Below are positions 1-64,000 of a DNA stretch of 64,000 nucleotides, in pieces. The notes under the pieces were generated by a model that saw only the letters and a program-made list of their open reading frames with translations, was not told where the DNA came from and did not search any database. The DNA lies in the NCBI GenBank assembly GCA_019359395.1, contig JAHHHK010000004.1, forward strand, positions 1 to 64,000, in the 5' to 3' direction. A program made the position numbers and the translations under genes. Numbering within the stretch: position 1 is the stretch's first letter; each line of letters starts with the position of its first letter. This stretch comes from Komarekiella atlantica HA4396-MV6 (GTDB lineage Bacteria > Cyanobacteriota > Cyanobacteriia > Cyanobacteriales > Nostocaceae).

Positions 1-85
1 CGCAGTTAGTACAGATGTGATTTTGTTTACCTCTCCGCTTTCCATTCTTTCTAATTTCCGTAGACCCACAGTATGGACATTGCAC
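1..85 (-). CDS. IS1-family transposase, N-terminal zinc ribbon (cut by window edge)
   Basis: Reading leftward from a GTG at 85 gives 28 codons that run off the window. They hold a zinc ribbon of the form CPYC-x18-CTNC with a basic KRRGK stretch between. This is the InsA-like DNA-binding head seen at the start of cyanobacterial IS1-family transposases. A GAGG lies about 10 bases upstream of the GTG, which decides the start; an earlier ATG is closed by TGA after one codon. The catalytic DDE part is outside the window, so it is unknown whether the element is complete. Confidence 0.7.
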   Translation of the reverse strand, partial: MQCPYCGSTEIRKNGKRRGKQNHICTNC

Positions 86-263
86 AGTAGATGACCTCAA
101 TTCATCCCTCTATTATGCAATGCCAAAGTTCTTTAGTTTCTAGCAATTTAGTTAATAGGATGGAAAAACTTCAGGTAGGGAGTAACCTGCAAGAGGTGAA
201 TATTCGGTAGTAGTAGAGACATTGCATTAGACTTATTGCAAAAATCCGAATAAAATCAAAAAT

Positions 264-366
264 AACCACAGCGAAAAGTTTGCGCGTCCGGGTTTCCCGG
301 CGCAAAACTTTTCAAGACAGATGAACACAGATAAATATCGGTGTTCATCTGTGTTTATCTGTGGTT
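264..366. repeat. Dispersed MITE-like repeat with terminal inverted repeats
   Basis: The element starts AACCACAG and ends CTGTGGTT, perfect 8-bp inverted ends. Inside, CAGATGAACAC pairs with GTGTTCATCTG, and the left half carries a GCGAAAAGT...GCAAAACTTTTCAAGA hairpin block. The same block occurs, tandemly doubled, at 29436-29539, and a degenerate form lies near 18345-18400. It looks like a non-coding mobile or structural repeat family. Confidence 0.6.
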
Positions 367-435
367 CGATTTCAAAAATCTCGGTTTATAATAGATTTCA
401 GGTAAATGAAGTACATAAATAAAACCCAAAACCAT

Positions 436-464
436 GTAGAGACGTTGCATTGCAACGTCTCTAC
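436..464. terminator. Perfect 14-bp palindrome at the kinase stop codon
   Basis: GTAGAGACGTTGCA at 436-449 and its exact complement at 451-464 flank a single T. The 3' arm overlaps the stop codon of the leftward kinase gene by one base. There is no clear T-run, so it may be a repeat recruited as a terminator. Related GTAGAGAC...GTCTCTAC palindromes lie at 17999-18026 and, degenerate, near 29651 and 57413. Confidence 0.5.
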
Positions 465-2581
465 TATGGTGAATTGGTAGGATTAGGACTGGGTACAGTT
501 GGTACGATCGCAGGCTGTGATTTATCGGCTTGTTGTTGGCGTTGGGCTTTATTGCGAGCGTCTATTGCTTGTTGGTAATCAGGCTTGTATTTAATTGCTT
601 GGTCATAAGATGCGATCGCATCTTGATATCGATTCAAAACAAATAAAGCATTGCCTCTACTATACCAGCTTTCGTAATGGTCTGGCTTATAACGAACTGC
701 CCTATTATAAGATGCGATCGCGTCTTCATATTTCTGTAAATTGTATTGCGAATTCCCCAGGTTATACCAAAGTTGATAATCGTTTCGCTTAATTGCTGCC
801 GCTTTATTATAAGCTTCCACTGCTGCTTGATAGCGTTGGCTTTGATGTAGCGACCAGCCAAGATTATACCACGCTTGATAGTTACTCGGATTGTATTTAA
901 TTACTTGGTTAAAAGATTCAATTGCTTCTGGATAACGTTGCAAGTTTAATAGTATATTACCTCTCGACAGCCAAGCTTGATAATAATTTGGTTGGTATTG
1001 TACAGCTTTATCATAAGCTGTAAAAGCATCTTGATAACGCTGTAAATTAACTAACGAATTTCCAATATTATACCAAACTTGCTCATAGTCTGGTTTGAAT
1101 TCTACAACTTTATCATAGGCAGCGATCGCATCTTTATATCGCTTTAAATTTTGCAAAGCTAATCCTTTTTTGTACCAAGCTTCGTAATCATCTGCATTCA
1201 ACTCAATTGCTTGCTCATAAGATTTAATTGCTTCGTCATATTGGTTTAAATTACTTAAAGCCTCCCCTTTAGCTTTTAAAACTTCTGGGTTATCATCTTT
1301 AAGTTGTATTGCTCTATCGAAAGAGGCGATCGCTTCTTGATATCGCCGTAACATACCCAATACATAGCCTCGCCCTATCCAAGCCTCTAAATAATCAGGC
1401 TGAATTTGAATTGCTTTATCGTATGCCGCTAGAGCTTCTTTGTATTGTTTTAATTTATAAAGCGTTTTAGCTTGACCATTCCATCCTTGAGCATAATCTG
1501 GTCTCACATTAACCGCTTTTTCATATATTGTTAGCGCGTCTTTATAACGTTGCAAATCAAAAAGCGTATTGCCTTGATTATATAATGCTGTGGCGTTGTT
1601 TGAATTGATATGATTAAAAATAAAGATTGATGCTATGCCGCTGACGCCGATTAAACATATCGCTAAGAGAAACTTCGCTAATATCCCTTTTTTAGGTTTA
1701 TAGTTTTTGATATTTTTGGCTGGAGAGATAGGGGTCAATGCTATTGTCCCCAGAGGTGGCTGTGCTAACTCTTTCAGCGCTTGTAATGCCACTGTTGCCG
1801 AAGGGTAGCGTTGCCGAAAATCGTAACACACCATTTTATCTAGAAATTGAGCGAATTCTGGCGCGACTGTGGTTTGATTGCGCCAAATAAATTCATTAGT
1901 ATCAGGATCTTTTGCTATTTCTTCGGGAGCTAATCCTGTGAGAGCTTGAATAGCAATTATCCCTACAGCATAGATATCACTGCTAAATTTTGGTGAACCC
2001 TGAGCTTGTTCTCCAGGAATATATCCAGGAGTACCTATAGCTACAGTAGATTTGGGTTGTCCTTGGGGAGTAATTACCTGGGTAGTAATTTGTTTAACTG
2101 CACCAAAATCAATTAAAATCAATTTGCCATCTGACTGGCGTCTAAGAATATTTCGCGGATTAACATCGCGGTGAATTACGTTTTGTTGATGGACAAATTC
2201 TAAAATTGCCAAAATCTCTTGTAAAAATGAGATTACCTCGTCTGAATTTAGGCTTTTTCCTGGCGTTAATTCTTGACTTAAATCATGGCCTTCGATGAAT
2301 TCCTGTACGAGATAAAATTCTGCATCTTCCTCAAAGTAGGCTAAAAGTTGGGGAATGCGATCGTGAGTACCTAATCTATATAAAACTTGCGCTTCTGTAT
2401 CAAATAAACGCCTAGCTGTCTCCAAAGTTACTGGATCATTGGCTTGAGGCTTGAGTTTCTTGACCACACATTGAGGTGAACCAGGCAATTGAGTATCGTA
2501 AGCGACAAAAGTTTCACCAAAACCCCCACCTCCCAAGTGACTAATAATTTGGTATCTTCCAACAAGTGTGTTTCCCAGCAT
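464..2581 (-). CDS. Membrane Ser/Thr protein kinase with C-terminal TPR array
   Basis: 705 aa. The N-terminal Hanks-type kinase domain (about 10-275) has a glycine loop GGGGFGETF at 17-25, the ATP-binding lysine in VVKK (K41 or K42), HRDVNPRN at 137-144, DFG at 158-160 and GTPGYIPGE at 183-191. One hydrophobic segment (about 302-322) should anchor it in the membrane. Ten 34-residue TPRs follow (about 331-670), then a Pro/Ser-rich tail. Such proteins phosphorylate Ser/Thr on targets that may be recruited by the TPRs; the substrate is not evident. The catalytic loop has Asn where most kinases have Lys (HRDxN instead of HRDxK), although D139 and N144 are kept. It stands alone, with a strong palindrome just after the stop. 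Confidence 0.9.
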   Translation of the reverse strand: MLGNTLVGRYQIISHLGGGGFGETFVAYDTQLPGSPQCVVKKLKPQANDPVTLETARRLFDTEAQVLYRLGTHDRIPQLLAYFEEDAEFYLVQEFIEGHDLSQELTPGKSLNSDEVISFLQEILAILEFVHQQNVIHRDVNPRNILRRQSDGKLILIDFGAVKQITTQVITPQGQPKSTVAIGTPGYIPGEQAQGSPKFSSDIYAVGIIAIQALTGLAPEEIAKDPDTNEFIWRNQTTVAPEFAQFLDKMVCYDFRQRYPSATVALQALKELAQPPLGTIALTPISPAKNIKNYKPKKGILAKFLLAICLIGVSGIASIFIFNHINSNNATALYNQGNTLFDLQRYKDALTIYEKAVNVRPDYAQGWNGQAKTLYKLKQYKEALAAYDKAIQIQPDYLEAWIGRGYVLGMLRRYQEAIASFDRAIQLKDDNPEVLKAKGEALSNLNQYDEAIKSYEQAIELNADDYEAWYKKGLALQNLKRYKDAIAAYDKVVEFKPDYEQVWYNIGNSLVNLQRYQDAFTAYDKAVQYQPNYYQAWLSRGNILLNLQRYPEAIESFNQVIKYNPSNYQAWYNLGWSLHQSQRYQAAVEAYNKAAAIKRNDYQLWYNLGNSQYNLQKYEDAIASYNRAVRYKPDHYESWYSRGNALFVLNRYQDAIASYDQAIKYKPDYQQAIDARNKAQRQQQADKSQPAIVPTVPSPNPTNSP

Positions 2582-2789
2582 CTCGTTTGCCTAGTTGAAT
2601 GCGATGCGATCTGATTCCGATCTTGCCACACGTTGGGAGGAAGAGGGGGGAGAGAATATATTAGTGAAAGATTGTCATAAAGACACTTATTTCGCCGCAC
2701 TACTTATACCAAATGCTAATAAATAGTTGAGTGAGGCGATCGCACCCAACTTCCTAAATCTTCAACTGTGCAATCACCCCTTAACTTAA

Positions 2790-3389
2790 TCACAGCGTCG
2801 CCACAAGTTCCTTCAAGCGATCGCGTCCATCTCGAAAGACTGGCCAACCATCTCCCACCAGCACCGCTTCTACCTGACTTAGTTGGGCCAACCTGCGAAC
2901 AGAAGCAACTGCTTCTTCTCGATTCAGCAACTTGTCATCTGGCAAAATCGTTAAGCTACCTGCTTTGCGTGCTCGCACTAAATCCCCTGTAATCAAGGTT
3001 GTTTCCTCCAGCAGTAGAGCTAGTTCACCGGGAGTTTTAGAACCTTGGAGTTCAATTACCTGGAGTCCTGGTACTAATTCTTCACCATCAGAGAGCCAGC
3101 GATCGCAAAATACAGGAAAAGCATCTTTTTCTCCTACAGGGCCGGCTATCTTAGCATAAGTTTGATCGGCAATTTCTTTAGCTGCTCTGACATGCTCGGA
3201 GTTAGTTAGTACAATCCAAACCACACCACCGAGGGATTTCAGGTGATTCCAATCATGGTTTGATAGGGCTACTGGATCAATCAAGATGTTGCCATCGGGA
3301 CGAATCCAGGCAATCCCATTGAAATCAATATTTCTTGCCGGATTGAAATTAGACCAGCCATAAAGATCGGGACGGTGCAGAGATTTCAT
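2790..3389 (-). CDS. MBL-fold-like hydrolase family protein
   Basis: 199 aa, no signal peptide or membrane segment. The pattern VVWIVLTNSEH, followed by a late LITGDLV strand and a C-terminal LVGDGWPVF strand, is that of a metallo-beta-lactamase fold. The usual HxHxDH metal motif is reduced to TNSEH, so a normal dinuclear zinc site is not obvious. The protein may be a non-hydrolytic or altered member. The start is the ATG at 3389. The gene is flanked by repeats and has no operon partner. The fold call is inference from motif spacing. Confidence 0.6.
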   Translation of the reverse strand: MKSLHRPDLYGWSNFNPARNIDFNGIAWIRPDGNILIDPVALSNHDWNHLKSLGGVVWIVLTNSEHVRAAKEIADQTYAKIAGPVGEKDAFPVFCDRWLSDGEELVPGLQVIELQGSKTPGELALLLEETTLITGDLVRARKAGSLTILPDDKLLNREEAVASVRRLAQLSQVEAVLVGDGWPVFRDGRDRLKELVATL

Positions 3390-3734
3390 GATGATTTGGG
3401 ATTAGTACCTTCATAGTTGACTATTAATCTCAATAATTTAGTATATAGACTAACGGTTGCATTCCATCTAAATCTGGAATTTGAGTATACTACGATAAAT
3501 CTATCGATATTGCAGTTATTATCAAAATTACGTAAATTCTCAAATAGCACTTACTTAAACTACAGCAAACCCTGCAACCATCTTAACCTCCCTTTCTTCT
3601 CTCCGCGCTCTCTGCGCCTCTGCGGTAGCCTACGGCAAGCCGCGAATCCGTCTACGTTTCTCTTCAACATCCCAACTCATTTAACATGAAACACCCACAA
3701 AACACATATCCCCCACAACTGACAAGGAAAAACT
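3390..3734. other. Intergenic region with a dispersed CTCTGCGCCTCTGCGG repeat
   Basis: There is no convincing gene. Around 3601-3645 lies the short GC-rich repeat CTCTGCGCCTCTGCGG followed by GCCTACGGCAAGC, a common intergenic motif of Nostocales genomes. The last 20 bases hold an AAGGAAAA ribosome site for the next gene. Confidence 0.45.
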
Positions 3735-6252
<2,518 letters not shown>

Positions 6253-6600
6253 TATAAGTTCATAAATTATTATGTCTAGCAATCTTTTGTCAAAGAAATA
6301 AGACATAATTCCTGAGTAAGAAATCAGCCTAAATTTTGCTCCCCAAGTTAAAAGCTTAGCATCTAAAAAAATCTCTACTTCATTAGGAGAGTTTGTAATC
6401 TCTAATATGTAAGAATTTCCGCTAAAAAGGGACTAAGTTTATGTGAGATTAGTTCTAATTTCCGGTAAATATATCGGGATAGTAGGCTTATAAATCTGGG
6501 ATAAAAAATACTATTGACTCCTTAAAAAGATAGGACTAGTGTTGTAAGTAGTCCTTCCAAGGACACTCTTTATGCATCAAAAAATCAGGAGATATTTCTT
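6253..6600 (+). other. Upstream region of the Met/Cys-rich gene
   Basis: There is no gene in this 348-bp stretch. It holds the short element at 6383-6410 that is shared with the two peptide-gene leaders. A TTGACT hexamer lies at 6514-6519, but no good -10 follows at normal spacing. AGGAG occurs about 9 bases before the next ATG. Confidence 0.4.
6383..6410 (+). promoter_or_regulatory. Short conserved element (copy A) also found upstream of the GG-leader peptides
   Basis: TTAGGAGAGTTT, then AATCTCTA, then ATATGT. The same blocks in the same order occur at 8371-8400 and 9307-9336 in front of the peptide genes. TAG(G)AGA can pair with TCTCTA as a small hairpin. The similarity is limited to about 28 bases here. 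Its function is unknown. Confidence 0.35.
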
Positions 6601-6963
6601 ATGATGATGATGATGACCGAATCCATGACTACCGAAATGCAAACTTGCATGAAAGCTTGCATGGAATGTCACAAAATGTGCATGGAAACTATGGCTTACT
6701 GCATGAGCAAAGGCGGTAAGTACATGGACATGAGCATGATGAGCATGATGCGCGATTGTTCAGAAATGTGCATGATGTGTATGAACATGATGATGGGCGG
6801 TTCCGAGTTCATGGGACGCACTTGTATGCTTTGTGCGGAAATGTGCGATCGCTGTGCAATGGTTTGTGAAAAAATGAGCGATGACCCCAAGATGATGGAA
6901 TGCGCCGCCGCTTGCCGCAAGTGTGCAGAATCTTGCAAATCTATGCAAATGATGCCTGCTTAA
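6601..6963 (+). CDS. Met/Cys-rich four-helix-bundle copper-storage-like protein
   Basis: 120 aa with 36 Met and 17 Cys by count. The cysteines sit in repeated CxxxC, CxxC and CMxxC patterns along predicted helices (for example TCMKACMECHKMC and CRKCAESC). This matches the DUF326/Csp family of cytosolic copper-storage proteins, which line the core of a four-helix bundle with Cys and bind many Cu(I) ions. There is no signal peptide, which favours a cytosolic Csp3-like role. AGGAG about 9 bases upstream supports the first of five consecutive ATGs. The Met content is unusually high even for the family. The gene is monocistronic and ends in a strong hairpin. Confidence 0.8.
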   Translation: MMMMMTESMTTEMQTCMKACMECHKMCMETMAYCMSKGGKYMDMSMMSMMRDCSEMCMMCMNMMMGGSEFMGRTCMLCAEMCDRCAMVCEKMSDDPKMMECAAACRKCAESCKSMQMMPA

Positions 6964-7002
6964 TTCTACTACCCAGCAGAAGTTTCTCTGCAACCTAATA
7001 TT

Positions 7003-7043
7003 CAAGCGCTCAGGCTCATCGGGTCTGGGCGCTTGAAGTTTTT
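7003..7043 (+). terminator. Rho-independent terminator of the copper-storage-like gene
   Basis: An 11-bp stem with one G-U pair (CAAGCGCTCAG at 7003-7013 with CTGGGCGCTTG at 7025-7035) is followed by AAGTTTTT. It lies 40 bases after the stop codon. Confidence 0.8.
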
Positions 7044-7235
7044 AGACATTGGTTACAAGCCAAAGCGTGAAGAGAAAATCCCAATTCATACTCAAATTTA
7101 GCAAGGCCGCGATCGCTTTCACCTTTTCGCTCAATTTTTGCACAAGTGACATCTACAGAAGTGCATAACTTGCACTGACACAAAGCAGGCTTCTATGAAA
7201 TACTAATCCTGCTGATGTCTTATGGCTAAAGACAG

Positions 7236-8033
7236 ATGAAACACCTAAAATCCCGTTCTCAAGACCTGCGGAGTTTGTTTGAGAACAATATCACAATTGA
7301 ATATGTGGCTGAACCCTTGAAAGCTGTGCCAGATGACGCTGAGGTGTCAGAGGTGCTGTATTGGATGCGCCTACAGGATTTTGATGTTGTTGGTCTGGAG
7401 ACGGGAGATACTATTAGTGGCTATGTTGAACGCTCCAGTTTAATGCAAGCCAAATCTGGCAAGTGTAGAGATTATCAACGGGTGTTTCATCCCAAAGAAC
7501 TCATTGCTATTTCCACCCCATTAATGAAGTTGTTACCCATCTTGCAACAAACTCCTCGATTGTTTGTCCTAGACTGTAATCAAGTGAGTGGAATTGTTAC
7601 CTGTGGCGACTTGCAAAAAGCACCCGCGCGGATGCTCCTGTTTGGCTTAGTAACCTTACTAGAGATGAATTTGCTACGGCTAGTGCGGCTTTATTATCCC
7701 CAAGATTCTTGGCAGCAAGTCTTGAAACCTGAGCGGTTAAAAGTTGCCCAACGCCTATGGCGAGAGAGTCAGGAAAGAAATGAAGCAACAGATTTGTTAG
7801 ATTACTTGCAATTCTGTGATAAGCGAGAGTTGGTTTTAAATCAACCAGAACTTCTTGAGCAATTGGGATTAAAATCGAAGCGGTTTGGCGAACGCTTCCT
7901 AAAGTCTGCCGAACAGTTGCGAAATCGATTGGCTCACGCCCAAAGTTTAGTTAGTGGTTCTTCTTGGATAGAGTTGATTTCCTTAGCAGAGGCAATGGAA
8001 ACACTGTTAATCCGCTGTGAAGAAATTGAGTGA
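7236..8033 (+). CDS. CBS-domain protein with C-terminal HEPN-like motif
   Basis: 265 aa. The first 130 or so residues have the alternating strand/helix pattern of two CBS motifs (PDDAEVSEVLYWMRLQDFDV...ISGYV and TPRLFVLD...SGIVTCGDL). The second half is helical and contains RNRLAH at 229-234, which fits the RNxxxH signature of HEPN RNases. In a CBS-HEPN fusion the CBS part would sense a nucleotide and the HEPN part might act on RNA or bind nucleic acid; this is inference. There is no partner nucleotidyltransferase or antitoxin beside it. The start is the ATG at 7236. An uncharacterised CBS protein without catalytic activity is the conservative reading. Confidence 0.55.
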   Translation: MKHLKSRSQDLRSLFENNITIEYVAEPLKAVPDDAEVSEVLYWMRLQDFDVVGLETGDTISGYVERSSLMQAKSGKCRDYQRVFHPKELIAISTPLMKLLPILQQTPRLFVLDCNQVSGIVTCGDLQKAPARMLLFGLVTLLEMNLLRLVRLYYPQDSWQQVLKPERLKVAQRLWRESQERNEATDLLDYLQFCDKRELVLNQPELLEQLGLKSKRFGERFLKSAEQLRNRLAHAQSLVSGSSWIELISLAEAMETLLIRCEEIE

Positions 8034-8335
8034 ATGGTTTATGACTGCAACTATTGATGGTTTTGTAACCAAGTTGCCAAATCCGCTGCTGTAAAAATCA
8101 AATTGAATAAATATTCTGGCATAACTAGCTTTTTGAATAATAAATAGATAAAAGCTGGGAAATTATCCTGTTTAATCTCTTTTTTTAGTTAATATAAGTT
8201 TCAAAGTTAGAATTTTTGAATTTTTCCATGTGTAATTTGTTTGTGCTACATTTTGTAGTTTTGAGCATGAGTTAAATTATCTAACTAATCAAAGTAATAT
8301 ATTTTCTTTAACTAAAGAGTGAATCTGATGTAATT
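8034..8335. other. AT-rich intergenic region
   Basis: Nothing recognisable is seen here. The region is very AT-rich and ends where the conserved leader of the first peptide gene begins; its promoter is presumably here. Confidence 0.3.
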
Positions 8336-8484
8336 CAAAAGCTAGAAATTTAGCATATTTGTTTCTAACTTTAGGAGAGTTTAATCTCTAGAAAATATGT
8401 CTAAAACTAAAAGCGTAGGTATTACACATCTATCTGTTTTCCAAGCGTGTGTGTAACACCTGTGTTGTGAAATTGAGGAAACGA
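8336..8484 (+). promoter_or_regulatory. Conserved structured 5' leader (copy B) of the first GG-leader peptide gene
   Basis: Bases 8336-8431 match 9272-9367 at 91 of 96 positions, and all five differences are transitions. Visible structures are a GCTAG/TTTAGC hairpin, the TAGGAGA/TCTCTA hairpin, and a long-range stem pairing GGTATTACACA (8418-8428) with TGTGTAACACC (8450-8460). TTGAGG lies just before the ATG. No known riboswitch class was recognised. It could be a promoter region, an RNA thermometer or attenuator, or a leader-peptide region. Confidence 0.5.
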
Positions 8485-8486
8485 TT

Positions 8487-8690
8487 ATGTCAGATCAAGT
8501 TATCAAATCAGACTTACTTGTGGAGTTATCCGCAGACGAACAGCAGGTTGTAGCTGGAGGAAAATATTACGGCGGTTTCTATGGTCGTGGCTCCTATGGC
8601 GGTCGTGGATTCTATGGCGGTCGTGGATTCTATGGTGGTCGTGGATTCTATGGCGGTCGTGGTTTTTATGGCGGTCGTGGTTTTTACTAA
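8487..8690 (+). CDS. Double-glycine-leader peptide precursor with GGRGFY repeats
   Basis: 67 aa. Residues 1-25 are an acidic leader MSDQVIKSDLLVEL... ending in AGG, the double-glycine site normally cut by a C39 peptidase/ABC exporter. The core of 42 residues is Gly/Tyr/Phe/Arg only, apart from one Lys and one Ser. It ends in five exact GGRGFY units encoded by 18-bp tandem repeats. The leader is almost identical to that of the peptide at 9428. Such leaders define cyanobacterial bacteriocin-like (CTB-type) precursors, but no maturation or export gene is adjacent. It may be a secreted antimicrobial, a matrix peptide or a signal. TTGAGG sits before the ATG, and codon use in the repeat is uniform, which suggests recent expansion. 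Confidence 0.75.
   Translation: MSDQVIKSDLLVELSADEQQVVAGGKYYGGFYGRGSYGGRGFYGGRGFYGGRGFYGGRGFYGGRGFY
8598..8687 (+). repeat. Five 18-bp tandem repeats coding GGRGFY
   Basis: Five contiguous 18-base units run to the last sense codon. They differ only at silent positions, such as GGC/GGT and GGA/GGT. The exact period makes copy-number change by slippage likely. Confidence 0.95.
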
Positions 8691-8751
8691 GTTAATCCAG
8701 CTTGCGAACTAGTAGCCTTGTAGTTCAAAGTCTAAAATTAGCAAGGCAACG

Positions 8752-8811
8752 AGAAGACTGATATAACTCGCTCAAGCTAAATCAAGTCTTGGGCAAGTTT
8801 ATCAGTCTTCT
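8752..8811 (+). terminator. Long-stem hairpin after the first peptide gene
   Basis: AGAAGACTGATA (8752-8763) pairs perfectly with TATCAGTCTTCT (8800-8811) around a 36-base loop, 62 bases after the stop. A diverged version of this 3' region follows the second peptide gene (about 9636-9735). There is no good T-run, so a structured 3' UTR is as likely as a terminator. Confidence 0.45.
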
Positions 8812-9271
8812 ATGTTCTCTTAAAGCATCAAATGAAAGGTCTGGAGACAATAAAGTAAACCGCTACTATAGCACCTAATTTTCTGCCTTACTTTACTTCA
8901 GATACAAATAGTTTTGACTAACTGACAAGCAGCTATCTTATAGTCTAACTAAAGGCGATCGCAGTAATTTTATATCCATCAAGTTATTTTCCAAGATGGA
9001 AATACTATTTATAGTAATTCTATTCGCTCTGTGAAAGTTGCAAGACTTCAAAAACTCAGTTTTTTTAGTTTCAAGGAACCATTTTATAGAAAAATTACAT
9101 CAAATTTAAATTCATAGGCTTATATAAAGCTCTTTACTAGTAAATACTTGAGTAAGCTATCACCAGTAAGAGTTTGTAAACAAGTGTAAAATATTTAAAC
9201 AATAAAAATAAGATTGCTCATTGTATTCAAGAAAATATTTCATTCAACTTAAGATAGTATTCAGCATCAAC
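8812..9271. other. Intergenic region between the duplicated peptide genes
   Basis: About 460 AT-rich bases with one HIP1-like site near 8956. No ORF, RNA gene or terminator beyond the listed hairpin was recognised. It separates two copies of a duplicated unit (leader, peptide, 3' region) whose start codons are 941 bp apart. Confidence 0.4.
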
Positions 9272-9425
9272 CAAAAGCTAGAGATTTAGCATATTTGTTT
9301 CTAACTTTAGGAGAGTTTAATCTCTAGGAAATATGTCTAGAACTAAAAGCGTAGGTATTGCACACCTCAACTAAATTAGTTGTACAGATGTGTGTAACAT
9401 CTATGTACTGAATTGAGGTCAATCA
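9272..9425 (+). promoter_or_regulatory. Conserved structured 5' leader (copy C) of the second GG-leader peptide gene
   Basis: Same element as 8336-8431. The long-range stem is kept with wobble pairs: GGTATTGCACA (9353-9363) against TGTGTAACATC further down. The loop here gains its own perfect hairpin, CAACTAA/TTAGTTG. TTGAGG lies before the ATG at 9428. Confidence 0.5.
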
Positions 9426-9427
9426 TT

Positions 9428-9613
9428 ATGTCAGATCAAGTCATCAAATCCGATTTGCTTGTAGACTTACCCACAGAAGAACAGCAGCTTCTATCTGGAG
9501 GTCGTTGGGGCGGCTGGCGTGGAGGCTGGCGTGGAGGCTGGCGCGGCGGCTGGCGCGGAGGCTGGCGCGGCGGCTGGCGCGGACGCCGCTGGGGCCGCCG
9601 CGGCTGGTGGTAA
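9428..9613 (+). CDS. Double-glycine-leader peptide precursor with GGWR repeats
   Basis: 61 aa from the ATG at 9428. That start is chosen because it matches the paralogue exactly and follows TTGAGG; an in-frame ATG five codons earlier overlaps the ribosome site. The 25-residue leader MSDQVIKSDLLVDL... ends in SGG. The 36-residue core contains only Gly (15), Arg (11) and Trp (10): RW, then six GGWR units, then GRRWGRRGWW. The predicted charge is about +11. Arg/Trp-rich compositions are typical of membrane-active antimicrobial peptides, but that role is inference. The coding repeat is far more GC-rich than its surroundings. No modification enzyme or transporter is nearby. Confidence 0.75.
   Translation: MSDQVIKSDLLVDLPTEEQQLLSGGRWGGWRGGWRGGWRGGWRGGWRGGWRGRRWGRRGWW
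9509..9580 (+). repeat. Six 12-bp tandem repeats coding GGWR
   Basis: Six in-frame 12-base units (GG[AC]GGCTGGCG[TC]-like) vary only at third positions, embedded in an AT-rich region. Confidence 0.93.
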
Positions 9614-9960
9614 GACACCAAAGCTTACAGATTAGGTAGTCTTGTAGTTTCAATGTTGTAATTAGCGGGGGAGGAGATGACTTGCATAACTCGCTTAATA
9701 CAAATCAAGTTTTGAGAGAGTTTGTACAGTCTTCTTTGTTTTCTCAAGACGTTTAATAAACTAACGGCTGAGAAACAAGAAAGGAAACCTATATATTTAG
9801 TGCCTACCTTTCTACTTCGCCCGCATTGATGAAAAAATGACTTTGATTAGTTGAAAAATAAATTTTTTACGTTAGACTTTACAAGTGTAAACATACAATA
9901 GAATCATTCTTGAAGTATGTAACCCCCAAAGCTTGAAGGATGGGGGTTATTGATTAAAAA
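9614..9960. other. 3' region of the second peptide gene
   Basis: No gene seen. Bases 9636-9735 are a diverged copy of the region following the first peptide gene. The part next to the hydrolase holds the hairpin listed at 9921-9948. Confidence 0.4.
9921..9948. terminator. Hairpin between peptide gene and convergent hydrolase gene
   Basis: AACCCCCA (9921-9928) pairs with TGGGGGTT (9941-9948). It lies 13 bases beyond the stop of the leftward hydrolase gene and could serve both directions. No T-run is present on either strand. Confidence 0.5.
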
Positions 9961-10887
9961 TTATGCCTCTAACTTTTCCGAGTTTATTACCGCTAATCGC
10001 TCCCAAACCCAATCTTGTAAAATCGGATTTACTAACTCAGGAGCTTCATCTTGGGGACAATGGCCTACTCCTTCTAGGGGAATAAACTTGAGTACTTGCG
10101 GAAAGTTGGCTAATTCTCTTCCCAACTCAATTGGTTCCCAAGGATCAGCTGTTCCCCACAAGAGGATCGCGGGACAAGGTAGCAGTGGTAAAAGGTCTTC
10201 TGGTAATGGCCCTGTAGAATAACCAGTAAAGGCAAGAAACACAGCCACAGCACCGGGATCACTTGCTGGTGACATGAGAATATCCACTAACTCATCTGTT
10301 ACTACTTCAGCGTTAGCATAGGCTTTTAATAAAATCTTCCGTACTGTTTTCGGTTTAGCAACTTGATTGAAAAAGAACTTGCCAAGTGGTTTGATAGATA
10401 ATAGGCGTTGTAACAAAGGTGCTCCGACACGACGATACCAAGGTAGAGTTGCCCGTTTGCGATCGTGTAAGAGCCGTAGAGAACAATTGAGCAGAGCAAC
10501 TCCTAAAGCAATATCTGGATTGCTCACTGCGGCTTGCATAACCACAATACAGCCGATAGAATTTCCTACTAAAAAAGCTGGCTCACCCACAACTTCGCGG
10601 CAAAAATCTGCTACTTGCTGTCCCCAAGTTTCCAGTGTGTAGGTAATTTCTTCACCTGGTTGAGGTTTAGCTGAAGCACCAAAACCAATCAAATCAATAG
10701 AATAAACACGGCAATTGTCTGCTAGTACAGGTATATTTTTACGCCAATGCCACCAACAAGCACCAAAGCCATGTACCAGAACAACGGCTGGCCCAGTAGT
10801 TCCTTGGGTTTGATAGCAGATAGGAAAATCTTGCCAAATCCAGGTTTTTGTAGAAGCAAGTGTTGTTGTTGAACTAGAGGTTGTCAT
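9961..10887 (-). CDS. Alpha/beta-fold hydrolase
   Basis: 308 aa. Classical features are VLVHGFGACWWHW (oxyanion loop, 36-48), the nucleophile elbow VGNSIG with S110, an acidic residue in GTADPW (D248), and the catalytic His in GVGHCPQD (H276). No signal peptide, so cytosolic or peripheral. The family includes plant chloroplast and cyanobacterial esterase-like enzymes related to pheophytinase and epoxide hydrolases; the substrate cannot be told from sequence. The gene is single, reads toward the peptide genes, and is followed by a hairpin. Confidence 0.85.
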   Translation of the reverse strand: MTTSSSTTTLASTKTWIWQDFPICYQTQGTTGPAVVLVHGFGACWWHWRKNIPVLADNCRVYSIDLIGFGASAKPQPGEEITYTLETWGQQVADFCREVVGEPAFLVGNSIGCIVVMQAAVSNPDIALGVALLNCSLRLLHDRKRATLPWYRRVGAPLLQRLLSIKPLGKFFFNQVAKPKTVRKILLKAYANAEVVTDELVDILMSPASDPGAVAVFLAFTGYSTGPLPEDLLPLLPCPAILLWGTADPWEPIELGRELANFPQVLKFIPLEGVGHCPQDEAPELVNPILQDWVWERLAVINSEKLEA

Positions 10888-11809
10888 GATAAAGATGAAT
10901 ACAATGTTATGAATAAAAGGCTTAGACTTGAGTGACTTGCCTTAAGCATCACTGTTTTTATTTTGATGAAATTTTTTAAAACTTTAAAATCATAAGTAGT
11001 TCACTCTCTGGATATTATTAGACATCCTCCCCGATAGTATCTAGGCGGTTAGCACCAGCATATAGCTAACAGTTTAATCCAGTATGGATTTTCATCTATT
11101 CTCTGAGATTATGTCAATATTAGGAATCACAATTCCTTTAATTTGAGCCAGGTTTATGCCATGTTGGCACAAATTTCTAATCTTGTGATGCCATGCTTAA
11201 ACTTAGATGTTGCTGCTACTTCTGATACTTTATATTTGGTAATACTGCTAACTGAGTATGTAGCAATAACTGTCTATATCTGTTATGCCAAAACAGTCTA
11301 AATACTATTTTAGATGTATCCTGGCATGTAGAAGATTACTAGACAATACAGTATTCCTACGGCAATTCAAGAAGAATATTATAAAGCCGACATAAATGAG
11401 TATTTAAAGTTGGGCAAATTGATGCTGTCAGTAACTTACCCTATGAGGATGAAGTTTCAATTCGCAACCAGTTTTGTGTAACATAGCGAATTCTAGATAT
11501 AGGTTTATTAACAATACAAATTGATGCTGGTGCGATTTGTCAATAAGAAATTGACTTAATTAAATAAAAATAACTAGCAGCGTTGCGATCGCAGACAATT
11601 ACCCAACAGCCAGATGAGATAGAAATATCATCAAGAATATGATGAATTAGTACCAGTAGTAGATTCAGTAGTTTCACAATTTACGGTAGCCAAATTGATT
11701 TATAAAATTATTAGATATCAAGCATCGGCCAAGGGATGGTTTGCATCTGGAAACTGACGCTAAATTTGACAATATTTTGTTTGTCCTTAGTTCCTTCGAG
11801 CCAGAGAAG
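10888..11809. other. Long intergenic region with possible decayed sequence
   Basis: No intact gene in about 920 bp. Near 11020-11060 the bases GACATCCTCCCCGA...CTAGGCGGT resemble the ends of IS605/TnpB elements. Between about 11370 and 11730 short open stretches in several frames read like an eroded gene, but no family is recognisable. Confidence 0.3.
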
Positions 11810-12364
11810 ATGACTATACTAGAAGCAATTGGTACTCCTGTTGGGGGCTACGCACCAGATTTTGAACTGCCAGGAATTGACAATCAAGTACATCATCTCA
11901 GCCGTTATCTCAACAAGTTCCGTGCAATCGGCGTTGTTTCCATGTGCAACCACTGTCCTTATGTACAGTTGTATTTAGATAGCCTAAAAAATATTCAAGC
12001 GGAATTTGCTCAAAATGGCTTCACGCTAATTGGCATGAATGGTAGTGATGGTAATCATGACCTTAGAGAAAGCTTTGAAAATATGAAAGCTTTTGCCGAA
12101 CGTTATAAATTGAACTTCCCCTACCTGTGGGATTCAACTCAAGATGTGACTCGCAGCTTTGGTGCTACAAAAACACCAATGGCATTCTTAATAGATAATG
12201 ATGGTATAGTGCGCTACAAAGGTCAAATTGCCGCTCATCGTCAAAATGCTTCAGATCACGCAGAAGATTATCTAAGAACCGCGATCGCCTCTCTGTTTCA
12301 AGGTCAAGAAATACATCTACCACAGACAGAACCTAATGGTTCTGTATTGATCTGGCGTAACTAG
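11810..12364 (+). CDS. Redoxin / thioredoxin-family protein (AhpC-TSA-like)
   Basis: 184 aa from the ATG at 11810. An upstream TTG in frame at 11741 would add 23 residues unlike the family and is less likely. The N-terminus [10 protein letters not shown] is typical of peroxiredoxin-like folds. CNHC (C46 and C49) followed by [10 protein letters not shown] is the active site of a well-defined thioredoxin-like group. TPMAFLID supplies the cis-proline loop, and [10 protein letters not shown] follows. Expected role: cytosolic thiol-disulfide exchange or peroxide reduction; the partner is unknown. No signal peptide. Confidence 0.82.
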
Positions 12365-12435
12365 ATATAGATAGTCCCCGTAACTGCTATCTTAAATTGG
12401 AGGCAATTGCAACTTTTTTGATAAAGCGTAACTTC

Positions 12436-13164
12436 ATGGGAACGAATTACCGACGGGTTTTACTCAAACTGAGCGGTGAAGCCTTAATGGGCAACATGGG
12501 CTATGGCATTGATCCAGAAGTGGTGAAAGAAATAGCCCAAGAAGTGGAAGAGGTGGTAGCTACTGGCGTTCAGATCGCCATCGTCGTTGGCGGCGGCAAT
12601 ATTTTTCGTGGCGTCAAAGCGGCGTCGGCGGGGATGGACAGGGCAACCGCTGACTACATTGGGATGATTGCCACGGTAATGAATGCCATGACGCTGCAAG
12701 ATTCGCTGGAACGAATAGGAGTACAGACGCGGGTGCAAACCGCGATCGCTATGCAAGAATTAGCGGAACCGTACATACGCCGTCGTGCCATCCGTCATCT
12801 TGAAAAAGGACGGGTGGTAATTTTTGGTGCTGGATCTGGAAATCCCTTCTTTACTACAGACACCACTGCTGCTTTAAGAGCAGCAGAAATTGATGCCGAA
12901 GTGATTTTTAAAGCCACCAAGGTAGACGGTGTGTACGATGCTGACCCCCATATTCATCCTGACGCCAAACGTTTCACCAGCCTCACCTACGCGCACGTTT
13001 TGGCTAAAGATTTGCGGGTAATGGATAGTACTGCGATTGCCTTATGTAAAGAAAATAATATCCCAATTCTTGTATTTGACTTAACGGTGCGAGGTAATAT
13101 CCACCGAGCAGTCATGGGAGAATCCATCGGCACTCTTGTGGGAGGTTCTTGTGAAATTAGCTGA
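12436..13164 (+). CDS. pyrH: UMP kinase
   Basis: 242 aa from the ATG at 12436 ([17 protein letters not shown]). An in-frame TTG at 12397 would add a non-conserved extension. Bacterial UMP kinase hallmarks are [10 protein letters not shown] at the N-terminus, [21 protein letters not shown], the [12 protein letters not shown] loop and [13 protein letters not shown]. It makes UDP from UMP with ATP for pyrimidine nucleotide synthesis; bacterial enzymes are hexameric and feedback-inhibited by UTP. It overlaps frr by 14 bp, the standard pyrH-frr arrangement. Confidence 0.96.
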
Positions 13165-13699
13165 AGCTGAAAGTACGATGCAAAAGACCGTTGAGGCAAC
13201 TCAGCGAGCTTTTAACACGATTCGCACTGGTCGCGCCAATGCGAGTCTACTAGATAAAGTATTGGTGGACTACTATGGTTCGTCTACACCCCTAAAATCA
13301 CTGGCAAATATTAGCACGCCAGATGCCACGACAATCTTGATTCAGCCCTACGATCGCAGCAGCTTAAATCTGGTCGAAAAGGCGATTTCTCTGTCGGATG
13401 TGGGATTAACCCCCAGCAATGACGGTTCTGTAATTCGGTTGAATATTCCGCCCTTAACCAGCGATCGCCGTAAGGAATTAGTCAAAATGGCTGCTAAGTA
13501 TGCTGAAGAAGGTCGTGTCGCTATTCGCAACATCCGTCGTGATGCCATAGATTCCATTCGCAAACAGGAAAAAAATGCTGAAATTTCTGAAGATGAAGCA
13601 CGAGATCAGCAAGACAAACTGCAAAAACTAACAAACAAATATACCGCCAGAATAGACGAATTGCTGGCAGAAAAAGAAAAAGACATCACAACTGTCTAA
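13151..13699 (+). CDS. frr: Ribosome recycling factor
   Basis: 182 aa starting at GTG 13151, with GGAGG a few bases upstream. This start gives [18 protein letters not shown], the normal N-terminus. [11 protein letters not shown], the [11 protein letters not shown] stretch and the C-terminal [18 protein letters not shown] helix are diagnostic. With EF-G the protein splits post-termination ribosomes. It is translationally coupled to pyrH and ends with a very strong hairpin 37 bases downstream. Confidence 0.96.
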
Positions 13700-13735
13700 A
13701 ATGTGTAGATTTCTATACAAAGGATAGTGCGAGTT

Positions 13736-13770
13736 ATGAGGGCTGAAATACTACACATTTCAGCCCTCAT
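13736..13770 (+). terminator. Terminator of pyrH-frr
   Basis: Perfect 14-bp stem (ATGAGGGCTGAAAT, 13736-13749, with its complement at 13757-13770) and a 7-base loop, just after frr. The following T content is modest. Confidence 0.75.
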
Positions 13771-14040
13771 GCTTTCTGAATATATTTACCAAAAATTTAT
13801 AAAAAGTCGCAAACATTTACTTAAAAATTTGTAAATAGTCGAAGTCAGGAATTGTATTGTGGTAGCGATCGCATAAGTTAAGATAAATGATAAAAATAAA
13901 ATCAACGAATATATTGAAATCTAATATCAATAAAAAGCAAATTTGCAGCAAAAAAGCTGAATAATCCAGTTAAATTAAATCTAAATTCATTAAAGCAGAG
14001 GTTTTATATCCAAATGTTTACTATAAAAATAGCTAAATAT

Positions 14041-14146
14041 TTATAGCGGTTCCCATTCAGATGCGCTACAACATTACATCGTCAGGTGTAGGGGTACAGC
14101 AGTGCCGTGCTACGGATATACCTCACGTAAACGAGAACCGCTGTAA
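14041..14146. repeat. MITE-like element with AGCGGTTC terminal inverted repeats
   Basis: The left end TTATAGCGGTTCCC and right end GAGAACCGCTGTAA are inverted copies (12 of 14). The 106-bp interior has no ORF. The right end, read inward, gives AGCGGTTCTC...GTGAGGTA, and the same sequence recurs at about 29388-29413 after ccsA. This marks a dispersed family. The rest of the 13771-14280 gap is AT-rich with nothing recognisable. Confidence 0.6.
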
Positions 14147-14280
14147 CTAAGTAAAACAGAATGCTATAGAATTTTCAGCAGTAAATTTTAAAATCAGTTA
14201 AAGTCTGGTCAGGATACATTTTTGTAGAGTACAGAGATACACTGGAAGATCAAATAATTCAGGAGCAAAAATTCAGCCCT

Positions 14281-15402
14281 ATGTACGACTGCATCATCAT
14301 CGGTGCTGGGCCCTCTGGTGGAACAGCTGCATATCATTTAGCCAAACAGGGCCGCTCAGTATTAGTTTTAGAAAAAGAATCCTTACCAAGATATAAACCT
14401 TGTGGTGGTGGTGTATCTCCAGCGATCGCCCAATGGTTTGATTTTGACTTTAGTCCAGCGATTTCTTTGAAAGCAGACTCCCTGCGCTTTACCTGGAAAT
14501 TGGGCGACCCCGTAGAAGCGAAAATTGCCACTAAAGAGCCAGTTTGGATGGTGCGAAGAGATGTTTTTGACCATTTCCTAGTGCAGCAAGCGCAGAAACA
14601 AGGGGCCCAACTGCAAGATAATACGGAAGTCACTGGCATTGAGTTTAAAAACGATTATTGGCAAGTTAATACAGCCAATGGCCCGGTTACAGGACGCTAC
14701 TTAATCGCTGCTGATGGAGCCAAGGGCCCAATGGCGAAATGGTTAGGCTTCAAAGAGCGCAAACGCCGCTTAGCAGGAGCTTTGGAGGCAGAAGTTCCTG
14801 CGGCTGTGCAAGACAAATCCACAATTCACTTTGAGTTTGGCTTGGTGAAAAACGGCTACATCTGGAATTTCCCGAAAGCTGAAGGTTATTCAATTGGTGT
14901 TGGTACTTTCATCGGTGGCGAACCCCAAGACTTCAAAAAGATTTTAGATGAGTACGCCCGATCATTTAATGTAGATGTCAAAACTAGTAAGCAGTATGGT
15001 CATCCGATTTGCCTGTGGGATGGCAATCAAAAGTTGCATACTCAAAATGCAGTTTTAGCAGGGGAAGCTGCTTGCGTAGTTGACCCCATGACAGCAGAAG
15101 GCATTCGCCCCTCAATTTTTAGTGGTTTGCTTGCAGCCGGAGCCATTAATGACGCTCTTTCTGGTGATATTAACGCTTTAGAAAAATACAGCGATGCCAT
15201 TAATGAACAATGGGGCAGTGAAATGGCTTGGGCACAAAAATTAGCTGGAGCATTCTATCGCTTCCCTGGCATTGGCTACAAAGTTGGTGTCAAGCGCCCC
15301 TCTGGTGCTCAGATTATGGGTAAGATCCTGTGTGGTGAACTGCGCTACGGCGATGTTGCGGGTCGCGCCTTGAAGCGTTTAATTCCTGGTTTTGGGGGCT
15401 AG
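14281..15402 (+). CDS. Geranylgeranyl-reductase-family FAD oxidoreductase
   Basis: 373 aa. The N-terminal FAD-binding GAGPSGG (8-14) is followed by an acidic end of strand 2 (LVLEKE). PRYKPCGGGVS is the signature of the geranylgeranyl reductase family, WMVRRDVFDHFL follows, and GEAACVVDPMTAEGIRPS is the second FAD motif. The family reduces isoprenoid double bonds, as in chlorophyll phytyl-tail synthesis. This protein differs from canonical ChlP, which is longer with another N-terminus, so it may act on other isoprenoids or halogenated/quinone substrates. No membrane segment is evident. It is monocistronic. Confidence 0.82.
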   Translation: MYDCIIIGAGPSGGTAAYHLAKQGRSVLVLEKESLPRYKPCGGGVSPAIAQWFDFDFSPAISLKADSLRFTWKLGDPVEAKIATKEPVWMVRRDVFDHFLVQQAQKQGAQLQDNTEVTGIEFKNDYWQVNTANGPVTGRYLIAADGAKGPMAKWLGFKERKRRLAGALEAEVPAAVQDKSTIHFEFGLVKNGYIWNFPKAEGYSIGVGTFIGGEPQDFKKILDEYARSFNVDVKTSKQYGHPICLWDGNQKLHTQNAVLAGEAACVVDPMTAEGIRPSIFSGLLAAGAINDALSGDINALEKYSDAINEQWGSEMAWAQKLAGAFYRFPGIGYKVGVKRPSGAQIMGKILCGELRYGDVAGRALKRLIPGFGG

Positions 15403-15514
15403 CACCGTTACCTTGCGAGGAACGCGGAATTAAAAATTACCTTTAGCACAGGGTCTTTAATAGGAGAAGTTCAGATGTCAGGCGACAAGCTACTTTGACT
15501 TTTCTCAAAATCAC

Positions 15515-15542
15515 CGAAGTTCAGATCGCAATCTGAACTTCG
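15515..15542. terminator. Perfect 12-bp hairpin downstream of the reductase
   Basis: CGAAGTTCAGAT and its complement flank a CGCA tetraloop. GAAGTTCAGAT also occurs once more upstream near 15466. There is no T-run. It could be a terminator or a repeat. The remaining gap to 15778 shows nothing else. Confidence 0.5.
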
Positions 15543-15778
15543 CCCATCCCTCTTCATCTGTCAAGATGCCTGCAATAGAAAGAAGTGTATTCGCACTATT
15601 TTAGATGTGCTATGCCATTACCAGCTACCACATAAACTCATATTCTTTGTTTTGTGCTCTGTGGTAGACTCGACATGAAGTCTTTAAATAATGCCTTCAA
15701 CCCAGATTATTTAGTTTTGGACAAACTGAAAACCCACTTAAGAGCTTTGTCCTTTAACTTACATACATAACACGCAAA

Positions 15779-16012
15779 TTAAGAGGAAGAAGTTAGGACA
15801 AATTTTTGGAGGGATTGCAGAAAAATACCTAAAATTTTCTCTACTTCCTTAATGTAGTATTCAACTGAGTCAATGCAAACCAAATTCTGTTCTAGTGTTA
15901 GAAACCTCCAGTTAGTTCCACTAGTCACTACTCCATAGATTACTTGAATAGCATTTCCTACCCTTTGATTAAATATTTGAGCAGCAAGCATTGTAGCAAT
16001 ACATACTTCCAT
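15779..16012 (-). pseudogene. C-terminal relic of a cyanobacterial restriction-endonuclease-like protein
   Basis: About 77 codons from an ATG at 16012: AAQIFNQ...IYGVVTSGTNWRFL, then a C-terminal acidic strand/helix run. This TIYG-VTTGTxWxFLxLE pattern is the C-terminal part of a widespread cyanobacterial family resembling HsdR N-terminal/PD-(D/E)XK proteins. The catalytic upstream part is missing: the reading frame abuts the stop of the CPBP gene at 16023. Most likely a truncated, non-functional remnant. The family name is from memory. Confidence 0.5.
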
Positions 16013-16022
16013 AACTTGGTGT

Positions 16023-16895
16023 CTATGCACCAAGCCAAATTAAATACAACCAAAGAATTACTCCAGCTCCCAGCACACAACTAATTCCTGCCAAGCCGGC
16101 TAGAGGTTTTTTGTTCTTACCCGTAAACCACTCGGAGACTTTAGCCGTGTAAGTAACCAGTTCTGCTGTGTCTATGGTAGCGATCGCCCATACCCATCCC
16201 GCGTGCAACCCCCAAGCTAAGCCCAAATTGCCACGATCAACAAACCGTGCTAACACCAACACCATTCCCATCAACCACAATCCAGGAACTTGAGGTATAG
16301 TTTCGCTTTGCTCCCAAACCAGGTGTAGAACAGCAAAAATTAAGCTAGAAATAGTTGCTGCTATCCAAATTGGGTAATCCTGCGCTAATTCACTGAACAG
16401 GAAACCACGAAAAATCAACTCTTCAATACCACCGACTAACAACGCTATCAATAAAATCGGTAGCAAGATAGGTGGTAGTAACTTGATATTAGACCATTGA
16501 AAAGAACACCAACCCAGCCCAAATTGCCCACTAAACACAATAGCTAGGCTCAGTACCCCCAAACCAAAACCTAGTACTAAAGAACCTAGCATTGAAAAAT
16601 TGGCAACACCATAATTTGAGAAAGATGTATTAGTTAGCCAACTAATTCCCCAGAGAATCAGCGGAGCTAATAAATAGAGTGACACAAGTAACGGCAACTT
16701 TTGCCCTGGCTGTAAAGGTTTGGTGGGTTGCCAATTAAGCTTAAATGTTGAAACTATAGCTATTGGCAACCAACACCCTACCCAGAAAGTGAAAAATACC
16801 ATTACTACAACTAGTGCTGGTGCATTTTCCAGAAATGCCAGTAAGGTATTGACTAAAGGTTGAAAAAGCGTTATCAAAACAGACAAAAAAAACAC
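16023..16895 (-). CDS. CPBP-family intramembrane glutamic endopeptidase
   Basis: 290 aa, about eight hydrophobic segments. The CPBP (CAAX protease and bacteriocin-processing) motifs are present: EELIFR with E158/E159 and R163, FAVLHLVW with H191, and LGLAWGLHAGW with H231. Family members cleave substrates inside the membrane. In bacteria some give immunity to, or process, bacteriocins, but no substrate is indicated here. The start is the ATG at 16895. It reads in the same direction as the cyAbrB gene upstream, with 190 bases between. Confidence 0.87.
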   Translation of the reverse strand: MFFLSVLITLFQPLVNTLLAFLENAPALVVVMVFFTFWVGCWLPIAIVSTFKLNWQPTKPLQPGQKLPLLVSLYLLAPLILWGISWLTNTSFSNYGVANFSMLGSLVLGFGLGVLSLAIVFSGQFGLGWCSFQWSNIKLLPPILLPILLIALLVGGIEELIFRGFLFSELAQDYPIWIAATISSLIFAVLHLVWEQSETIPQVPGLWLMGMVLVLARFVDRGNLGLAWGLHAGWVWAIATIDTAELVTYTAKVSEWFTGKNKKPLAGLAGISCVLGAGVILWLYLIWLGA

Positions 16896-17034
16896 GATAG
16901 ACTTCTTGCAAAATAGATTTCTTGGTTATTAATCAAGACTCTACTAAAATCTATGAATTCCGCAAGGGGTCTAATCGTATTTTCTACTAAAACAAAATTT
17001 TTAAAAGAGAACTATCCGTTTCCTGTAGGGATCA

Positions 17035-17069
17035 GGATAAGTTATCAAGCATTCACCTTCAACTTATCC
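17035..17069 (-). terminator. Hairpin after the cyAbrB gene
   Basis: GGATAAGTT (17035-17043) pairs with AACTTATCC (17061-17069), extended by GTAGGGAT-like flanks. It lies 17 bases beyond the stop. There is no T-run. Confidence 0.45.
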
Positions 17070-17085
17070 CTACCATCAGAAAAAT

Positions 17086-17523
17086 TTACTCCTCTTCAAA
17101 ATCTTCATCGTCTGATTCATCGGAGTCTATATCCAGTGAAGTTTCTTTTTTATCACTTTCACCGAGTTGAATCAAGTGAATATGCTTGTATCCTAGTCTA
17201 ATTTCAAACTCATCTCCAGGCTTTAAGCCCATTGCTTTGGTGTAGGTGGCACCAATTACAATTTGACCATTTTGATGAACGCTAACCCGATATGTCGGTT
17301 CACGACCCCGACCATCTTTAGGTGCCTCTGGACTCAGAGGAATTCCTCTAGCCGATAGTAAAGCGTCATAAAAATCTGTAAGATTGACGCGAACCTGGTT
17401 ATTCTTAGTAACAGTGTAATAGCCGCACTGCTTGGCTCTTTCTCGTCGTGGTAAAGTGGAAAGTTCTTTTACTTTAGCAAGTAGTGCTTTTCCGGTTAAT
17501 GGCGCAGTTGCAGTTTCAGTCAT
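17086..17523 (-). CDS. cyAbrB-family transcriptional regulator
   Basis: 145 aa from the ATG at 17523 (MTETATAPLTGKALLAKVKE); a TTG three codons earlier is possible but not needed. The body LPRRERAKQCGYYT...RVNLTDFYDALL...YRVSVHQNGQIVIGATYT is the conserved cyAbrB domain found throughout cyanobacteria, with the AbrB DNA-binding fold at the C-terminal side. After KHIHLIQLGE comes an acidic tail of Asp/Glu/Ser. These proteins act as dimeric global regulators of carbon/nitrogen genes and hydrogenase (CalA/cyAbrB1, cyAbrB2). Which of the two this is cannot be settled by eye. Confidence 0.9.
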   Translation of the reverse strand: MTETATAPLTGKALLAKVKELSTLPRRERAKQCGYYTVTKNNQVRVNLTDFYDALLSARGIPLSPEAPKDGRGREPTYRVSVHQNGQIVIGATYTKAMGLKPGDEFEIRLGYKHIHLIQLGESDKKETSLDIDSDESDDEDFEEE

Positions 17524-18958
17524 TATGCTCAAATTTTCCTTACTCTCTCCAAACTGATAAACAATGTCGTTTCATGCCAGTATTTGGCTTTTTAGCATCT
17601 GCATAGAGCTGATCGGAACCCTAGGGTGAAGGGTTAATTCCTGCTGATAAAAGACACAAGCACCTCTATTATGGTTGTCCACAATAGATTAGAAGTCACA
17701 GTTATCACAGACATTTATTTCGGTGATTTTACGGCACTTTTAACCATCATTCGCCATCGGAAATTAAATTATTTTCTCTTTTGGCGCTACTGTAGCGGCG
17801 TAACTTGAAGCCACCTTTACGAATTGGATGAGTTCTACTACAAATAAGTCGTAGACCCAAGCAATTGCAGGTTTTTCACTTTTAGTGCTTACCTTTCTTG
17901 CCCTCAAATTGTAGATTTTTCCCTACTCGTCCTCTCAAGCTTAGGACAGCATAGTATTTGAATAGGGTACTACGGGCATACACCCTTTTGTTCTGCCAGT
18001 AGAGACATGAATTTTCTTGTCTCTACACTACGAATAAACAAAGCAGTAGTAGCCGCATAAGCGCGGCTATTGATTCTGGTTTTGCTACTTCGTAATTTTA
18101 TATTAAATACTAGCATGGACTAATAATAGCAAAATTGTTGTTTAATTTTGAATTAAAGTTGCAGATAAACTTTTATCTAAATCCCTGGACTTAAGAAGGG
18201 AAAAAGTGGTGAGGATTTTCCTCCCGCTGCATTGCCTAGTGAGTATTGTGGGATGGCTTTTATAAAAGTTCATCTAATTTAGACGAGTAGTTTTGTCCAA
18301 TGAGTTAAATCCAAGATTTTCTTGATTGAGAGTAGACAAAAAGCGAAAAGTCTCACACATCCGGGGTTCCCAGTGCAAGAACTTTTCTTTGAAAGCAGTC
18401 AGACAATTTCGCACGTCCATCTATGGGAAGAATAAATCTTCCTATATCTACTTGGTGCTTTATTGCCACCACTAGATGTTAATATCCGCTTTAACACTTC
18501 TATATAACCAAAAAATTCCTGATTCGCCACAGCTTAAGAGATTTTTCCTGTCAGGGCTGCTAAACTCAAGTTGACATCAAGATGCAGTGATAACCTAATA
18601 TATATGTATTTAATTTAAATATTTTCGCTAATTCGGGGATGAATACAAGTCTGGCTACAGATGAAGTCTCTCTTCGATACACTCCCAAATATATAAATTA
18701 AATGCAAAACCACAATAATCTGTTTGGTTTTTGGGTGTAGAGCTTGAGATAAATGTTGCCTACTGCGCTATTACAACTAAAATTTTAATGGTTATCCTTA
18801 AATTAGAATCAGTAGCCTTTTCATCATCAGCCTATTAACATCTGGCATTGAATAAAGGGCAACACAGAGTAGAGTATCACTCATTTTTTCACAATCACCT
18901 GCCTTTACTCGTGATCTCTAGGGCAGATGAGGAAATTTTAAGACTTTGGTTGGTAGCA
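17524..18958. other. Long intergenic region without a clear gene
   Basis: 1.4 kb between divergent cyAbrB and sdhB. It contains the palindrome at 17999-18026 and, near 18345-18400, a degenerate copy of the GCGAAAAGT...AACTTTTC repeat seen at 264-366. No conserved ORF or RNA gene was recognised; small RNAs cannot be excluded. Confidence 0.4.
17999..18026. repeat. GTAGAGACA/TGTCTCTAC palindrome
   Basis: A 9-bp inverted repeat with a 10-base loop. Same family as the perfect palindrome at 436-464. Confidence 0.6.
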
Positions 18959-19972
18959 ATGGAAGTTATTTTTAAAGTCATTCGGCAACAAGAAAATTCC
19001 TCTCCTGTTGTGCAAACTTACCTTTTAGAGGCCGAATCTGGCAATACAATCCTAGATTGTCTCAATCGGATTAAGTGGGAGCAAGATGGAACATTAGCGT
19101 TTCGCAAAAATTGTCGCAATACGATTTGTGGTAGCTGTGCTATGCGAATCAATGGGCGTTCAGCTTTAGCTTGCAAGGAAAATATTGGCAGTGAACTTGC
19201 TAGATTACAACAGATACCATCATTAGCAAGTAAAGCAAGTGACGTTCCAGAAATCACAGTGGCTCCTTTAGGTAATATGCCCGTGATTAAAGATTTAGTT
19301 GTGGATATGAGCAGTTTTTGGAATAATTTAGAAACAGTAGCTCCTTATGTGAGTACAGCCGCGCGACAAGTGCCAGAAAGGGAGTTTTTGCAAACACCAC
19401 TAGAGCGATCGCAACTCGATCAAACTGGCAACTGTATTATGTGCGGTGCTTGCTACTCTGAGTGCAATGCCCGTGAAGTAAATCCAGATTTCGTTGGCCC
19501 CCACGCCCTAGCCAAAGCTTACCGGATGGTAGCAGATTCTCGCGATAGCAACATTGAAAATCGCTTAGAAAGCTACAACGAAGGCACTAAAGGAGTGTGG
19601 GGTTGCACGCGTTGTTTATACTGCGACTCAGTTTGTCCAATGGAAGTCGCACCCCTAGAACAAATCACTAAAATTAAACAAGAAATTCTCACACATAAAC
19701 AAGCTGACGACAGTCGCTCAATTCGCCACCGTAAAGTATTAATAGACTTAGTTAAAGAAGGTGGTTGGATTGATGAACGTCAGTTTGGTTTACAAGTTGT
19801 CGGTAACTACTTTCGAGATCTCAAAGGTTTACTTAGTCTTGCACCTTTAGGTTTCAGGATGTTATGCCGAGGTAAGTTTCCCATGTCATTTGAACCTTCC
19901 CAAGGAACGCAACAAGTGCGATCGCTAATCGAATCTGTGCAACAAGAAGAGGGACTGGGGACTAGGGATTAG
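18959..19972 (+). CDS. sdhB: Succinate dehydrogenase / fumarate reductase iron-sulfur subunit
   Basis: 337 aa from the ATG at 18959, where family homology begins (MEVIFKVIRQ); an in-frame TTG at 18848 would add 37 unrelated residues. The N-terminal [2Fe-2S] domain has CRNTICGSC (C52, C57, C60) and C72. The C-terminal part has CIMCGACYSEC and CTRCLYCDSVCP for the [4Fe-4S] and [3Fe-4S] clusters. It is longer than the E. coli subunit, as usual in cyanobacteria. It passes electrons from SdhA to plastoquinone at the thylakoid membrane. SdhA is not adjacent, which is common in cyanobacteria. The last few codons (GLGTRD) lie inside a heptamer repeat. Confidence 0.92.
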   Translation: MEVIFKVIRQQENSSPVVQTYLLEAESGNTILDCLNRIKWEQDGTLAFRKNCRNTICGSCAMRINGRSALACKENIGSELARLQQIPSLASKASDVPEITVAPLGNMPVIKDLVVDMSSFWNNLETVAPYVSTAARQVPEREFLQTPLERSQLDQTGNCIMCGACYSECNAREVNPDFVGPHALAKAYRMVADSRDSNIENRLESYNEGTKGVWGCTRCLYCDSVCPMEVAPLEQITKIKQEILTHKQADDSRSIRHRKVLIDLVKEGGWIDERQFGLQVVGNYFRDLKGLLSLAPLGFRMLCRGKFPMSFEPSQGTQQVRSLIESVQQEEGLGTRD

Positions 19973-20029
19973 GGACTAGGAAAAAGTTTTCCAAATACCC
20001 AATACCCAATTCCCAATTCCCAATCCCCA
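19951..20029. repeat. STRR module: heptamers, palindrome, inverted heptamers
   Basis: GGGACTG, GGGACTA, GGGATTA, GGGACTA run from 19951 to 19978. A GGAAAAAGTTTTCC palindrome (19979-19992) follows, then five CCCAAT-type heptamers (19998 onward). The whole can fold back on itself and separates the convergent sdhB and lipoprotein genes. The same architecture occurs at 23074-23227. Confidence 0.85.
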
Positions 20030-20032
20030 ACT

Positions 20033-20557
20033 TCATCGCGGTTCTTGAGGTATATTCAACGGTTGTCCAGAACGGTTATACACTAAAATATCCCACTGCC
20101 CGTTATTACTAGATTCAAAAGCAATCCTACTACCATCAGCGCTAATTGTAGGGTTGCGGACTTCTGCTTGCAGATTAGTAGTCAAATTACGTAACTGGCG
20201 TGTTTCCTGGTCGTAGAGAAAAATAGCTGATCGCCCTTGACGACTAGCAGCAAACACAATATGGCGACCATTTTCAGAAACACTCGGATGAGTTGCGATC
20301 GTATCCAAGGAGTTTAAACCTGGCAAATCAACCAAATTACGAGTTACCGTATCAAACATATAAACATCTTGACTACCCCGTCGGTCAGAAACAAAAACAA
20401 TGTATCTCCTAGAAATTTGAGGTTCTAATTCCGAAGCTAAACTGTTAAGACCTCTACCCCCTGGATCAAAGGGATAATTCAACAGGCGAGGGTAGCCAAA
20501 ACATCCACTCAGTAAACCTGAGCATATAAATGTAGGTATAAAAATAAAGGGTTTCAT
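20033..20557 (-). CDS. Short TolB-like (PD40) propeller lipoprotein
   Basis: 174 aa. Signal peptide with lipobox LLSGC (lipid-modified C19). It then has three PD40/WD40-like blades with the telltale YIVFVSDRRGSQDVYMFD, HIVFAASRQGRSAIFLYD and RIAFESSNNGQWDILVYN. Three blades make only half a propeller, so it may dimerise or pair with the paralogue at 20666. It should sit in the periplasm on a membrane. Role unknown; TolB-like proteins bind other proteins. Same strand as the paralogue, with an STRR between them. Confidence 0.75.
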   Translation of the reverse strand: MKPFIFIPTFICSGLLSGCFGYPRLLNYPFDPGGRGLNSLASELEPQISRRYIVFVSDRRGSQDVYMFDTVTRNLVDLPGLNSLDTIATHPSVSENGRHIVFAASRQGRSAIFLYDQETRQLRNLTTNLQAEVRNPTISADGSRIAFESSNNGQWDILVYNRSGQPLNIPQEPR

Positions 20558-20569
20558 ATATCACTCACC

Positions 20570-20618
20570 AGTCAAGAGTCAAGGGTCAAGAGTCAAGAGT
20601 CATTAGTTATTGGTCAAT
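20570..20618. repeat. STRR heptamer array (AGTCAAG type)
   Basis: Seven contiguous heptamers: AGTCAAG twice, GGTCAAG, AGTCAAG, AGTCATT, AGTTATT, GGTCAAT. They lie between the two lipoprotein genes. Confidence 0.9.
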
Positions 20619-20665
20619 TGTAATTTTTCTTCCTCTGCTCCTCTGCCCCCCTGCTCCCCCTGCCC

Positions 20666-21226
20666 CTACGGAGGCGAACCAACGGTTGCACCGTTAGGAA
20701 TATCTAACTCTATATTCGGCCCCCGGTCTAGTACTTCAATATCCCACTGACCACGGCTAGCGGTTTCAAAGACAACATAACGTCCATCTGGGCTGATATT
20801 AGGTTTTCTTACCCAGCCGCGATAGGTTGGAGTGAGGATTTGCGACTGTTGCGTAGCACGATCGTAAAGCGCCACTACTGGTCTACCTTGGTCACTAGTA
20901 ATATAAGTAATGTAACGCCCGGTATAGCTCAAACTTGGACTTTCAGCAATTGTTTCCGGTCGATTTAAGCCCGGTATACGAATCAACCTTTGCTCCTCCA
21001 AGTTGTACACCAGCAGTTGATGATTACCATTTCGATTAGATACGAACGCTAAAAAGCGCCCATTTCCACTCAAACCAGGTTGCTCCTCGGTGTAGCGACT
21101 GTTGAGGGAAGTAGGCCCTACAGGAATATCATTAGAATTACAAGCTACAAGTAAACTTATCAAGCTAAAAATCAGGCTCCAATGAATTGGTCTTTGGAGC
21201 CAAAATGTAGACGTAAATTTTTTCAC
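20666..21226 (-). CDS. Short TolB-like (PD40) propeller lipoprotein, paralogue
   Basis: 186 aa. Signal peptide with lipobox LLVAC (C29), then three blades: FLAFVSNRNGNHQLLVYN, YITYITSDQGRPVVALYD and YVVFETASRGQWDIEVLD. The blade pattern and length match the downstream paralogue, so the pair arose by tandem duplication. Probably co-transcribed. The function is not assignable beyond a surface or periplasmic propeller fragment. Confidence 0.75.
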   Translation of the reverse strand: MKKFTSTFWLQRPIHWSLIFSLISLLVACNSNDIPVGPTSLNSRYTEEQPGLSGNGRFLAFVSNRNGNHQLLVYNLEEQRLIRIPGLNRPETIAESPSLSYTGRYITYITSDQGRPVVALYDRATQQSQILTPTYRGWVRKPNISPDGRYVVFETASRGQWDIEVLDRGPNIELDIPNGATVGSPP

Positions 21227-21273
21227 CTCAACTGTGTTCCGTCGTCTCTCAGTCTCCCTGCACCCTGGCTATT

Positions 21274-22182
21274 TTAAACATTATCAAAATCGGTTGAATT
21301 ATCTGGCTCCTCATTTGGTTTTTCAATCGGATTGTAAGGTACATATTCAGTTGGTATCGCCTCATCATCTTCGCGCACTCTTCGAGAAGACGAGTCAGTT
21401 GGCGGACGACGCCTTTTTGGTCTGCTAGGAGCAACATCATCTTCGCGACTTTCGGGTCGCTGGGGCCCGTTATTGCTACGACGAGAAGGTTTTCTAACTT
21501 CCCCGCCTGAACTGTCCCAATCATCAACTTCCCTAGGCGAAGAACCCCAATTCTCCTCTTCAAAGTTGTCATAAGTACGATTTACTGGACGCCCAGAATT
21601 ACGCCGACGCCCTCTATCCCCGGCTTCTGTACTTTCGTTGCTTTTGCGGCGTTCTGGACGACGGGGAGATTGATCCTCGTAGTAGTTATCACGAGATGAA
21701 ATTTCATCCCTGCTAGCCCGAATCCGGGGACGTACAGGACGTTCCTCTTCTTCATAAGGCAGTGGCTCAAAGTCATCTTCCATCTCAGCCTGATACTTTC
21801 TGCGATCATTGTACGAATAGCGATCGCTTACTGGTCTGTCTTCGTCCACAATCGGAGTGTTGCGCTTAGCTTGCTGAGTAGCAATACTCCGCAAGCGAAT
21901 ACTTTCAACAGCAAAAAACACAGTTGTGCCGACTAAAAGCAACTGACCAAATTGTAAAATGGGGTCTAGTCGCCATCCTTGGAAGATGAGAATGAAACCG
22001 CAAAGTAAGCCCACTGCGGCAAAAAAGATATCTTGATCTCTTGACAGTTCGGGACGCACAGTGCGGAGAAAATACAGTGCTGCCCCAGCCACAGCCAGGA
22101 AAATTCCTAGAATACTGGCTGAGTTTGCCCCAAAATTTACCTGAGCCAGAACACTGGCTGAGTTCAGCCCAAAATTTATCAT
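21274..22182 (-). CDS. ycf66: Ycf66-family protein
   Basis: 302 aa. The first 100 residues hold three hydrophobic segments (around 22-40, 52-68, 75-92), including ILGIFLAVAGAALYFLRTVRPE, typical of Ycf66. A long, charged, Arg/Glu/Ser-rich and probably disordered tail follows. The N-terminus contains a 13-residue direct duplication (NFGLNSASVLAQV then NFGANSASILGIF). Ycf66 is kept in cyanobacteria and some plastids; its role is unknown. It lies downstream of psbX on the same strand, a known cyanobacterial neighbourhood. Confidence 0.85.
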   Translation of the reverse strand: MINFGLNSASVLAQVNFGANSASILGIFLAVAGAALYFLRTVRPELSRDQDIFFAAVGLLCGFILIFQGWRLDPILQFGQLLLVGTTVFFAVESIRLRSIATQQAKRNTPIVDEDRPVSDRYSYNDRRKYQAEMEDDFEPLPYEEEERPVRPRIRASRDEISSRDNYYEDQSPRRPERRKSNESTEAGDRGRRRNSGRPVNRTYDNFEEENWGSSPREVDDWDSSGGEVRKPSRRSNNGPQRPESREDDVAPSRPKRRRPPTDSSSRRVREDDEAIPTEYVPYNPIEKPNEEPDNSTDFDNV

Positions 22183-22260
22183 TGCTGTTTTCCCAATATC
22201 AAATCTATGTTAGCGAGTCACAATTAAAATCACTACTCTAATTAGGCGCAATACATTAAA

Positions 22261-22293
22261 GCTTCAAAGCATCTGGTAAAGAAGCTCTGAAGC
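22261..22293 (-). terminator. Hairpin between psbX and ycf66
   Basis: GCTTCAAAGC (22261-22270) pairs with GCTCTGAAGC (22284-22293) with one mismatch. On the leftward strand it is followed by TTTAAT. It may end or attenuate the psbX transcript before ycf66. Confidence 0.5.
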
Positions 22294-22429
22294 TGTCCAC
22301 CGAAAGCTAAAAAAGCCGATGTGTGTCAACTACAACCGCCCTTAAGGGGAAAAATTGCTGCGCTTGGTGCAATTAGATAAATAGCTGACAGACAATCGGG
22401 TATAAGAGTCCAAGCGACTCCCCCAAACA

Positions 22430-22549
22430 TTATGAACGCTGGATTTTATCTTTCTGGCTAATGAAAATTAGACCAACTGTAGCAGGGATAACTACAATTG
22501 CAGCACCAAAAACCAAACTCCAAAGAAAATTTGCTAAAGAAGGCGTCAT
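22430..22549 (-). CDS. psbX: Photosystem II reaction centre protein X
   Basis: 39 aa, found by translating the gap: it begins [17 protein letters not shown], passes through a single membrane helix (about 9-30) and ends SQKDKIQRS. Both ends and the length match cyanobacterial PsbX. The protein is a peripheral single-helix subunit of photosystem II near cytochrome b559 that helps quinone exchange. The leftward ATG at 22549 is preceded by GGTTGAG. The start region is shared with divergent yggT. Confidence 0.95.
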
Positions 22550-22780
22550 AGTTCTCAACCTTTTTTTACACACTTCATAATAATTCTAATGGTGTATCAC
22601 TTTCTTGAGAAGCCTCTGAACCTGAGCGACCAAACTTGATAACCGCCATCACAAATCATTGTTAATCCGTATGAGGGATTGAAATAAAATAATAAAGAGG
22701 GTGCTTTACAAAGCTTAAAATTTTCTGGCGATGCCGTTCGCCCAAGTTCTTCCTTTATTCACAGATAGTTACTCAAACTG

Positions 22781-23074
22781 ATGACTGGTGCTAACCTGAC
22801 TGCTTGGATTCTCGGCCCTGTGTTGGGACTGATGACGTTTTTGTTTATTTTTCGCATAATTCTCACTTGGTACCCCCAAGTAGATCTAAATCGTTTGCCC
22901 TTTAATTTAATAGCTTGGCCTACTGAACCCTTTTTAGTACCGATGCGAAAGCTAGTACCACCCATAGGTGGAGTAGACATTACTCCGATCATTTGGGTTG
23001 GTATCTTCAGTCTGGTGCGAGAAATTTTGCTAGGTCAACAAGGATTGCTGACCATGATGTCTCGTGTGAGTTAG
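22781..23074 (+). CDS. YggT/Ycf19-family membrane protein
   Basis: 97 aa with two hydrophobic segments (about 7-30 and 66-84). The family pattern FRIILTWYPQVD...PTEPFLVPMRKLVPPIGGVDITPIIW is complete. Relatives (Ycf19, CCB3, YlmG) act in thylakoid/plastid cytochrome b6 maturation or nucleoid and membrane organisation. It diverges from psbX. Its stop codon merges with the first heptamer of an STRR module. Confidence 0.85.
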   Translation: MTGANLTAWILGPVLGLMTFLFIFRIILTWYPQVDLNRLPFNLIAWPTEPFLVPMRKLVPPIGGVDITPIIWVGIFSLVREILLGQQGLLTMMSRVS

Positions 23075-23227
23075 GGATTGGGGACTGAGTATTAGGTATT
23101 AGGTATTCTATTAGTTGTTGGGTATTTAAGTATTGGATCTTAAAGATTAGATATTTTAGGTATTGGAAAAATTTTCCTCAGTCCCCAATTCCCAGTTCCT
23201 AATTCCCAGTCCCCAATCCCCATTGCC
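23074..23227. repeat. STRR module between convergent yggT and accC
   Basis: GGGATTG, GGGACTG, AGTATTA, GGTATTA, GGTATTC run from 23074. Then come a spacer, the palindrome GGAAAAATTTTCC, and seven inverted heptamers (CAGTCCC, CAATTCC, CAGTTCC and so on) to 23227. Same order as at 19951-20029. Confidence 0.85.
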
Positions 23228-23270
23228 CCTTATCCCCAAAGGGGGCCCCGAGTTCCCCAGTCCCCAATCC

Positions 23271-24614
23271 TTAGCTATTCATCTCCTGAACAAAATTGGT
23301 ATAGATATTACCCTGTAAAAACTGCGGAGTTTCCATAATTTTTTGATGGAACGGGATGGTAGTAGGAAGTCCGGTGATGGCACACTCCCGCAGTGCGCGT
23401 TTCATCCGGTTAATGGCGGTTGGTCGGTCTGGCCCCCAAACAATTAACTTGCCAATCAGAGAGTCGTAATAGGGGGGGATTTGGTAATCTGTGTAAACAT
23501 GAGAATCAATCCGCACACCGGGGCCTCCAGGAGGCAGATAACCGCTGATACGTCCAGGAGAAGGGCGAAAGTCATGGTCAGGGTCTTCAGCATTGATCCG
23601 ACATTCGATCGCATGACCCTGCAAAACTACTTGATCTTGGGTAAGCTGAAGTTTTTCTCCTTGAGCAATTCGGATTTGCTCAACAACCAAATCTACCCCT
23701 GTAATCATCTCTGTTACTGGATGCTCGACTTGAATCCGGGTATTCATTTCCATAAAGTAGAATTTACCGGATCTATCTAAGAGAAACTCAATGGTTCCCG
23801 CCCCAGTGTAGTTGATAAACTGGGCAGCTTTGACAGCAGCTTGTCCCATTTTATCTCGCAGGTCAGAATCGAGAGCAGGGCTAGGGGCTTCTTCTAGTAA
23901 TTTTTGATTCCGACGCTGAATCGAGCAATCCCTTTCACCTAAATGAATGACATTACCGTAGTTATCTGCCAAAATTTGAAATTCAATGTGGCGCGGACGT
24001 TCAATAAATTTTTCTATATAAACGCCAGAATTGCCAAAAGCTGCTTCTGCTTCTCCTTGGGCTGCCATAAATAGTTTGACAAATTCGCTTTCAGCACGTA
24101 CCAGACGCATACCTCTTCCACCGCCACCTGCTGTAGCTTTGATCATTACTGGATAGCCAATATCTTTAGCGAATGACAATCCTTCTTGCTCAGACTCTAC
24201 CAATCCTTCACTACCTGGTACAGTTGGCACTCCAGCCCTTTGCATGGTTTCTTTGGCAGTGGATTTATCCCCCATTCGCCTTATGGCTTCTGGAGTTGGG
24301 CCAATAAAGGCAATATGATGGTCAGCACAAATTTCTGCAAACCGGGCATTTTCTGCCAAAAAACCGTAACCAGGATGAATGGCGCTGGCATTGCGTGTCA
24401 ATGCGGCAGCAATAATATTGGGAATATTCAAATAACTTTTACTGCTGGCAGGTTCGCCAATGCAAACAGCTTCATCAGCAAGCTGGACATGGAGAGCATT
24501 ACGGTCAACAGTGGAGTGAACCGCAACTGTCGCAATTCCCATTTCTTCACAGGCGCGGAGAATGCGAAGGGCGATTTCTCCCCGATTGGCAATTAATATT
24601 TTGTCAAACTTCAT
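23271..24614 (-). CDS. accC: Biotin carboxylase subunit of acetyl-CoA carboxylase
   Basis: 447 aa, standard length. [18 protein letters not shown] opens the biotin-carboxylase fold. The ATP-grasp part shows [14 protein letters not shown], the carboxylase motif [20 protein letters not shown], and the catalytic [14 protein letters not shown]. It carboxylates the biotin on BCCP with ATP and bicarbonate, the first step of fatty-acid synthesis. Other acc subunits are elsewhere. Confidence 0.97.
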
Positions 24615-25030
24615 TTTCTAGTTTCGATATCAGTACCAGTAGATTGTCATTTTCTTCCATCCAATTTGAAATAAAACTTCCGTTATATTTCAAATTATGA
24701 CAGGAGTTTCCAACCTTCATATTCAGCAGAGTATAGGATCGGGCTTGCTGCCTCTACGGGTCTTAACTAGAGTAGCAACATTGCTGCTGTCAAGCTTTGC
24801 CAGGTTCCCAAACTGGGCTGTTGCGATCGCAACAGCGAAACTGCTAGCGCCAAATCTAGAAGATTTTATGCTCTTGCCGAATCCAAGAAAGCGATCGCAC
24901 CATGCCTCTACCCCTTTAAATATCACTTGTGCAGCTGCTAAATTTCTGTTAGTCTGATATCCGCTTTCAAAAAATTTGTGAAACCGTACACTTAAATTAA
25001 ATTTTTGGGAACTTTAACTTAGATATCACC
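24615..25030. other. Intergenic region upstream of accC and tRNA-Leu
   Basis: About 415 bp with two HIP1 sites. An 86-codon open frame at 24697-24957 has no recognisable domain or good ribosome site and is not called. Promoters of the divergent accC and tRNA genes should lie here. Confidence 0.35.
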
Positions 25031-25059
25031 TTACTATAATTCTCTTGATATGCTATATT
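25031..25059 (+). promoter_or_regulatory. Putative promoter of tRNA-Leu
   Basis: An extended -10, TGCTATATT (25051-25059), lies 17 bases after a weak -35, TTACTA (25031-25036). It would start transcription about 12 bases before the tRNA. Confidence 0.45.
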
Positions 25060-25078
25060 CTTTATTTAGGCAATCCAT

Positions 25079-25159
25079 GCGGATGTGGCGGAATTGGTAT
25101 ACGCGCACGCTTGAGGTGCGTGTGCCTTTGGCTTGCGAGTTCGAGTCTCGCCATCCGCA
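25079..25159 (+). tRNA. tRNA-Leu (anticodon GAG)
   Basis: The acceptor stem GCGGATG (25079-25085) pairs with CATCCGC (25152-25158), with discriminator A. The anticodon stem CACGC/GCGTG encloses loop TTGAGGT with GAG at 25113-25115. A long variable arm and GTTCGAGTC T-loop make it a class II tRNA. No CCA is encoded. Confidence 0.95.
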
Positions 25160-25172
25160 TTGTTTAAATATT

Positions 25173-25200
25173 AGTCAAAAGTCAATAGTCAAGGGTCAAA
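25173..25200. repeat. STRR heptamers after tRNA-Leu
   Basis: AGTCAAA, AGTCAAT, AGTCAAG, GGTCAAA in tandem, 14 bases after the tRNA. Confidence 0.8.
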
Positions 25201-25292
25201 AGACCTAAGACTGTTGACTTTCGGCTTTTAACCTAGACTTAGCTCTGAATTTTTATGCTTTTATAGAAATAGGTGAAGTTTTGTAAAAAGCA

Positions 25293-25922
25293 TTGACTAC
25301 TACTTTTACGCCGACAAACAACTTAATACTGCCAGCAGCATGGCATCGCCTCACTCCAATTTGGCAAGGTGGGGAGGTAGTGATTCAACAAGGTTTGTCT
25401 CACACCCAACTGGCACCGACTTGGCAAATGCTACTTTTAGGCGACGGTTCGCCAACAAGACACTTAGAATTGCTGACAGGCAAGCCAACAGAAGTAGATG
25501 TCATTGACATGTCATTGATTGGCATGGATTTAGATGACGCTCCTGACCTAATCCAAGCTGTCCCAGGGCCACGACTACGGCGACAAGTGTGGCTGCGTAC
25601 CCCCTCTGGTCAGCGATTAGCTTATGCCACCTCGTGGTGGGAAGCTAGTCATGTAGATGAGTATCTACAAAATCGATCATTACCAATTTGGGCGAGTTTA
25701 GCCCGTCTCCGCACAGAGTTGTATCGAGATGTCCAAGGAATTTACTACGGTTACTCAGATGCACTACAGTCAGGTTTTGATGAAACTGGGCCTTTTTGGG
25801 GTCGCCACTATTTGTTTTGGCATCACGGACAGCCACTAACTTTAATTTATGAAGTTTTCTCGCCTTATTTAACCAAATATTTGGGGCCTATGCAGATGAG
25901 TGTCGTTAATGCATCGGCATAG
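25293..25922 (+). CDS. Chorismate lyase (DUF98 family)
   Basis: 209 aa, TTG start. Visible blocks are WQMLLLGDGSPTRHLELLTG, PRLRRQVWLRTPSGQRLAYATSWW and GRHYLFWHHGQPLTLIYEVFSP. These are typical of the cyanobacterial/archaeal chorismate-pyruvate lyase family, whose Synechocystis member makes 4-hydroxybenzoate. Product: 4-hydroxybenzoate plus pyruvate, the entry step to plastoquinone. Soluble; no operon partner. Confidence 0.85.
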   Translation: MTTTFTPTNNLILPAAWHRLTPIWQGGEVVIQQGLSHTQLAPTWQMLLLGDGSPTRHLELLTGKPTEVDVIDMSLIGMDLDDAPDLIQAVPGPRLRRQVWLRTPSGQRLAYATSWWEASHVDEYLQNRSLPIWASLARLRTELYRDVQGIYYGYSDALQSGFDETGPFWGRHYLFWHHGQPLTLIYEVFSPYLTKYLGPMQMSVVNASA

Positions 25923-26253
25923 TGCCACACTTAAAACTAATGACTTGCAACTTTGTCAAATTAGGTTATATCCTCAGAGTGCTTGGAATGAAGCATTTCA
26001 CTCTCGGAGAATTTTCGACAGAGGCAACTATCCTAGGAAATTATCCTGCAAAATTCAACACAGCGTGTTAAAAAAGGTAACTAACCATGAAAACACTGCT
26101 TTTGAGACAGTAGAGAAGTTTTATTCCTGAAGTATCATCACATTCAGGGTAGAGAAATTTATGTAATTAGCCGCCCTAGCTAATGGGCAACCTTTTGGTT
26201 GAATCAACCCATTAAGCAAGTAATAAGTTTGCAAGTATGAGGTATAGGTTTCA
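25923..26253. other. Intergenic region with an imperfect hairpin
   Basis: No gene. AATGGGCAACC (26182-26192) and GGTTG...CCCATT (26197-26213) form a hairpin 40 bases before the next ATG. It could be a terminator of the lyase gene or a leader structure of the following gene. Confidence 0.4.
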
Positions 26254-28041
26254 ATGGCACTGCCTATTGTGTCTGTTTCGATGAAGAAAAAAAAGAAACC
26301 ATCTCTGGTGTTAACGCTCTCGTCTGCTGGGTTATTGATTGGTGCAGGGAGTGCAGCATACTGGTTATTAACTCAGGGACAGCCATCTTTTAGAGATTTG
26401 CCAGTAGGTGCAAATATTATTCCTCAAGATGCCCTGTTTACGGTTTCTTTAACAACAGATCCCAGGCAGTGGCAAAAATTGCGGGAGTTTGGGACAAAAG
26501 AAACCCAAGCAGAACTGGATAAAAATTTAGTGCAGTTGCGCGATCGCTTTCTGACTAACAATGGTTATGACTTCCAAAAAGATATCGCTCCTTGGGTAGG
26601 CGATGAAGTCACAATCGCAATTCTTGCCCCTCAAGCAGCGAGTCAACCTGTACCTAAACCAATTGCTACTGATGGAGATGCTGCTAGCAATCAGCAATCG
26701 ATGGTAATGGTGCTGCCAGTAAAAAATTCAGAAATAGCCAAAAACATTTTGGCACAACCCAAAACTCTCAAACAAGGCAAATGGATTGACCGCACATATC
26801 AAGGGATCGCCATCAAACAAAATGAGGGACAATCTGGGGAAAACTTCTCAGCAGCATTACTAGACGGGCGGTTCCTAGTCATTACCGATAATCCTAAAGC
26901 CACAGAAAGAGCAATCGATGCCTATAAAGGTAAAACATCTCTAGCGAGAATTGGAGGCTTTGCCGAAAATTTCCCGAAAATCACCAATTACCAACCCTTT
27001 GCCCAGTTTTACGTCAATGTGCCAACAGCAGCAAAAATAGCTGCTGCTTCTCCAAATCGCCATTTACCTGCTCAAGTTCTAGCTCAACTTCAGAATAACC
27101 AAGGTTTAGCAGGGACAATTACCTTGGAATCAGAAGGAATCCGCTTAAAAGGCGTTTCTTGGCTCAACCCCAATAGTCAGCGTGTACTAGCGGTGGAAAA
27201 CAAAGCTGGAAAAATGCAAAGCCGCGTACCAGCAGAAACCTTGATGATGCTGTCTGGCGGTAACTTACAACGATTGTGGGGAGACTATGTGTTAACATCC
27301 CAAGGAAATCCCCTTTCACCAATATCACCAGAACAACTGCGCGGTGGAGTAAAATCTCTGACCAATCTAGATTTAGATCAGGATTTACTCAGCTGGATGA
27401 AAGGCGAGTTTGCCATCTCAGTGATTCCAACTACCCAAAAAGAAGGTTCATCAGAGGATTTTCGTGCAGGTTTGGTGGTTATGGTACAGGCAAGTAATCG
27501 CAAATCAGCTGAAGCATCCTTACAAAAGCTGGATGATGTCATGAAAAATCAATATCAATTCCAGATCCAAAGGAGGCAAGTTGCAGGTCAACCCGTTATT
27601 AACTGGATTGCACCCTATGGTACACTAACCGCAACCCACGGCTGGTTAGATGAAAATGTCGCTTTCTTAGTTGTGGGTGCTCCCATCTCCAATAAAATTC
27701 TTCCCAAACCCAGCAACCCACTAGCTAATACTCTGCCTTTTCAACAAACAGTTCCTAGAGAACCCAATCCCACAAATGGTCAATTTTTCCTGGATGTGGA
27801 ACGAACTGTGAAAAATTTTCCCCTCCCAACTCTGACCCCCAATCAACAACCTTTACTAGCAGCAACACGGTCAATTGGGGTGACTGCATCTGTCAGCGAC
27901 AACCGTAGTAACCGCTACGATATTTTTTTAGCACTCAAGAAAGCTGGCAAACCAGCTGCTTTGCCTAGTCCAGTCAGCAGTCCCAACAAGGCTGCTATTT
28001 CTCTGCCAATCACTACATCATCTGTAACTACATCACCGTGA
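26254..28041 (+). CDS. DUF3352-domain membrane-anchored protein
   Basis: 595 aa. After a KKKKK stretch comes one hydrophobic segment (about 17-40), then a large soluble domain beginning DLPVGANIIPQDALFTVSLTTDP, the hallmark of DUF3352 in cyanobacteria. The protein ends in a Pro/Ser/Thr-rich tail. The topology suggests a periplasmic or lumenal domain anchored by a signal-anchor. Function unknown. The ATG at 26254 follows AGG at good distance; a second in-frame ATG at 26281, just before the lysines, is an alternative start. Confidence 0.8.
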   Translation: MALPIVSVSMKKKKKPSLVLTLSSAGLLIGAGSAAYWLLTQGQPSFRDLPVGANIIPQDALFTVSLTTDPRQWQKLREFGTKETQAELDKNLVQLRDRFLTNNGYDFQKDIAPWVGDEVTIAILAPQAASQPVPKPIATDGDAASNQQSMVMVLPVKNSEIAKNILAQPKTLKQGKWIDRTYQGIAIKQNEGQSGENFSAALLDGRFLVITDNPKATERAIDAYKGKTSLARIGGFAENFPKITNYQPFAQFYVNVPTAAKIAAASPNRHLPAQVLAQLQNNQGLAGTITLESEGIRLKGVSWLNPNSQRVLAVENKAGKMQSRVPAETLMMLSGGNLQRLWGDYVLTSQGNPLSPISPEQLRGGVKSLTNLDLDQDLLSWMKGEFAISVIPTTQKEGSSEDFRAGLVVMVQASNRKSAEASLQKLDDVMKNQYQFQIQRRQVAGQPVINWIAPYGTLTATHGWLDENVAFLVVGAPISNKILPKPSNPLANTLPFQQTVPREPNPTNGQFFLDVERTVKNFPLPTLTPNQQPLLAATRSIGVTASVSDNRSNRYDIFLALKKAGKPAALPSPVSSPNKAAISLPITTSSVTTSP

Positions 28042-28245
28042 CATTATTGAGATAGGGGAGATCGAGGAGTAGGAAGTAATGTAGTTCAATCAATTCACAA
28101 ATGGGGTAATGCTGTAGTATTTATATCTTCTTCCTTATCGGTTTCATCCCATTTCCCCTTTCCCATATCCCATTGCCCTCTAAGCAGATAGGATCATAAC
28201 AGTCAGAATCCATATTTTAACGAATTCACTGGGGAGAACACTATT

Positions 28246-29307
28246 ATGAATCTGGTTGTACTCCAGAACTGGCTGGACAACGCCTCTTTTGCCATATTAT
28301 TCCTCACAATGCTGGTGTATTGGGGAGGGGCAGCTTTTCCGAATCTGCCTTATCTAGCCGCTTTGGGGACAGCTGGGATGGCGATCGCTAATTTGTGCAT
28401 AGCCACCCTACTAGGCGCACGATGGATAGAAGCTGGTTATTTCCCCTTGAGTAATCTGTATGAATCTTTGTTTTTCTTAACTTGGGGAATTACCACCATC
28501 CATCTAATTGCCGAAAATACCAGCCGTAGCCGCTTAGTAGGAGTTGTGACAGCCCCCGTGGCAATGGCGATCACTGCTTTTGCCACCTTGACACTACCAT
28601 CCCAAATGCAAATGTCAGAACCCTTAGTACCTGCCTTAAAGTCAAATTGGCTGATGATGCATGTCAGTGTCATGATGTTGAGTTATGCCGCTTTGATGGT
28701 GGGTTCTCTATTAGCGATCGCTTTTCTCATTGTCACTCGCGGTCAAAATATCCAGCTACAAGGCAGTTCTGTAGGTACTGGTGGCTATCGTAGCAACGGT
28801 TATCGCTTGCACAAAGCAGCCGAATTAATTTCTCAACCATCAACACCCCCTGTCGAAAATAATGGCTTTGCTCGTAATGAGCGCAATAACAACGGTAATG
28901 GTAACGCTAGCACTGCTGTTTTAAATTTAGTAACTGCCCCTGAGTCTCAAGTTATCGCATCTGTCGAACCCCTTTCACCCCAGCGCCTTAGCCTCGCCGA
29001 AACCCTAGATAATATTAGCTACCGCGTCATCGGGCTGGGATTTCCCCTGTTGACAATTGGCATCATTGCTGGTGGCGTTTGGGCAAATGAAGCTTGGGGT
29101 TCCTACTGGAGTTGGGATCCCAAAGAAACCTGGGCATTAATCACTTGGTTAGTATTCGCCGCCTATCTCCACTCCAGAATTACTCGCGGTTGGCAAGGGC
29201 GTCGTCCCGCAATTTTAGCTGCCACTGGCTTTGTTGTTGTCTGGGTTTGCTATCTTGGTGTAAATCTTTTGGGTAAAGGTTTGCATTCTTACGGTTGGTT
29301 TTTCTAA
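28246..29307 (+). CDS. ccsA: Cytochrome c biogenesis protein CcsA (CcsB in bacterial naming)
   Basis: 353 aa, about eight membrane helices. The heme-handling WWD signature [18 protein letters not shown] is near the C-terminus. The last helix ends [13 protein letters not shown] with a conserved His. A variable, Asn-rich loop interrupts the middle (about 175-245). With Ccs1 it forms the system II heme exporter/ligase for cytochromes f and c6. ATG at 28246 after GGGGAG. Confidence 0.93.
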
Positions 29308-29322
29308 GAACTTCATCCTTAA

Positions 29323-29345
29323 CCCCTCTTTGCCAAGAAGAGGGG
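29323..29345 (+). terminator. Hairpin after ccsA
   Basis: CCCCTCTT pairs with AAGAGGGG 16 bases after the stop. There is no T-run. Confidence 0.5.
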
Positions 29346-29435
29346 GAAAGGAGCCTATTTAAGATTAATTACTATATTTAGGAGTTCTATAGCGGTTCTC
29401 ACTAGAGTGAGGTACACAGAAGAAGTAATTAACCA

Positions 29436-29539
29436 CAGCGAAAAGTAAGCGAAGCTCCGGGTAACAGGAGCGCAAAACTTTTCAAGACAGCGAAAAGTAA
29501 GCGAAGCTCCGGGTAACAGGAGCGCAAAACTTTTTAAGA
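29436..29539. repeat. Two tandem 52-bp repeats of the GCGAAAAGT family
   Basis: Unit 1 (29436-29487) and unit 2 (29488-29539) are nearly identical. Each contains a GCTCC...GGAGC hairpin inside AAAAGT...ACTTTT arms. They are a doubled form of the block in 264-366. A fragment of the AGCGGTTC MITE family lies just upstream at about 29388-29413. Confidence 0.85.
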
Positions 29540-29592
29540 CAGATAAACACCAATAAACACTGATAAATTTGTACCTCAACCGACTAGACAAT

Positions 29593-29723
29593 CGATTCAG
29601 TAATCGCAAACATCCGATTTTTTTCGGTAAAACGACCAATTATCGTTGACTGTAGAGACTTTGCATTGCACCGCCTCTACGAAATAATCGGTTTTTTTCG
29701 CCCCCATCTTGAATACTGAATCG
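29593..29723. repeat. MITE-like element with CGATTCAGTA inverted ends
   Basis: CGATTCAGTA (29593-29602) and TACTGAATCG (29714-29723) are perfect inverted ends. Inside are two CCGATTTTTTT/CGGTTTTTTT blocks and a nested GTAGAGAC...CTCTAC palindrome. No ORF. The rest of the gap to 29954 shows nothing clear. Confidence 0.55.
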
Positions 29724-29954
29724 GTGTTCTAGGAAACGCTATAACTAATTTTTCTAGCAAGTGAACAATGTGGTTCAGATACTAGTTAAAAAGCTAACTT
29801 TTTAGGAGTTTTTAGAACAAATGCAATGTATTTAAAATAACATTTTCATTGTGGGTAGAACTAATGCTAAAAAATCATCATTTTATTTCGGATGAACTGC
29901 CACATCCTTGGAAACTATAGATTTAGTGACAGGATATCGTGACGGGAGATTTTT

Positions 29955-30263
29955 ATGGGAGAAATATTCGAGAGACTGAATCACGATGAAGTTGTGTCTA
30001 TAGAACCAGATGCTTTTAATAAGTTAGATATTTCTAGAACTTTTAAAGTATGTGATTTGATTGCAGCAATTAAGGAACATATTGGAGCAGATGGAACAGT
30101 TGAGGCAAATTTATACAACCAAGGATTAAATTGTGAAGTTTTGCAGTTTACTGCTCAGGGATGGAAAAAAGGAAAAGTTAGACTTGCTTTAGAATTTTGT
30201 CCTGATGAAATTGAATCACCACTGGATGAAATTTATCAACAACTCCAACAAGTTGAAAACTAG
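29955..30263 (+). CDS. KGK-domain protein
   Basis: 102 aa, soluble. The C-terminal GWKKGKVRLALEFCPDE block is the KGK signature that names a small family restricted to cyanobacteria. The function of the family is unknown. The ATG at 29955 follows GGGAG. It stands alone between repeat-rich DNA and tilS. Confidence 0.8.
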   Translation: MGEIFERLNHDEVVSIEPDAFNKLDISRTFKVCDLIAAIKEHIGADGTVEANLYNQGLNCEVLQFTAQGWKKGKVRLALEFCPDEIESPLDEIYQQLQQVEN

Positions 30264-30451
30264 TAGGTAAATAATGCTCAACCTAACAAAATCTCGCGCA
30301 TAGATGTGTTGTTGAAGAGAATCCCTTAGGCAAAGGATAGGCTAGTAGCGGCTTCCGGTAGGGTAGGTGCAAAAAAGAGCGTAAAAATAACAACTTTTGT
30401 AAGAAGTTTAATATAAAACTATCTGGGTCTATCTGCCACTGAAATCTTAAG

Positions 30452-31456
30452 ATGTTATGGACTCCGCTACATGCAAGAATACACCGCAGCATCCGATCGC
30501 GCCATTTATTTGAGCGCAAACAGCGGCTATTAGTAGCTGTTTCCGGCGGACAGGATTCTTTGTGCTTAATAAAGCTATTGTTAGATTTACAATCCAAATG
30601 GGGATGGCATTTAGGTATTGCACACTGTGATCATCGTTGGCGTTCTGACTCCCAAGCGAATGCTAATCATGTAGAAAACTTAGCTAAGACTTGGGATGTA
30701 TCATTTTATTTAGAAACAGCTAATCAGTCTTTAAATAGTGAAGCTACTGCACGCAATTGGCGATATCAAGCTTTAAGTGCGATCGCCCAAGTAAATAATT
30801 ACCAATATATTGTTACAGGACACACAGCTAGCGATCGCGCCGAAACTCTCCTTTACAACTTAATTCGCGGTACTGGCGCTGATGGTTTGCAAGCCTTAAC
30901 TTGGCAACGCCCATTAACTGCGGATGTTATACTAGTGCGTCCACTTTTAGAAATCACTCGTTCACAAACAGAGCAATTTTGTCAAGATTTTCAACTACCA
31001 GTTTGGGAAGATTCTACCAATCAAGATTTGCAATACGCCCGCAACCGCATCCGCCAAGAGTTAATACCATATTTGCAAGATAATTTCAACCCCCAAGTAG
31101 AATCAGCCTTAGCCCAAACAGCAGAACTTCTCCAAGCGGAAGTCGAATATTTAGAAAAAGCTGCTCACCAGTTACGGGAAAAGGCGATGAGCATAGAGCA
31201 TCAAAGAGATTCCCTTACTCCTTTGGTTCCCTTAAGGTTAAATCGTCAGGTATTGCAGACAGCACCACTAGCTTTGCAACGTCGCGTCATCCGTCAGGTA
31301 TTGCAGCAAATACTTCCTGATGCGCCCAGTTTTGAACATATTGAAAAATTAACGGCGTTGATCATAGCACCAAATCGTTCGCAAACTGATCCATTTCCTG
31401 GTGGTGCGATCGCTCAAGTAGAAGGCGACTGGATTTGTTTGAAATCATCCTTTTGA
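30452..31456 (+). CDS. tilS: tRNA(Ile)-lysidine synthase
   Basis: 334 aa. The PP-loop SGGQDSLCL is followed by HCDHRWRSDS, GHTASDRAETLLYNLIRGTG and RPLLEITR, all typical of TilS. It adds lysine to C34 of tRNA-Ile(CAU) so that AUA is read as Ile, an essential step. Length is usual for the short cyanobacterial form. Confidence 0.94.
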   Translation: MLWTPLHARIHRSIRSRHLFERKQRLLVAVSGGQDSLCLIKLLLDLQSKWGWHLGIAHCDHRWRSDSQANANHVENLAKTWDVSFYLETANQSLNSEATARNWRYQALSAIAQVNNYQYIVTGHTASDRAETLLYNLIRGTGADGLQALTWQRPLTADVILVRPLLEITRSQTEQFCQDFQLPVWEDSTNQDLQYARNRIRQELIPYLQDNFNPQVESALAQTAELLQAEVEYLEKAAHQLREKAMSIEHQRDSLTPLVPLRLNRQVLQTAPLALQRRVIRQVLQQILPDAPSFEHIEKLTALIIAPNRSQTDPFPGGAIAQVEGDWICLKSSF

Positions 31457-31515
31457 TATATAAGATTTTATAAAATGTGACTTATGTTCGATTGTGGGAT
31501 ATATAGTGCAACAAA

Positions 31516-31773
31516 GTGCTTACAGCTAAACAACCGGAGATTGGCAAGCTCATTCGAGAACTTCGGCAAGAGATGGGGCTAACGCAGGAGAAATTTGCTG
31601 CTAAGTTAGGCGTGACGTTCCCAACTATCAATCGTTGGGAAAACGGGCGATCGCAGCCCTCACCCTTAGCTATGGAAAAGGTTGTCAGTTTGCTTACTCA
31701 GATGAGCAATTCACCAAAAGAAGCGTTGCGTGCACGCGACCAAGACCTACTCTCTAAATACTTTCCAGAATGA
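31516..31773 (+). CDS. XRE-family helix-turn-helix protein
   Basis: 85 aa, GTG start. IGKLIRELRQEMGLTQEKFA, then KLGVTFPTINRWENGRSQPS, is a complete lambda-repressor-like HTH (about 8-62). A short C-terminal helix follows. Probably a DNA-binding regulator. It ends 12 bases before the next ORF and forms a unit with the kinase genes downstream, so it may regulate them or once partnered them. No toxin-like partner is seen. Confidence 0.82.
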   Translation: MLTAKQPEIGKLIRELRQEMGLTQEKFAAKLGVTFPTINRWENGRSQPSPLAMEKVVSLLTQMSNSPKEALRARDQDLLSKYFPE

Positions 31774-31785
31774 GGAGTAGAGCCG

Positions 31786-32136
31786 ATGTCCCCAGATAAG
31801 AAAGCAACTGTTCCTGAAGATATCTTTGTTGGCGGTGGTGAGATTGCAGTTTTGATGCGAGATTCCTTCAAAGACGCTTTGCGAACGCACGATTGGTCAG
31901 CTTTGATTGTGGGCATCAGCCCCAGGCGGACGCTGGACTATGACTACAAAGGCTTCCTTGCTCTGGTTGTAGGACAGGTGACGATGGCGATCGCACTAAC
32001 TGCTAATGCTGGAGAATTCGATCAGCTAAAAGCACTCCCATCGAGGTTCCAAGCTCACATCACAAAACCTGTGGAGCCAGAGGAGTTAGTGAAAGCAATC
32101 GCCCGGTTATGTGGGTGGAGTAGAGGAGGAATATGA
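31786..32136 (+). pseudogene. Collapsed in-frame remnant of a hybrid histidine kinase
   Basis: 116 codons that align in three separate pieces with the kinase encoded next door. The N-terminal VGGGEIAVLMRD...DWS fits its head. ISPRRTLDYDYKGFLALVVGQVTMAIA fits the end of its GAF domain. ALTANAGEFDQLKALPSRFQAHITKPVEPEELVKAI fits the end of its last receiver. Everything between is missing, including both kinase cores and the phospho-Asp. The frame is open, with GAGGAG before the ATG, and the stop overlaps the next start (ATGA), so it may still be translated and couple translation of the kinase. Confidence 0.7.
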
Positions 32137-35100
32137 CCCAGGATCGTCAAGCAGCAGAACAACTTTTTACAGGCAACAGTGAGATGGCAATGCGGATGCG
32201 ATCGCTCGACTGGTCGCAAACGCCGCTGGGTGCAATTGAAACTTGGCCCCAAAGCTTGCGATCAGCATTGAGTATTTGCATCAACTCCCGCTTCCCCATC
32301 GCCATCTACTGGGGATGGGACTGCTTATTGCTCTACAACGATGCTTGGCGACCGATCATTGGTGACAAGCATCCTTGGTCATTGGGTCGCCCCGCCCGTG
32401 AGGTTTGGTCGGAAATTTGGGACGATATTGGCCCAGAGCTTGCAAGCGTTCTAGCGACGGGCGAGGGCATCTTTCATAATGACGAACTGTTGTCAATGCA
32501 TCGATTTGGATACACTGAAGAGTGCTTCTTTGAATATACTTTCAACCCGATTCAGGGGCAGGGAGGTGTTGTTGATGGCGTTTTTAACATCGTTACTGAA
32601 ACCACATACCGCGTTTTGAATGATCGCCGTGCTCGATTGCTGCGAGAAGTAGCATTCAAAACCGGAACTGCTAAGACTACCGAAGAAGCGTGCGCGTCAA
32701 CGGTAGCGGCGCTCAGATCTGATCCGGCTGACATTCCTTTGGCGCTCCTCTACCTGATTGACTCAGATGGAAGATATGCCCGCCTCTGTGGTGGCACTGA
32801 GTCGGCTTTAGATAGCTCAGTGAGTCCTGAGATAATAGATATTACTGAGGATAATGACAATGGTGGTTGGGCGATCGCCCTCGCTGCCCGTACCGCGCGA
32901 TCGCTTGCGATCAATGACCTATTGTCACGCTTCGGAGAACTCCCTGGCAGTCCTTGGACTGAGCCACCCCAAGAGGCGATGGTACTGCCGATCGCCGCCA
33001 CTGGGCAAGGCAGAGTCACCGGAGTGCTTGTTGCTGTCGCCAGCCCCCGCCGTAGACTTGACGATACCTACCGCGACTTCTTCAATCAGCTGACCGGACA
33101 AATTGCCATGGCCATCGCCAATGCCTGCTCCTACGAAGAGGAACGCCAACGAGCCGTTAGCGAAGCGGCACGAAGTGCAGCACTGGCAGAACTTGATCGC
33201 GCCAAAACAGTCTTCTTTAGTAATGTCAGCCACGAATTTCGCACACCCCTCACCTTAATGCTGTCTCCTTTAGAAGAAGCGATCGCCAACCTGAGCGACA
33301 TCATTCCAGCCGAGGAACGCGAACAATTACAATTAGTACAGCGCAACGGGTTACGGCTGTTGAAGTTAGTCAATACCTTGCTCGATTTTTCCCGCATTGA
33401 AGCCGGACGAGTGCAAGCATCCTATGAACCCACAGATTTAGCTACCTTTACCGCAGAACTAGCATCGGTGTTTCGCTCGGCGATTGAACGGGCAAACCTG
33501 CGGCTGGTCGTAGATTGTCCACCCATGCCTGAAAGAGTGTATGTTGATCAGGAAATGTGGGAGAAGATTGTTTTCAACCTGTTGTCGAATGCCTTCAAGT
33601 TCACGTTTGTAGGAGAAATTTCAGTCAGCTTGCAGTGGCAGAGCGACCACACTGAGTTAGTGGTGCGAGATACCGGGATTGGCATTCCTGCCGCAGAATT
33701 GCCGCATTTGTTTGAGCGGTTTCATCGGGTAAAAGGCTCACAGGGGCGTAGTATTGAAGGATCGGGCATTGGGCTATCTCTGGTGCAAGAATTGGTCAAA
33801 CTGCATCAAGGCTCCATCAACGTCACCAGCGTAGAGGGGGCAGGCTCTTGCTTCAACATTTCCATCCCAACGGGAACGGCTCATTTACCCCAAGACCGCA
33901 TCGGTGCAACTCGCACTTTAGCTTCAACGGCATTGGGCGCAAATCCCTACCTGGAAGAAGCCTTCCGTTGGCTTTCAAAAACAGATCAACAAGTAACTGT
34001 TTTCGGGGATGGAGAGCAAAACTCTGCATCTGTGCGAAGTAAATTATTTTCCTCTGCTCGAATTATTTTAGCAGACGACAATGCAGATATGCGCGATTAC
34101 GTCAGGCGGCTGCTAAGCCAGCAATACGAGGTAGTAGCCGTGTCGGATGGAGTTGCGGCTCTGTCTGCTATCTGTCAGCAGGTTCCAGATTTGGTTTTGA
34201 CAGATGTGATGATGCCCAACCTCGATGGGTTTGGCTTACTGCAAGCGATTCGCTCCGAACCACAAATCAGGGAAGTACCGATTATCATGCTGTCTGCACG
34301 AGCGGGGGAAGAGGCTCGCATTGAAGGATTGGCAGCGGGAGCCGATGACTATCTGATTAAGCCGTTTTCGGCGCGTGAACTGCTAGCACGAGTGGAGGCG
34401 ACCTTAAAACTGGCGCAATTGCGGCGGGAAGCAACGCAACGGGAGCAGGCGTTACGACTGGAAGCAGAAACAGCAAAACAACAGGTTGAAACGGTTTTGT
34501 CAAGCATTCGGGATGGCTTTTATGCTCTTGATTACAACTGGAATTTCACTTACGTCAACGATCACTACTGTAAAATGGTGGGAATGCAGCGAGAAGAAAT
34601 TCTGGAGCAAAACGTTTGGGAGTTGTTTCCATCTGCCGTTGACACAGATGCTTATGTGCAATTCTATCGGGCAATAACTGAACAAACACCACTCCAGTTT
34701 GAGTATTTTTACGCCCCTTGGAATTGTTGGCATGATCATCGAATTTATCCTTCGCCCAGTGGACTGTCGGTTTTTCTAGCAGATATTAGCGACCGCAAAC
34801 AAGCCGAACTCGAACGAGAGCGCCTACTTGCAGCAGAACAGCAAGCACGGGAAGAAGCTCAAGCCGCTAACCGGATTAAGGATGAATTCTTAGCTGTCTT
34901 GTCCCATGAATTGCGATCGCCCCTCAATCCGATCCTCGGTTGGTCAAAGCTACTCAAAACAGGCAAGCTTGACGAAGCTAAGACGGCTCAAGCCTTAACT
35001 GTCATCGAACGCAATGCCAAGTTGCAGTCCGAACTAATTGAAGACTTGCTTGATGTCTCCCGAATTCTACGGGGCAAACTCAGCCTGAATGTTTCCCCGG

Positions 35101-36200
35101 TCGATCTAGTAACAATGATTCAAGCCGCAATGGAAACAGTACAACTGGCAGCTCAAGCCAAGTCAATCGATTTACGATTTACGATTTTAGATTTGGGATT
35201 GGACAATAATGTTGATGTCAGCCCAAAATCTCCCAACAGTGACGAGCCTGGTCATCTAAAATCTAATATCCGTCTGGAAAAGTTTGCTACACATGGCAGC
35301 CCTCTAACGCTCGATAGCGATAGCGCTAGTGACGTAGGAGCGTCTGACTCGCTAACGCTTCACTATGGCAACTTTTTTCTGCAACACGCTACGCAAACGC
35401 AAAATCCCAAATTCCAAGTTTCAGGCGATTCAAACCGAATACAGCAGGTAATTTGGAATCTCCTCTCGAACGCCGTCAAGTTCACCGAGGTGGGGGGACA
35501 AGTGGACATCCAATTAGAGCGCTTCGGTTGTTTTGCCCAGATTAGCGTCAGCGATACAGGTAAAGGCATCCGCCCGGACTTCTTACCTTATGTATTTGAC
35601 TACTTCCACCAAGAGGATGGGGCTACAACTCGAAAATTTGGAGGGCTGGGGTTAGGACTGGCGATCGTTCATCACTTAGTCGAACTGCATGGCGGAACCG
35701 TCCAAGCAGAGAGTCCAGGAGAAGGGCAGGGGACAACCTTTACCGTGAGACTACCGCTGATGCCAACTCCAACCCAAACTAACCAGGACAGTAAATTGTC
35801 TGAGCCAGCTTTAGACTTGACTGGTATCCAGGTTTTAGTCGTGGATGATGATGCCGATACACGCGAGTTTGTTGGCTTCCTAATCGAGCAGTATAAAGCA
35901 AATGTGATCACCGTTGCCTCAGCAGATGAGGCACTCGTTGCTTTGACCTACTCCAAGCCAGATGTGTTGCTCAGTGATATCGGAATGCCAGAGGTAGACG
36001 GCTATATGCTAGTGCGACAAGTGAGAGCCTTACCACCAGAGCAGGGCGGGCAGATTCCAGCGATCGCTCTGACTGCCTATGCTGGAGAAATTGACTATCA
36101 GCAGGCAATTTTCGCAGGTTTTCAACGGCATATTCCGAAGCCAGTCGATCCAGCCAACCTCGTTGAGGCAATTGCAGACTTGGTTAGACACAGACAATAA
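32133..36200 (+). CDS. Hybrid histidine kinase: PAS-GAF-HisKA-HATPase-REC-PAS-HisKA-HATPase-REC
   Basis: 1355 aa, no membrane segment. Order: PAS-like head (about 1-160), GAF (170-340), first HisKA with SHEFRTPLT (H367) and HATPase, receiver with ADDNADMRDY and phospho-acceptor D691, PAS (about 775-890), second HisKA with SHELRSPLN (H925), second HATPase, and a final receiver with VDDDADTREF and D1282. Two complete kinase cores in one chain indicate an internal phosphorelay; the input signal is unknown. Between the second HisKA and its ATPase N-box, about 65-75 residues (around 1014-1088) are extra relative to the family and begin with heptamer repeats. It overlaps the upstream remnant by 4 bp. 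Confidence 0.92.
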   Translation: MTQDRQAAEQLFTGNSEMAMRMRSLDWSQTPLGAIETWPQSLRSALSICINSRFPIAIYWGWDCLLLYNDAWRPIIGDKHPWSLGRPAREVWSEIWDDIGPELASVLATGEGIFHNDELLSMHRFGYTEECFFEYTFNPIQGQGGVVDGVFNIVTETTYRVLNDRRARLLREVAFKTGTAKTTEEACASTVAALRSDPADIPLALLYLIDSDGRYARLCGGTESALDSSVSPEIIDITEDNDNGGWAIALAARTARSLAINDLLSRFGELPGSPWTEPPQEAMVLPIAATGQGRVTGVLVAVASPRRRLDDTYRDFFNQLTGQIAMAIANACSYEEERQRAVSEAARSAALAELDRAKTVFFSNVSHEFRTPLTLMLSPLEEAIANLSDIIPAEEREQLQLVQRNGLRLLKLVNTLLDFSRIEAGRVQASYEPTDLATFTAELASVFRSAIERANLRLVVDCPPMPERVYVDQEMWEKIVFNLLSNAFKFTFVGEISVSLQWQSDHTELVVRDTGIGIPAAELPHLFERFHRVKGSQGRSIEGSGIGLSLVQELVKLHQGSINVTSVEGAGSCFNISIPTGTAHLPQDRIGATRTLASTALGANPYLEEAFRWLSKTDQQVTVFGDGEQNSASVRSKLFSSARIILADDNADMRDYVRRLLSQQYEVVAVSDGVAALSAICQQVPDLVLTDVMMPNLDGFGLLQAIRSEPQIREVPIIMLSARAGEEARIEGLAAGADDYLIKPFSARELLARVEATLKLAQLRREATQREQALRLEAETAKQQVETVLSSIRDGFYALDYNWNFTYVNDHYCKMVGMQREEILEQNVWELFPSAVDTDAYVQFYRAITEQTPLQFEYFYAPWNCWHDHRIYPSPSGLSVFLADISDRKQAELERERLLAAEQQAREEAQAANRIKDEFLAVLSHELRSPLNPILGWSKLLKTGKLDEAKTAQALTVIERNAKLQSELIEDLLDVSRILRGKLSLNVSPVDLVTMIQAAMETVQLAAQAKSIDLRFTILDLGLDNNVDVSPKSPNSDEPGHLKSNIRLEKFATHGSPLTLDSDSASDVGASDSLTLHYGNFFLQHATQTQNPKFQVSGDSNRIQQVIWNLLSNAVKFTEVGGQVDIQLERFGCFAQISVSDTGKGIRPDFLPYVFDYFHQEDGATTRKFGGLGLGLAIVHHLVELHGGTVQAESPGEGQGTTFTVRLPLMPTPTQTNQDSKLSEPALDLTGIQVLVVDDDADTREFVGFLIEQYKANVITVASADEALVALTYSKPDVLLSDIGMPEVDGYMLVRQVRALPPEQGGQIPAIALTAYAGEIDYQQAIFAGFQRHIPKPVDPANLVEAIADLVRHRQ
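35169..35203 (+). repeat. Heptamer array inside the histidine kinase gene
   Basis: GATTTAC, GATTTAC, GATTTTA, GATTTGG, GATTGGA in a row. This STRR-like array lies at the start of the extra segment of the second HATPase region and keeps the frame open. Confidence 0.75.
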
Positions 36201-36281
36201 GCAGCGTGAAGGATTGTGCTAGTTTTTGAAATTCAGTTTTACTGGTCAAAGCCTCTTGTCTCGCCAAAGCCCCAGAACTTG

Positions 36282-38042
36282 TTAAGAGGCGAGCAATTCT
36301 GGTTGAGACATTAAACTCTGTAAAGTATGACGCATCTGGGTGATTGTCTGGAGTTGATAATCACCAGTTTCTTGGACTTGAGCCAAAGATTCCCCAATTC
36401 CTTGCAGCTTATGCCGTAATCCGTCTAAGGAATCCTGAATTGGTTGTAGTGCTTCTTGATAGAGATTTATCCGACTCCAGGATTGGGCGGTTGCTGTTCG
36501 CACAGACAGCAAATTCTTCTCGATCGCTTTTAGCTCCTGGCGCTTCTCCTCCAAATCGTGGGTTTGATTGTCAATCATTCCCTGCGCTAGCTCAATACCA
36601 CTACGCATCTGCTCAATCTCACGTTCCAGCTTTTGTATTTCCTGTGAATGTTGTTGTCGCTGGGTTTCAACTTGTAATAAAATCGGTTCTAAATTAATTT
36701 TGTTACCCTCTTCTTCATTGGCAACAGTATGTCCTTGCCGCCGTAGCAGAACAGTTTGGTGCTGCTTAAGAAACTTCTGCCGCTGTAGCATATTGCGGCG
36801 TTGTCCCACCAGAGTTTCGTTTAACATTTGATAGAGGTCTTTTTCATCCGCCAGTTCCATTTCTAAATTAATGTGGTCATGGTCAGATGCGTGATTTAAT
36901 TTATTTTGCAGTTCTTCTATAGTTTCTTGCTTATATGTCAGTTCTTGTTCTTGATCATGAACAAAGCTAGCATCTATTTCTAACTTATACTGTAAGTCTT
37001 GCACTATTTTTTGCAGTTCTTCTAAAGGCATATTCTGCAAAACTTCCACATCAGCTTGCTGACCGAGAACTACATCACCCGACGTTGCAGCCAAGGAATG
37101 AATCTGCTGGTATAATTCTTCCTGATTTCGTAACTGCTCCTTGAGTATCCGACCACACTCTTGCTTGCTAGTAAGATTTGCAGTATCCACTTGCAACTGG
37201 GCTATTTGCTGCGCTAAAGAGTTTTGTGCCTGTTGCCATGCGTTTTCGCGATCGCTAAATGTTTGCAACAAACGCTCTACTTCCTCTTGCTGTTGAGCAG
37301 CTACAGTTTTTTGCTGCTCCAGTTGTTCCCAGTGTGGATTAAGCGTAGCTTGCTGCTTTTCAACTAATTCAAAAGCTAGATGGAGGTGTTCCCTGACTGT
37401 TTCCGTGGGAGCAACGCGGCTAGACAAGCGATTAAGTAACTCACTCATCACTCGACTTTGTTCCTCATCCAAAACCGTTCCCTGTTGGCAATCCGCTTGA
37501 CGCTCCTCCAGACGGCGCTGCTCACCTCGTAAATGCTCCCAAGCTCCTTCGAGTTCCTGACGGTTACGCTCAATTTCTGCTTGCAATCGTTCAATCTCCT
37601 CGCGAGATGTGTCAACTACCTGTTTTTGCTCCTCCAGGCGCTGCAAATCACCCTCCAGTTCTTGCAGTTGTTCCGAGCGTACTTCCATGTCCATTTCACG
37701 GCGATTCAACTCTTGCGCCTGAAACGTTAACGACTGTTTCCACTGGTCAATCTCATCTTCCTTGAGCTTAAATTTTTCCAACTGGCGAGAAAAATTCTGC
37801 AAAATATTGACTAGTGGCCGTCCTGCTTCTTGAATCCGTTGTATTTGACGATTCGGATTCATTTCAACTAGCACCAGTGCGCCATCATTTAGTTTGCTTG
37901 CGTCTTCAGCTGTAATTACTTCTTCCGACACAGTATTCCAATTTTGGTCAGTCCGCTGACAAGCTAGCAGTTTCAGTTCAGTTTTAGAACCACCACCGAG
38001 TAAGCCGCCTTTCTGCTTTTGTACTTCTGCTAAATACAGCAC
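36282..38042 (-). CDS. hmpF: HmpF, pilus motility/taxis coiled-coil protein
   Basis: 586 aa. A conserved N-terminal globular part (MLYLAEVQKQKGGLLGG...ELKLLACQ, about 1-85) is followed by roughly 450 residues of Gln/Glu/Leu-rich coiled coil. This is the layout of HmpF, needed for type IV pilus-driven gliding of hormogonia in Nostoc punctiforme, where it localises dynamically to cell poles. It diverges from the hmpA-E operon as in that organism. It acts in the cytoplasm next to the pilus motors. Recognition rests on N-terminal sequence plus context. Confidence 0.85.
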   Translation of the reverse strand: MLYLAEVQKQKGGLLGGGSKTELKLLACQRTDQNWNTVSEEVITAEDASKLNDGALVLVEMNPNRQIQRIQEAGRPLVNILQNFSRQLEKFKLKEDEIDQWKQSLTFQAQELNRREMDMEVRSEQLQELEGDLQRLEEQKQVVDTSREEIERLQAEIERNRQELEGAWEHLRGEQRRLEERQADCQQGTVLDEEQSRVMSELLNRLSSRVAPTETVREHLHLAFELVEKQQATLNPHWEQLEQQKTVAAQQQEEVERLLQTFSDRENAWQQAQNSLAQQIAQLQVDTANLTSKQECGRILKEQLRNQEELYQQIHSLAATSGDVVLGQQADVEVLQNMPLEELQKIVQDLQYKLEIDASFVHDQEQELTYKQETIEELQNKLNHASDHDHINLEMELADEKDLYQMLNETLVGQRRNMLQRQKFLKQHQTVLLRRQGHTVANEEEGNKINLEPILLQVETQRQQHSQEIQKLEREIEQMRSGIELAQGMIDNQTHDLEEKRQELKAIEKNLLSVRTATAQSWSRINLYQEALQPIQDSLDGLRHKLQGIGESLAQVQETGDYQLQTITQMRHTLQSLMSQPELLAS

Positions 38043-38448
38043 ACCGTTAGTCCTTGTTGATGCACTTAAACTCGTGTTTTGGAATATACCTTAGATAATT
38101 CTGTTAACTTGTCTCACTGAACCTAAGTTGAGGGAAGACAGACAAAACTATTTATAGACGTGAGATATTACGTCTTGATATTTATAAGGGCGATTTGGTC
38201 GCGCCTTTATATTTTGTACTGATGATAGTGATGATGACTTCCGTGTTAACACTAGCTTTGCCAAAGGGTATTACGAAAGTTTAAAGTTTATAGCTTAATA
38301 TATCTCCCGATCAAAGCAAAGGATTAGAGAAAAATCTTTCTAATACCTCATAATCAATACCTAATGCGTCTGCTTGAAACATGAAAAAATTATAGGCGCA
38401 GAATTAATAAAAACGTCAACAGGATTACAAGGAGCATCTTTTAGCTAA
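38043..38448. other. Divergent hmpF/hmpA control region
   Basis: 406 bp with no gene. It contains the hairpin at 38183-38211 and otherwise AT-rich DNA. Promoters for both directions must lie here. A GGAGCATC site about 20 bases before hmpA is the likely ribosome site. Confidence 0.5.
38183..38216 (+). terminator. Terminator-like hairpin in the hmpA upstream region
   Basis: TATAAGGGCG (38183-38192) pairs with CGCCTTTATA (38202-38211) with one G-U pair, followed by TTTTG. It lies about 240 bases before hmpA, with no gene ending here on the + strand. This suggests an attenuator or the end of a small transcript. Confidence 0.5.
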
Positions 38449-39636
38449 ATGCAGGGAAATTTAAATGAAATTGATATTTGCAGTATTTTGCAATTGATTG
38501 AGTTAGGACAGCGAACTGGACAACTATTGGTAGAAGCCCCTAGCTCTCACCATAGCAACAAACTGGATGGAGAATCTCTTGGATATCGCCCTAAACAACA
38601 GTCTTGGTTTGTCTTTTTCCTCAACGGTCAAATTATCTATTGCCAAGAAGGCGAGAGTCGTTTATCCCGAATTGGCGATTATTTACATCATTACCGAGTT
38701 GAGATGCAACTCGAAGAAATACAACTTGCCTCCCTATCATCAACAAACGCGCCAGAATATGCATATCTCTGGGCACTCTTAGAACGAAATATAATTCAAC
38801 CGAAGATAGCTGGTAGTATCATCCACGGCTTGGTGCATGAAACCCTCTTTGATCTGCTGAGTTTGCATCAAGGTAATTTCATTTTCCATCAGGGTGCGGC
38901 ACTTACCCCACAATTAAATACTTTGGAGATTGCTCCACTAGTTACTAAAATTTCGAAGCAAGTGCAAGAGTGGAAGCAGTTATATCCACATATTCAATCT
39001 CCTGAGCAACTACCAGTGTTGGCTGACCAAGTTCAGCTACGCTCCTCACTCCCAGCAGCAACATTAAATAAGTTACAGCATTGGGCAGATGGTAAAACAT
39101 CCCTGCGTCAATTGGCTCGCCATCTTAACCGAGATATTCTGACAGTTGCCAAGGCAATACATCCATACGTGCAACAAAATTGGCTACAACTAGTATATTC
39201 AGTTACACGTAAGCAAGAAAACTACACAAAAGATAGATTGGAAGTAAATCATCGCAAGCGGATAGTATGTATTGACGATGCGATCGCCATCGGTGAAACT
39301 ATAGAGTCTATCTTGCAACCACAAGGTTATGAGGCAATCTCCATCACAAATCCCTTAGAGGCTCTCAGTCTCGTTTTTCAACTCAAGCCAGATTTAATTT
39401 TGTGTGATATTACGATGCCGCAATTGGAAGGGTACGAAATTTGCGCCATGCTGCGACACTCAACAGTATTTCGGTTTATACCAATTATCATGCTTACTGG
39501 TAAAGATGGATTTATTGATCGAGTCAGGGCTAGTATGGTCGGGGCAACAGATTATTTGACAAAACCATTCACAGACACCGAATTACTAATGCTTATAGAG
39601 AAATATATCAATAAAGAGTCTTGTGTATCGGCATAA
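38449..39636 (+). CDS. hmpA: HmpA, PATAN-domain response regulator
   Basis: 395 aa. An N-terminal PATAN/DUF4388-type domain (LNEIDICSILQLIELGQRTGQLLVE), a helical middle, and a C-terminal receiver (about 272-392) with CIDD, phospho-acceptor D320 in LCDITMP, and LTKPF. Such PatA-type regulators head the chemotaxis-like operons of cyanobacteria. They are thought to act as output regulators on pilus motors. First gene of hmpABCDE. Confidence 0.85.
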   Translation: MQGNLNEIDICSILQLIELGQRTGQLLVEAPSSHHSNKLDGESLGYRPKQQSWFVFFLNGQIIYCQEGESRLSRIGDYLHHYRVEMQLEEIQLASLSSTNAPEYAYLWALLERNIIQPKIAGSIIHGLVHETLFDLLSLHQGNFIFHQGAALTPQLNTLEIAPLVTKISKQVQEWKQLYPHIQSPEQLPVLADQVQLRSSLPAATLNKLQHWADGKTSLRQLARHLNRDILTVAKAIHPYVQQNWLQLVYSVTRKQENYTKDRLEVNHRKRIVCIDDAIAIGETIESILQPQGYEAISITNPLEALSLVFQLKPDLILCDITMPQLEGYEICAMLRHSTVFRFIPIIMLTGKDGFIDRVRASMVGATDYLTKPFTDTELLMLIEKYINKESCVSA

Positions 39637-39829
39637 ACGAGATCTAAAACTTGTTGATCTAATAAAAGATGAGGTAAAAAATGTTATCACAGAATCAGCA
39701 AACCTAGTGAAACATCGATATTCAGTAAATTAGTGAAAAAATAAAATTAATTTATACACTAAATCATTGCGGGGGAATCAGGGAATGTTCCAAACAGGAA
39801 CCTCTACATCAGGAGGTAGATAGACACTT

Positions 39830-40195
39830 ATGAGTACAGTTCTGATTGTGGAAGACAGTATCGCGCAAAGGGAGATGATTACAGACCTCCTGAAAGCAAC
39901 TGGCCTAACAGTCACCCATGCCAGTGATGGATTAGAAGCATTGGAGGCAATTCAAAGCGCACCTCCCGATTTAGTAGTATTGGATATTGTCATGCCCCGG
40001 ATGAACGGCTACGAAGTTTGTCGCCGCTTAAAGTCAGATCCGAAAACCCAAAATGTCCCTGTGGTGATGTGTTCTTCTAAAGGCGAAGAATTTGATCGCT
40101 ACTGGGGTATGAAACAAGGTGCAGACGCTTACATAGCCAAACCATTTCAACCAACCGAATTGGTTGGAACAGTCAAACAACTGCTGCGAGGATAA
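39830..40195 (+). CDS. hmpB: HmpB, CheY-like response regulator
   Basis: 121 aa, a single receiver: VEDS at 8-10, phospho-acceptor D52 in VVLDIVMPRMNGYEV, CSSKG and AKPF. A strong AGGAGG precedes the ATG. It is probably phosphorylated by HmpE. The next gene starts 13 bases after its stop. Confidence 0.9.
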   Translation: MSTVLIVEDSIAQREMITDLLKATGLTVTHASDGLEALEAIQSAPPDLVVLDIVMPRMNGYEVCRRLKSDPKTQNVPVVMCSSKGEEFDRYWGMKQGADAYIAKPFQPTELVGTVKQLLRG

Positions 40196-40208
40196 GGATG
40201 AAAACAAT

Positions 40209-40739
40209 ATGGTCAGCAAACCGGACTTTTTAAGTGGTAGTGGTCAAGACCACTTTCGTCCTGAATTACAAGTAGAAAGTCCTGAAGGTGAGTTACATTT
40301 GAGATTTTACATTCCCTCGCATCAGGAGTTTGCACTACAAGCAACTGGCATCCGGGAGGTAATTGAACTGAGTCCCGATAGAATCACTCCAATTCCTAAT
40401 GCTTCTCCTTTACTTTTGGGTACTCTAAATTTACGAGGTCGAGTTATTTGGGTAGCTGATTTGGGTCAATTTCTTGGAGAAGCAAGTGCATTAAACACAG
40501 ATAGAGCTGAAATTCCGGTGATTGCCATTGAGGAGCAAGACACAATAGTGGGTTTAGCAGTCGAGGAAATTGGTGGCATGGACTGGCTGGACATACAGCA
40601 TCTCATGCCACCAACTAATATTCCAGATACTATGGCTCCCTTTTTGCGCGGAGAGTGGTTATTAGATACTAGAAAAAATCAGTGTCTACGACTACTCGAT
40701 CAAATGGCAATTTTGCGGAGTGCGCGGTGGGCAGGATGA
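40209..40739 (+). CDS. hmpC: HmpC, CheW-like adaptor
   Basis: 176 aa from the ATG at 40209, preceded by AAGGATG. An in-frame start at 40164 would overlap hmpB and lacks homology. The CheW fold shows EFALQATGIREVIEL, ITPIPNASPLLLGTLNLRGRVIWVADL and VGLAVEEI. It links the HmpD receptor to the HmpE kinase. 15 bases before hmpD. Confidence 0.88.
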   Translation: MVSKPDFLSGSGQDHFRPELQVESPEGELHLRFYIPSHQEFALQATGIREVIELSPDRITPIPNASPLLLGTLNLRGRVIWVADLGQFLGEASALNTDRAEIPVIAIEEQDTIVGLAVEEIGGMDWLDIQHLMPPTNIPDTMAPFLRGEWLLDTRKNQCLRLLDQMAILRSARWAG

Positions 40740-40754
40740 AATTGGGAGGAGGAA

Positions 40755-43721
40755 ATGGCAGCAAGTATAGATGATTACGAGCCAACATATCAGCAGGCAA
40801 TGACAGCCTATGTTCAAAGGAACTATGAAGTTGCCGCTACTTTAGTTGACCAAGTGGTGCAAAGTTTACCAAATGACCCTAACTCCCGTTTGTTACGGGG
40901 GCACATCTACTACGTTTTGCAGGAGTACGATGTCGCACAAGAAGAATATCAACAGGTGTTGCATTTGACTGACGAGCAAGAAATTATTGGTTTTGCCAAT
41001 AATGGACTTGAAAATATAAATCAACACCTACAATCATTAGGTAGCCAGATTGATACATTTGCAGATCAAGAGCAAATCAATCCCCTAGAAATTTCTGATT
41101 CTCTTTCTCTATCATCTAGTGAACAAGAATTTTCATTGGGTACTAGTGAAGAGTTTGATAGCAGTAGCCTTGATTTAAGATCCTTTGGGGAACATCAAGA
41201 AGGTGTGAATGCACTAGAAGAGTTATCCTTGGACAGTCCATTTGACATACCAACAGACAGTATTCAATTTGGCAAAACATTAAACTCTTCCACAACTGTT
41301 GATGAGGCTAAAGATCCTTTTGACTTGAGTCAACAATTACAGGAGCAAGAGTTGAATGGCAGCAATTGGGATGGGCAAGCAGAATTAGAGCTACCCGCTT
41401 TCTGGCAAGAAGATATCTCAGAAACTAGTCTTGAAGAACAAGTAGTGAATAGTAATTTCCTAGAAATTGACGCAAATTTAACTAACGAAAATTCTGCAAT
41501 TGACAATAGTAGTAGTAACTATTCACCTTTCGACTCAGCCAATCTACAAACTAGCAATAGCCAGAAAAATTTCCCTGATTTATTGATTGAGTCAAAGTCT
41601 CAAGAGTCTAGTGTTGAGAAGTTGGAATTAAAAAAAAGTAGTCTAGGGGATGAAACTTTATTGATCGTCGAAAGGGATCTCAAAAATGGCTCAATATTAG
41701 CAAACCAGTTGGAATATAGCAGTCCAGATGAGTTGTCTCAAGCCGAACCAAATAATTGGTTGCAAGAGGATAAAGCCTTAGTTACAGAAGTATTACAGCC
41801 AAATCAAACAGAGTTATCTTCATCTTTTAACAGCAATTTTGCCCAGGAAGAAAAGCAAGTTAAATCGGGTGAACTCATAGCTAGAAATAACTTTGATGAT
41901 GATGAAAGTTTTGATATTGAAGCATTTGAGTCTACTTTTGGCTCAGAGGAATTTACCTCTGATGAAGATACAAACAGTATATTAATTAGAGAAAATTCTA
42001 AGAGTAATATAGAATTTTTAGACGACTTTGAAGAATTTGACGATCTAGGGAATATTCCGGGATTTGATCTGATAGGAGGAGATTCTAACTTCAGTGATGT
42101 GGCAATGCATTCTGGTGCATTAGAAACCAATGGTAGCTTACGCAGTAAAGCCGTGGAGCCTACTTCAAGTAATGCAGCTAGCGATCGCGAAGAAGAACTG
42201 TTCACAATTACTGGTTCACATGAAGCAGTCCCCGTTTTTACTCAAACAGATGCCTCGAAGATAGAACCCAATGTTACGGTCGAGCAGGGTTTGTTAGCGC
42301 CATTAGAAAATGCTCCTATCGAAAGGAAACAATGGTTAATCGCTGGGAGTGTAGGTATTGTCTCAGCACTGGTTGTAGCCACGGTCAGCTTTGTAGCCAC
42401 GACGTTTTCCCCAGCCCAACAACGAGAATCAGTGCGGAACACAGGTTGGGCAATGTCACTAGCAGCGGGACTTGCAGGTTTTGCGACCGCAGGCTTTATG
42501 GGGACTCTTACACTCAAGCAAATTCGGCGCACAACCCAGGATTTGCAAAATCAGTTTGATGCTGTACGCCAAGGCAATCTCAATGCTCAAGCTACAGTAT
42601 ATTCTGAGGATGAATTTGGGCACTTAGCCACGGGCTTTAATGAAATGGCGCGGGTAATTTTCACCACCACAAATGAAGCCCAACGTAAAGCCGATGAACA
42701 AGAGGAAGCCAAAGAAAACCTGCAACGTCAGGTAATTCGTTTGTTGGACGATGTGGAAGGAGCCGCTAGAGGAGATTTAACAGTTCAAGCTGAGGTGACA
42801 GCCGACGTACTCGGAGCCGTAGCCGACGCTTTTAACCTGACAATTCAAAACCTGCGGGATATTGTACAACAGGTAAAAGTGGCAGCTAAAGAAGTAACAA
42901 AAGGTGCAACTAATTCTGAAACTTTTGCTAGAGCCTTATCTAGTGATGCCTTGCGGCAAGCAGAAGAGTTGGCAGTCACCCTTAATTCTGTACAGGTGAT
43001 GACCGACTCGATTCAGCGGGTAGCAGAGGCGGCGCGGGAAGCTGAAACCGTTGCCCGCGATGCTAGTACTATTGCCCTTAAAGGTGGGGAAGCAGTCGAA
43101 AATACTGTAGCAGGTATTCTAGAAATTCGGGAAACTGTCGCTGAAACCACCCGGAAAGTCAAAAGATTGGCGGAATCTTCCCAAGAAATTTCTAAAATTG
43201 TGGCATTGATTTCCCAGATTGCTTCTAGAACTAACTTGCTGGCACTCAATGCGAGTATTGAGGCGGCAAGGGCAGGAGAAGCTGGACGCGGATTTGCGAT
43301 CGTGGCAGATGAAGTGCGCCAGCTAGCAGACAAATCTGCCAAATCCTTGAAGGAAATTGAACAAATTGTGATGCAAATACAAAGCGAAACCGGCTCTGTG
43401 ATGACCGCGATGGAAGAAGGCACACAACAAGTAATTAAAGGTACAAAATTGGCAGAAGAAGCCAAGCGATCGCTAGAAAATATTATTCAAGTAGCAAATC
43501 GTATTGACATTCTTGTACGCTCAATTACCACTGATACCGTGGAACAAACGGAAACCTCCCGCGCCGTTGCTCACGTAATGCAATCAGTGGAACTCACAGC
43601 CCAAGAAACTTCCCAAGAAGCACAACGAGTTTCTGGTGCTCTACAAAACTTAGTAGGTGTATCCCGCGACTTGATTGCCTCCGTTGAGCGTTTCCGAGTG
43701 GAAACTATGGAAACTAGGTAA
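40755..43721 (+). CDS. hmpD: HmpD, methyl-accepting chemotaxis protein
   Basis: 988 aa. N-terminal TPR-like helices (about 10-100) lead into a 400-residue acidic, Ser/Asp/Glu-rich linker. Two membrane helices follow (about 526-550 and 564-588) separated by a very short loop, so there is almost no periplasmic sensor. A HAMP domain and the signalling hairpin follow, with [20 protein letters not shown] and [15 protein letters not shown] (about 818-860). Sensing is therefore likely cytoplasmic. In N. punctiforme the homologue controls hormogonium motility and polysaccharide. Confidence 0.9.
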
Positions 43722-43730
43722 TTAATCAAT

Positions 43731-43786
43731 AGTCCAAAGTCCAAATTATTGACCCTTGACTGTTAACTCTTGACCCTTGACTCTTG
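43731..43786. repeat. STRR heptamers between hmpD and hmpE
   Basis: Eight heptamers (AGTCCAA twice, ATTATTG, ACCCTTG, ACTGTTA, ACTCTTG, ACCCTTG, ACTCTTG) fill the gap. They leave no Shine-Dalgarno before the hmpE ATG at 43798. Confidence 0.85.
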
Positions 43787-43797
43787 ACTAAAAAACT

Positions 43798-46700
43798 ATG
43801 CTGCCGGAACAACAACAGCGGATTTTGGGTTACTTTATTGAAGAAGCCAGAGACCACCTGAACACAATTGAGCAGGGGTTGCTGAATCTTGAGAGTACCC
43901 TGAACGACCCGGAAATGATTAACGAAGTCTTCCGGGCAGCTCACTCCATCAAAGGAGGAGCGGCGATGCTTGGTCTGACTAGTATCCAGCACACGTCCCA
44001 CCGTCTGGAAGATTGTTTTAAAGTTCTTAAAGAGCATCCAGTTAAGGTTGACGAAAAGCTAGAGTCTTTATTTCTTGGTGTGTCTGATACTTTAAAAGTG
44101 CTCTTAGAGCATTTGAGTGGGCCGTTTGGTCTATCTGAAGATGCGGCTAATACTCTCATGTCAGAAACCGAGCCGGTCTTTCAATGGCTAAATCAGCATT
44201 TGGAATTACTCGTAGAGCAAGGTAATAGTGTAGCAAGTAGTACTACAGCACTGGAAAGACATTCAGCTTCCACAGATAACCTCAGCACACTCACAGAACT
44301 TTTTCTGCGGCGGGATATTCCCAGTTTGCCAGAAGACGCCCGGAAAGAATCTACAGATATATCCTTCTCGGTAGCACCTCAAGAGGTGAATTCTTCGTTT
44401 GCGATCGGGTCTTCAAAGGAGAAGCAGTCAAATACTAGCGGACACGGCGAATCGGTGCGATCACCAGTAGCAGCAACAACTGATAGTTTGGGCGAGTTTC
44501 AAGCCCATGTGCTACAAACACTACGGGAAATGTTGCAACTGTTTAAGCAAACAACAACACCCGAAACACGGCAAAATCTTCAGCAATGCTGTCACCAGTT
44601 AGTCAGACTCGGTGCAGCCCAGAATTTGTCCAATTGGTGTGGTTTGTGTCAAGCAGCAGCTAGTGCGATCGGCAATTCGGAAAACACTTATCTGACTTTA
44701 GCTAAAATCGTCATTACCGAAATCAAACAAGCTCAAGAATTAGTCCTACAAGGTAGAGAAGCCGAAATTGTCATCAGTCAGCAACTAGAAGTGCTTTTAA
44801 GCTTTGCAGAAATTGAGTTGCTAGAAATTACCCCTGATTTGGTTGATGAACAGTCTGCGGTTTTGACAGAACTATCAATTACGCCAGAGCCAATTCTATT
44901 TGTTAACACATTCGATACTACTGATAACGCCGAGCATTTAGTTAATTTGCCATTACAAGATAGCATAACTAGCTTATCTGAGCTAACAGAGCAACTTAAC
45001 CTTGATGAGTATACAGGCGATCGCCACGTTAACGCTTCAGAAGAACAGACCTCTATTGAATTACAAGTAACATCGGAAAATGTTGTTAACCAGGCTACTC
45101 TTGTTATTAACTCCTTGTCCGATCAAGAAGATGAGATACATCCGCTTAATAGTAATATTGATCCCAATGGGCCAGAGGTAGGAATAGCTGAATTAAATAC
45201 ACTTGCCGATTTATTTGAAGGCGAAACTCCCGATTTAGATGAAACTTGGCAACAAGAGGAAATTTTAGAGATTGTTGCTACCGATGAATTAGGAATTGAC
45301 TTCAGTGACAGTGACACTGAAAATGAGGATACTGATAGCGATTTATCCGATTTACTCTCGTTTGATGAAGATACAAGCAATGAGCAGCAGCAAATAACCA
45401 CAACTGAAACAGAAGACTTATCCTTATTATTTGGTGATAACTTTCTAGACAAAGAAAATCAAGAACCACAAAATCAACAAATACCTTCTACAACCGTAGA
45501 ATTTAGTAATATTGCAACTTTTAATCTAAATTTAGACGCTTCCCCTTTAGATATTTTACAAGAATTTACGGAAAATTCTGGCGACTCAGAGGAATTTCCG
45601 GCGGAGACTCAAAATAGTGCCAATGAAAATGATGTAGTTGAAGATTTATTGTTACAAGCAGTAGATGATGAACCACTGCTTGCAAACGAAGTGAATCAAC
45701 CTGTGGCTGAGACGATCGCCAGCATAGAACTACCCACCAACCAACAAAATAATTTTGATGAATTATTTTTAGAAACCGGACATGCAGATTGGGTAGAGGA
45801 AATTACCCCTAATGACTATATAGAATCACCTACCTTGTCTCAGCCAGGCTTGTCTTTGGAAAACCTATTTACTCAAACAGAAGAATATATACTACCGTCT
45901 ACGGGTGAGTTAGAACTGAGTGATCTATTTGACGCTCCTTCGATAACACCATCTGAGCTTTCTTACTCAGAAGATGACTTGAGCACCTTCTGGAACGCAG
46001 AAATCACAGCAGAACAGCAGCATGAATTCGATTCTGTAGTTGAGCAAGATGTGGCAAAGGCGCTAGAGGAGAGTTTGTTTGCTGCGGCTGCTGACGACAT
46101 TTTTGCTGACAGTCAGCAATCCATCCCAGCTAGCTTTGATCTAGATGATTTTGATATCACTTTCCAGCCGCGACAGCAGCAAGATATGCTGTTTTCTTTA
46201 GATACTGAAGATGATTTATTTGAAGATTTAGCACCAAACAATTCAGCTTTTCCCACAATAGAAGACAGCGTACAACCCTCCGCACTTGAAAGCAGCGATC
46301 GCACAGAGTTAGCAAGTCTTAGAGAGTCAGTAACTCCTAAAGAGATTCGCAGCTTGTCGCAAGAACCAGAAGCTTTGGATGTTATACCAGAATTTACCAA
46401 TCAGTCCACAGAAATATCATCTGTAGATTCTCTCAAAACATTTGCTGATACTTTTGATGACAACACAGATGAAAATTTGCAACTGCTGTCTGAGGATATA
46501 TCTGACCTCACTTATATTCAAATTGAGACTACAGATAATATAAAAAATGATTTATCTTTTACAAAAGCTTCTTTAGATATAAGTTTTGGAGAAATTTCAG
46601 ATTTAGCATCATTACAGACGCAGCCAAGCGATTTGTTCGAGACTTTCGATAACAACACAGATGAAAATTTGCAACTGCTGTCTGAGGATATATCTGACCT

Positions 46701-49323
46701 CACTTATATTCAAATTGAGACTACAGATAGTATAGAAAATGATTTCTTGGCTACAGAAGCTACGAACCAAGAAGAATCAGTAGAAAATTTAAAAAACACA
46801 GTAAACATTGACTTGCAAGCCGTCAATGGTTTTACACAAACAGTTATTCAAGAACCGATAGTTACAGGCTTAGATGACTTAAATCTAGAAACTGATGAAA
46901 ATCTCGAAGCAGATTTTTCTGAGCATGCATGGGATTTAGAACAGACAAATGAACCTGCACTAGTAAATCAGATAGAAAATGCTATTGTTACCTCAACTGA
47001 AGAATTGGAGATGACATCAACAGAAGCAGCTGCTTTAGAAAATGACACCCCTGCTCTAGATGAATTTGCCGACTTGGAAGCATTACTTGGACAGGAAGTA
47101 GCGCCCAGCCTCAATGCTACCTCCATACCAGAAATGGATTTTGCTGCCTTGGAAGCATTGCTAGGTGAGGACAACGATCAAACAGCAGCCATATCTAACT
47201 ATCAGCAGTCCTTCAGAACTCAACCTGCCTTGATCCCGCCTGTCAACACCGTTTCATCACTACGCATAGAGGATGAATTTGGTGATTTGGAAAAGTTGCT
47301 AGCAGAAGCAGATCAAACTATATCCCACTCATCACTTGTAAAATCGAATACAGGAAAAACTCTACGTCCCTCAACTCGTCGTGCTGCAAGATTTGAAGAA
47401 ACCATGAAGGTTCCAGTCAAGCAACTGGATGATATGAGTAATTTAGTTGGGGAGATGGTGGTAAATCGCAATACCTTAGAGCAGGATCATGAACGGCTGC
47501 GACAGGCACTAGATAACTTGCTGATTCAGGTGCAACAACTCTCAGATGTAGGGGCGAGGATGCAGGAGTTATATGAGCGATCGCTACTGGAAGCCTCTCT
47601 TTTAGCCGGTCGCAAAACCCAAGACTCTAGCATCCCATCCCAGGACTCTAATTCGGACAGAGGTTTTAGTGAACTAGAAATGGATCGCTTTACTCCTTTC
47701 CATACACTCTCCCAACAGATGATTGAACGCATTGTGCGGGTGCGTGAGTCGGCAAGTGATATTGATTTTGTTACCGAAGAAACCGAACGAGTGGCGCGGC
47801 AATTTCGTCAGGTAACTACCCAGCTACAAGAGGGACTAACGAGAGCGCGGATGGTTCCTTTTGCCCAAACGATTGATCGCTGGCGGCGAGGAGTGCGCGA
47901 TAATGCCATCAAGTGTGGCAAACAAGTGGAGTTGGTGATTGAAGGTGGCGATACTTTAATTGACAAGATGATTTTGGATCATCTGACCGATCCGCTGACT
48001 CACATGCTGAATAATGCGATCGCTCACGGTATTGAAACGCCAGACGAACGGCAAGCCATTGGTAAACCACCCGTAGGAATCATTACAATTCGCGCCTTTC
48101 ATCAAGGCAACCAAACCATCATTTCTGTAGGCGATGACGGTGCAGGTATCGATTCAGAACGAGTTAAGGCCAAGGCAGTGAAGATTGGCATGATTACAGA
48201 AGCTCAGGCAAAAATCATCTCTCGCGTAGAAGTCTACGACCTGCTGTTTCAATCTGGTTTTACGATCAAAGACCAGGCAGATGAAATTTCTGGTCGAGGT
48301 GTGGGAATGGATGTAGTTCGCTCTGAGATTAGCGAAATTCGCGGAACAGTTAACACCGATTCCACTCTCGGCAAGGGAACCACCTTCACTATCCGTTTAC
48401 CGTTAACCCTGAGTATTTGTAAAGCCCTTTGCTGCGTTTCCGATAAAGCGCGTATTGCCTTCCCTATGGACGGTGTAGAAGATACGCTAGACATACCACT
48501 CAAAAATATTCAGCATAATGCCAATGGGGAATCTTTTATTTCCTGGCGTGATACACTGCTGCCATTCCGACCTTTGAAAGAACTTTTAACCTTTAATCGC
48601 CAAATTAGCCGTGGTAATGTCTATGGCGGTAATCGAGATGATGACATGGTTTCTGTGATCGTGGTGCGATCGGCCAGTACTCTAATTGCCCTACAAATTG
48701 ATTTGGTGCTAAGCGAACAAGAAATTGTCATTAAACAATTTGAAGGGCCAGCGCCTAAACCCATTGGTGTAGCTGGTGCTACAGTCCTAGGTGATGGTCG
48801 TATTATGCCCATTGCTGACGTGCTGGAAATAATTGACATCTTCCAAGGACGGATTTCTACACAAGCTGGTGGCAGTTCTTGGCAACAGAAAGCCACTCCT
48901 ATAGACCCGCCTGCTGCGAAGATTGACCCAACTGTGCTGATTGTCGATGACTCAATTACAGTCCGAGAATTGCTCTCTTTAACGTTTAACAAAGCAGGTT
49001 ATCGTGTAGAACAGGCACGTGATGGGCAAGAAGCTTGGGATAAACTCCGCTCTGGTCTGCCTTGTGATATTGTATTTTGCGATATCGAGATGCCCCGTTG
49101 CGATGGTCTAGAGTTACTTTCTCGCATCCAGAAAGACTCGAACCTCAACCACCTGCCGATCGCTATGCTCACCTCGCGGGGTGCAGACAAGCACAGACAA
49201 ATGGCAGTTCAACTCGGTGCTAGTGGCTACTTTACTAAGCCTTACCTAGAGGAAGCTCTACTTGAAGCTGCGGCGCGGATGCTGAAAGGGGAGAAACTTG
49301 TTAATAGTAATAGTAATGCTTAG
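43798..49323 (+). CDS. hmpE: HmpE, CheA-type hybrid histidine kinase
   Basis: 1841 aa. N-terminal Hpt with RAAHSIKGG (H49) and a second helical Hpt-like region (about 235-355). An acidic linker of roughly 800 residues follows, rich in DLExLL/LxDLF-type motifs. The CheA core then has MKVPVKQLDDMSNLVGEMVV dimerisation (about 1200), HATPase with LNNAIAHGIETP and GRGVGMDVV (about 1395-1535), a CheW-like domain, and a C-terminal receiver with VDDSITVRELLS and phospho-acceptor D1762. It is the kinase of the Hmp system. The linker contains a 77-bp exact direct repeat. Confidence 0.92.
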   Translation: MLPEQQQRILGYFIEEARDHLNTIEQGLLNLESTLNDPEMINEVFRAAHSIKGGAAMLGLTSIQHTSHRLEDCFKVLKEHPVKVDEKLESLFLGVSDTLKVLLEHLSGPFGLSEDAANTLMSETEPVFQWLNQHLELLVEQGNSVASSTTALERHSASTDNLSTLTELFLRRDIPSLPEDARKESTDISFSVAPQEVNSSFAIGSSKEKQSNTSGHGESVRSPVAATTDSLGEFQAHVLQTLREMLQLFKQTTTPETRQNLQQCCHQLVRLGAAQNLSNWCGLCQAAASAIGNSENTYLTLAKIVITEIKQAQELVLQGREAEIVISQQLEVLLSFAEIELLEITPDLVDEQSAVLTELSITPEPILFVNTFDTTDNAEHLVNLPLQDSITSLSELTEQLNLDEYTGDRHVNASEEQTSIELQVTSENVVNQATLVINSLSDQEDEIHPLNSNIDPNGPEVGIAELNTLADLFEGETPDLDETWQQEEILEIVATDELGIDFSDSDTENEDTDSDLSDLLSFDEDTSNEQQQITTTETEDLSLLFGDNFLDKENQEPQNQQIPSTTVEFSNIATFNLNLDASPLDILQEFTENSGDSEEFPAETQNSANENDVVEDLLLQAVDDEPLLANEVNQPVAETIASIELPTNQQNNFDELFLETGHADWVEEITPNDYIESPTLSQPGLSLENLFTQTEEYILPSTGELELSDLFDAPSITPSELSYSEDDLSTFWNAEITAEQQHEFDSVVEQDVAKALEESLFAAAADDIFADSQQSIPASFDLDDFDITFQPRQQQDMLFSLDTEDDLFEDLAPNNSAFPTIEDSVQPSALESSDRTELASLRESVTPKEIRSLSQEPEALDVIPEFTNQSTEISSVDSLKTFADTFDDNTDENLQLLSEDISDLTYIQIETTDNIKNDLSFTKASLDISFGEISDLASLQTQPSDLFETFDNNTDENLQLLSEDISDLTYIQIETTDSIENDFLATEATNQEESVENLKNTVNIDLQAVNGFTQTVIQEPIVTGLDDLNLETDENLEADFSEHAWDLEQTNEPALVNQIENAIVTSTEELEMTSTEAAALENDTPALDEFADLEALLGQEVAPSLNATSIPEMDFAALEALLGEDNDQTAAISNYQQSFRTQPALIPPVNTVSSLRIEDEFGDLEKLLAEADQTISHSSLVKSNTGKTLRPSTRRAARFEETMKVPVKQLDDMSNLVGEMVVNRNTLEQDHERLRQALDNLLIQVQQLSDVGARMQELYERSLLEASLLAGRKTQDSSIPSQDSNSDRGFSELEMDRFTPFHTLSQQMIERIVRVRESASDIDFVTEETERVARQFRQVTTQLQEGLTRARMVPFAQTIDRWRRGVRDNAIKCGKQVELVIEGGDTLIDKMILDHLTDPLTHMLNNAIAHGIETPDERQAIGKPPVGIITIRAFHQGNQTIISVGDDGAGIDSERVKAKAVKIGMITEAQAKIISRVEVYDLLFQSGFTIKDQADEISGRGVGMDVVRSEISEIRGTVNTDSTLGKGTTFTIRLPLTLSICKALCCVSDKARIAFPMDGVEDTLDIPLKNIQHNANGESFISWRDTLLPFRPLKELLTFNRQISRGNVYGGNRDDDMVSVIVVRSASTLIALQIDLVLSEQEIVIKQFEGPAPKPIGVAGATVLGDGRIMPIADVLEIIDIFQGRISTQAGGSSWQQKATPIDPPAAKIDPTVLIVDDSITVRELLSLTFNKAGYRVEQARDGQEAWDKLRSGLPCDIVFCDIEMPRCDGLELLSRIQKDSNLNHLPIAMLTSRGADKHRQMAVQLGASGYFTKPYLEEALLEAAARMLKGEKLVNSNSNA
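46461..46729 (+). repeat. 77-bp direct repeat in the HmpE linker
   Basis: Bases 46461-46537 recur at 46653-46729, 192 bp (64 codons) apart. Both encode NTDENLQLLSEDISDL and the residues after it. Near-identity at silent sites points to a recent duplication. Confidence 0.9.
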
Positions 49324-49356
49324 TTGGGTTTTACGTTATCTATTGCCTTCTGACTC

Positions 49357-50001
49357 CTATCCCGCAAATTGATCAATTTGCCGTTGATTAACATTAACTC
49401 TCAAAATCAGACCATAAGTTTCTAAAAATTCTAAGGGAATATCTGGAAGATTCATCAGCAGATTATCCCATGTATTGAAGGCTTTTAAAGCCTCCACAAC
49501 TATTGGCAGTGGCTTGCAGAAAATATTTTGAAAGTCTGCTTCTTGGGGAAATTGAATTTTAAAGGCTAATTGTTCTTTTGAGGGGACAAATTGAGCGTCA
49601 ACATCTTGACGATTTCCCCTTGCATCAACCCGATACCAACCTATTTGGGGTAAGTAAACTGCATTTAAACCATGTAAGCTATAAAATTCACTATTGTCAT
49701 GAAGACGTAATCTTTGATAACAAAAACCTGCTGGAATACCATTCGCTCTGAGTAATGCTGCTAGCAAATGGCTCTTTGCATAACAATAACCTGTTTTATA
49801 TTTGAGTACATCTGAAGCTCGACAAGTTACAGGGTTCATTTGATAGTCGTAGCTATGATAAATTTCATCACGTACCCACTCGAAACAAGCTTTTGCGATC
49901 GCCTCTGATGTTTGATATCTTGATGCAATCTTTTTTGCAAGTTTTATAACTGTAGGATGTTGCCAGTCAATAACTTCACTCACTTGCAGATATTTTTTCA
50001 T
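49357..50001 (-). CDS. Transglutaminase-like (papain-fold) protein
   Basis: 214 aa, no signal peptide. The transglutaminase-like triad is visible: C73 in KTGYCYAKSHLLAALLRA, H110 in SLHGLNAVYL and D126 in YRVDARGN. Such proteins act as peptidases or amidases; cyanobacterial members are uncharacterised. It converges with hmpE (34 bases between) and has no partner. ATG at 50001. Confidence 0.82.
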   Translation of the reverse strand: MKKYLQVSEVIDWQHPTVIKLAKKIASRYQTSEAIAKACFEWVRDEIYHSYDYQMNPVTCRASDVLKYKTGYCYAKSHLLAALLRANGIPAGFCYQRLRLHDNSEFYSLHGLNAVYLPQIGWYRVDARGNRQDVDAQFVPSKEQLAFKIQFPQEADFQNIFCKPLPIVVEALKAFNTWDNLLMNLPDIPLEFLETYGLILRVNVNQRQIDQFAG

Positions 50002-50343
50002 GTTGCTTATTTCCTAAGAAGCATTGCATTCAGAATACAAGACTCTCAGCCTACTCAACAACAAGAAACTGGTATTTGGCACGATGGTAAGGCTAAATTT
50101 ATACTTTATTAAAGAATAATATTACTTAATACTTAACAGTAGCCTAAAAAATACTATTTATAACTAAAATTTATCGTGGGATAACGCAGTATCAACAAAA
50201 TAGTCATCACATGCACATATAACTAGATATGAAAATGTGCTGATTTGAAAAATTAAGGATTTTTCTCGTAGATTTGGCAAGTGTTTGACTCAAGTATTGG
50301 GTCTATCTTTGTAGTATGAAAGAAGCACTTTTGACCTAAGACT
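50002..50343. other. Divergent intergenic region
   Basis: AT-rich, with no ORF, repeat or RNA recognised. It should hold promoters of the transglutaminase-like gene and of the prolyl oligopeptidase gene. Confidence 0.35.
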
Positions 50344-52437
50344 ATGCCATACTCTGAAAAACGTCTAAGTTACCCATCCCCCCGCCAAAGTAATCAAGTT
50401 GATAATTACCACGGTACTTTAGTTACAGATCCCTACCGCTGGTTAGAAGATCCTGACTCTGAAGAAACAAAGACTTGGATTGAGGCACAAAATAAAGTTA
50501 CTTTTGGCTACCTGAGTGAAATTCCTGCTAGAGAAAAAATTAAACAGCGACTCACTAAACTTTGGGATTATGAAAAATATGGTATCCCATTTAAAGAAGG
50601 CGAATCTCTACAAGACGGTTCCACCGAACGCTACTTTTATTTTAAAAATGATGGACTGCAAAATCAAAGCGTCCTTTATACCCTAGAAACACTTGATGCT
50701 GAACCCAGAGTGTTACTCGACCCTAACAAACTTTCAGAAGATGGCACTATTGCCCTTGCGGGATTATCTATTAGTGAAGATGGTAAACTTTTAGCATACG
50801 GTTTATCGATCTCTGGTTCTGATTGGCAAGAGTGGAAGGTGCGCGATGTTGAAACTGGTGAAGACTTGGGAGATCACCTGAAGTGGATTAAATTTTCTGG
50901 TGCATCTTGGACACATGATCATCAAGGTTTTTTCTACAGTCGCTATGATGAGCCAAATGAAAAAACTCAATTAGAAGATGTTAACTATTATCAAAAACTC
51001 TACTATCATCAACTGAGTAAACCCCAATCAGAAGATGTACTAATTTACCATCGTCCTGAACAGAAAGAATGGGGTTTTAGTGGAGATGTTACGGAAGATG
51101 GACGTTATTTAATCATCTCAGTTTGGCTGGGAACTGACCCCAAAAATTTAGTTTTCTACAAAGATTTGACTAACCCTAATGCTGAAGTAGTAGAACTAGT
51201 TAATCAGTTTGAAGCAGATTACAGTTTTATCGATAATGATGATAGCGTCTTCTATTTACGCACAGATTTAAATGCGCCACGAGGACGAGTTATTGCTATT
51301 GATACCAAAAACCCAGCGTCAGAAAATTGGCAAGAAATCATTCCTCAATCAGCAGAAACTTTGGAAAGTGTTGGCATCCTTAATAACCAATTTGTTGCTG
51401 ATTATCTTCAAGATGCTTATACCCAAATCAAAATTTTTGACCTCAAAGGTACATTCATACGTGAGGTCGAATTACCCGGAATTGGCTCTGCGGGTGGTTT
51501 CGGTGGTAAGCGTAATGATACTGAGACTTTTTATAGTTTTACTAGCTTTACTACGCCAGGAACTATCTATCGCTACAACATGGTGACAGGAAAAAGTGAG
51601 ATTTTTCGTCAGCCAAATGTAGATTTTAATCCTAATGACTACGAAACAAAACAAGTCTTTTATCACAGCAAAGATGGCATTCAAGTGCCAATGTTTATCA
51701 CCCATAAAAAGGGCATTCAATTGGATGGAAATAATCCCACATATCTCTATGCTTATGGCGGTTTTAATGCTTCAATGACACCTAGTTTTTCTGTGAGTCT
51801 CTTGGTGTGGCTGGAGATGGGTGGTGTCTATGCTATGGCTAATATAAGGGGTGGTGGCGAGTACGGCGAGGAATGGCATCAAGCAGGAATGAAAGAGAAA
51901 AAGCAGAATGTCTTTGATGACTTTATTGCCGCGGCTGAGTGGTTGATTGCTAATAAGTATACAAAATCTGCAAAACTAGCGATCGCAGGTGGTAGTAATG
52001 GTGGTTTATTAGTAGGTGCTTGTATGACGCAGCGTCCTGATTTATTTGGTGCAGCTTTACCAGCAGTAGGCGTGATGGATATGCTGCGGTTCCATAAATT
52101 TACCATCGGCTGGGCTTGGACTTCTGAATATGGTTCGCCGGATAATCCAGAAGAGTTCAAAGCACTTTATGCGTATTCGCCACTGCACAATCTCAAACCA
52201 GATACAGCTTACCCAGCAACCTTAATTACCACAGCCGATCATGATGATCGCGTTGTCCCTGCTCATAGTTTCAAATTTGCCGCTACTTTGCAAGCCGCTC
52301 AAGCAGGTGATGCACCAACACTAATTAGAATTGAGACGAAGGCGGGACATGGTGCAGGTAAACCCACAGCCAAGATTATCGAGGAAGCATCAGATAAGTG
52401 GGTTTTTTTGGTGCGTACTTTGGATGTTGAAGTTTAA
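50344..52437 (+). CDS. Prolyl oligopeptidase (S9A)
   Basis: 697 aa without a signal peptide. An N-terminal beta-propeller (about 75-420) caps the C-terminal hydrolase with nucleophile S551 in GGSNGGLL, the Asp in DHDDRVVP (about 632-635) and H669 in KAGHGAGKP. It cleaves short peptides after proline in the cytoplasm. Length and motif order are those of true prolyl oligopeptidases, not DPP-IV. A clear terminator follows. Confidence 0.93.
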   Translation: MPYSEKRLSYPSPRQSNQVDNYHGTLVTDPYRWLEDPDSEETKTWIEAQNKVTFGYLSEIPAREKIKQRLTKLWDYEKYGIPFKEGESLQDGSTERYFYFKNDGLQNQSVLYTLETLDAEPRVLLDPNKLSEDGTIALAGLSISEDGKLLAYGLSISGSDWQEWKVRDVETGEDLGDHLKWIKFSGASWTHDHQGFFYSRYDEPNEKTQLEDVNYYQKLYYHQLSKPQSEDVLIYHRPEQKEWGFSGDVTEDGRYLIISVWLGTDPKNLVFYKDLTNPNAEVVELVNQFEADYSFIDNDDSVFYLRTDLNAPRGRVIAIDTKNPASENWQEIIPQSAETLESVGILNNQFVADYLQDAYTQIKIFDLKGTFIREVELPGIGSAGGFGGKRNDTETFYSFTSFTTPGTIYRYNMVTGKSEIFRQPNVDFNPNDYETKQVFYHSKDGIQVPMFITHKKGIQLDGNNPTYLYAYGGFNASMTPSFSVSLLVWLEMGGVYAMANIRGGGEYGEEWHQAGMKEKKQNVFDDFIAAAEWLIANKYTKSAKLAIAGGSNGGLLVGACMTQRPDLFGAALPAVGVMDMLRFHKFTIGWAWTSEYGSPDNPEEFKALYAYSPLHNLKPDTAYPATLITTADHDDRVVPAHSFKFAATLQAAQAGDAPTLIRIETKAGHGAGKPTAKIIEEASDKWVFLVRTLDVEV

Positions 52438-52451
52438 ACTAAGCATGATTA

Positions 52452-52518
52452 TCTCACACAAAGACGCGGAGGCGCAAAGTTTTTTATTAGCGGCTTGGCA
52501 TCTTTGCGTGAGATTTTT
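52452..52518 (+). terminator. Terminator after prolyl oligopeptidase
   Basis: TCTCACACAAAGA (52452-52464) pairs with TCTTTGCGTGAGA (52501-52513) with one mismatch, and TTTTT follows. Confidence 0.65.
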
Positions 52519-52632
52519 GTTATTAGTAATTGAAAATGTCTGCAATGGAAAGAGGAGCAAATAAAGCGATCGCTGTAATTAAAATCATCAAGTTTTTGGC
52601 CATAACACCAAGCGGATTGTGCTATATTTCCC

Positions 52633-52827
52633 CTATCTCTCGGAATAAGCAGGCCGGGGCGTAAGTTGTCTAACAAGTGCGGCGTCAGCCGTCCAAAATT
52701 CCGCAGATGTACTCTCAGCGCAAGCAAGAAATGCTGCATCATAAAGAGCGGCTAATCCGTGTTGATAAACTTCTGGTATAAGGTAGGGAATCCAAACGCT
52801 GGTATCTAAGCATAAAACTCTAGTCAT
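52633..52827 (-). pseudogene. VapC-type PIN toxin with internal deletion
   Basis: 64 codons. The start, VLCLDTSVWIPYLIPE, with D8 is a normal PIN N-terminus. After residue 20 it jumps to HGLAALYDAAFLACAE...FWTADAALVRQLTP, the normal C-terminal third with D30 and D48. About 70 residues, including the central acidic residue of the PIN site, are absent. The frame is kept, but RNase activity is unlikely. It overlaps the antitoxin gene by 8 bp, the usual VapBC layout. Confidence 0.7.
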
Positions 52828-53074
52828 GTCGCTCTTGTCCTTCTCTGAGACTGCGAATCAGTTCTGTAGAAGCTGATTGGATGCCAGTTTTGGCTTTGAT
52901 GGTTTCGCTGCAAGCAATAATTCTATGATGAGTAGCCCATCCCCGTCGGCGTCGCATTTCCCGTTCTACAGCCTTAACCACTAAATCATTGAAGGATTCG
53001 CTGCCTTCCTTAAGTTTCCTAGCTTTTGCAAGCAGGTCAGATGGAAACTGGATTGTTATGGCTTCGCTTTCCAT
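52820..53074 (-). CDS. VapB-type antitoxin
   Basis: 84 aa from the ATG at 53074; a TTG six codons earlier is less likely. The N-terminal ITIQFPSDLLAKARKLKEG...FNDLVVKAVEREMRRRR is a ribbon-helix-helix-like DNA-binding part. The C-terminal half would wrap the toxin. It would autoregulate its operon. Its toxin partner downstream is internally deleted. Confidence 0.7.
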   Translation of the reverse strand: MESEAITIQFPSDLLAKARKLKEGSESFNDLVVKAVEREMRRRRGWATHHRIIACSETIKAKTGIQSASTELIRSLREGQERHD

Positions 53075-53448
53075 ATCAATGCTTGTAACCAAATAGCGAC
53101 ACCATTTACTGTAACTGCTTTTGAACTATTAATTAATCGCACTGTGCCTCTAGCGTCAAACTTGCCGTTGCTAATGATATATCCCGAAAGACACGCAGTA
53201 TCAACCGTGGTGTTCCAAGCCTGATGAGAACTTGAAACATAATTTAGTATTAAATAATTATCAGTTGATAAAGGCGATCGCTCGTTAAACTATAGGTGAA
53301 AATACTTGCCTGGTGATGCGATCGCATCATCTTGCTGATTCAGTTTCCAGCTTTTGAACAACAGTCAGGATGGTTGATTTTAAAGCGAATTCAAATTTTG
53401 AATCACCATTTGGGACTGTGTTTTATAATTTTGAGTTTTGAATTGCTT
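53075..53448. other. Intergenic region before the M16 protease gene
   Basis: Two HIP1-type sites near 53274 and 53318. The open frame continues upstream of the protease ATG to 53332 but looks non-coding. No other feature seen. Confidence 0.35.
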
Positions 53449-56220
53449 ATGAAGCTGCGCTCATACATGCTTATAGGATTGTTTCTCAGCCTTTTGTTAA
53501 GTGTTGTGCCGTTTTCGGGCACTTTCACCAATGCTGCAACACCAACAACAATTGCCCCTGTGTCTGCTCCCTCGTTCACTCAAGGGGTGCAAAAAACAGT
53601 GTTGGACAACGGCTTAACGGTGCTAACCAAAGAAGTCCATACCGCTCCGGTGGTGAGTGTGCAAGTTTGGTATAAAGTAGGCTCACGTAATGAAGGAGCC
53701 GGGATGAATGGCATCTCTCACCAATTAGAGCATTTAATGTTTAAAGGCACTACTGACCGTCCCGTGCAGTTTGGACGGCTATTTAGTGCGTTGGGTAGTC
53801 AATTCAATGCTTTTACCAGCTACGACGAAACAGCCTACTTTGGTACAGTGCAGAAAGATAAACTCGAAGCACTGCTGACTTTAGAAGCTGATCGTATGGA
53901 AAACGCGTTGATTGGCCCTGATCAGCTAACAAGTGAGAAGCGAGTAGTAATCTCAGAGTTACAAGGGTATCAAAATTTTCCCAATATCCGTCTGAGTGAA
54001 GCAGTGATGCGAAGTGCTTTTCCTAATAGAGCCTATGGTTTACCTGTGGGGGGTACAAAAGCTGATGTAGAGAATTTCACTCTAGAACAGGTACAGAATT
54101 ACTACCAAACCTACTACAGTCCAGATAATGCAACTTTGGTGATTACAGGGGATTTTGCCACAACACCCGTCCTCAAAGTTGTTAAAGAAACTTACGGAAA
54201 GTTGCCAAAACGAGCCAAAACGGCTGCGGCTCAAAATTCTACTCCGGTGACTGCACCTACCCCTGTTGTTCAGAAAGCGCCAATTGTCTTAAAGCAACCC
54301 GGAAGTGCAGCACTGTTGCAAAGCGTTTATCCGCTACCAGATATCAAGCACCCCGATGTACCTGCGATCGATGTGATGGATGCCATCCTTACAGGTGGAC
54401 GTAGTTCTAGGCTTTACCAGGCTTTGGTGGAATCTGGACTCGCCAGTTCAGTTAGTGGCGGTGCTGCTGAACTCATTGAACCGGGATGGTATGAAATTAA
54501 CGCTACGGCGGCTCCAGGTCAAGAGTTAGCAAAAATTGCTCAGGTACTCCAGCAATCTTTGGCAAAACTGCAACAACAGCCAGTTACCCTAGAAGAATTA
54601 AACCGGGCGAAGACGCAACTACAAGCCTCATTTATATTGGGTAATCAAGACATTACCAGTCAGGCAAGTCAACTTGCGTATAATCAAACCATTACTGGAG
54701 ATTATCGTTTTATTGAACAGTATTTAGCTGCGATCGCCAAGGTAACACCAGCACAAATACAACGAGTTGCAAAAACTTATCTGAACCCAGCTAAACAAAC
54801 CATCGGCTTCTTTGAGCCAACCCAACTAGATGGTAAACCAGGTTCTAATGTTGGTTCTGGTCGCACTGTGGAAAACTTTAGCCCTGGTAAACCTGTAGAC
54901 CCAGCAGAACTGGCGAAATATCTGCCACCCGCCACATCAGCTACAGATTCCAATAAACGATCACTACCTGAACAGTTCACTCTAGCAAATGGCTTGCGAG
55001 TGCTGTTGTTACCAGATAAAAGCGTTCCTACAATTAACCTCAGTGGACAAATTGACGCTGGTAGCGAATTTGATGGCAATCAAAAAGCCGGATTAGCAAA
55101 TCTGACTGCTAACAACTTAATGAATGGAACGCAGACTAAGAATGCTCTCACCTTAGCGAAAACTTTAGAAGACCGGGGAGCTGGTCTAGATTTCAGCGCT
55201 AGCCGCGAGGGAGTCAGCATTAGTGGTCAGGGACTTTCGATGAATCTGCCGATATTAATTCAAACTCTGGCTGATGTAGTAAAAAATGCTACTTTCCCAG
55301 CCGACCAGTTAGAACTGAGTCGTCAGCGAGCATTAACTAGTCTCAAAGTCCAGCTAGATGACCCCAGTGGACTGGGACGAAGGGTGTTCCAGCAAGCTAT
55401 TTACCCGGAAAGTCATCCATTCTATAGCTTTCCGACAGCCGAGAGTTTAAAGAGCATTACTCGTGATGATTCACTTCGCTTCTACCAGGAACACTACCGA
55501 CCCGATACTACAACGATCGCTTTAGTGGGAGACTTTGATCCAATTAAGGTAAAAGCGTTGCTAAATCAGGAGTTCGGCAAATGGCAAGCCACAGGTAAGC
55601 CACCTGTTCTGAATGTACCTACAGTACCATTGCCGCAAACTTTGACACGTTTAAACAAAATGATTCCCGGTAAGGCAGAGGCCGTTACTTACATCGGCTA
55701 TAACGGCATTTCTCGGAAAGACTCGCGTTTTTATGCAGCACTAGTACTGAATCAGATTTTGGGTGGTGATACCTTATCTAGCCGTTTGGGTACGGAGGTG
55801 CGCGATCGCCAGGGTTTGACCTATGGTATCTACAGTGGGTTTGCTGCGGGAATCAATCCCGGTCCGTTCTTGATCCAAATGCAGACTGCTCCAGGAGATG
55901 CCCCTCAAGCGATCGCCAGTACCCTTGCTTTACTCAAACAATTGCGTGAGCAAGGAGTAACTGAAGCGGAATTAAATACAGCAAAACGCTCAATTAGCAA
56001 CAGCTACCCTGTGGATTTAGCTAACCCCAGTAATGTATCTAGCATCATTCTGGATAATGCTGTCTTGGGACTGTCACGAGCAGAAATCCAAGAGTTTCCT
56101 AAGCGCATTCAGGCAGTGACTATGACTCAGGTGCAGCAGGCAATCCAAGATTTAATTAGACCAGAGAATCTGGTGATTGTTACAGCTGGGCCAGGAGATA
56201 CTGTACCCAAGGGCAGCTAA
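53449..56220 (+). CDS. M16-family zinc protease (two-domain, exported)
   Basis: 923 aa from the ATG at 53449, which gives a signal peptide (MKLRSYMLIGLFLSLLLSVV, cut near residue 30). The first M16 half has the inverted zinc motif HQLEH (H91, E94, H95) and a downstream glutamate region SELQGYQNFPN. The second half (from about 495) has the fold but no HxxEH. Active plus inactive halves in one chain form a pitrilysin-type clamp for peptides. Likely periplasmic. Confidence 0.9.
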   Translation: MKLRSYMLIGLFLSLLLSVVPFSGTFTNAATPTTIAPVSAPSFTQGVQKTVLDNGLTVLTKEVHTAPVVSVQVWYKVGSRNEGAGMNGISHQLEHLMFKGTTDRPVQFGRLFSALGSQFNAFTSYDETAYFGTVQKDKLEALLTLEADRMENALIGPDQLTSEKRVVISELQGYQNFPNIRLSEAVMRSAFPNRAYGLPVGGTKADVENFTLEQVQNYYQTYYSPDNATLVITGDFATTPVLKVVKETYGKLPKRAKTAAAQNSTPVTAPTPVVQKAPIVLKQPGSAALLQSVYPLPDIKHPDVPAIDVMDAILTGGRSSRLYQALVESGLASSVSGGAAELIEPGWYEINATAAPGQELAKIAQVLQQSLAKLQQQPVTLEELNRAKTQLQASFILGNQDITSQASQLAYNQTITGDYRFIEQYLAAIAKVTPAQIQRVAKTYLNPAKQTIGFFEPTQLDGKPGSNVGSGRTVENFSPGKPVDPAELAKYLPPATSATDSNKRSLPEQFTLANGLRVLLLPDKSVPTINLSGQIDAGSEFDGNQKAGLANLTANNLMNGTQTKNALTLAKTLEDRGAGLDFSASREGVSISGQGLSMNLPILIQTLADVVKNATFPADQLELSRQRALTSLKVQLDDPSGLGRRVFQQAIYPESHPFYSFPTAESLKSITRDDSLRFYQEHYRPDTTTIALVGDFDPIKVKALLNQEFGKWQATGKPPVLNVPTVPLPQTLTRLNKMIPGKAEAVTYIGYNGISRKDSRFYAALVLNQILGGDTLSSRLGTEVRDRQGLTYGIYSGFAAGINPGPFLIQMQTAPGDAPQAIASTLALLKQLREQGVTEAELNTAKRSISNSYPVDLANPSNVSSIILDNAVLGLSRAEIQEFPKRIQAVTMTQVQQAIQDLIRPENLVIVTAGPGDTVPKGS

Positions 56221-56235
56221 TTACCTCACGCAAAG

Positions 56236-56263
56236 AAAGGCGCAAAGAAATCTTTGCGCCTTT
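56236..56263 (+). terminator. Hairpin after the M16 gene
   Basis: A perfect 12-bp stem, AAAGGCGCAAAG with its complement, and a 4-base loop, 15 bases after the stop. A further repeat-type hairpin (CTGCGG...CCGCAG) follows at about 56279-56325. Confidence 0.7.
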
Positions 56264-56449
56264 GTCTTGAAAAGTTTCCTGCGGTTCGCGTTAGCGTCTC
56301 GTAAGAGAGAAACGCTAACCGCAGAACTCGCCGAATCTTGGCGGGAGATAGAAAGAGAGCTATCTTGGATTAGGCTACGGATAACAAACAATTTGTTAAT
56401 ACTCAGTAAGGCGGACATTACCTGCCTTTTTTATGAAAGGAGATTTTTA

Positions 56450-57265
56450 ATGACATATTCACAAACTACCTGGACTGAGCAGATATATAGATATGCAGAA
56501 CATCTTTATTGGACACCTCAAGAATTGAAAAAATCAAATGAAAATACATATCCAGAAATTTTTCATAAATTGAGGAAACGAGAAGTTCCGCTAAATATAA
56601 TTTTTAATATTTTTATGGATGTTGTATCAACGAAAATAAAAAATCGTATTATTAATTGCTTTTTTGACTTAGAAATATCACAAGTTGCAATTGAAGATAA
56701 TATTGAATTTATTGATAGTCTAAATTTATATGAAAAGTTATGTGGATTTGAATTTATTCAACCAGATATGGTATTTGAGTCAGAAACATCAAGGTTTTTA
56801 GTAGAGTTAAAAATTCAATCATCAAAATTATCGCTTCAACAAGTATATAAATATTTATTTTTACATGGACTGTGGCAATATAAAACAGAAACAAGAAAGA
56901 CATCATATATACTTTTATTAACTGAAACTAATCTTGATAAACAATGGGAAGCAGAAGAACGGAAATTAATTTTTACAAACAAAAAACATATAGAGGATTT
57001 ATCTAGTTACATAAGCAAAAACGATTTTTCAAATCAAATTAGTAAGAGTGTTTCACTAACTCATATTCATAACGATGTCAAACAAGTTATTAATGAAGTT
57101 AGAATAGGCTGGTCTAATTGGCAGTCAGTGGGGGAGATTTTAAACCAAGAGTTTAACTCTTTGAACAAAACAAACTTAAGTGATGGAGAAGAAGTTATAA
57201 AGAGATTATTAGATGGCTTTCTTATCGAACTTAGTCGCCGTCAACTGTGGAAATTTAATGGCTAA
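56450..57265 (+). CDS. AT-rich orphan protein with PD-(D/E)XK nuclease-like motif
   Basis: 271 aa from the ATG at 56450, chosen for its strong AAAGGAG site; the frame is open further upstream but overlaps the M16 gene and a repeat. QPDMVFE...FLVELKIQ (D106, E119, K121), then QQVYKYLFLHGLWQY, matches the D-(x)n-ExK-helix pattern of PD-(D/E)XK nucleases, with Gln in the following helix. The rest is helical. Base composition is much more AT-rich than its neighbours, and Lys/Asn/Ile are frequent, suggesting recent transfer. It could be a restriction/defence nuclease or a transposon-derived protein. No modification partner is adjacent. Confidence 0.5.
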   Translation: MTYSQTTWTEQIYRYAEHLYWTPQELKKSNENTYPEIFHKLRKREVPLNIIFNIFMDVVSTKIKNRIINCFFDLEISQVAIEDNIEFIDSLNLYEKLCGFEFIQPDMVFESETSRFLVELKIQSSKLSLQQVYKYLFLHGLWQYKTETRKTSYILLLTETNLDKQWEAEERKLIFTNKKHIEDLSSYISKNDFSNQISKSVSLTHIHNDVKQVINEVRIGWSNWQSVGEILNQEFNSLNKTNLSDGEEVIKRLLDGFLIELSRRQLWKFNG

Positions 57266-57371
57266 ATTTAAAACTACTGCTCTGCAAGGTTTAGATTAAC
57301 AAATCTAGAGACGATATGAGCGATCGCACCGAAGGTAGTAGATCTGAACAAATTTTAATTTTCAGAAAAAA

Positions 57372-57395
57372 CCCCATCAAAATGAAATTTTGGGG
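57372..57395. terminator. Hairpin between convergent genes
   Basis: CCCC (57372-57375) pairs with GGGG (57392-57395), with AAAT/ATTT inside. Weak but well placed. A degenerate GACGTTGCA palindrome lies just beyond (about 57413-57440). Confidence 0.4.
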
Positions 57396-57442
57396 ATACA
57401 CATCACAAGTAAAGACGTTGCAATGTAATGTCTCTCTGTGAA

Positions 57443-58306
57443 TTATTTTTCTAAGAAAACCAAATTTTCCGGCTCAGTAGTTAACTTAATATTCTGACCC
57501 TCGACTTTAACTACGAAGTCGAATCCAGTAATATGACCTTCTGGAAGAATTACCAAGCGATCATTGAGTGATTCAAGGTAATTTGAAAATCCGTCTAGAG
57601 CTACGCTGTCATCATTGATTGCAAGATAGCCAAGGAGTCTACGAAATAGTTTTGGTAAAATAACAACACTCTCAGTAATGGTTTCTAATTCTTCTAAGAT
57701 AAAACCCTTTTTAGTCTTGTCTTCTGCCCATAAACCTTTATTTTCCTTGCGAACTTTTTTGGTGAGACTAGCCAATTCCTGGCGAATGTCAGGATATAAC
57801 TTTGAGTAAAAAGTAGGATAAGCAAACCCTTTAGCCAAAAGATGATAATTGGCGCTTTTTTTGAGTAACGATTTATCTAAATAGATGTTACTGCCATCCT
57901 CTTCATCTGAATTGCCCTTGAAGGCAAAAGCTATAGCCCTGCCATAGATGTCTGCAAATCGGGTAAGTATAAAACCAGGCGCTTCTTCTGGTTCTGCCGC
58001 AGTTACTACTTCATTATCATTACGGGTAATCTTTTTAAAACCCAAGAATTTCAGTAACTCGCTGGCTGCACTATGAGCAAATTCCAGCGGTTGGTGCTGC
58101 ATACCTATACCTCCTCTAGCCTGGAAGTGTGTTTCCAAGGTATCAATGCTATCTAAGCGTAGTTGTACGCCTCCGGCGCGGTTAGGACTGACTCGTGTCG
58201 GTAATTTCTCCCACAGCTTGGAGTTATTGGGATAGAAGCGGATCGAATCGCCATCAGGTGCAGCTTTAATGACTCTAAAGTTGCCTTGGATTAGAGTTAG
58301 TCCCAT
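57443..58306 (-). CDS. Staphylococcal-nuclease-like protein
   Basis: 287 aa, no signal peptide. SNase active-site residues are all present: D20 in PDGDSIRF, R50 in QLRLDSIDTLE with D55, T56 and E58, and R123 in DIYGRAIAF. KGLW closes the fold near 195. The nuclease domain covers about 8-200 and carries an extended loop; a further domain of about 85 residues follows. Expected activity: Ca-dependent DNA/RNA phosphodiesterase. The lack of an export signal is unusual, so it may act inside the cell. It follows the wHTH-repeat gene on the same strand, separated by a hairpin. Confidence 0.75.
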   Translation of the reverse strand: MGLTLIQGNFRVIKAAPDGDSIRFYPNNSKLWEKLPTRVSPNRAGGVQLRLDSIDTLETHFQARGGIGMQHQPLEFAHSAASELLKFLGFKKITRNDNEVVTAAEPEEAPGFILTRFADIYGRAIAFAFKGNSDEEDGSNIYLDKSLLKKSANYHLLAKGFAYPTFYSKLYPDIRQELASLTKKVRKENKGLWAEDKTKKGFILEELETITESVVILPKLFRRLLGYLAINDDSVALDGFSNYLESLNDRLVILPEGHITGFDFVVKVEGQNIKLTTEPENLVFLEK

Positions 58307-58361
58307 GTACTCAAAAAAATATTGCTAAAATTTTGGACTTTTAGGAAGTTGGAGGATTATC

Positions 58362-58404
58362 CCATAGAAGATACTTCCTGTGGGTGGGAAGTATCTGTAT
58401 ATGG
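58362..58404 (-). terminator. Hairpin between wHTH-repeat gene and nuclease gene
   Basis: AGATACTTCC (58369-58378) pairs with GGAAGTATCT (58387-58396). An outer CCATA/TATGG stem extends it. No T-run. Confidence 0.5.
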
Positions 58405-58585
58405 AATTTAGGGTGTTCACTAAACAACCCCTTTTCAAAATTGGATGTAGAGGCGTGATTGCATATTGTCTGCCGCAGGCTTTTCCGTAAGGTAGAGTAG
58501 CTATTGCAGCAGTATTTGCGTTTATCTAAAAACAAGAAGCACCTTTTCATCCGAGTCAGTTTTAGCAGGCATTTCTAGAAATAGT

Positions 58586-59617
58586 TCAACGTGAGCCTCC
58601 CTTGGATACCAGATTGAAGTCCCAAGTGTAAAAACCGATTTGGTCAGGAACCCTAGAGAATCTACCTGTGCGATGACCTCTAGATAATTCATTTAGCACT
58701 TTGTTTTTGATCTCTCTAGTTTCCTCAGAATCTAGTTTTCCATAAATTCCAACGATAACTTCCGCAACGCTGAAAACTTTGCCTGGATTTTGTTCGAGGA
58801 GAGAGGTGATAGCGTCAATCAAAAATTGACCCTCAAATGCTCTGAGCATTGGTACTACTTTGGTCTTTGGGGGTACAAAAGATTTCTTCTTTTTGTGTTT
58901 GATACTCCTAGCAGAACCATTGCCGTTACTTGGAATTATTAAGCTTAAATCCAGAGTGTAACAACCCGGTTCTTCGGGAACAGCTACCCAGGCATTTCTT
59001 TCTCTTCCTTGGGTAAGGGAAGATTGGACTCTACCTTTAACTACTCTGAATAGATTGGACTCTAATTCACCGTAAAGCGATCGCACGATGAAATCTATAT
59101 GACACACAGTCCCAATATATTCTTGTAAGAGTTGTTTTATCGCTTCCATCCGAGACAAAGCTTCATACTGGGGTAGCATCGGAACTTCCGATACCTTCGC
59201 TGAGTGATCGTTACTCTCTGAAGGTGTCTCTATTACTGGAGGTGTACTTGGTGGTTGACTTTCTTCTGTATCAACAGAGGAACTTGCTATCTCAAAGTTG
59301 TCTGAGTCTTTGAGTTCCGACTGTATAGACTCGACTAAGTTGATTTGGGAAGTATCATCAAGTGGTGATAAAAATAGTAGCGAGCCTTCTTGGGAAGATT
59401 TTGAAGTCTCATCAATCGCCGCAAGTCTGGATATCTGGTTATTGGCATTTGAAAAAGACCAGTTAGACAACAACGCTTCTACATGGTCGAGTTGCGATCG
59501 CGCCTGCACGAATAAGCGTTCGTACTCTTCTGTAAGACGAGCATAGTAGTCTCTTAATTCCAAGAGTGGAGACAGAAATGTGCCTGGAGGTGGTTCTAAT
59601 TGTCCTTTTGGTATCAT
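58586..59617 (-). CDS. Protein with duplicated winged-helix-like domain
   Basis: 343 aa, not a family I can name. An N-terminal coiled helix (about 18-50), a Ser/Glu/Pro-rich linker (60-145), then two copies of one domain of about 81 residues (146-226 and 256-336). Both start PML, continue with an AI-x2-LL helix and a [LI]YG[EK]L turn, then a basic helix and a wing ending GCYTLDLSL or GFYTWDFNL. The pattern recalls HARE-HTH/winged helices, suggesting DNA or RNP binding. A Lys-rich stretch (240-245) joins the copies. The zinc-ribbon gene lies 10 bases upstream, so they form an operon. Confidence 0.55.
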   Translation of the reverse strand: MIPKGQLEPPPGTFLSPLLELRDYYARLTEEYERLFVQARSQLDHVEALLSNWSFSNANNQISRLAAIDETSKSSQEGSLLFLSPLDDTSQINLVESIQSELKDSDNFEIASSSVDTEESQPPSTPPVIETPSESNDHSAKVSEVPMLPQYEALSRMEAIKQLLQEYIGTVCHIDFIVRSLYGELESNLFRVVKGRVQSSLTQGRERNAWVAVPEEPGCYTLDLSLIIPSNGNGSARSIKHKKKKSFVPPKTKVVPMLRAFEGQFLIDAITSLLEQNPGKVFSVAEVIVGIYGKLDSEETREIKNKVLNELSRGHRTGRFSRVPDQIGFYTWDFNLVSKGGSR

Positions 59618-59627
59618 AAAGCTTCAA

Positions 59628-59873
59628 TCAATTTAAATCAGTATCACTTTTATAAGACATTGGTCTAGGTTTAGCCTTGTGAGTTGTTGGTTGGGATTTT
59701 TTAGGCGCTTGGGGAGGGCGACATGTCTCACAATATAAAGGTCGCGGCCCAAAAGTTTCGCGCTTTGTAGCCTCATTACACTCTTTACAGACAAAGTTGA
59801 AAATACGAGTGTGAATCTGTCTTTTGTGCGCCCTGACAGTATATTCCCTAACATCAATGAGTTTACTTGCCAT
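59628..59873 (-). CDS. Small zinc-ribbon protein
   Basis: 81 aa. CKEC (C29, C32) and CETC (C48, C51) are 15 residues apart and form a likely zinc ribbon. The flanks are basic ([10 protein letters not shown]) and the tail is Lys/Pro/Thr-rich. This suggests nucleic-acid binding. First gene of a two-gene operon with the duplicated winged-helix protein. The family was not recognised. Confidence 0.6.
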
Positions 59874-60894
59874 AATCAGGAATTGTGAATTTCCGTCGTA
59901 TCAATGTCCTATCAATATAGCTATTCAAGCAAATGAAACTGCATCAGTGTGTGTTTACGTGGAAGTTTGATTCAAATCAATGAATTTGACGCCAACCACA
60001 AAATACAGTATTGCTTGGTAGAGCAACATAAGAGTTACTCATCGGCTATCCCTTCAGCATATACTTCACGTTCAGCACACACTACCACCATCTTATAGCG
60101 ATTGATTGGGTAAACAATTCTTACTCCTAATGCTTATTAATAGCTGTTTTTACCTGACGCGATGCACCTAGATGCAGAGTGGCTAGCCTTCGATTAGCAC
60201 AAAATCCCTAGTCATCATGCTAGTGATGCAACTCAATAGACTTCTGCAAAAAGTCGGTTAAGGGAGCAAGGGGGTTAAAAGGATTGACTCTTCCTTTTCC
60301 CCTTAACCTTTACCCTTTCCCCCCTCTAATTACTACATCTAGCATTGACTTTGCCTAGAGAAAGCAAGCACAAATTGGTTTAACTGAATAAGACTACTCT
60401 TCTACAACAGTGTCTTGAAGACCTTTGAGAGGTACTTAAACAGATTGTAGAAATCTTACCAAAGTATTCGCGCTTCAACCCCTAATTTTGATTTATTGGG
60501 ATGAATTTTATGTGTGACGATGTAAGCGTAAGCGATTTTCATCGCTGTCATCTGGGGAGTTAGAGATTGGGAAGTGCGGGATTTTTCACTTCCGATTCAC
60601 GTGATTGGCAAATCAAGTTATTTCCAATGGCTCTAATTGCCCATCATAAAAATACCCTACCCATCAACTGAACCCCTCTTCCTTGTGGTAGAGGGGTGTC
60701 CATTGGCAAAGCTATTTCCGTCGTAAATGGACATCTTATACCAATCTTGGTTGGCACAAAAGTGATGAAGTATTGCATATATTTTTCAAGATTAGCGATC
60801 GCCTTATCTTCAGTTTCTAAGCGACCCGTTTCTTAGTCTTTATAATATTTAAGAATTTTGAACAATTTTTGCAATGTGAATTTAGAGTGAACTA
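59874..60894. other. One-kilobase gap without a clear gene
   Basis: No ORF of note. A CCCCTCT/AGAGGGG hairpin lies at 60672-60697, and C/T-rich runs with partly inverted G/A-rich runs near 60260-60330. The guide part of any TnpB-associated RNA would be transcribed leftward from about 60880. Confidence 0.4.
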
Positions 60895-60926
60895 CCCAAC
60901 ACCGACCCTATCGGGTACGGTGTGGG
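60895..60926 (-). other. Palindromic hairpin at the TnpB 3' end
   Basis: CCCAACACCGACCC (60895-60908) pairs with GGGTACGGTGTGGG (60913-60926), with one bulge or mismatch and a TATC loop, overlapping the tnpB stop. IS605-type elements have such a hairpin near the right end, where it also forms the 3' part of the omega-RNA scaffold. Confidence 0.55.
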
Positions 60927-62182
60927 CTTCCCAATTCACAGGGGATTGCCTCTGTCGCCATAGATTTTTTACGTCCTGATGACTTTGGTCTTACATCCCC
61001 TCCAAGGGCAGAAGCGCTAGTTCCTAACGCCACGCCAGTTACTCTACTTGGGGAGACCCCAAGACCGTACTGGCTCCATAATCGCAAACCTTCATTTCTA
61101 ATATTGATTGCAGCATTGATGTCTCTATCATGCTGTTTTTGACAGTGTGGACAATCTACAAACCTCACACCTAATGAATCATATCCTTTCTGTAGCATTG
61201 GAATAGGTAGTAGTGTCTCGCTACAAAGCTGGGATGATGGGAAGAATCTACCTATTTCAAGATAGGTGTGTCCAAATCTTTCAGCCTTGTACTTGAGCAT
61301 GGTTAAAAACATTCCCCACCCCTGGTCTGATATTGACTTAGCCAAGTTAGGATTTTTAACCATGTTCTTAACTGCTAAATCTTCTACACAAATCACTTGG
61401 TTTTCGTATGCTATTTTGCGAGATAGCTTGTGTAGAAAGTCTTCTCTTACTCTAGCTATTTTTCTAGATACTTTTGCTACCATTCGTTTAGCTTTGCGTC
61501 GCTTACCAGAAGTTTTATCTGTCTTCTTGGCTAGTTTACGCTGCTTGCGCTTTCTATTCTTTTCTAAGAGCGCTAACTGCTTTTTAGGAAGGTCATACTT
61601 TGAGCCTTCGGAAGTTATAGCAAAGTTCTTTAATCCCAAGTCAACCCCAATAGCTTCTCTAATTGCAACTATAAAGTTATCTTCTTGGTTAAAAAGAATA
61701 GATGCATAATACCTACCGTCTGCATTTTTTGATATTGTTACAGTTGTAAATTTTGCATCTGGCAATTCTTTGTGAAACACGGTTTTCATTAATCCCAAAG
61801 CGCCAGGAAACTTAATTACAGAATCTTCTGGTATTAGTTTCACGTTTTGAGGATATTGAATCGACTGCTTACCATGTTTAGATTTAAAGTTAGGATATTT
61901 AGCACGTCCTTCAAAGAAATTAACAAATGCGCTAGAAAGGTTGAATGTCACTCGTTGCAATACTTGACTATAAGCAAGTCCTAACCATTCGTATTCTTTT
62001 TTCAAGTCAGGAAGCAACTTGTCCATCGTAGCTTTAGAAAGACCCTTTCCTGTTTCTTTGTACGCAGTAGTTGTGGCATTAAGCATATAATTCCACAACC
62101 AACGGGTATTACCAAAACACTGAGTCAAATAGGATTCTTGGCTGTCTGTAGGATAAATCCTAACTTTAATTGCTCTATACAT
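60908..62182 (-). CDS. tnpB: TnpB, IS605/IS1341-type RNA-guided nuclease
   Basis: 424 aa. N-terminal HTH/OrfB region, RuvC-like residues D181 (GVDLGLKNF), E267 (ICVEDLAVKNM) and D354 (HDRDINAA). A basic KRKQRKLAKK stretch lies between. The zinc finger keeps C320, C344 and C347, but the expected fourth Cys (position 323) is Thr, so the knuckle may be weakened. There is no TnpA beside it: a stand-alone IS1341-type gene. Family members cut DNA guided by an omega RNA from the right end. An imperfect palindrome lies just upstream (about 62207-62234) as a possible left end. Confidence 0.88.
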   Translation of the reverse strand: MYRAIKVRIYPTDSQESYLTQCFGNTRWLWNYMLNATTTAYKETGKGLSKATMDKLLPDLKKEYEWLGLAYSQVLQRVTFNLSSAFVNFFEGRAKYPNFKSKHGKQSIQYPQNVKLIPEDSVIKFPGALGLMKTVFHKELPDAKFTTVTISKNADGRYYASILFNQEDNFIVAIREAIGVDLGLKNFAITSEGSKYDLPKKQLALLEKNRKRKQRKLAKKTDKTSGKRRKAKRMVAKVSRKIARVREDFLHKLSRKIAYENQVICVEDLAVKNMVKNPNLAKSISDQGWGMFLTMLKYKAERFGHTYLEIGRFFPSSQLCSETLLPIPMLQKGYDSLGVRFVDCPHCQKQHDRDINAAINIRNEGLRLWSQYGLGVSPSRVTGVALGTSASALGGDVRPKSSGRKKSMATEAIPCELGSPHRTR

Positions 62183-62577
62183 GGTATCGACCTTACCGTG
62201 TTTGCATATTCATAGTAACATAAATAGTTATGATTGTGTTAACTCAAAACAAATATTTTGCTCGTTTCCTCCATGTCCTCTTCCCTCTCTACGAGACGCT
62301 AGCGCGAACGCCTCCGGCATTGGTCAGAGGACTGTCGTCAACTCACTCGCAATTCATGAGGCAGCGCGGTCTTGGGGGTTTCCCCCATGAGCGACTGCCA
62401 TCTCAACACTGTACCGAAGGTCAGTGTTGAGATGAATTGCTGAAACAGGTAAATCGAAATCCAAACAAGCAACATTGTATCTATCTACTCACGTCCTTAA
62501 AACAGCTAAGTTAATAACTCCTGTCTCCTACTCTGGAGATTATTAATAAATATACACTCTGCATACGGAGAAAAAAG
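62183..62577. other. Repeat-rich intergenic region
   Basis: From left: the possible TnpB left-end palindrome, a dispersed GAGACGCTAGCGCGAACGC-type repeat (about 62290-62320), and a GGGGGTTTCCCCC hairpin flanked by GGCAG/CTGCC (about 62360-62400). The strong hairpin at 62399-62434 follows. No gene. Confidence 0.5.
62399..62434. repeat. Perfect 13-bp hairpin
   Basis: CATCTCAACACTG and its complement flank a 10-base loop. No gene ends here, so it may belong to a repeat or a small RNA. Confidence 0.6.
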
Positions 62578-63357
62578 ATGCCTGATTTTGCTAAAGTAAG
62601 TCGTTTAACTCAGTTAATGACTTTTGTAGCTTGTGGTACTATCTTAACTTCGGTTCCTATTAATACAGGTCAATCCTCGGTCTTAGCGCAAGAGATGAAG
62701 TCCACCGCTACTCCCTTGGTGATATCTCAAAATCGTCGTGGCTATGGGCGCGATACACGCAGACTCAGAGCTGAGTCAGGGCCAGATGATAGAGGACGTT
62801 GGCGATTTTATAAACCGGAAGATGTCTCACGGGATGCCATGCAAGCTCAAGGTTGCACTGATGTTGGCACTGGTGGGGCAAATTGGCGCTGTCCACGCCG
62901 CACCATCAGGGTAGAAGTTGATGATAATAGGCGTGATAATGACGGGCGTGACTACGGGCGCGATACACAGAGACTCAGAGCTGAGTCAGGGCCAGATGAC
63001 AGGGGACGTTGGCGATTTTATAAGCCGGGAGATGTCTCGCGGGATGCGATGCAAGCTCAAGGTTGCACTGATGTTGGCACTGGTGGGGCAAATTGGCGCT
63101 GTCCACGCCGCACCATCAGGGTAGAAGTTGATGATAATAGGCGTGATAATGACGGGCGTGACTACGGGCGCAATACACGCAGACTCAGAGCTGAGTCAGG
63201 GCCAGATGACAGGGGACGTTGGCGATTTTATAAGCCGGAAGATGTCTCGCAGGATGCGATGCAAGCTCAAGGTTGTACCAATGTTGGCACTGGCGGAGCG
63301 AATTGGCGCTGTCCACGTCCCACTATTAGGGTAGAAGTAGATAATAGGGATGATTAG
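62578..63357 (+). CDS. Secreted protein of three 70-residue repeats
   Basis: 259 aa. A signal peptide (hydrophobic 8-30, likely cut after SVLA near 37) is followed by three near-identical 70-residue units. Each begins YGRDTRRLRAESGPDD, has RGRWRFYKPEDVS and ends in a two-Cys GCTDVGTGGANWRCP segment, a likely disulfide. Hydrophilic linkers (DDNRRDNDGRD) join them. Strongly charged; no known domain recognised. Probably extracytoplasmic. GGAG before the ATG. It converges with dnaK, with a palindrome between. Confidence 0.7.
   Translation: MPDFAKVSRLTQLMTFVACGTILTSVPINTGQSSVLAQEMKSTATPLVISQNRRGYGRDTRRLRAESGPDDRGRWRFYKPEDVSRDAMQAQGCTDVGTGGANWRCPRRTIRVEVDDNRRDNDGRDYGRDTQRLRAESGPDDRGRWRFYKPGDVSRDAMQAQGCTDVGTGGANWRCPRRTIRVEVDDNRRDNDGRDYGRNTRRLRAESGPDDRGRWRFYKPEDVSQDAMQAQGCTNVGTGGANWRCPRPTIRVEVDNRDD
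62743..63354 (+). repeat. Three tandem 210-bp coding repeats
   Basis: Units start at 62743, 62953 and 63163 (period exactly 210 bp). Units 1 and 2 are almost identical at DNA level. Unit 3 diverges toward its end and is shorter. Confidence 0.95.
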
Positions 63358-63427
63358 AACTTGGAGTGTGCTATACGAGCTAACTTAGTTTGACTACAAG
63401 AGTTTTCAATTGATATATACCACACAC

Positions 63428-63455
63428 GTAGGGGCACAATATATTGTGCCCCTAC
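63428..63455. terminator. Perfect 28-bp palindrome between convergent genes
   Basis: GTAGGGGCACAATA is followed directly by its complement (63442-63455). Its position, 15 bases after the dnaK stop and 71 after the repeat-protein gene, suits a bidirectional terminator. Confidence 0.6.
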
Positions 63456-63469
63456 AAACGATTGGCTGA

Positions 63470-64000
63470 TTATTTATTATCCACAAAATCGGCATCAATT
63501 ACATCATCAGTGCGATCGCTTTGCTTTTCTCTACCCGCAGAGCTCGCTGCTTGGGCATAGACAGCACTACCCACTTGCATCAGAGCTTGCTGCAACTCAT
63601 TTGTGAGAGATTTAATCCGATCAAAGTTATCTTGGTTAATCGCCTCCCGCAAATCTGCTGTTAACCCTTCAACTCGACTTCTATCACTAGCACTTACCTT
63701 ATCACCCAAATCTCTGAGTTGTTTCTCAGCCTGATAAACTAGGGAGTCTGCTAGGTTCTTGGTATCGATTTGTTCACGCCGTCTTTTGTCTTCTTCTGCA
63801 TGAGTTTGTGCGTCTTGTACCATGCGTTCCACATCCCGCTTATCAAGAGTGGAAGCACCTGTAATCGAAATCGACTGCTGTTTACCTGTGGCCTTATCTC
63901 TGGCTGTCACCGAGAGAATACCGTTAGCATCAATATCGAAAGTCACTTCGATTTGCGGTACACCCCTAGGCGCTGGCGGAATTCCATCAAGGCGGAAGTT
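63470..64000 (-). CDS. dnaK: DnaK chaperone, C-terminal part (5' end beyond window)
   Basis: 177 codons continuing past the window edge. [28 protein letters not shown] is the end of the beta-sandwich substrate-binding domain. The helical lid follows ([20 protein letters not shown]), ending in [12 protein letters not shown], the typical DnaK tail. ATP-driven protein folding with DnaJ and GrpE. Cyanobacteria have several dnaK genes; which one this is cannot be told from the fragment. Confidence 0.95.

Follow-up and report, generated by a model that had tools for sequence, protein, structure and literature searches.

What are two short neighboring genes that share a leader and continue into simple glycine-rich repeats, which machinery would export their products, and what would these do outside the cell? 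The question is posed by a window of 64,000 nucleotides (positions 1 to 64,000, forward strand, of contig JAHHHK010000004.1, assembly GCA_019359395.1) from the cyanobacterium Komarekiella atlantica HA4396-MV6, whose coordinates are used below unless another contig or locus is named. An initial annotation, made from the letters of this window, had read the two genes as a leader-swapped pair of secreted peptides, antimicrobial or matrix-forming, matured by enzymes encoded elsewhere. By comparing the locus with other genomes of its genus, family and order, we arrive at a different history for the pair and at a candidate exporter.

Two precursor genes with repeat cores

P1 (8487..8690, plus strand, 67 aa), which is in the ORF list, comprises a 25-aa leader ending in AGG (8487..8561) and a 42-aa core with five GGRGFY units (8562..8687). 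P2 (9428..9613, plus strand, 61 aa) comprises a 25-aa leader ending in SGG (9428..9502) and a 36-aa core with six GGWR units, made of Gly, Arg and Trp only (9503..9610). For P2 the ORF list gives a 66-aa frame with a TTG start (9413-9613), and we consider the ATG at 9428 the better reading because GAGG precedes it. The start-and-leader regions form a repeat (8448-8560 and 9389-9501, 79% identity, spacing 941 bp) in which the two leaders agree at 18 of 25 residues (72%), and the repeats 3' of the genes have diverged to 74–76% identity. The duplicated pair with its 941-bp spacing, the shared leader ending in GG, the diverged 3' regions and the repeat counts thus stand as the initial annotation had described them, as does a 96-bp upstream element (8336..8431 and 9272..9367, plus strand, 95% identity, spacing 936 bp), related copies of which precede other leader genes of the genome and genus. 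Its description of the cores as entirely different goes too far: both share glycine, aromatic residues and arginine. With no Asp or Glu in either, the P1 core has 7 Lys plus Arg (net charge +7) and the P2 core 11 Arg (net charge +11); His and Cys are likewise absent from both. We also considered gene conversion between the upstream copies and set it aside, the two copies in genome G003 differing at 3 of 94 positions and its P2 copy differing from that of the window genome (G000) at 6, a pattern that is suggestive only.

Within the genus, P1 is carried by three of five genomes (the window genome and two of the four others, G001 to G004) and a P2-type gene by all five, as a nearly identical copy in three of the four others and in more diverged form in the fourth. 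Within the P2 core, G001 differs from G003 and from G004 by nine synonymous and no nonsynonymous changes each, G003 and G004 show zero codon changes, and comparisons with the window genome give 10–12 synonymous and 3 nonsynonymous changes. The P1 core shows five synonymous changes and one nonsynonymous change relative to the window genome, and is unchanged between G001 and G003. This synonymous excess is present in the leader as well as the core. Because the substitutions are mostly synonymous and the length differences among the genus genomes are whole codons, P1 and P2 are, on this comparative evidence, coding genes that are translated and whose peptide sequence is under selection. A Pfam search of both precursors returned nothing above cut-off, and a P2 query matched 4 of 148 genomes of the order at E ≤ 1e-5, the cores not carrying far.

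A leader family with variable cores

The leaders carry further than the cores. A profile built on 18 leaders identifies 14 clear members in the window genome, each matched over 25 residues and together spanning nine contigs: two in the window, four on contig C71 and eight scattered. The conserved leader is found in 72 of 145 genomes of the family (E ≤ 1e-6), which bears out the expectation of homologues in relatives. The sister cores in the window genome vary widely and include poly-His cores, Asp-rich cores with Cys, and YYGKPWG repeats. One leader-family gene on contig C21 (L070 7311-7589) has a core with an 11-His run and the family dyad described below upstream of it; another, on contig C75 (L072 7112-7306), encodes a YYGKPWG repeat peptide preceded by the long form of that dyad, away from exporter and hydrolase.

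Against the CTB family bacteriocin model NF038167, the two window leaders score 28.5 and 14.2 bits, below the cut-off of 32; the matches cover profile positions 1-23 and 1-22 of 72, and the cores do not align. Two genes in the window genome do exceed the cut-off, and they belong to a separate precursor array on contig C56, where five tandem, near-identical GG precursors with LIDVTQIAAVRTNFEV cores lie about 280 bp apart (L068 4753-6112; C56 149752-151111) near another C39 exporter.

A conserved export cluster and its probable split

Downstream of P2 and convergent with it lies an alpha/beta hydrolase gene (9961..10887, minus strand; Abhydrolase_6, 1.3e-24), which we treat as a syntenic marker of the ancestral cluster and do not propose as part of the export machinery. 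In 35 of 50 relatives, counted where the exporter had at least 77% identity and was followed by at least 4 kb of sequence, the order is HlyD, C39-peptidase ABC exporter, leader peptides and alpha/beta hydrolase; the other 15 loci have no hydrolase. Across 80 named exporter loci, HlyD is present in 75 and the hydrolase downstream in 36, and in the 21 loci below 77% identity the hydrolase is found in none. Among the stretches L155 to L194, 35 of 40 contain the exporter, and 27 of those 35 the hydrolase. The cluster is unsplit in G002, of the same genus, and in G005, of a sister genus, where GGW-type genes are flanked by the hydrolase on one side and by the remaining leader genes, the exporter and HlyD on the other. 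It is otherwise in the window genome and in G001, G003 and G004, which make up four of the five from the genus: there one contig carries the exporter and another the pair (or just P2), and these contigs, being drafts, give no distance between exporter and pair. P1 and P2 would then be cargo genes left behind after a conserved export cluster split. P1 and P2 are therefore not simply orphan precursors, since 35 of the 50 relatives hold exporter, leader peptides and hydrolase together.

In G058, a genome of another genus, the order is a GYGRGFY-type gene, a GGWRRGHW-type gene and then the hydrolase; the two peptide genes lie 671-673 bp apart and resemble each other in upstream sequence (84%) and in the start-and-leader region (80%). 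Because G058 shows the same gene order, the tandem order in the window is either ancient or of repeated origin. The leaders and upstream elements of P1 and P2 are paralogous, and with the same order in G058 this argues that the genes occupy a single cargo slot in tandem and are not the product of a leader swap. Records of Dolichospermum and Aphanizomenon, which are planktonic bloom formers, also carry the cluster, so that it is not tied to mats.

Two further genes drew our attention. In 26 of 36 loci (for example L197 11368-11685) the exporter is directly followed by a gene of about 105 aa with a diverged leader (LSEEEQETLAAG) and a conserved core, apparently another cargo, which the leader profile missed in most loci and which was not seen on C71; an opposite-strand ORF lies over it in 15 of the 36. 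In the window itself, 6601-6963 encodes a Met- and Cys-rich protein of 120 aa with a weak DUF326 match, which may resemble copper-storage proteins.

Assignment of a candidate exporter

The initial annotation had expected maturation enzymes encoded elsewhere and proposed a search for C39 transporters in the genome, and one was found on C71 (91982-94141): a 720-aa C39-peptidase ABC exporter beside a 558-aa HlyD and four leader-family genes. Pfam recognizes C39, ABC membrane and ABC ATPase domains in it, without an N-terminal cyclic-nucleotide domain (the short type), and the ABC-type bacteriocin transporter of PDB 4ry2 matches its residues 9-717. When orthologs of this exporter are defined by at least 77% identity (the next protein in the list has 74%), 67 of the 145 family genomes have both exporter and leader family, 3 have just the exporter, 5 just the leader and 70 neither, in a set of genomes that are related to each other, a relatedness that p-values ignore. 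We regard this co-occurrence as the best evidence on which transporter serves the pair, and it suggests that a C71-type transporter most likely cleaves P1 and P2 after GG and exports their cores. Because eight C39 loci occur in this genome, among them a paralog with 67% identity to the C71 exporter, the assignment stops short of proof, and another exporter could serve P1 and P2 instead.

A cargo slot that may keep composition

A Gly-rich, aromatic, acid-poor core is found in 20 of 36 hydrolase-side genes versus 5 of 59 other genes between exporter and hydrolase (Fisher 1.3e-6), a comparison that uses 36 of the 80 loci and a composition rule set after inspection; the remaining 16 hydrolase-side genes lie outside the rule. 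The repeat units change by lineage and include GGWR, GGRGFY, GGFRR, PWGGPP, GRGWGGY, WWGGGHHRRG and GGGWGRPR, among others. We rejected as a rule the pairing of oppositely charged cores in each cluster, since cores of at least +3 and of at most -3 occur together in only 8 of 36 clusters.

One tentative idea, possible rather than probable in our estimate, is that a single cargo slot of the exporter has long kept a composition (Gly, aromatic, Arg/His) and not a sequence, and that the secreted, unfolded sticker-and-spacer peptides condense on or cross-link the sheath as extracellular bacterial counterparts of RGG/FG-type low-complexity proteins. In the 36 loci, the interval from exporter to hydrolase shows no recurrent modification gene of 50-400 aa, the recurrent ORFs of this size being leader-like, and for that reason the exported cores are probably unmodified.

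Flanking dyads and stem-loops

Each gene of the pair is preceded by a dyad. The first (8412..8466, plus strand) is a long form of the family 5' hairpin and pairs in the minimum free energy (MFE) fold with a z of only -1.15; the second (9351..9404, plus strand) is an inverted repeat by comparison, and MFE folding of 9354-9430 gives a different pairing. Taken alone, then, the window copies fold no better than shuffles, and the evidence for the dyad comes from the family, in the window genome from 10 of its 14 leader genes as judged by eye. In the last 75 nt before 161 leader genes, inverted repeats reach score 10 in 102, against 25% in shuffles and 51 of 161 in far-upstream controls, which are also above shuffles. 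This set excludes non-ATG starts and 33 genes that were filtered out; the filter against CTB-like genes, which removed cores with DFEL, SGP or SSP and also dropped SSPDI-type cores, was used in this test and in the 5'-arm and long-hairpin tests below.

A fairer test than a stem-selected alignment takes genes by their 5' arm only. Among 118 non-redundant genes, a complete partner was found for 49 of 102 arms versus 13.3 in shuffles, and for 39 versus 1.6 when only Watson-Crick pairs were allowed; in the control region, 11 of 65 arms had a partner. An alignment of 26 stem-bearing rows shows both-side changes in 6 of 8 pairs and 92.8% paired cells, a figure that is inflated because the rows were chosen for having the stem and 5 off-pattern ones were left out of an initial 31 that were non-redundant and had a stem. 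The usual sequence is ATAGGTG-loop-CACCTAT, in most cases 20-25 nt upstream of the start. Because a TATAAA/TAATAAT-like box sits about 7-10 nt upstream of the stem, we infer a hairpin near the mRNA 5' end, with an operator as the alternative reading. The shared dyad, just before the ribosome site, would accordingly be common to the family as one or the other.

The window genes carry the longer form of the dyad, which in other genera is commoner before Gly/aromatic genes than before others at high scores only: at score 16 the contrast is 20 of 32 versus 51 of 90 (p 0.68), at score 17 p is 0.09, at score 19 it is 12 of 32 versus 7 of 90, and a rank test gives p 0.008. On the 3' side, stem-loops follow both P1 (8745..8819, plus strand, -33.9 kcal/mol, z -7.05) and P2 (9668..9745, plus strand, -25.2 kcal/mol, z -3.05); they are without a clear T run and possibly mark mRNA 3' ends or act as stabilizers. 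An Rfam search of 7900-10400 gave zero matches up to E = 1.

Proposed function and alternatives

The reading that we favor, and to which we give about an even chance, is that P1 and P2 are cargo of a split export cluster, exported by the C71 exporter, with a matrix or adhesive role. By analogy with the C39 family, the peptidase domain would cut both precursors after GG during transport, and the transporter, together with HlyD and an outer-membrane channel, would release a 42-aa GGRGFY peptide and a 36-aa GGWR peptide. Outside the cell, and here we are less confident, the cationic aromatic cores, probably unfolded and unmodified, may stick to each other and also bind anionic sheath polysaccharide through arginine and aromatic contacts, serving as matrix or adhesion material in a role like that of EbfG1-4 of Synechococcus elongatus. 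In our analysis a matrix or adhesive function is the first choice and an antimicrobial one the second, because a constant composition with changing repeats would fit material properties and because the EbfG GG peptides are needed for biofilm and are partly amyloid. Nor does an immunity-like gene of 50-400 aa recur in the exporter-to-hydrolase interval of the 36 loci, which leans toward the matrix reading. Counting against the favored reading are the further C39 loci of the genome, the 16 hydrolase-side genes outside the composition rule, the 15 exporter loci without the hydrolase, and the presence of the cluster in planktonic bloom formers.

Antimicrobial peptides would take the same export route, with the Trp/Arg and Tyr/Phe/Arg cores disturbing the membranes of competitors. 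The abundance of aromatic residues and the net charges of +7 and +11 speak for this, a Trp/Arg-rich cationic composition suits an antimicrobial equally well, the leader resembles those of CTB family bacteriocins (below cut-off), and the cluster type was named a bacteriocin cluster in the cited parts of PMC3140520. Set against these points are the same lack of a recurrent immunity-like gene of 50-400 aa in that interval and the strict conservation of the P2 core between some species, which is disfavored under arms races, and on balance we consider an antimicrobial role a serious rival of rather low probability.

More doubtful still are signals or scavenging and binding peptides (for polysaccharide, metal or phosphate) used in cell-cell communication or nutrient acquisition. 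C39 exporters also occur in signaling, as proposed for HetC (PMC10986499), a Nodularia cluster annotated as CTB, whose identity with the present cluster is not established, is described as induced by phosphate starvation (PMC9846622), and sister cores in the window genome are rich in His, Asp or Cys; yet the window cores have none of these three residues, and repeat units that change from lineage to lineage fit poorly with a receptor. Chance low-complexity ORFs or decaying untranslated duplicates, which the short, repetitive frames, the presence of P1 in only three genus genomes and the narrow reach of the P2 query might suggest, are scarcely credible in view of the synonymous excess in leader and core, the in-frame length changes and the conservation of leader family and slot.

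Two odd repeat ORFs can now be put to the test as parts of a secretion system in which the exporter is named, the cut site is predicted and the cargoes form a series across the family. The case also shows that synteny in relatives can point 'orphan' GG precursors to their exporter. Should the cores be matrix material, filamentous cyanobacteria would hold a natural library of Gly/aromatic/Arg peptides ready for export, and a single exporter knock-out could test the role of C39 peptides in these organisms.

Comparison with known systems

The closest known type is the group III cluster of cyanobacteria (PMC3140520; Wang, Fewer and Sivonen 2011), with which the present system shares an HlyD, a short-type C39-peptidase ABC transporter and several GG precursors with variable cores. 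The cores described there are highly diverse and rich in Gly, Cys, Ser and Thr, with two other leader families, and the results cited from that report include neither a hydrolase-side slot with Gly/aromatic/Arg repeat cores nor a split of cluster and cargo, both of which mark the present system. GG precursors lie beside the transporter, as in group III, in the relatives but not in the window, whose pair is not beside the exporter. For the second, peptidase-less ABC transporter that marks group V, a length check of three stretches (L067, L080 and L081) found no ORF longer than the exporter.

The EbfG1-4/PteB system of S. elongatus offers a parallel in kind: it too has several small GG peptides whose export is aided by a C39 exporter and which are needed for biofilm (PMC4997328), and EbfG1-3 form amyloid (PMC9981879). 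It differs in that its biofilm role is experimental, that mature EbfG is reported by its authors to be without homologs (PMC4997328, PMC9981879), and that the P1 and P2 cores are tandem repeats. The likeness to the CTB family (NF038167) is at the start of the leader profile, with window scores below cut-off and unaligned cores. Relative to PDB 4ry2 and related peptidase-containing ABC transporters, with which the C71 exporter aligns over nearly its whole length, the cyanobacterial exporter has HlyD as its partner and a repetitive cargo. Within the open-licence literature we found no paper on such repeat cargoes or on a hydrolase-side slot. Overall, the type of system is known, as the cyanobacterial group III C39 clusters, and the Gly/aromatic/Arg repeats appear to be a new form of its cargo.
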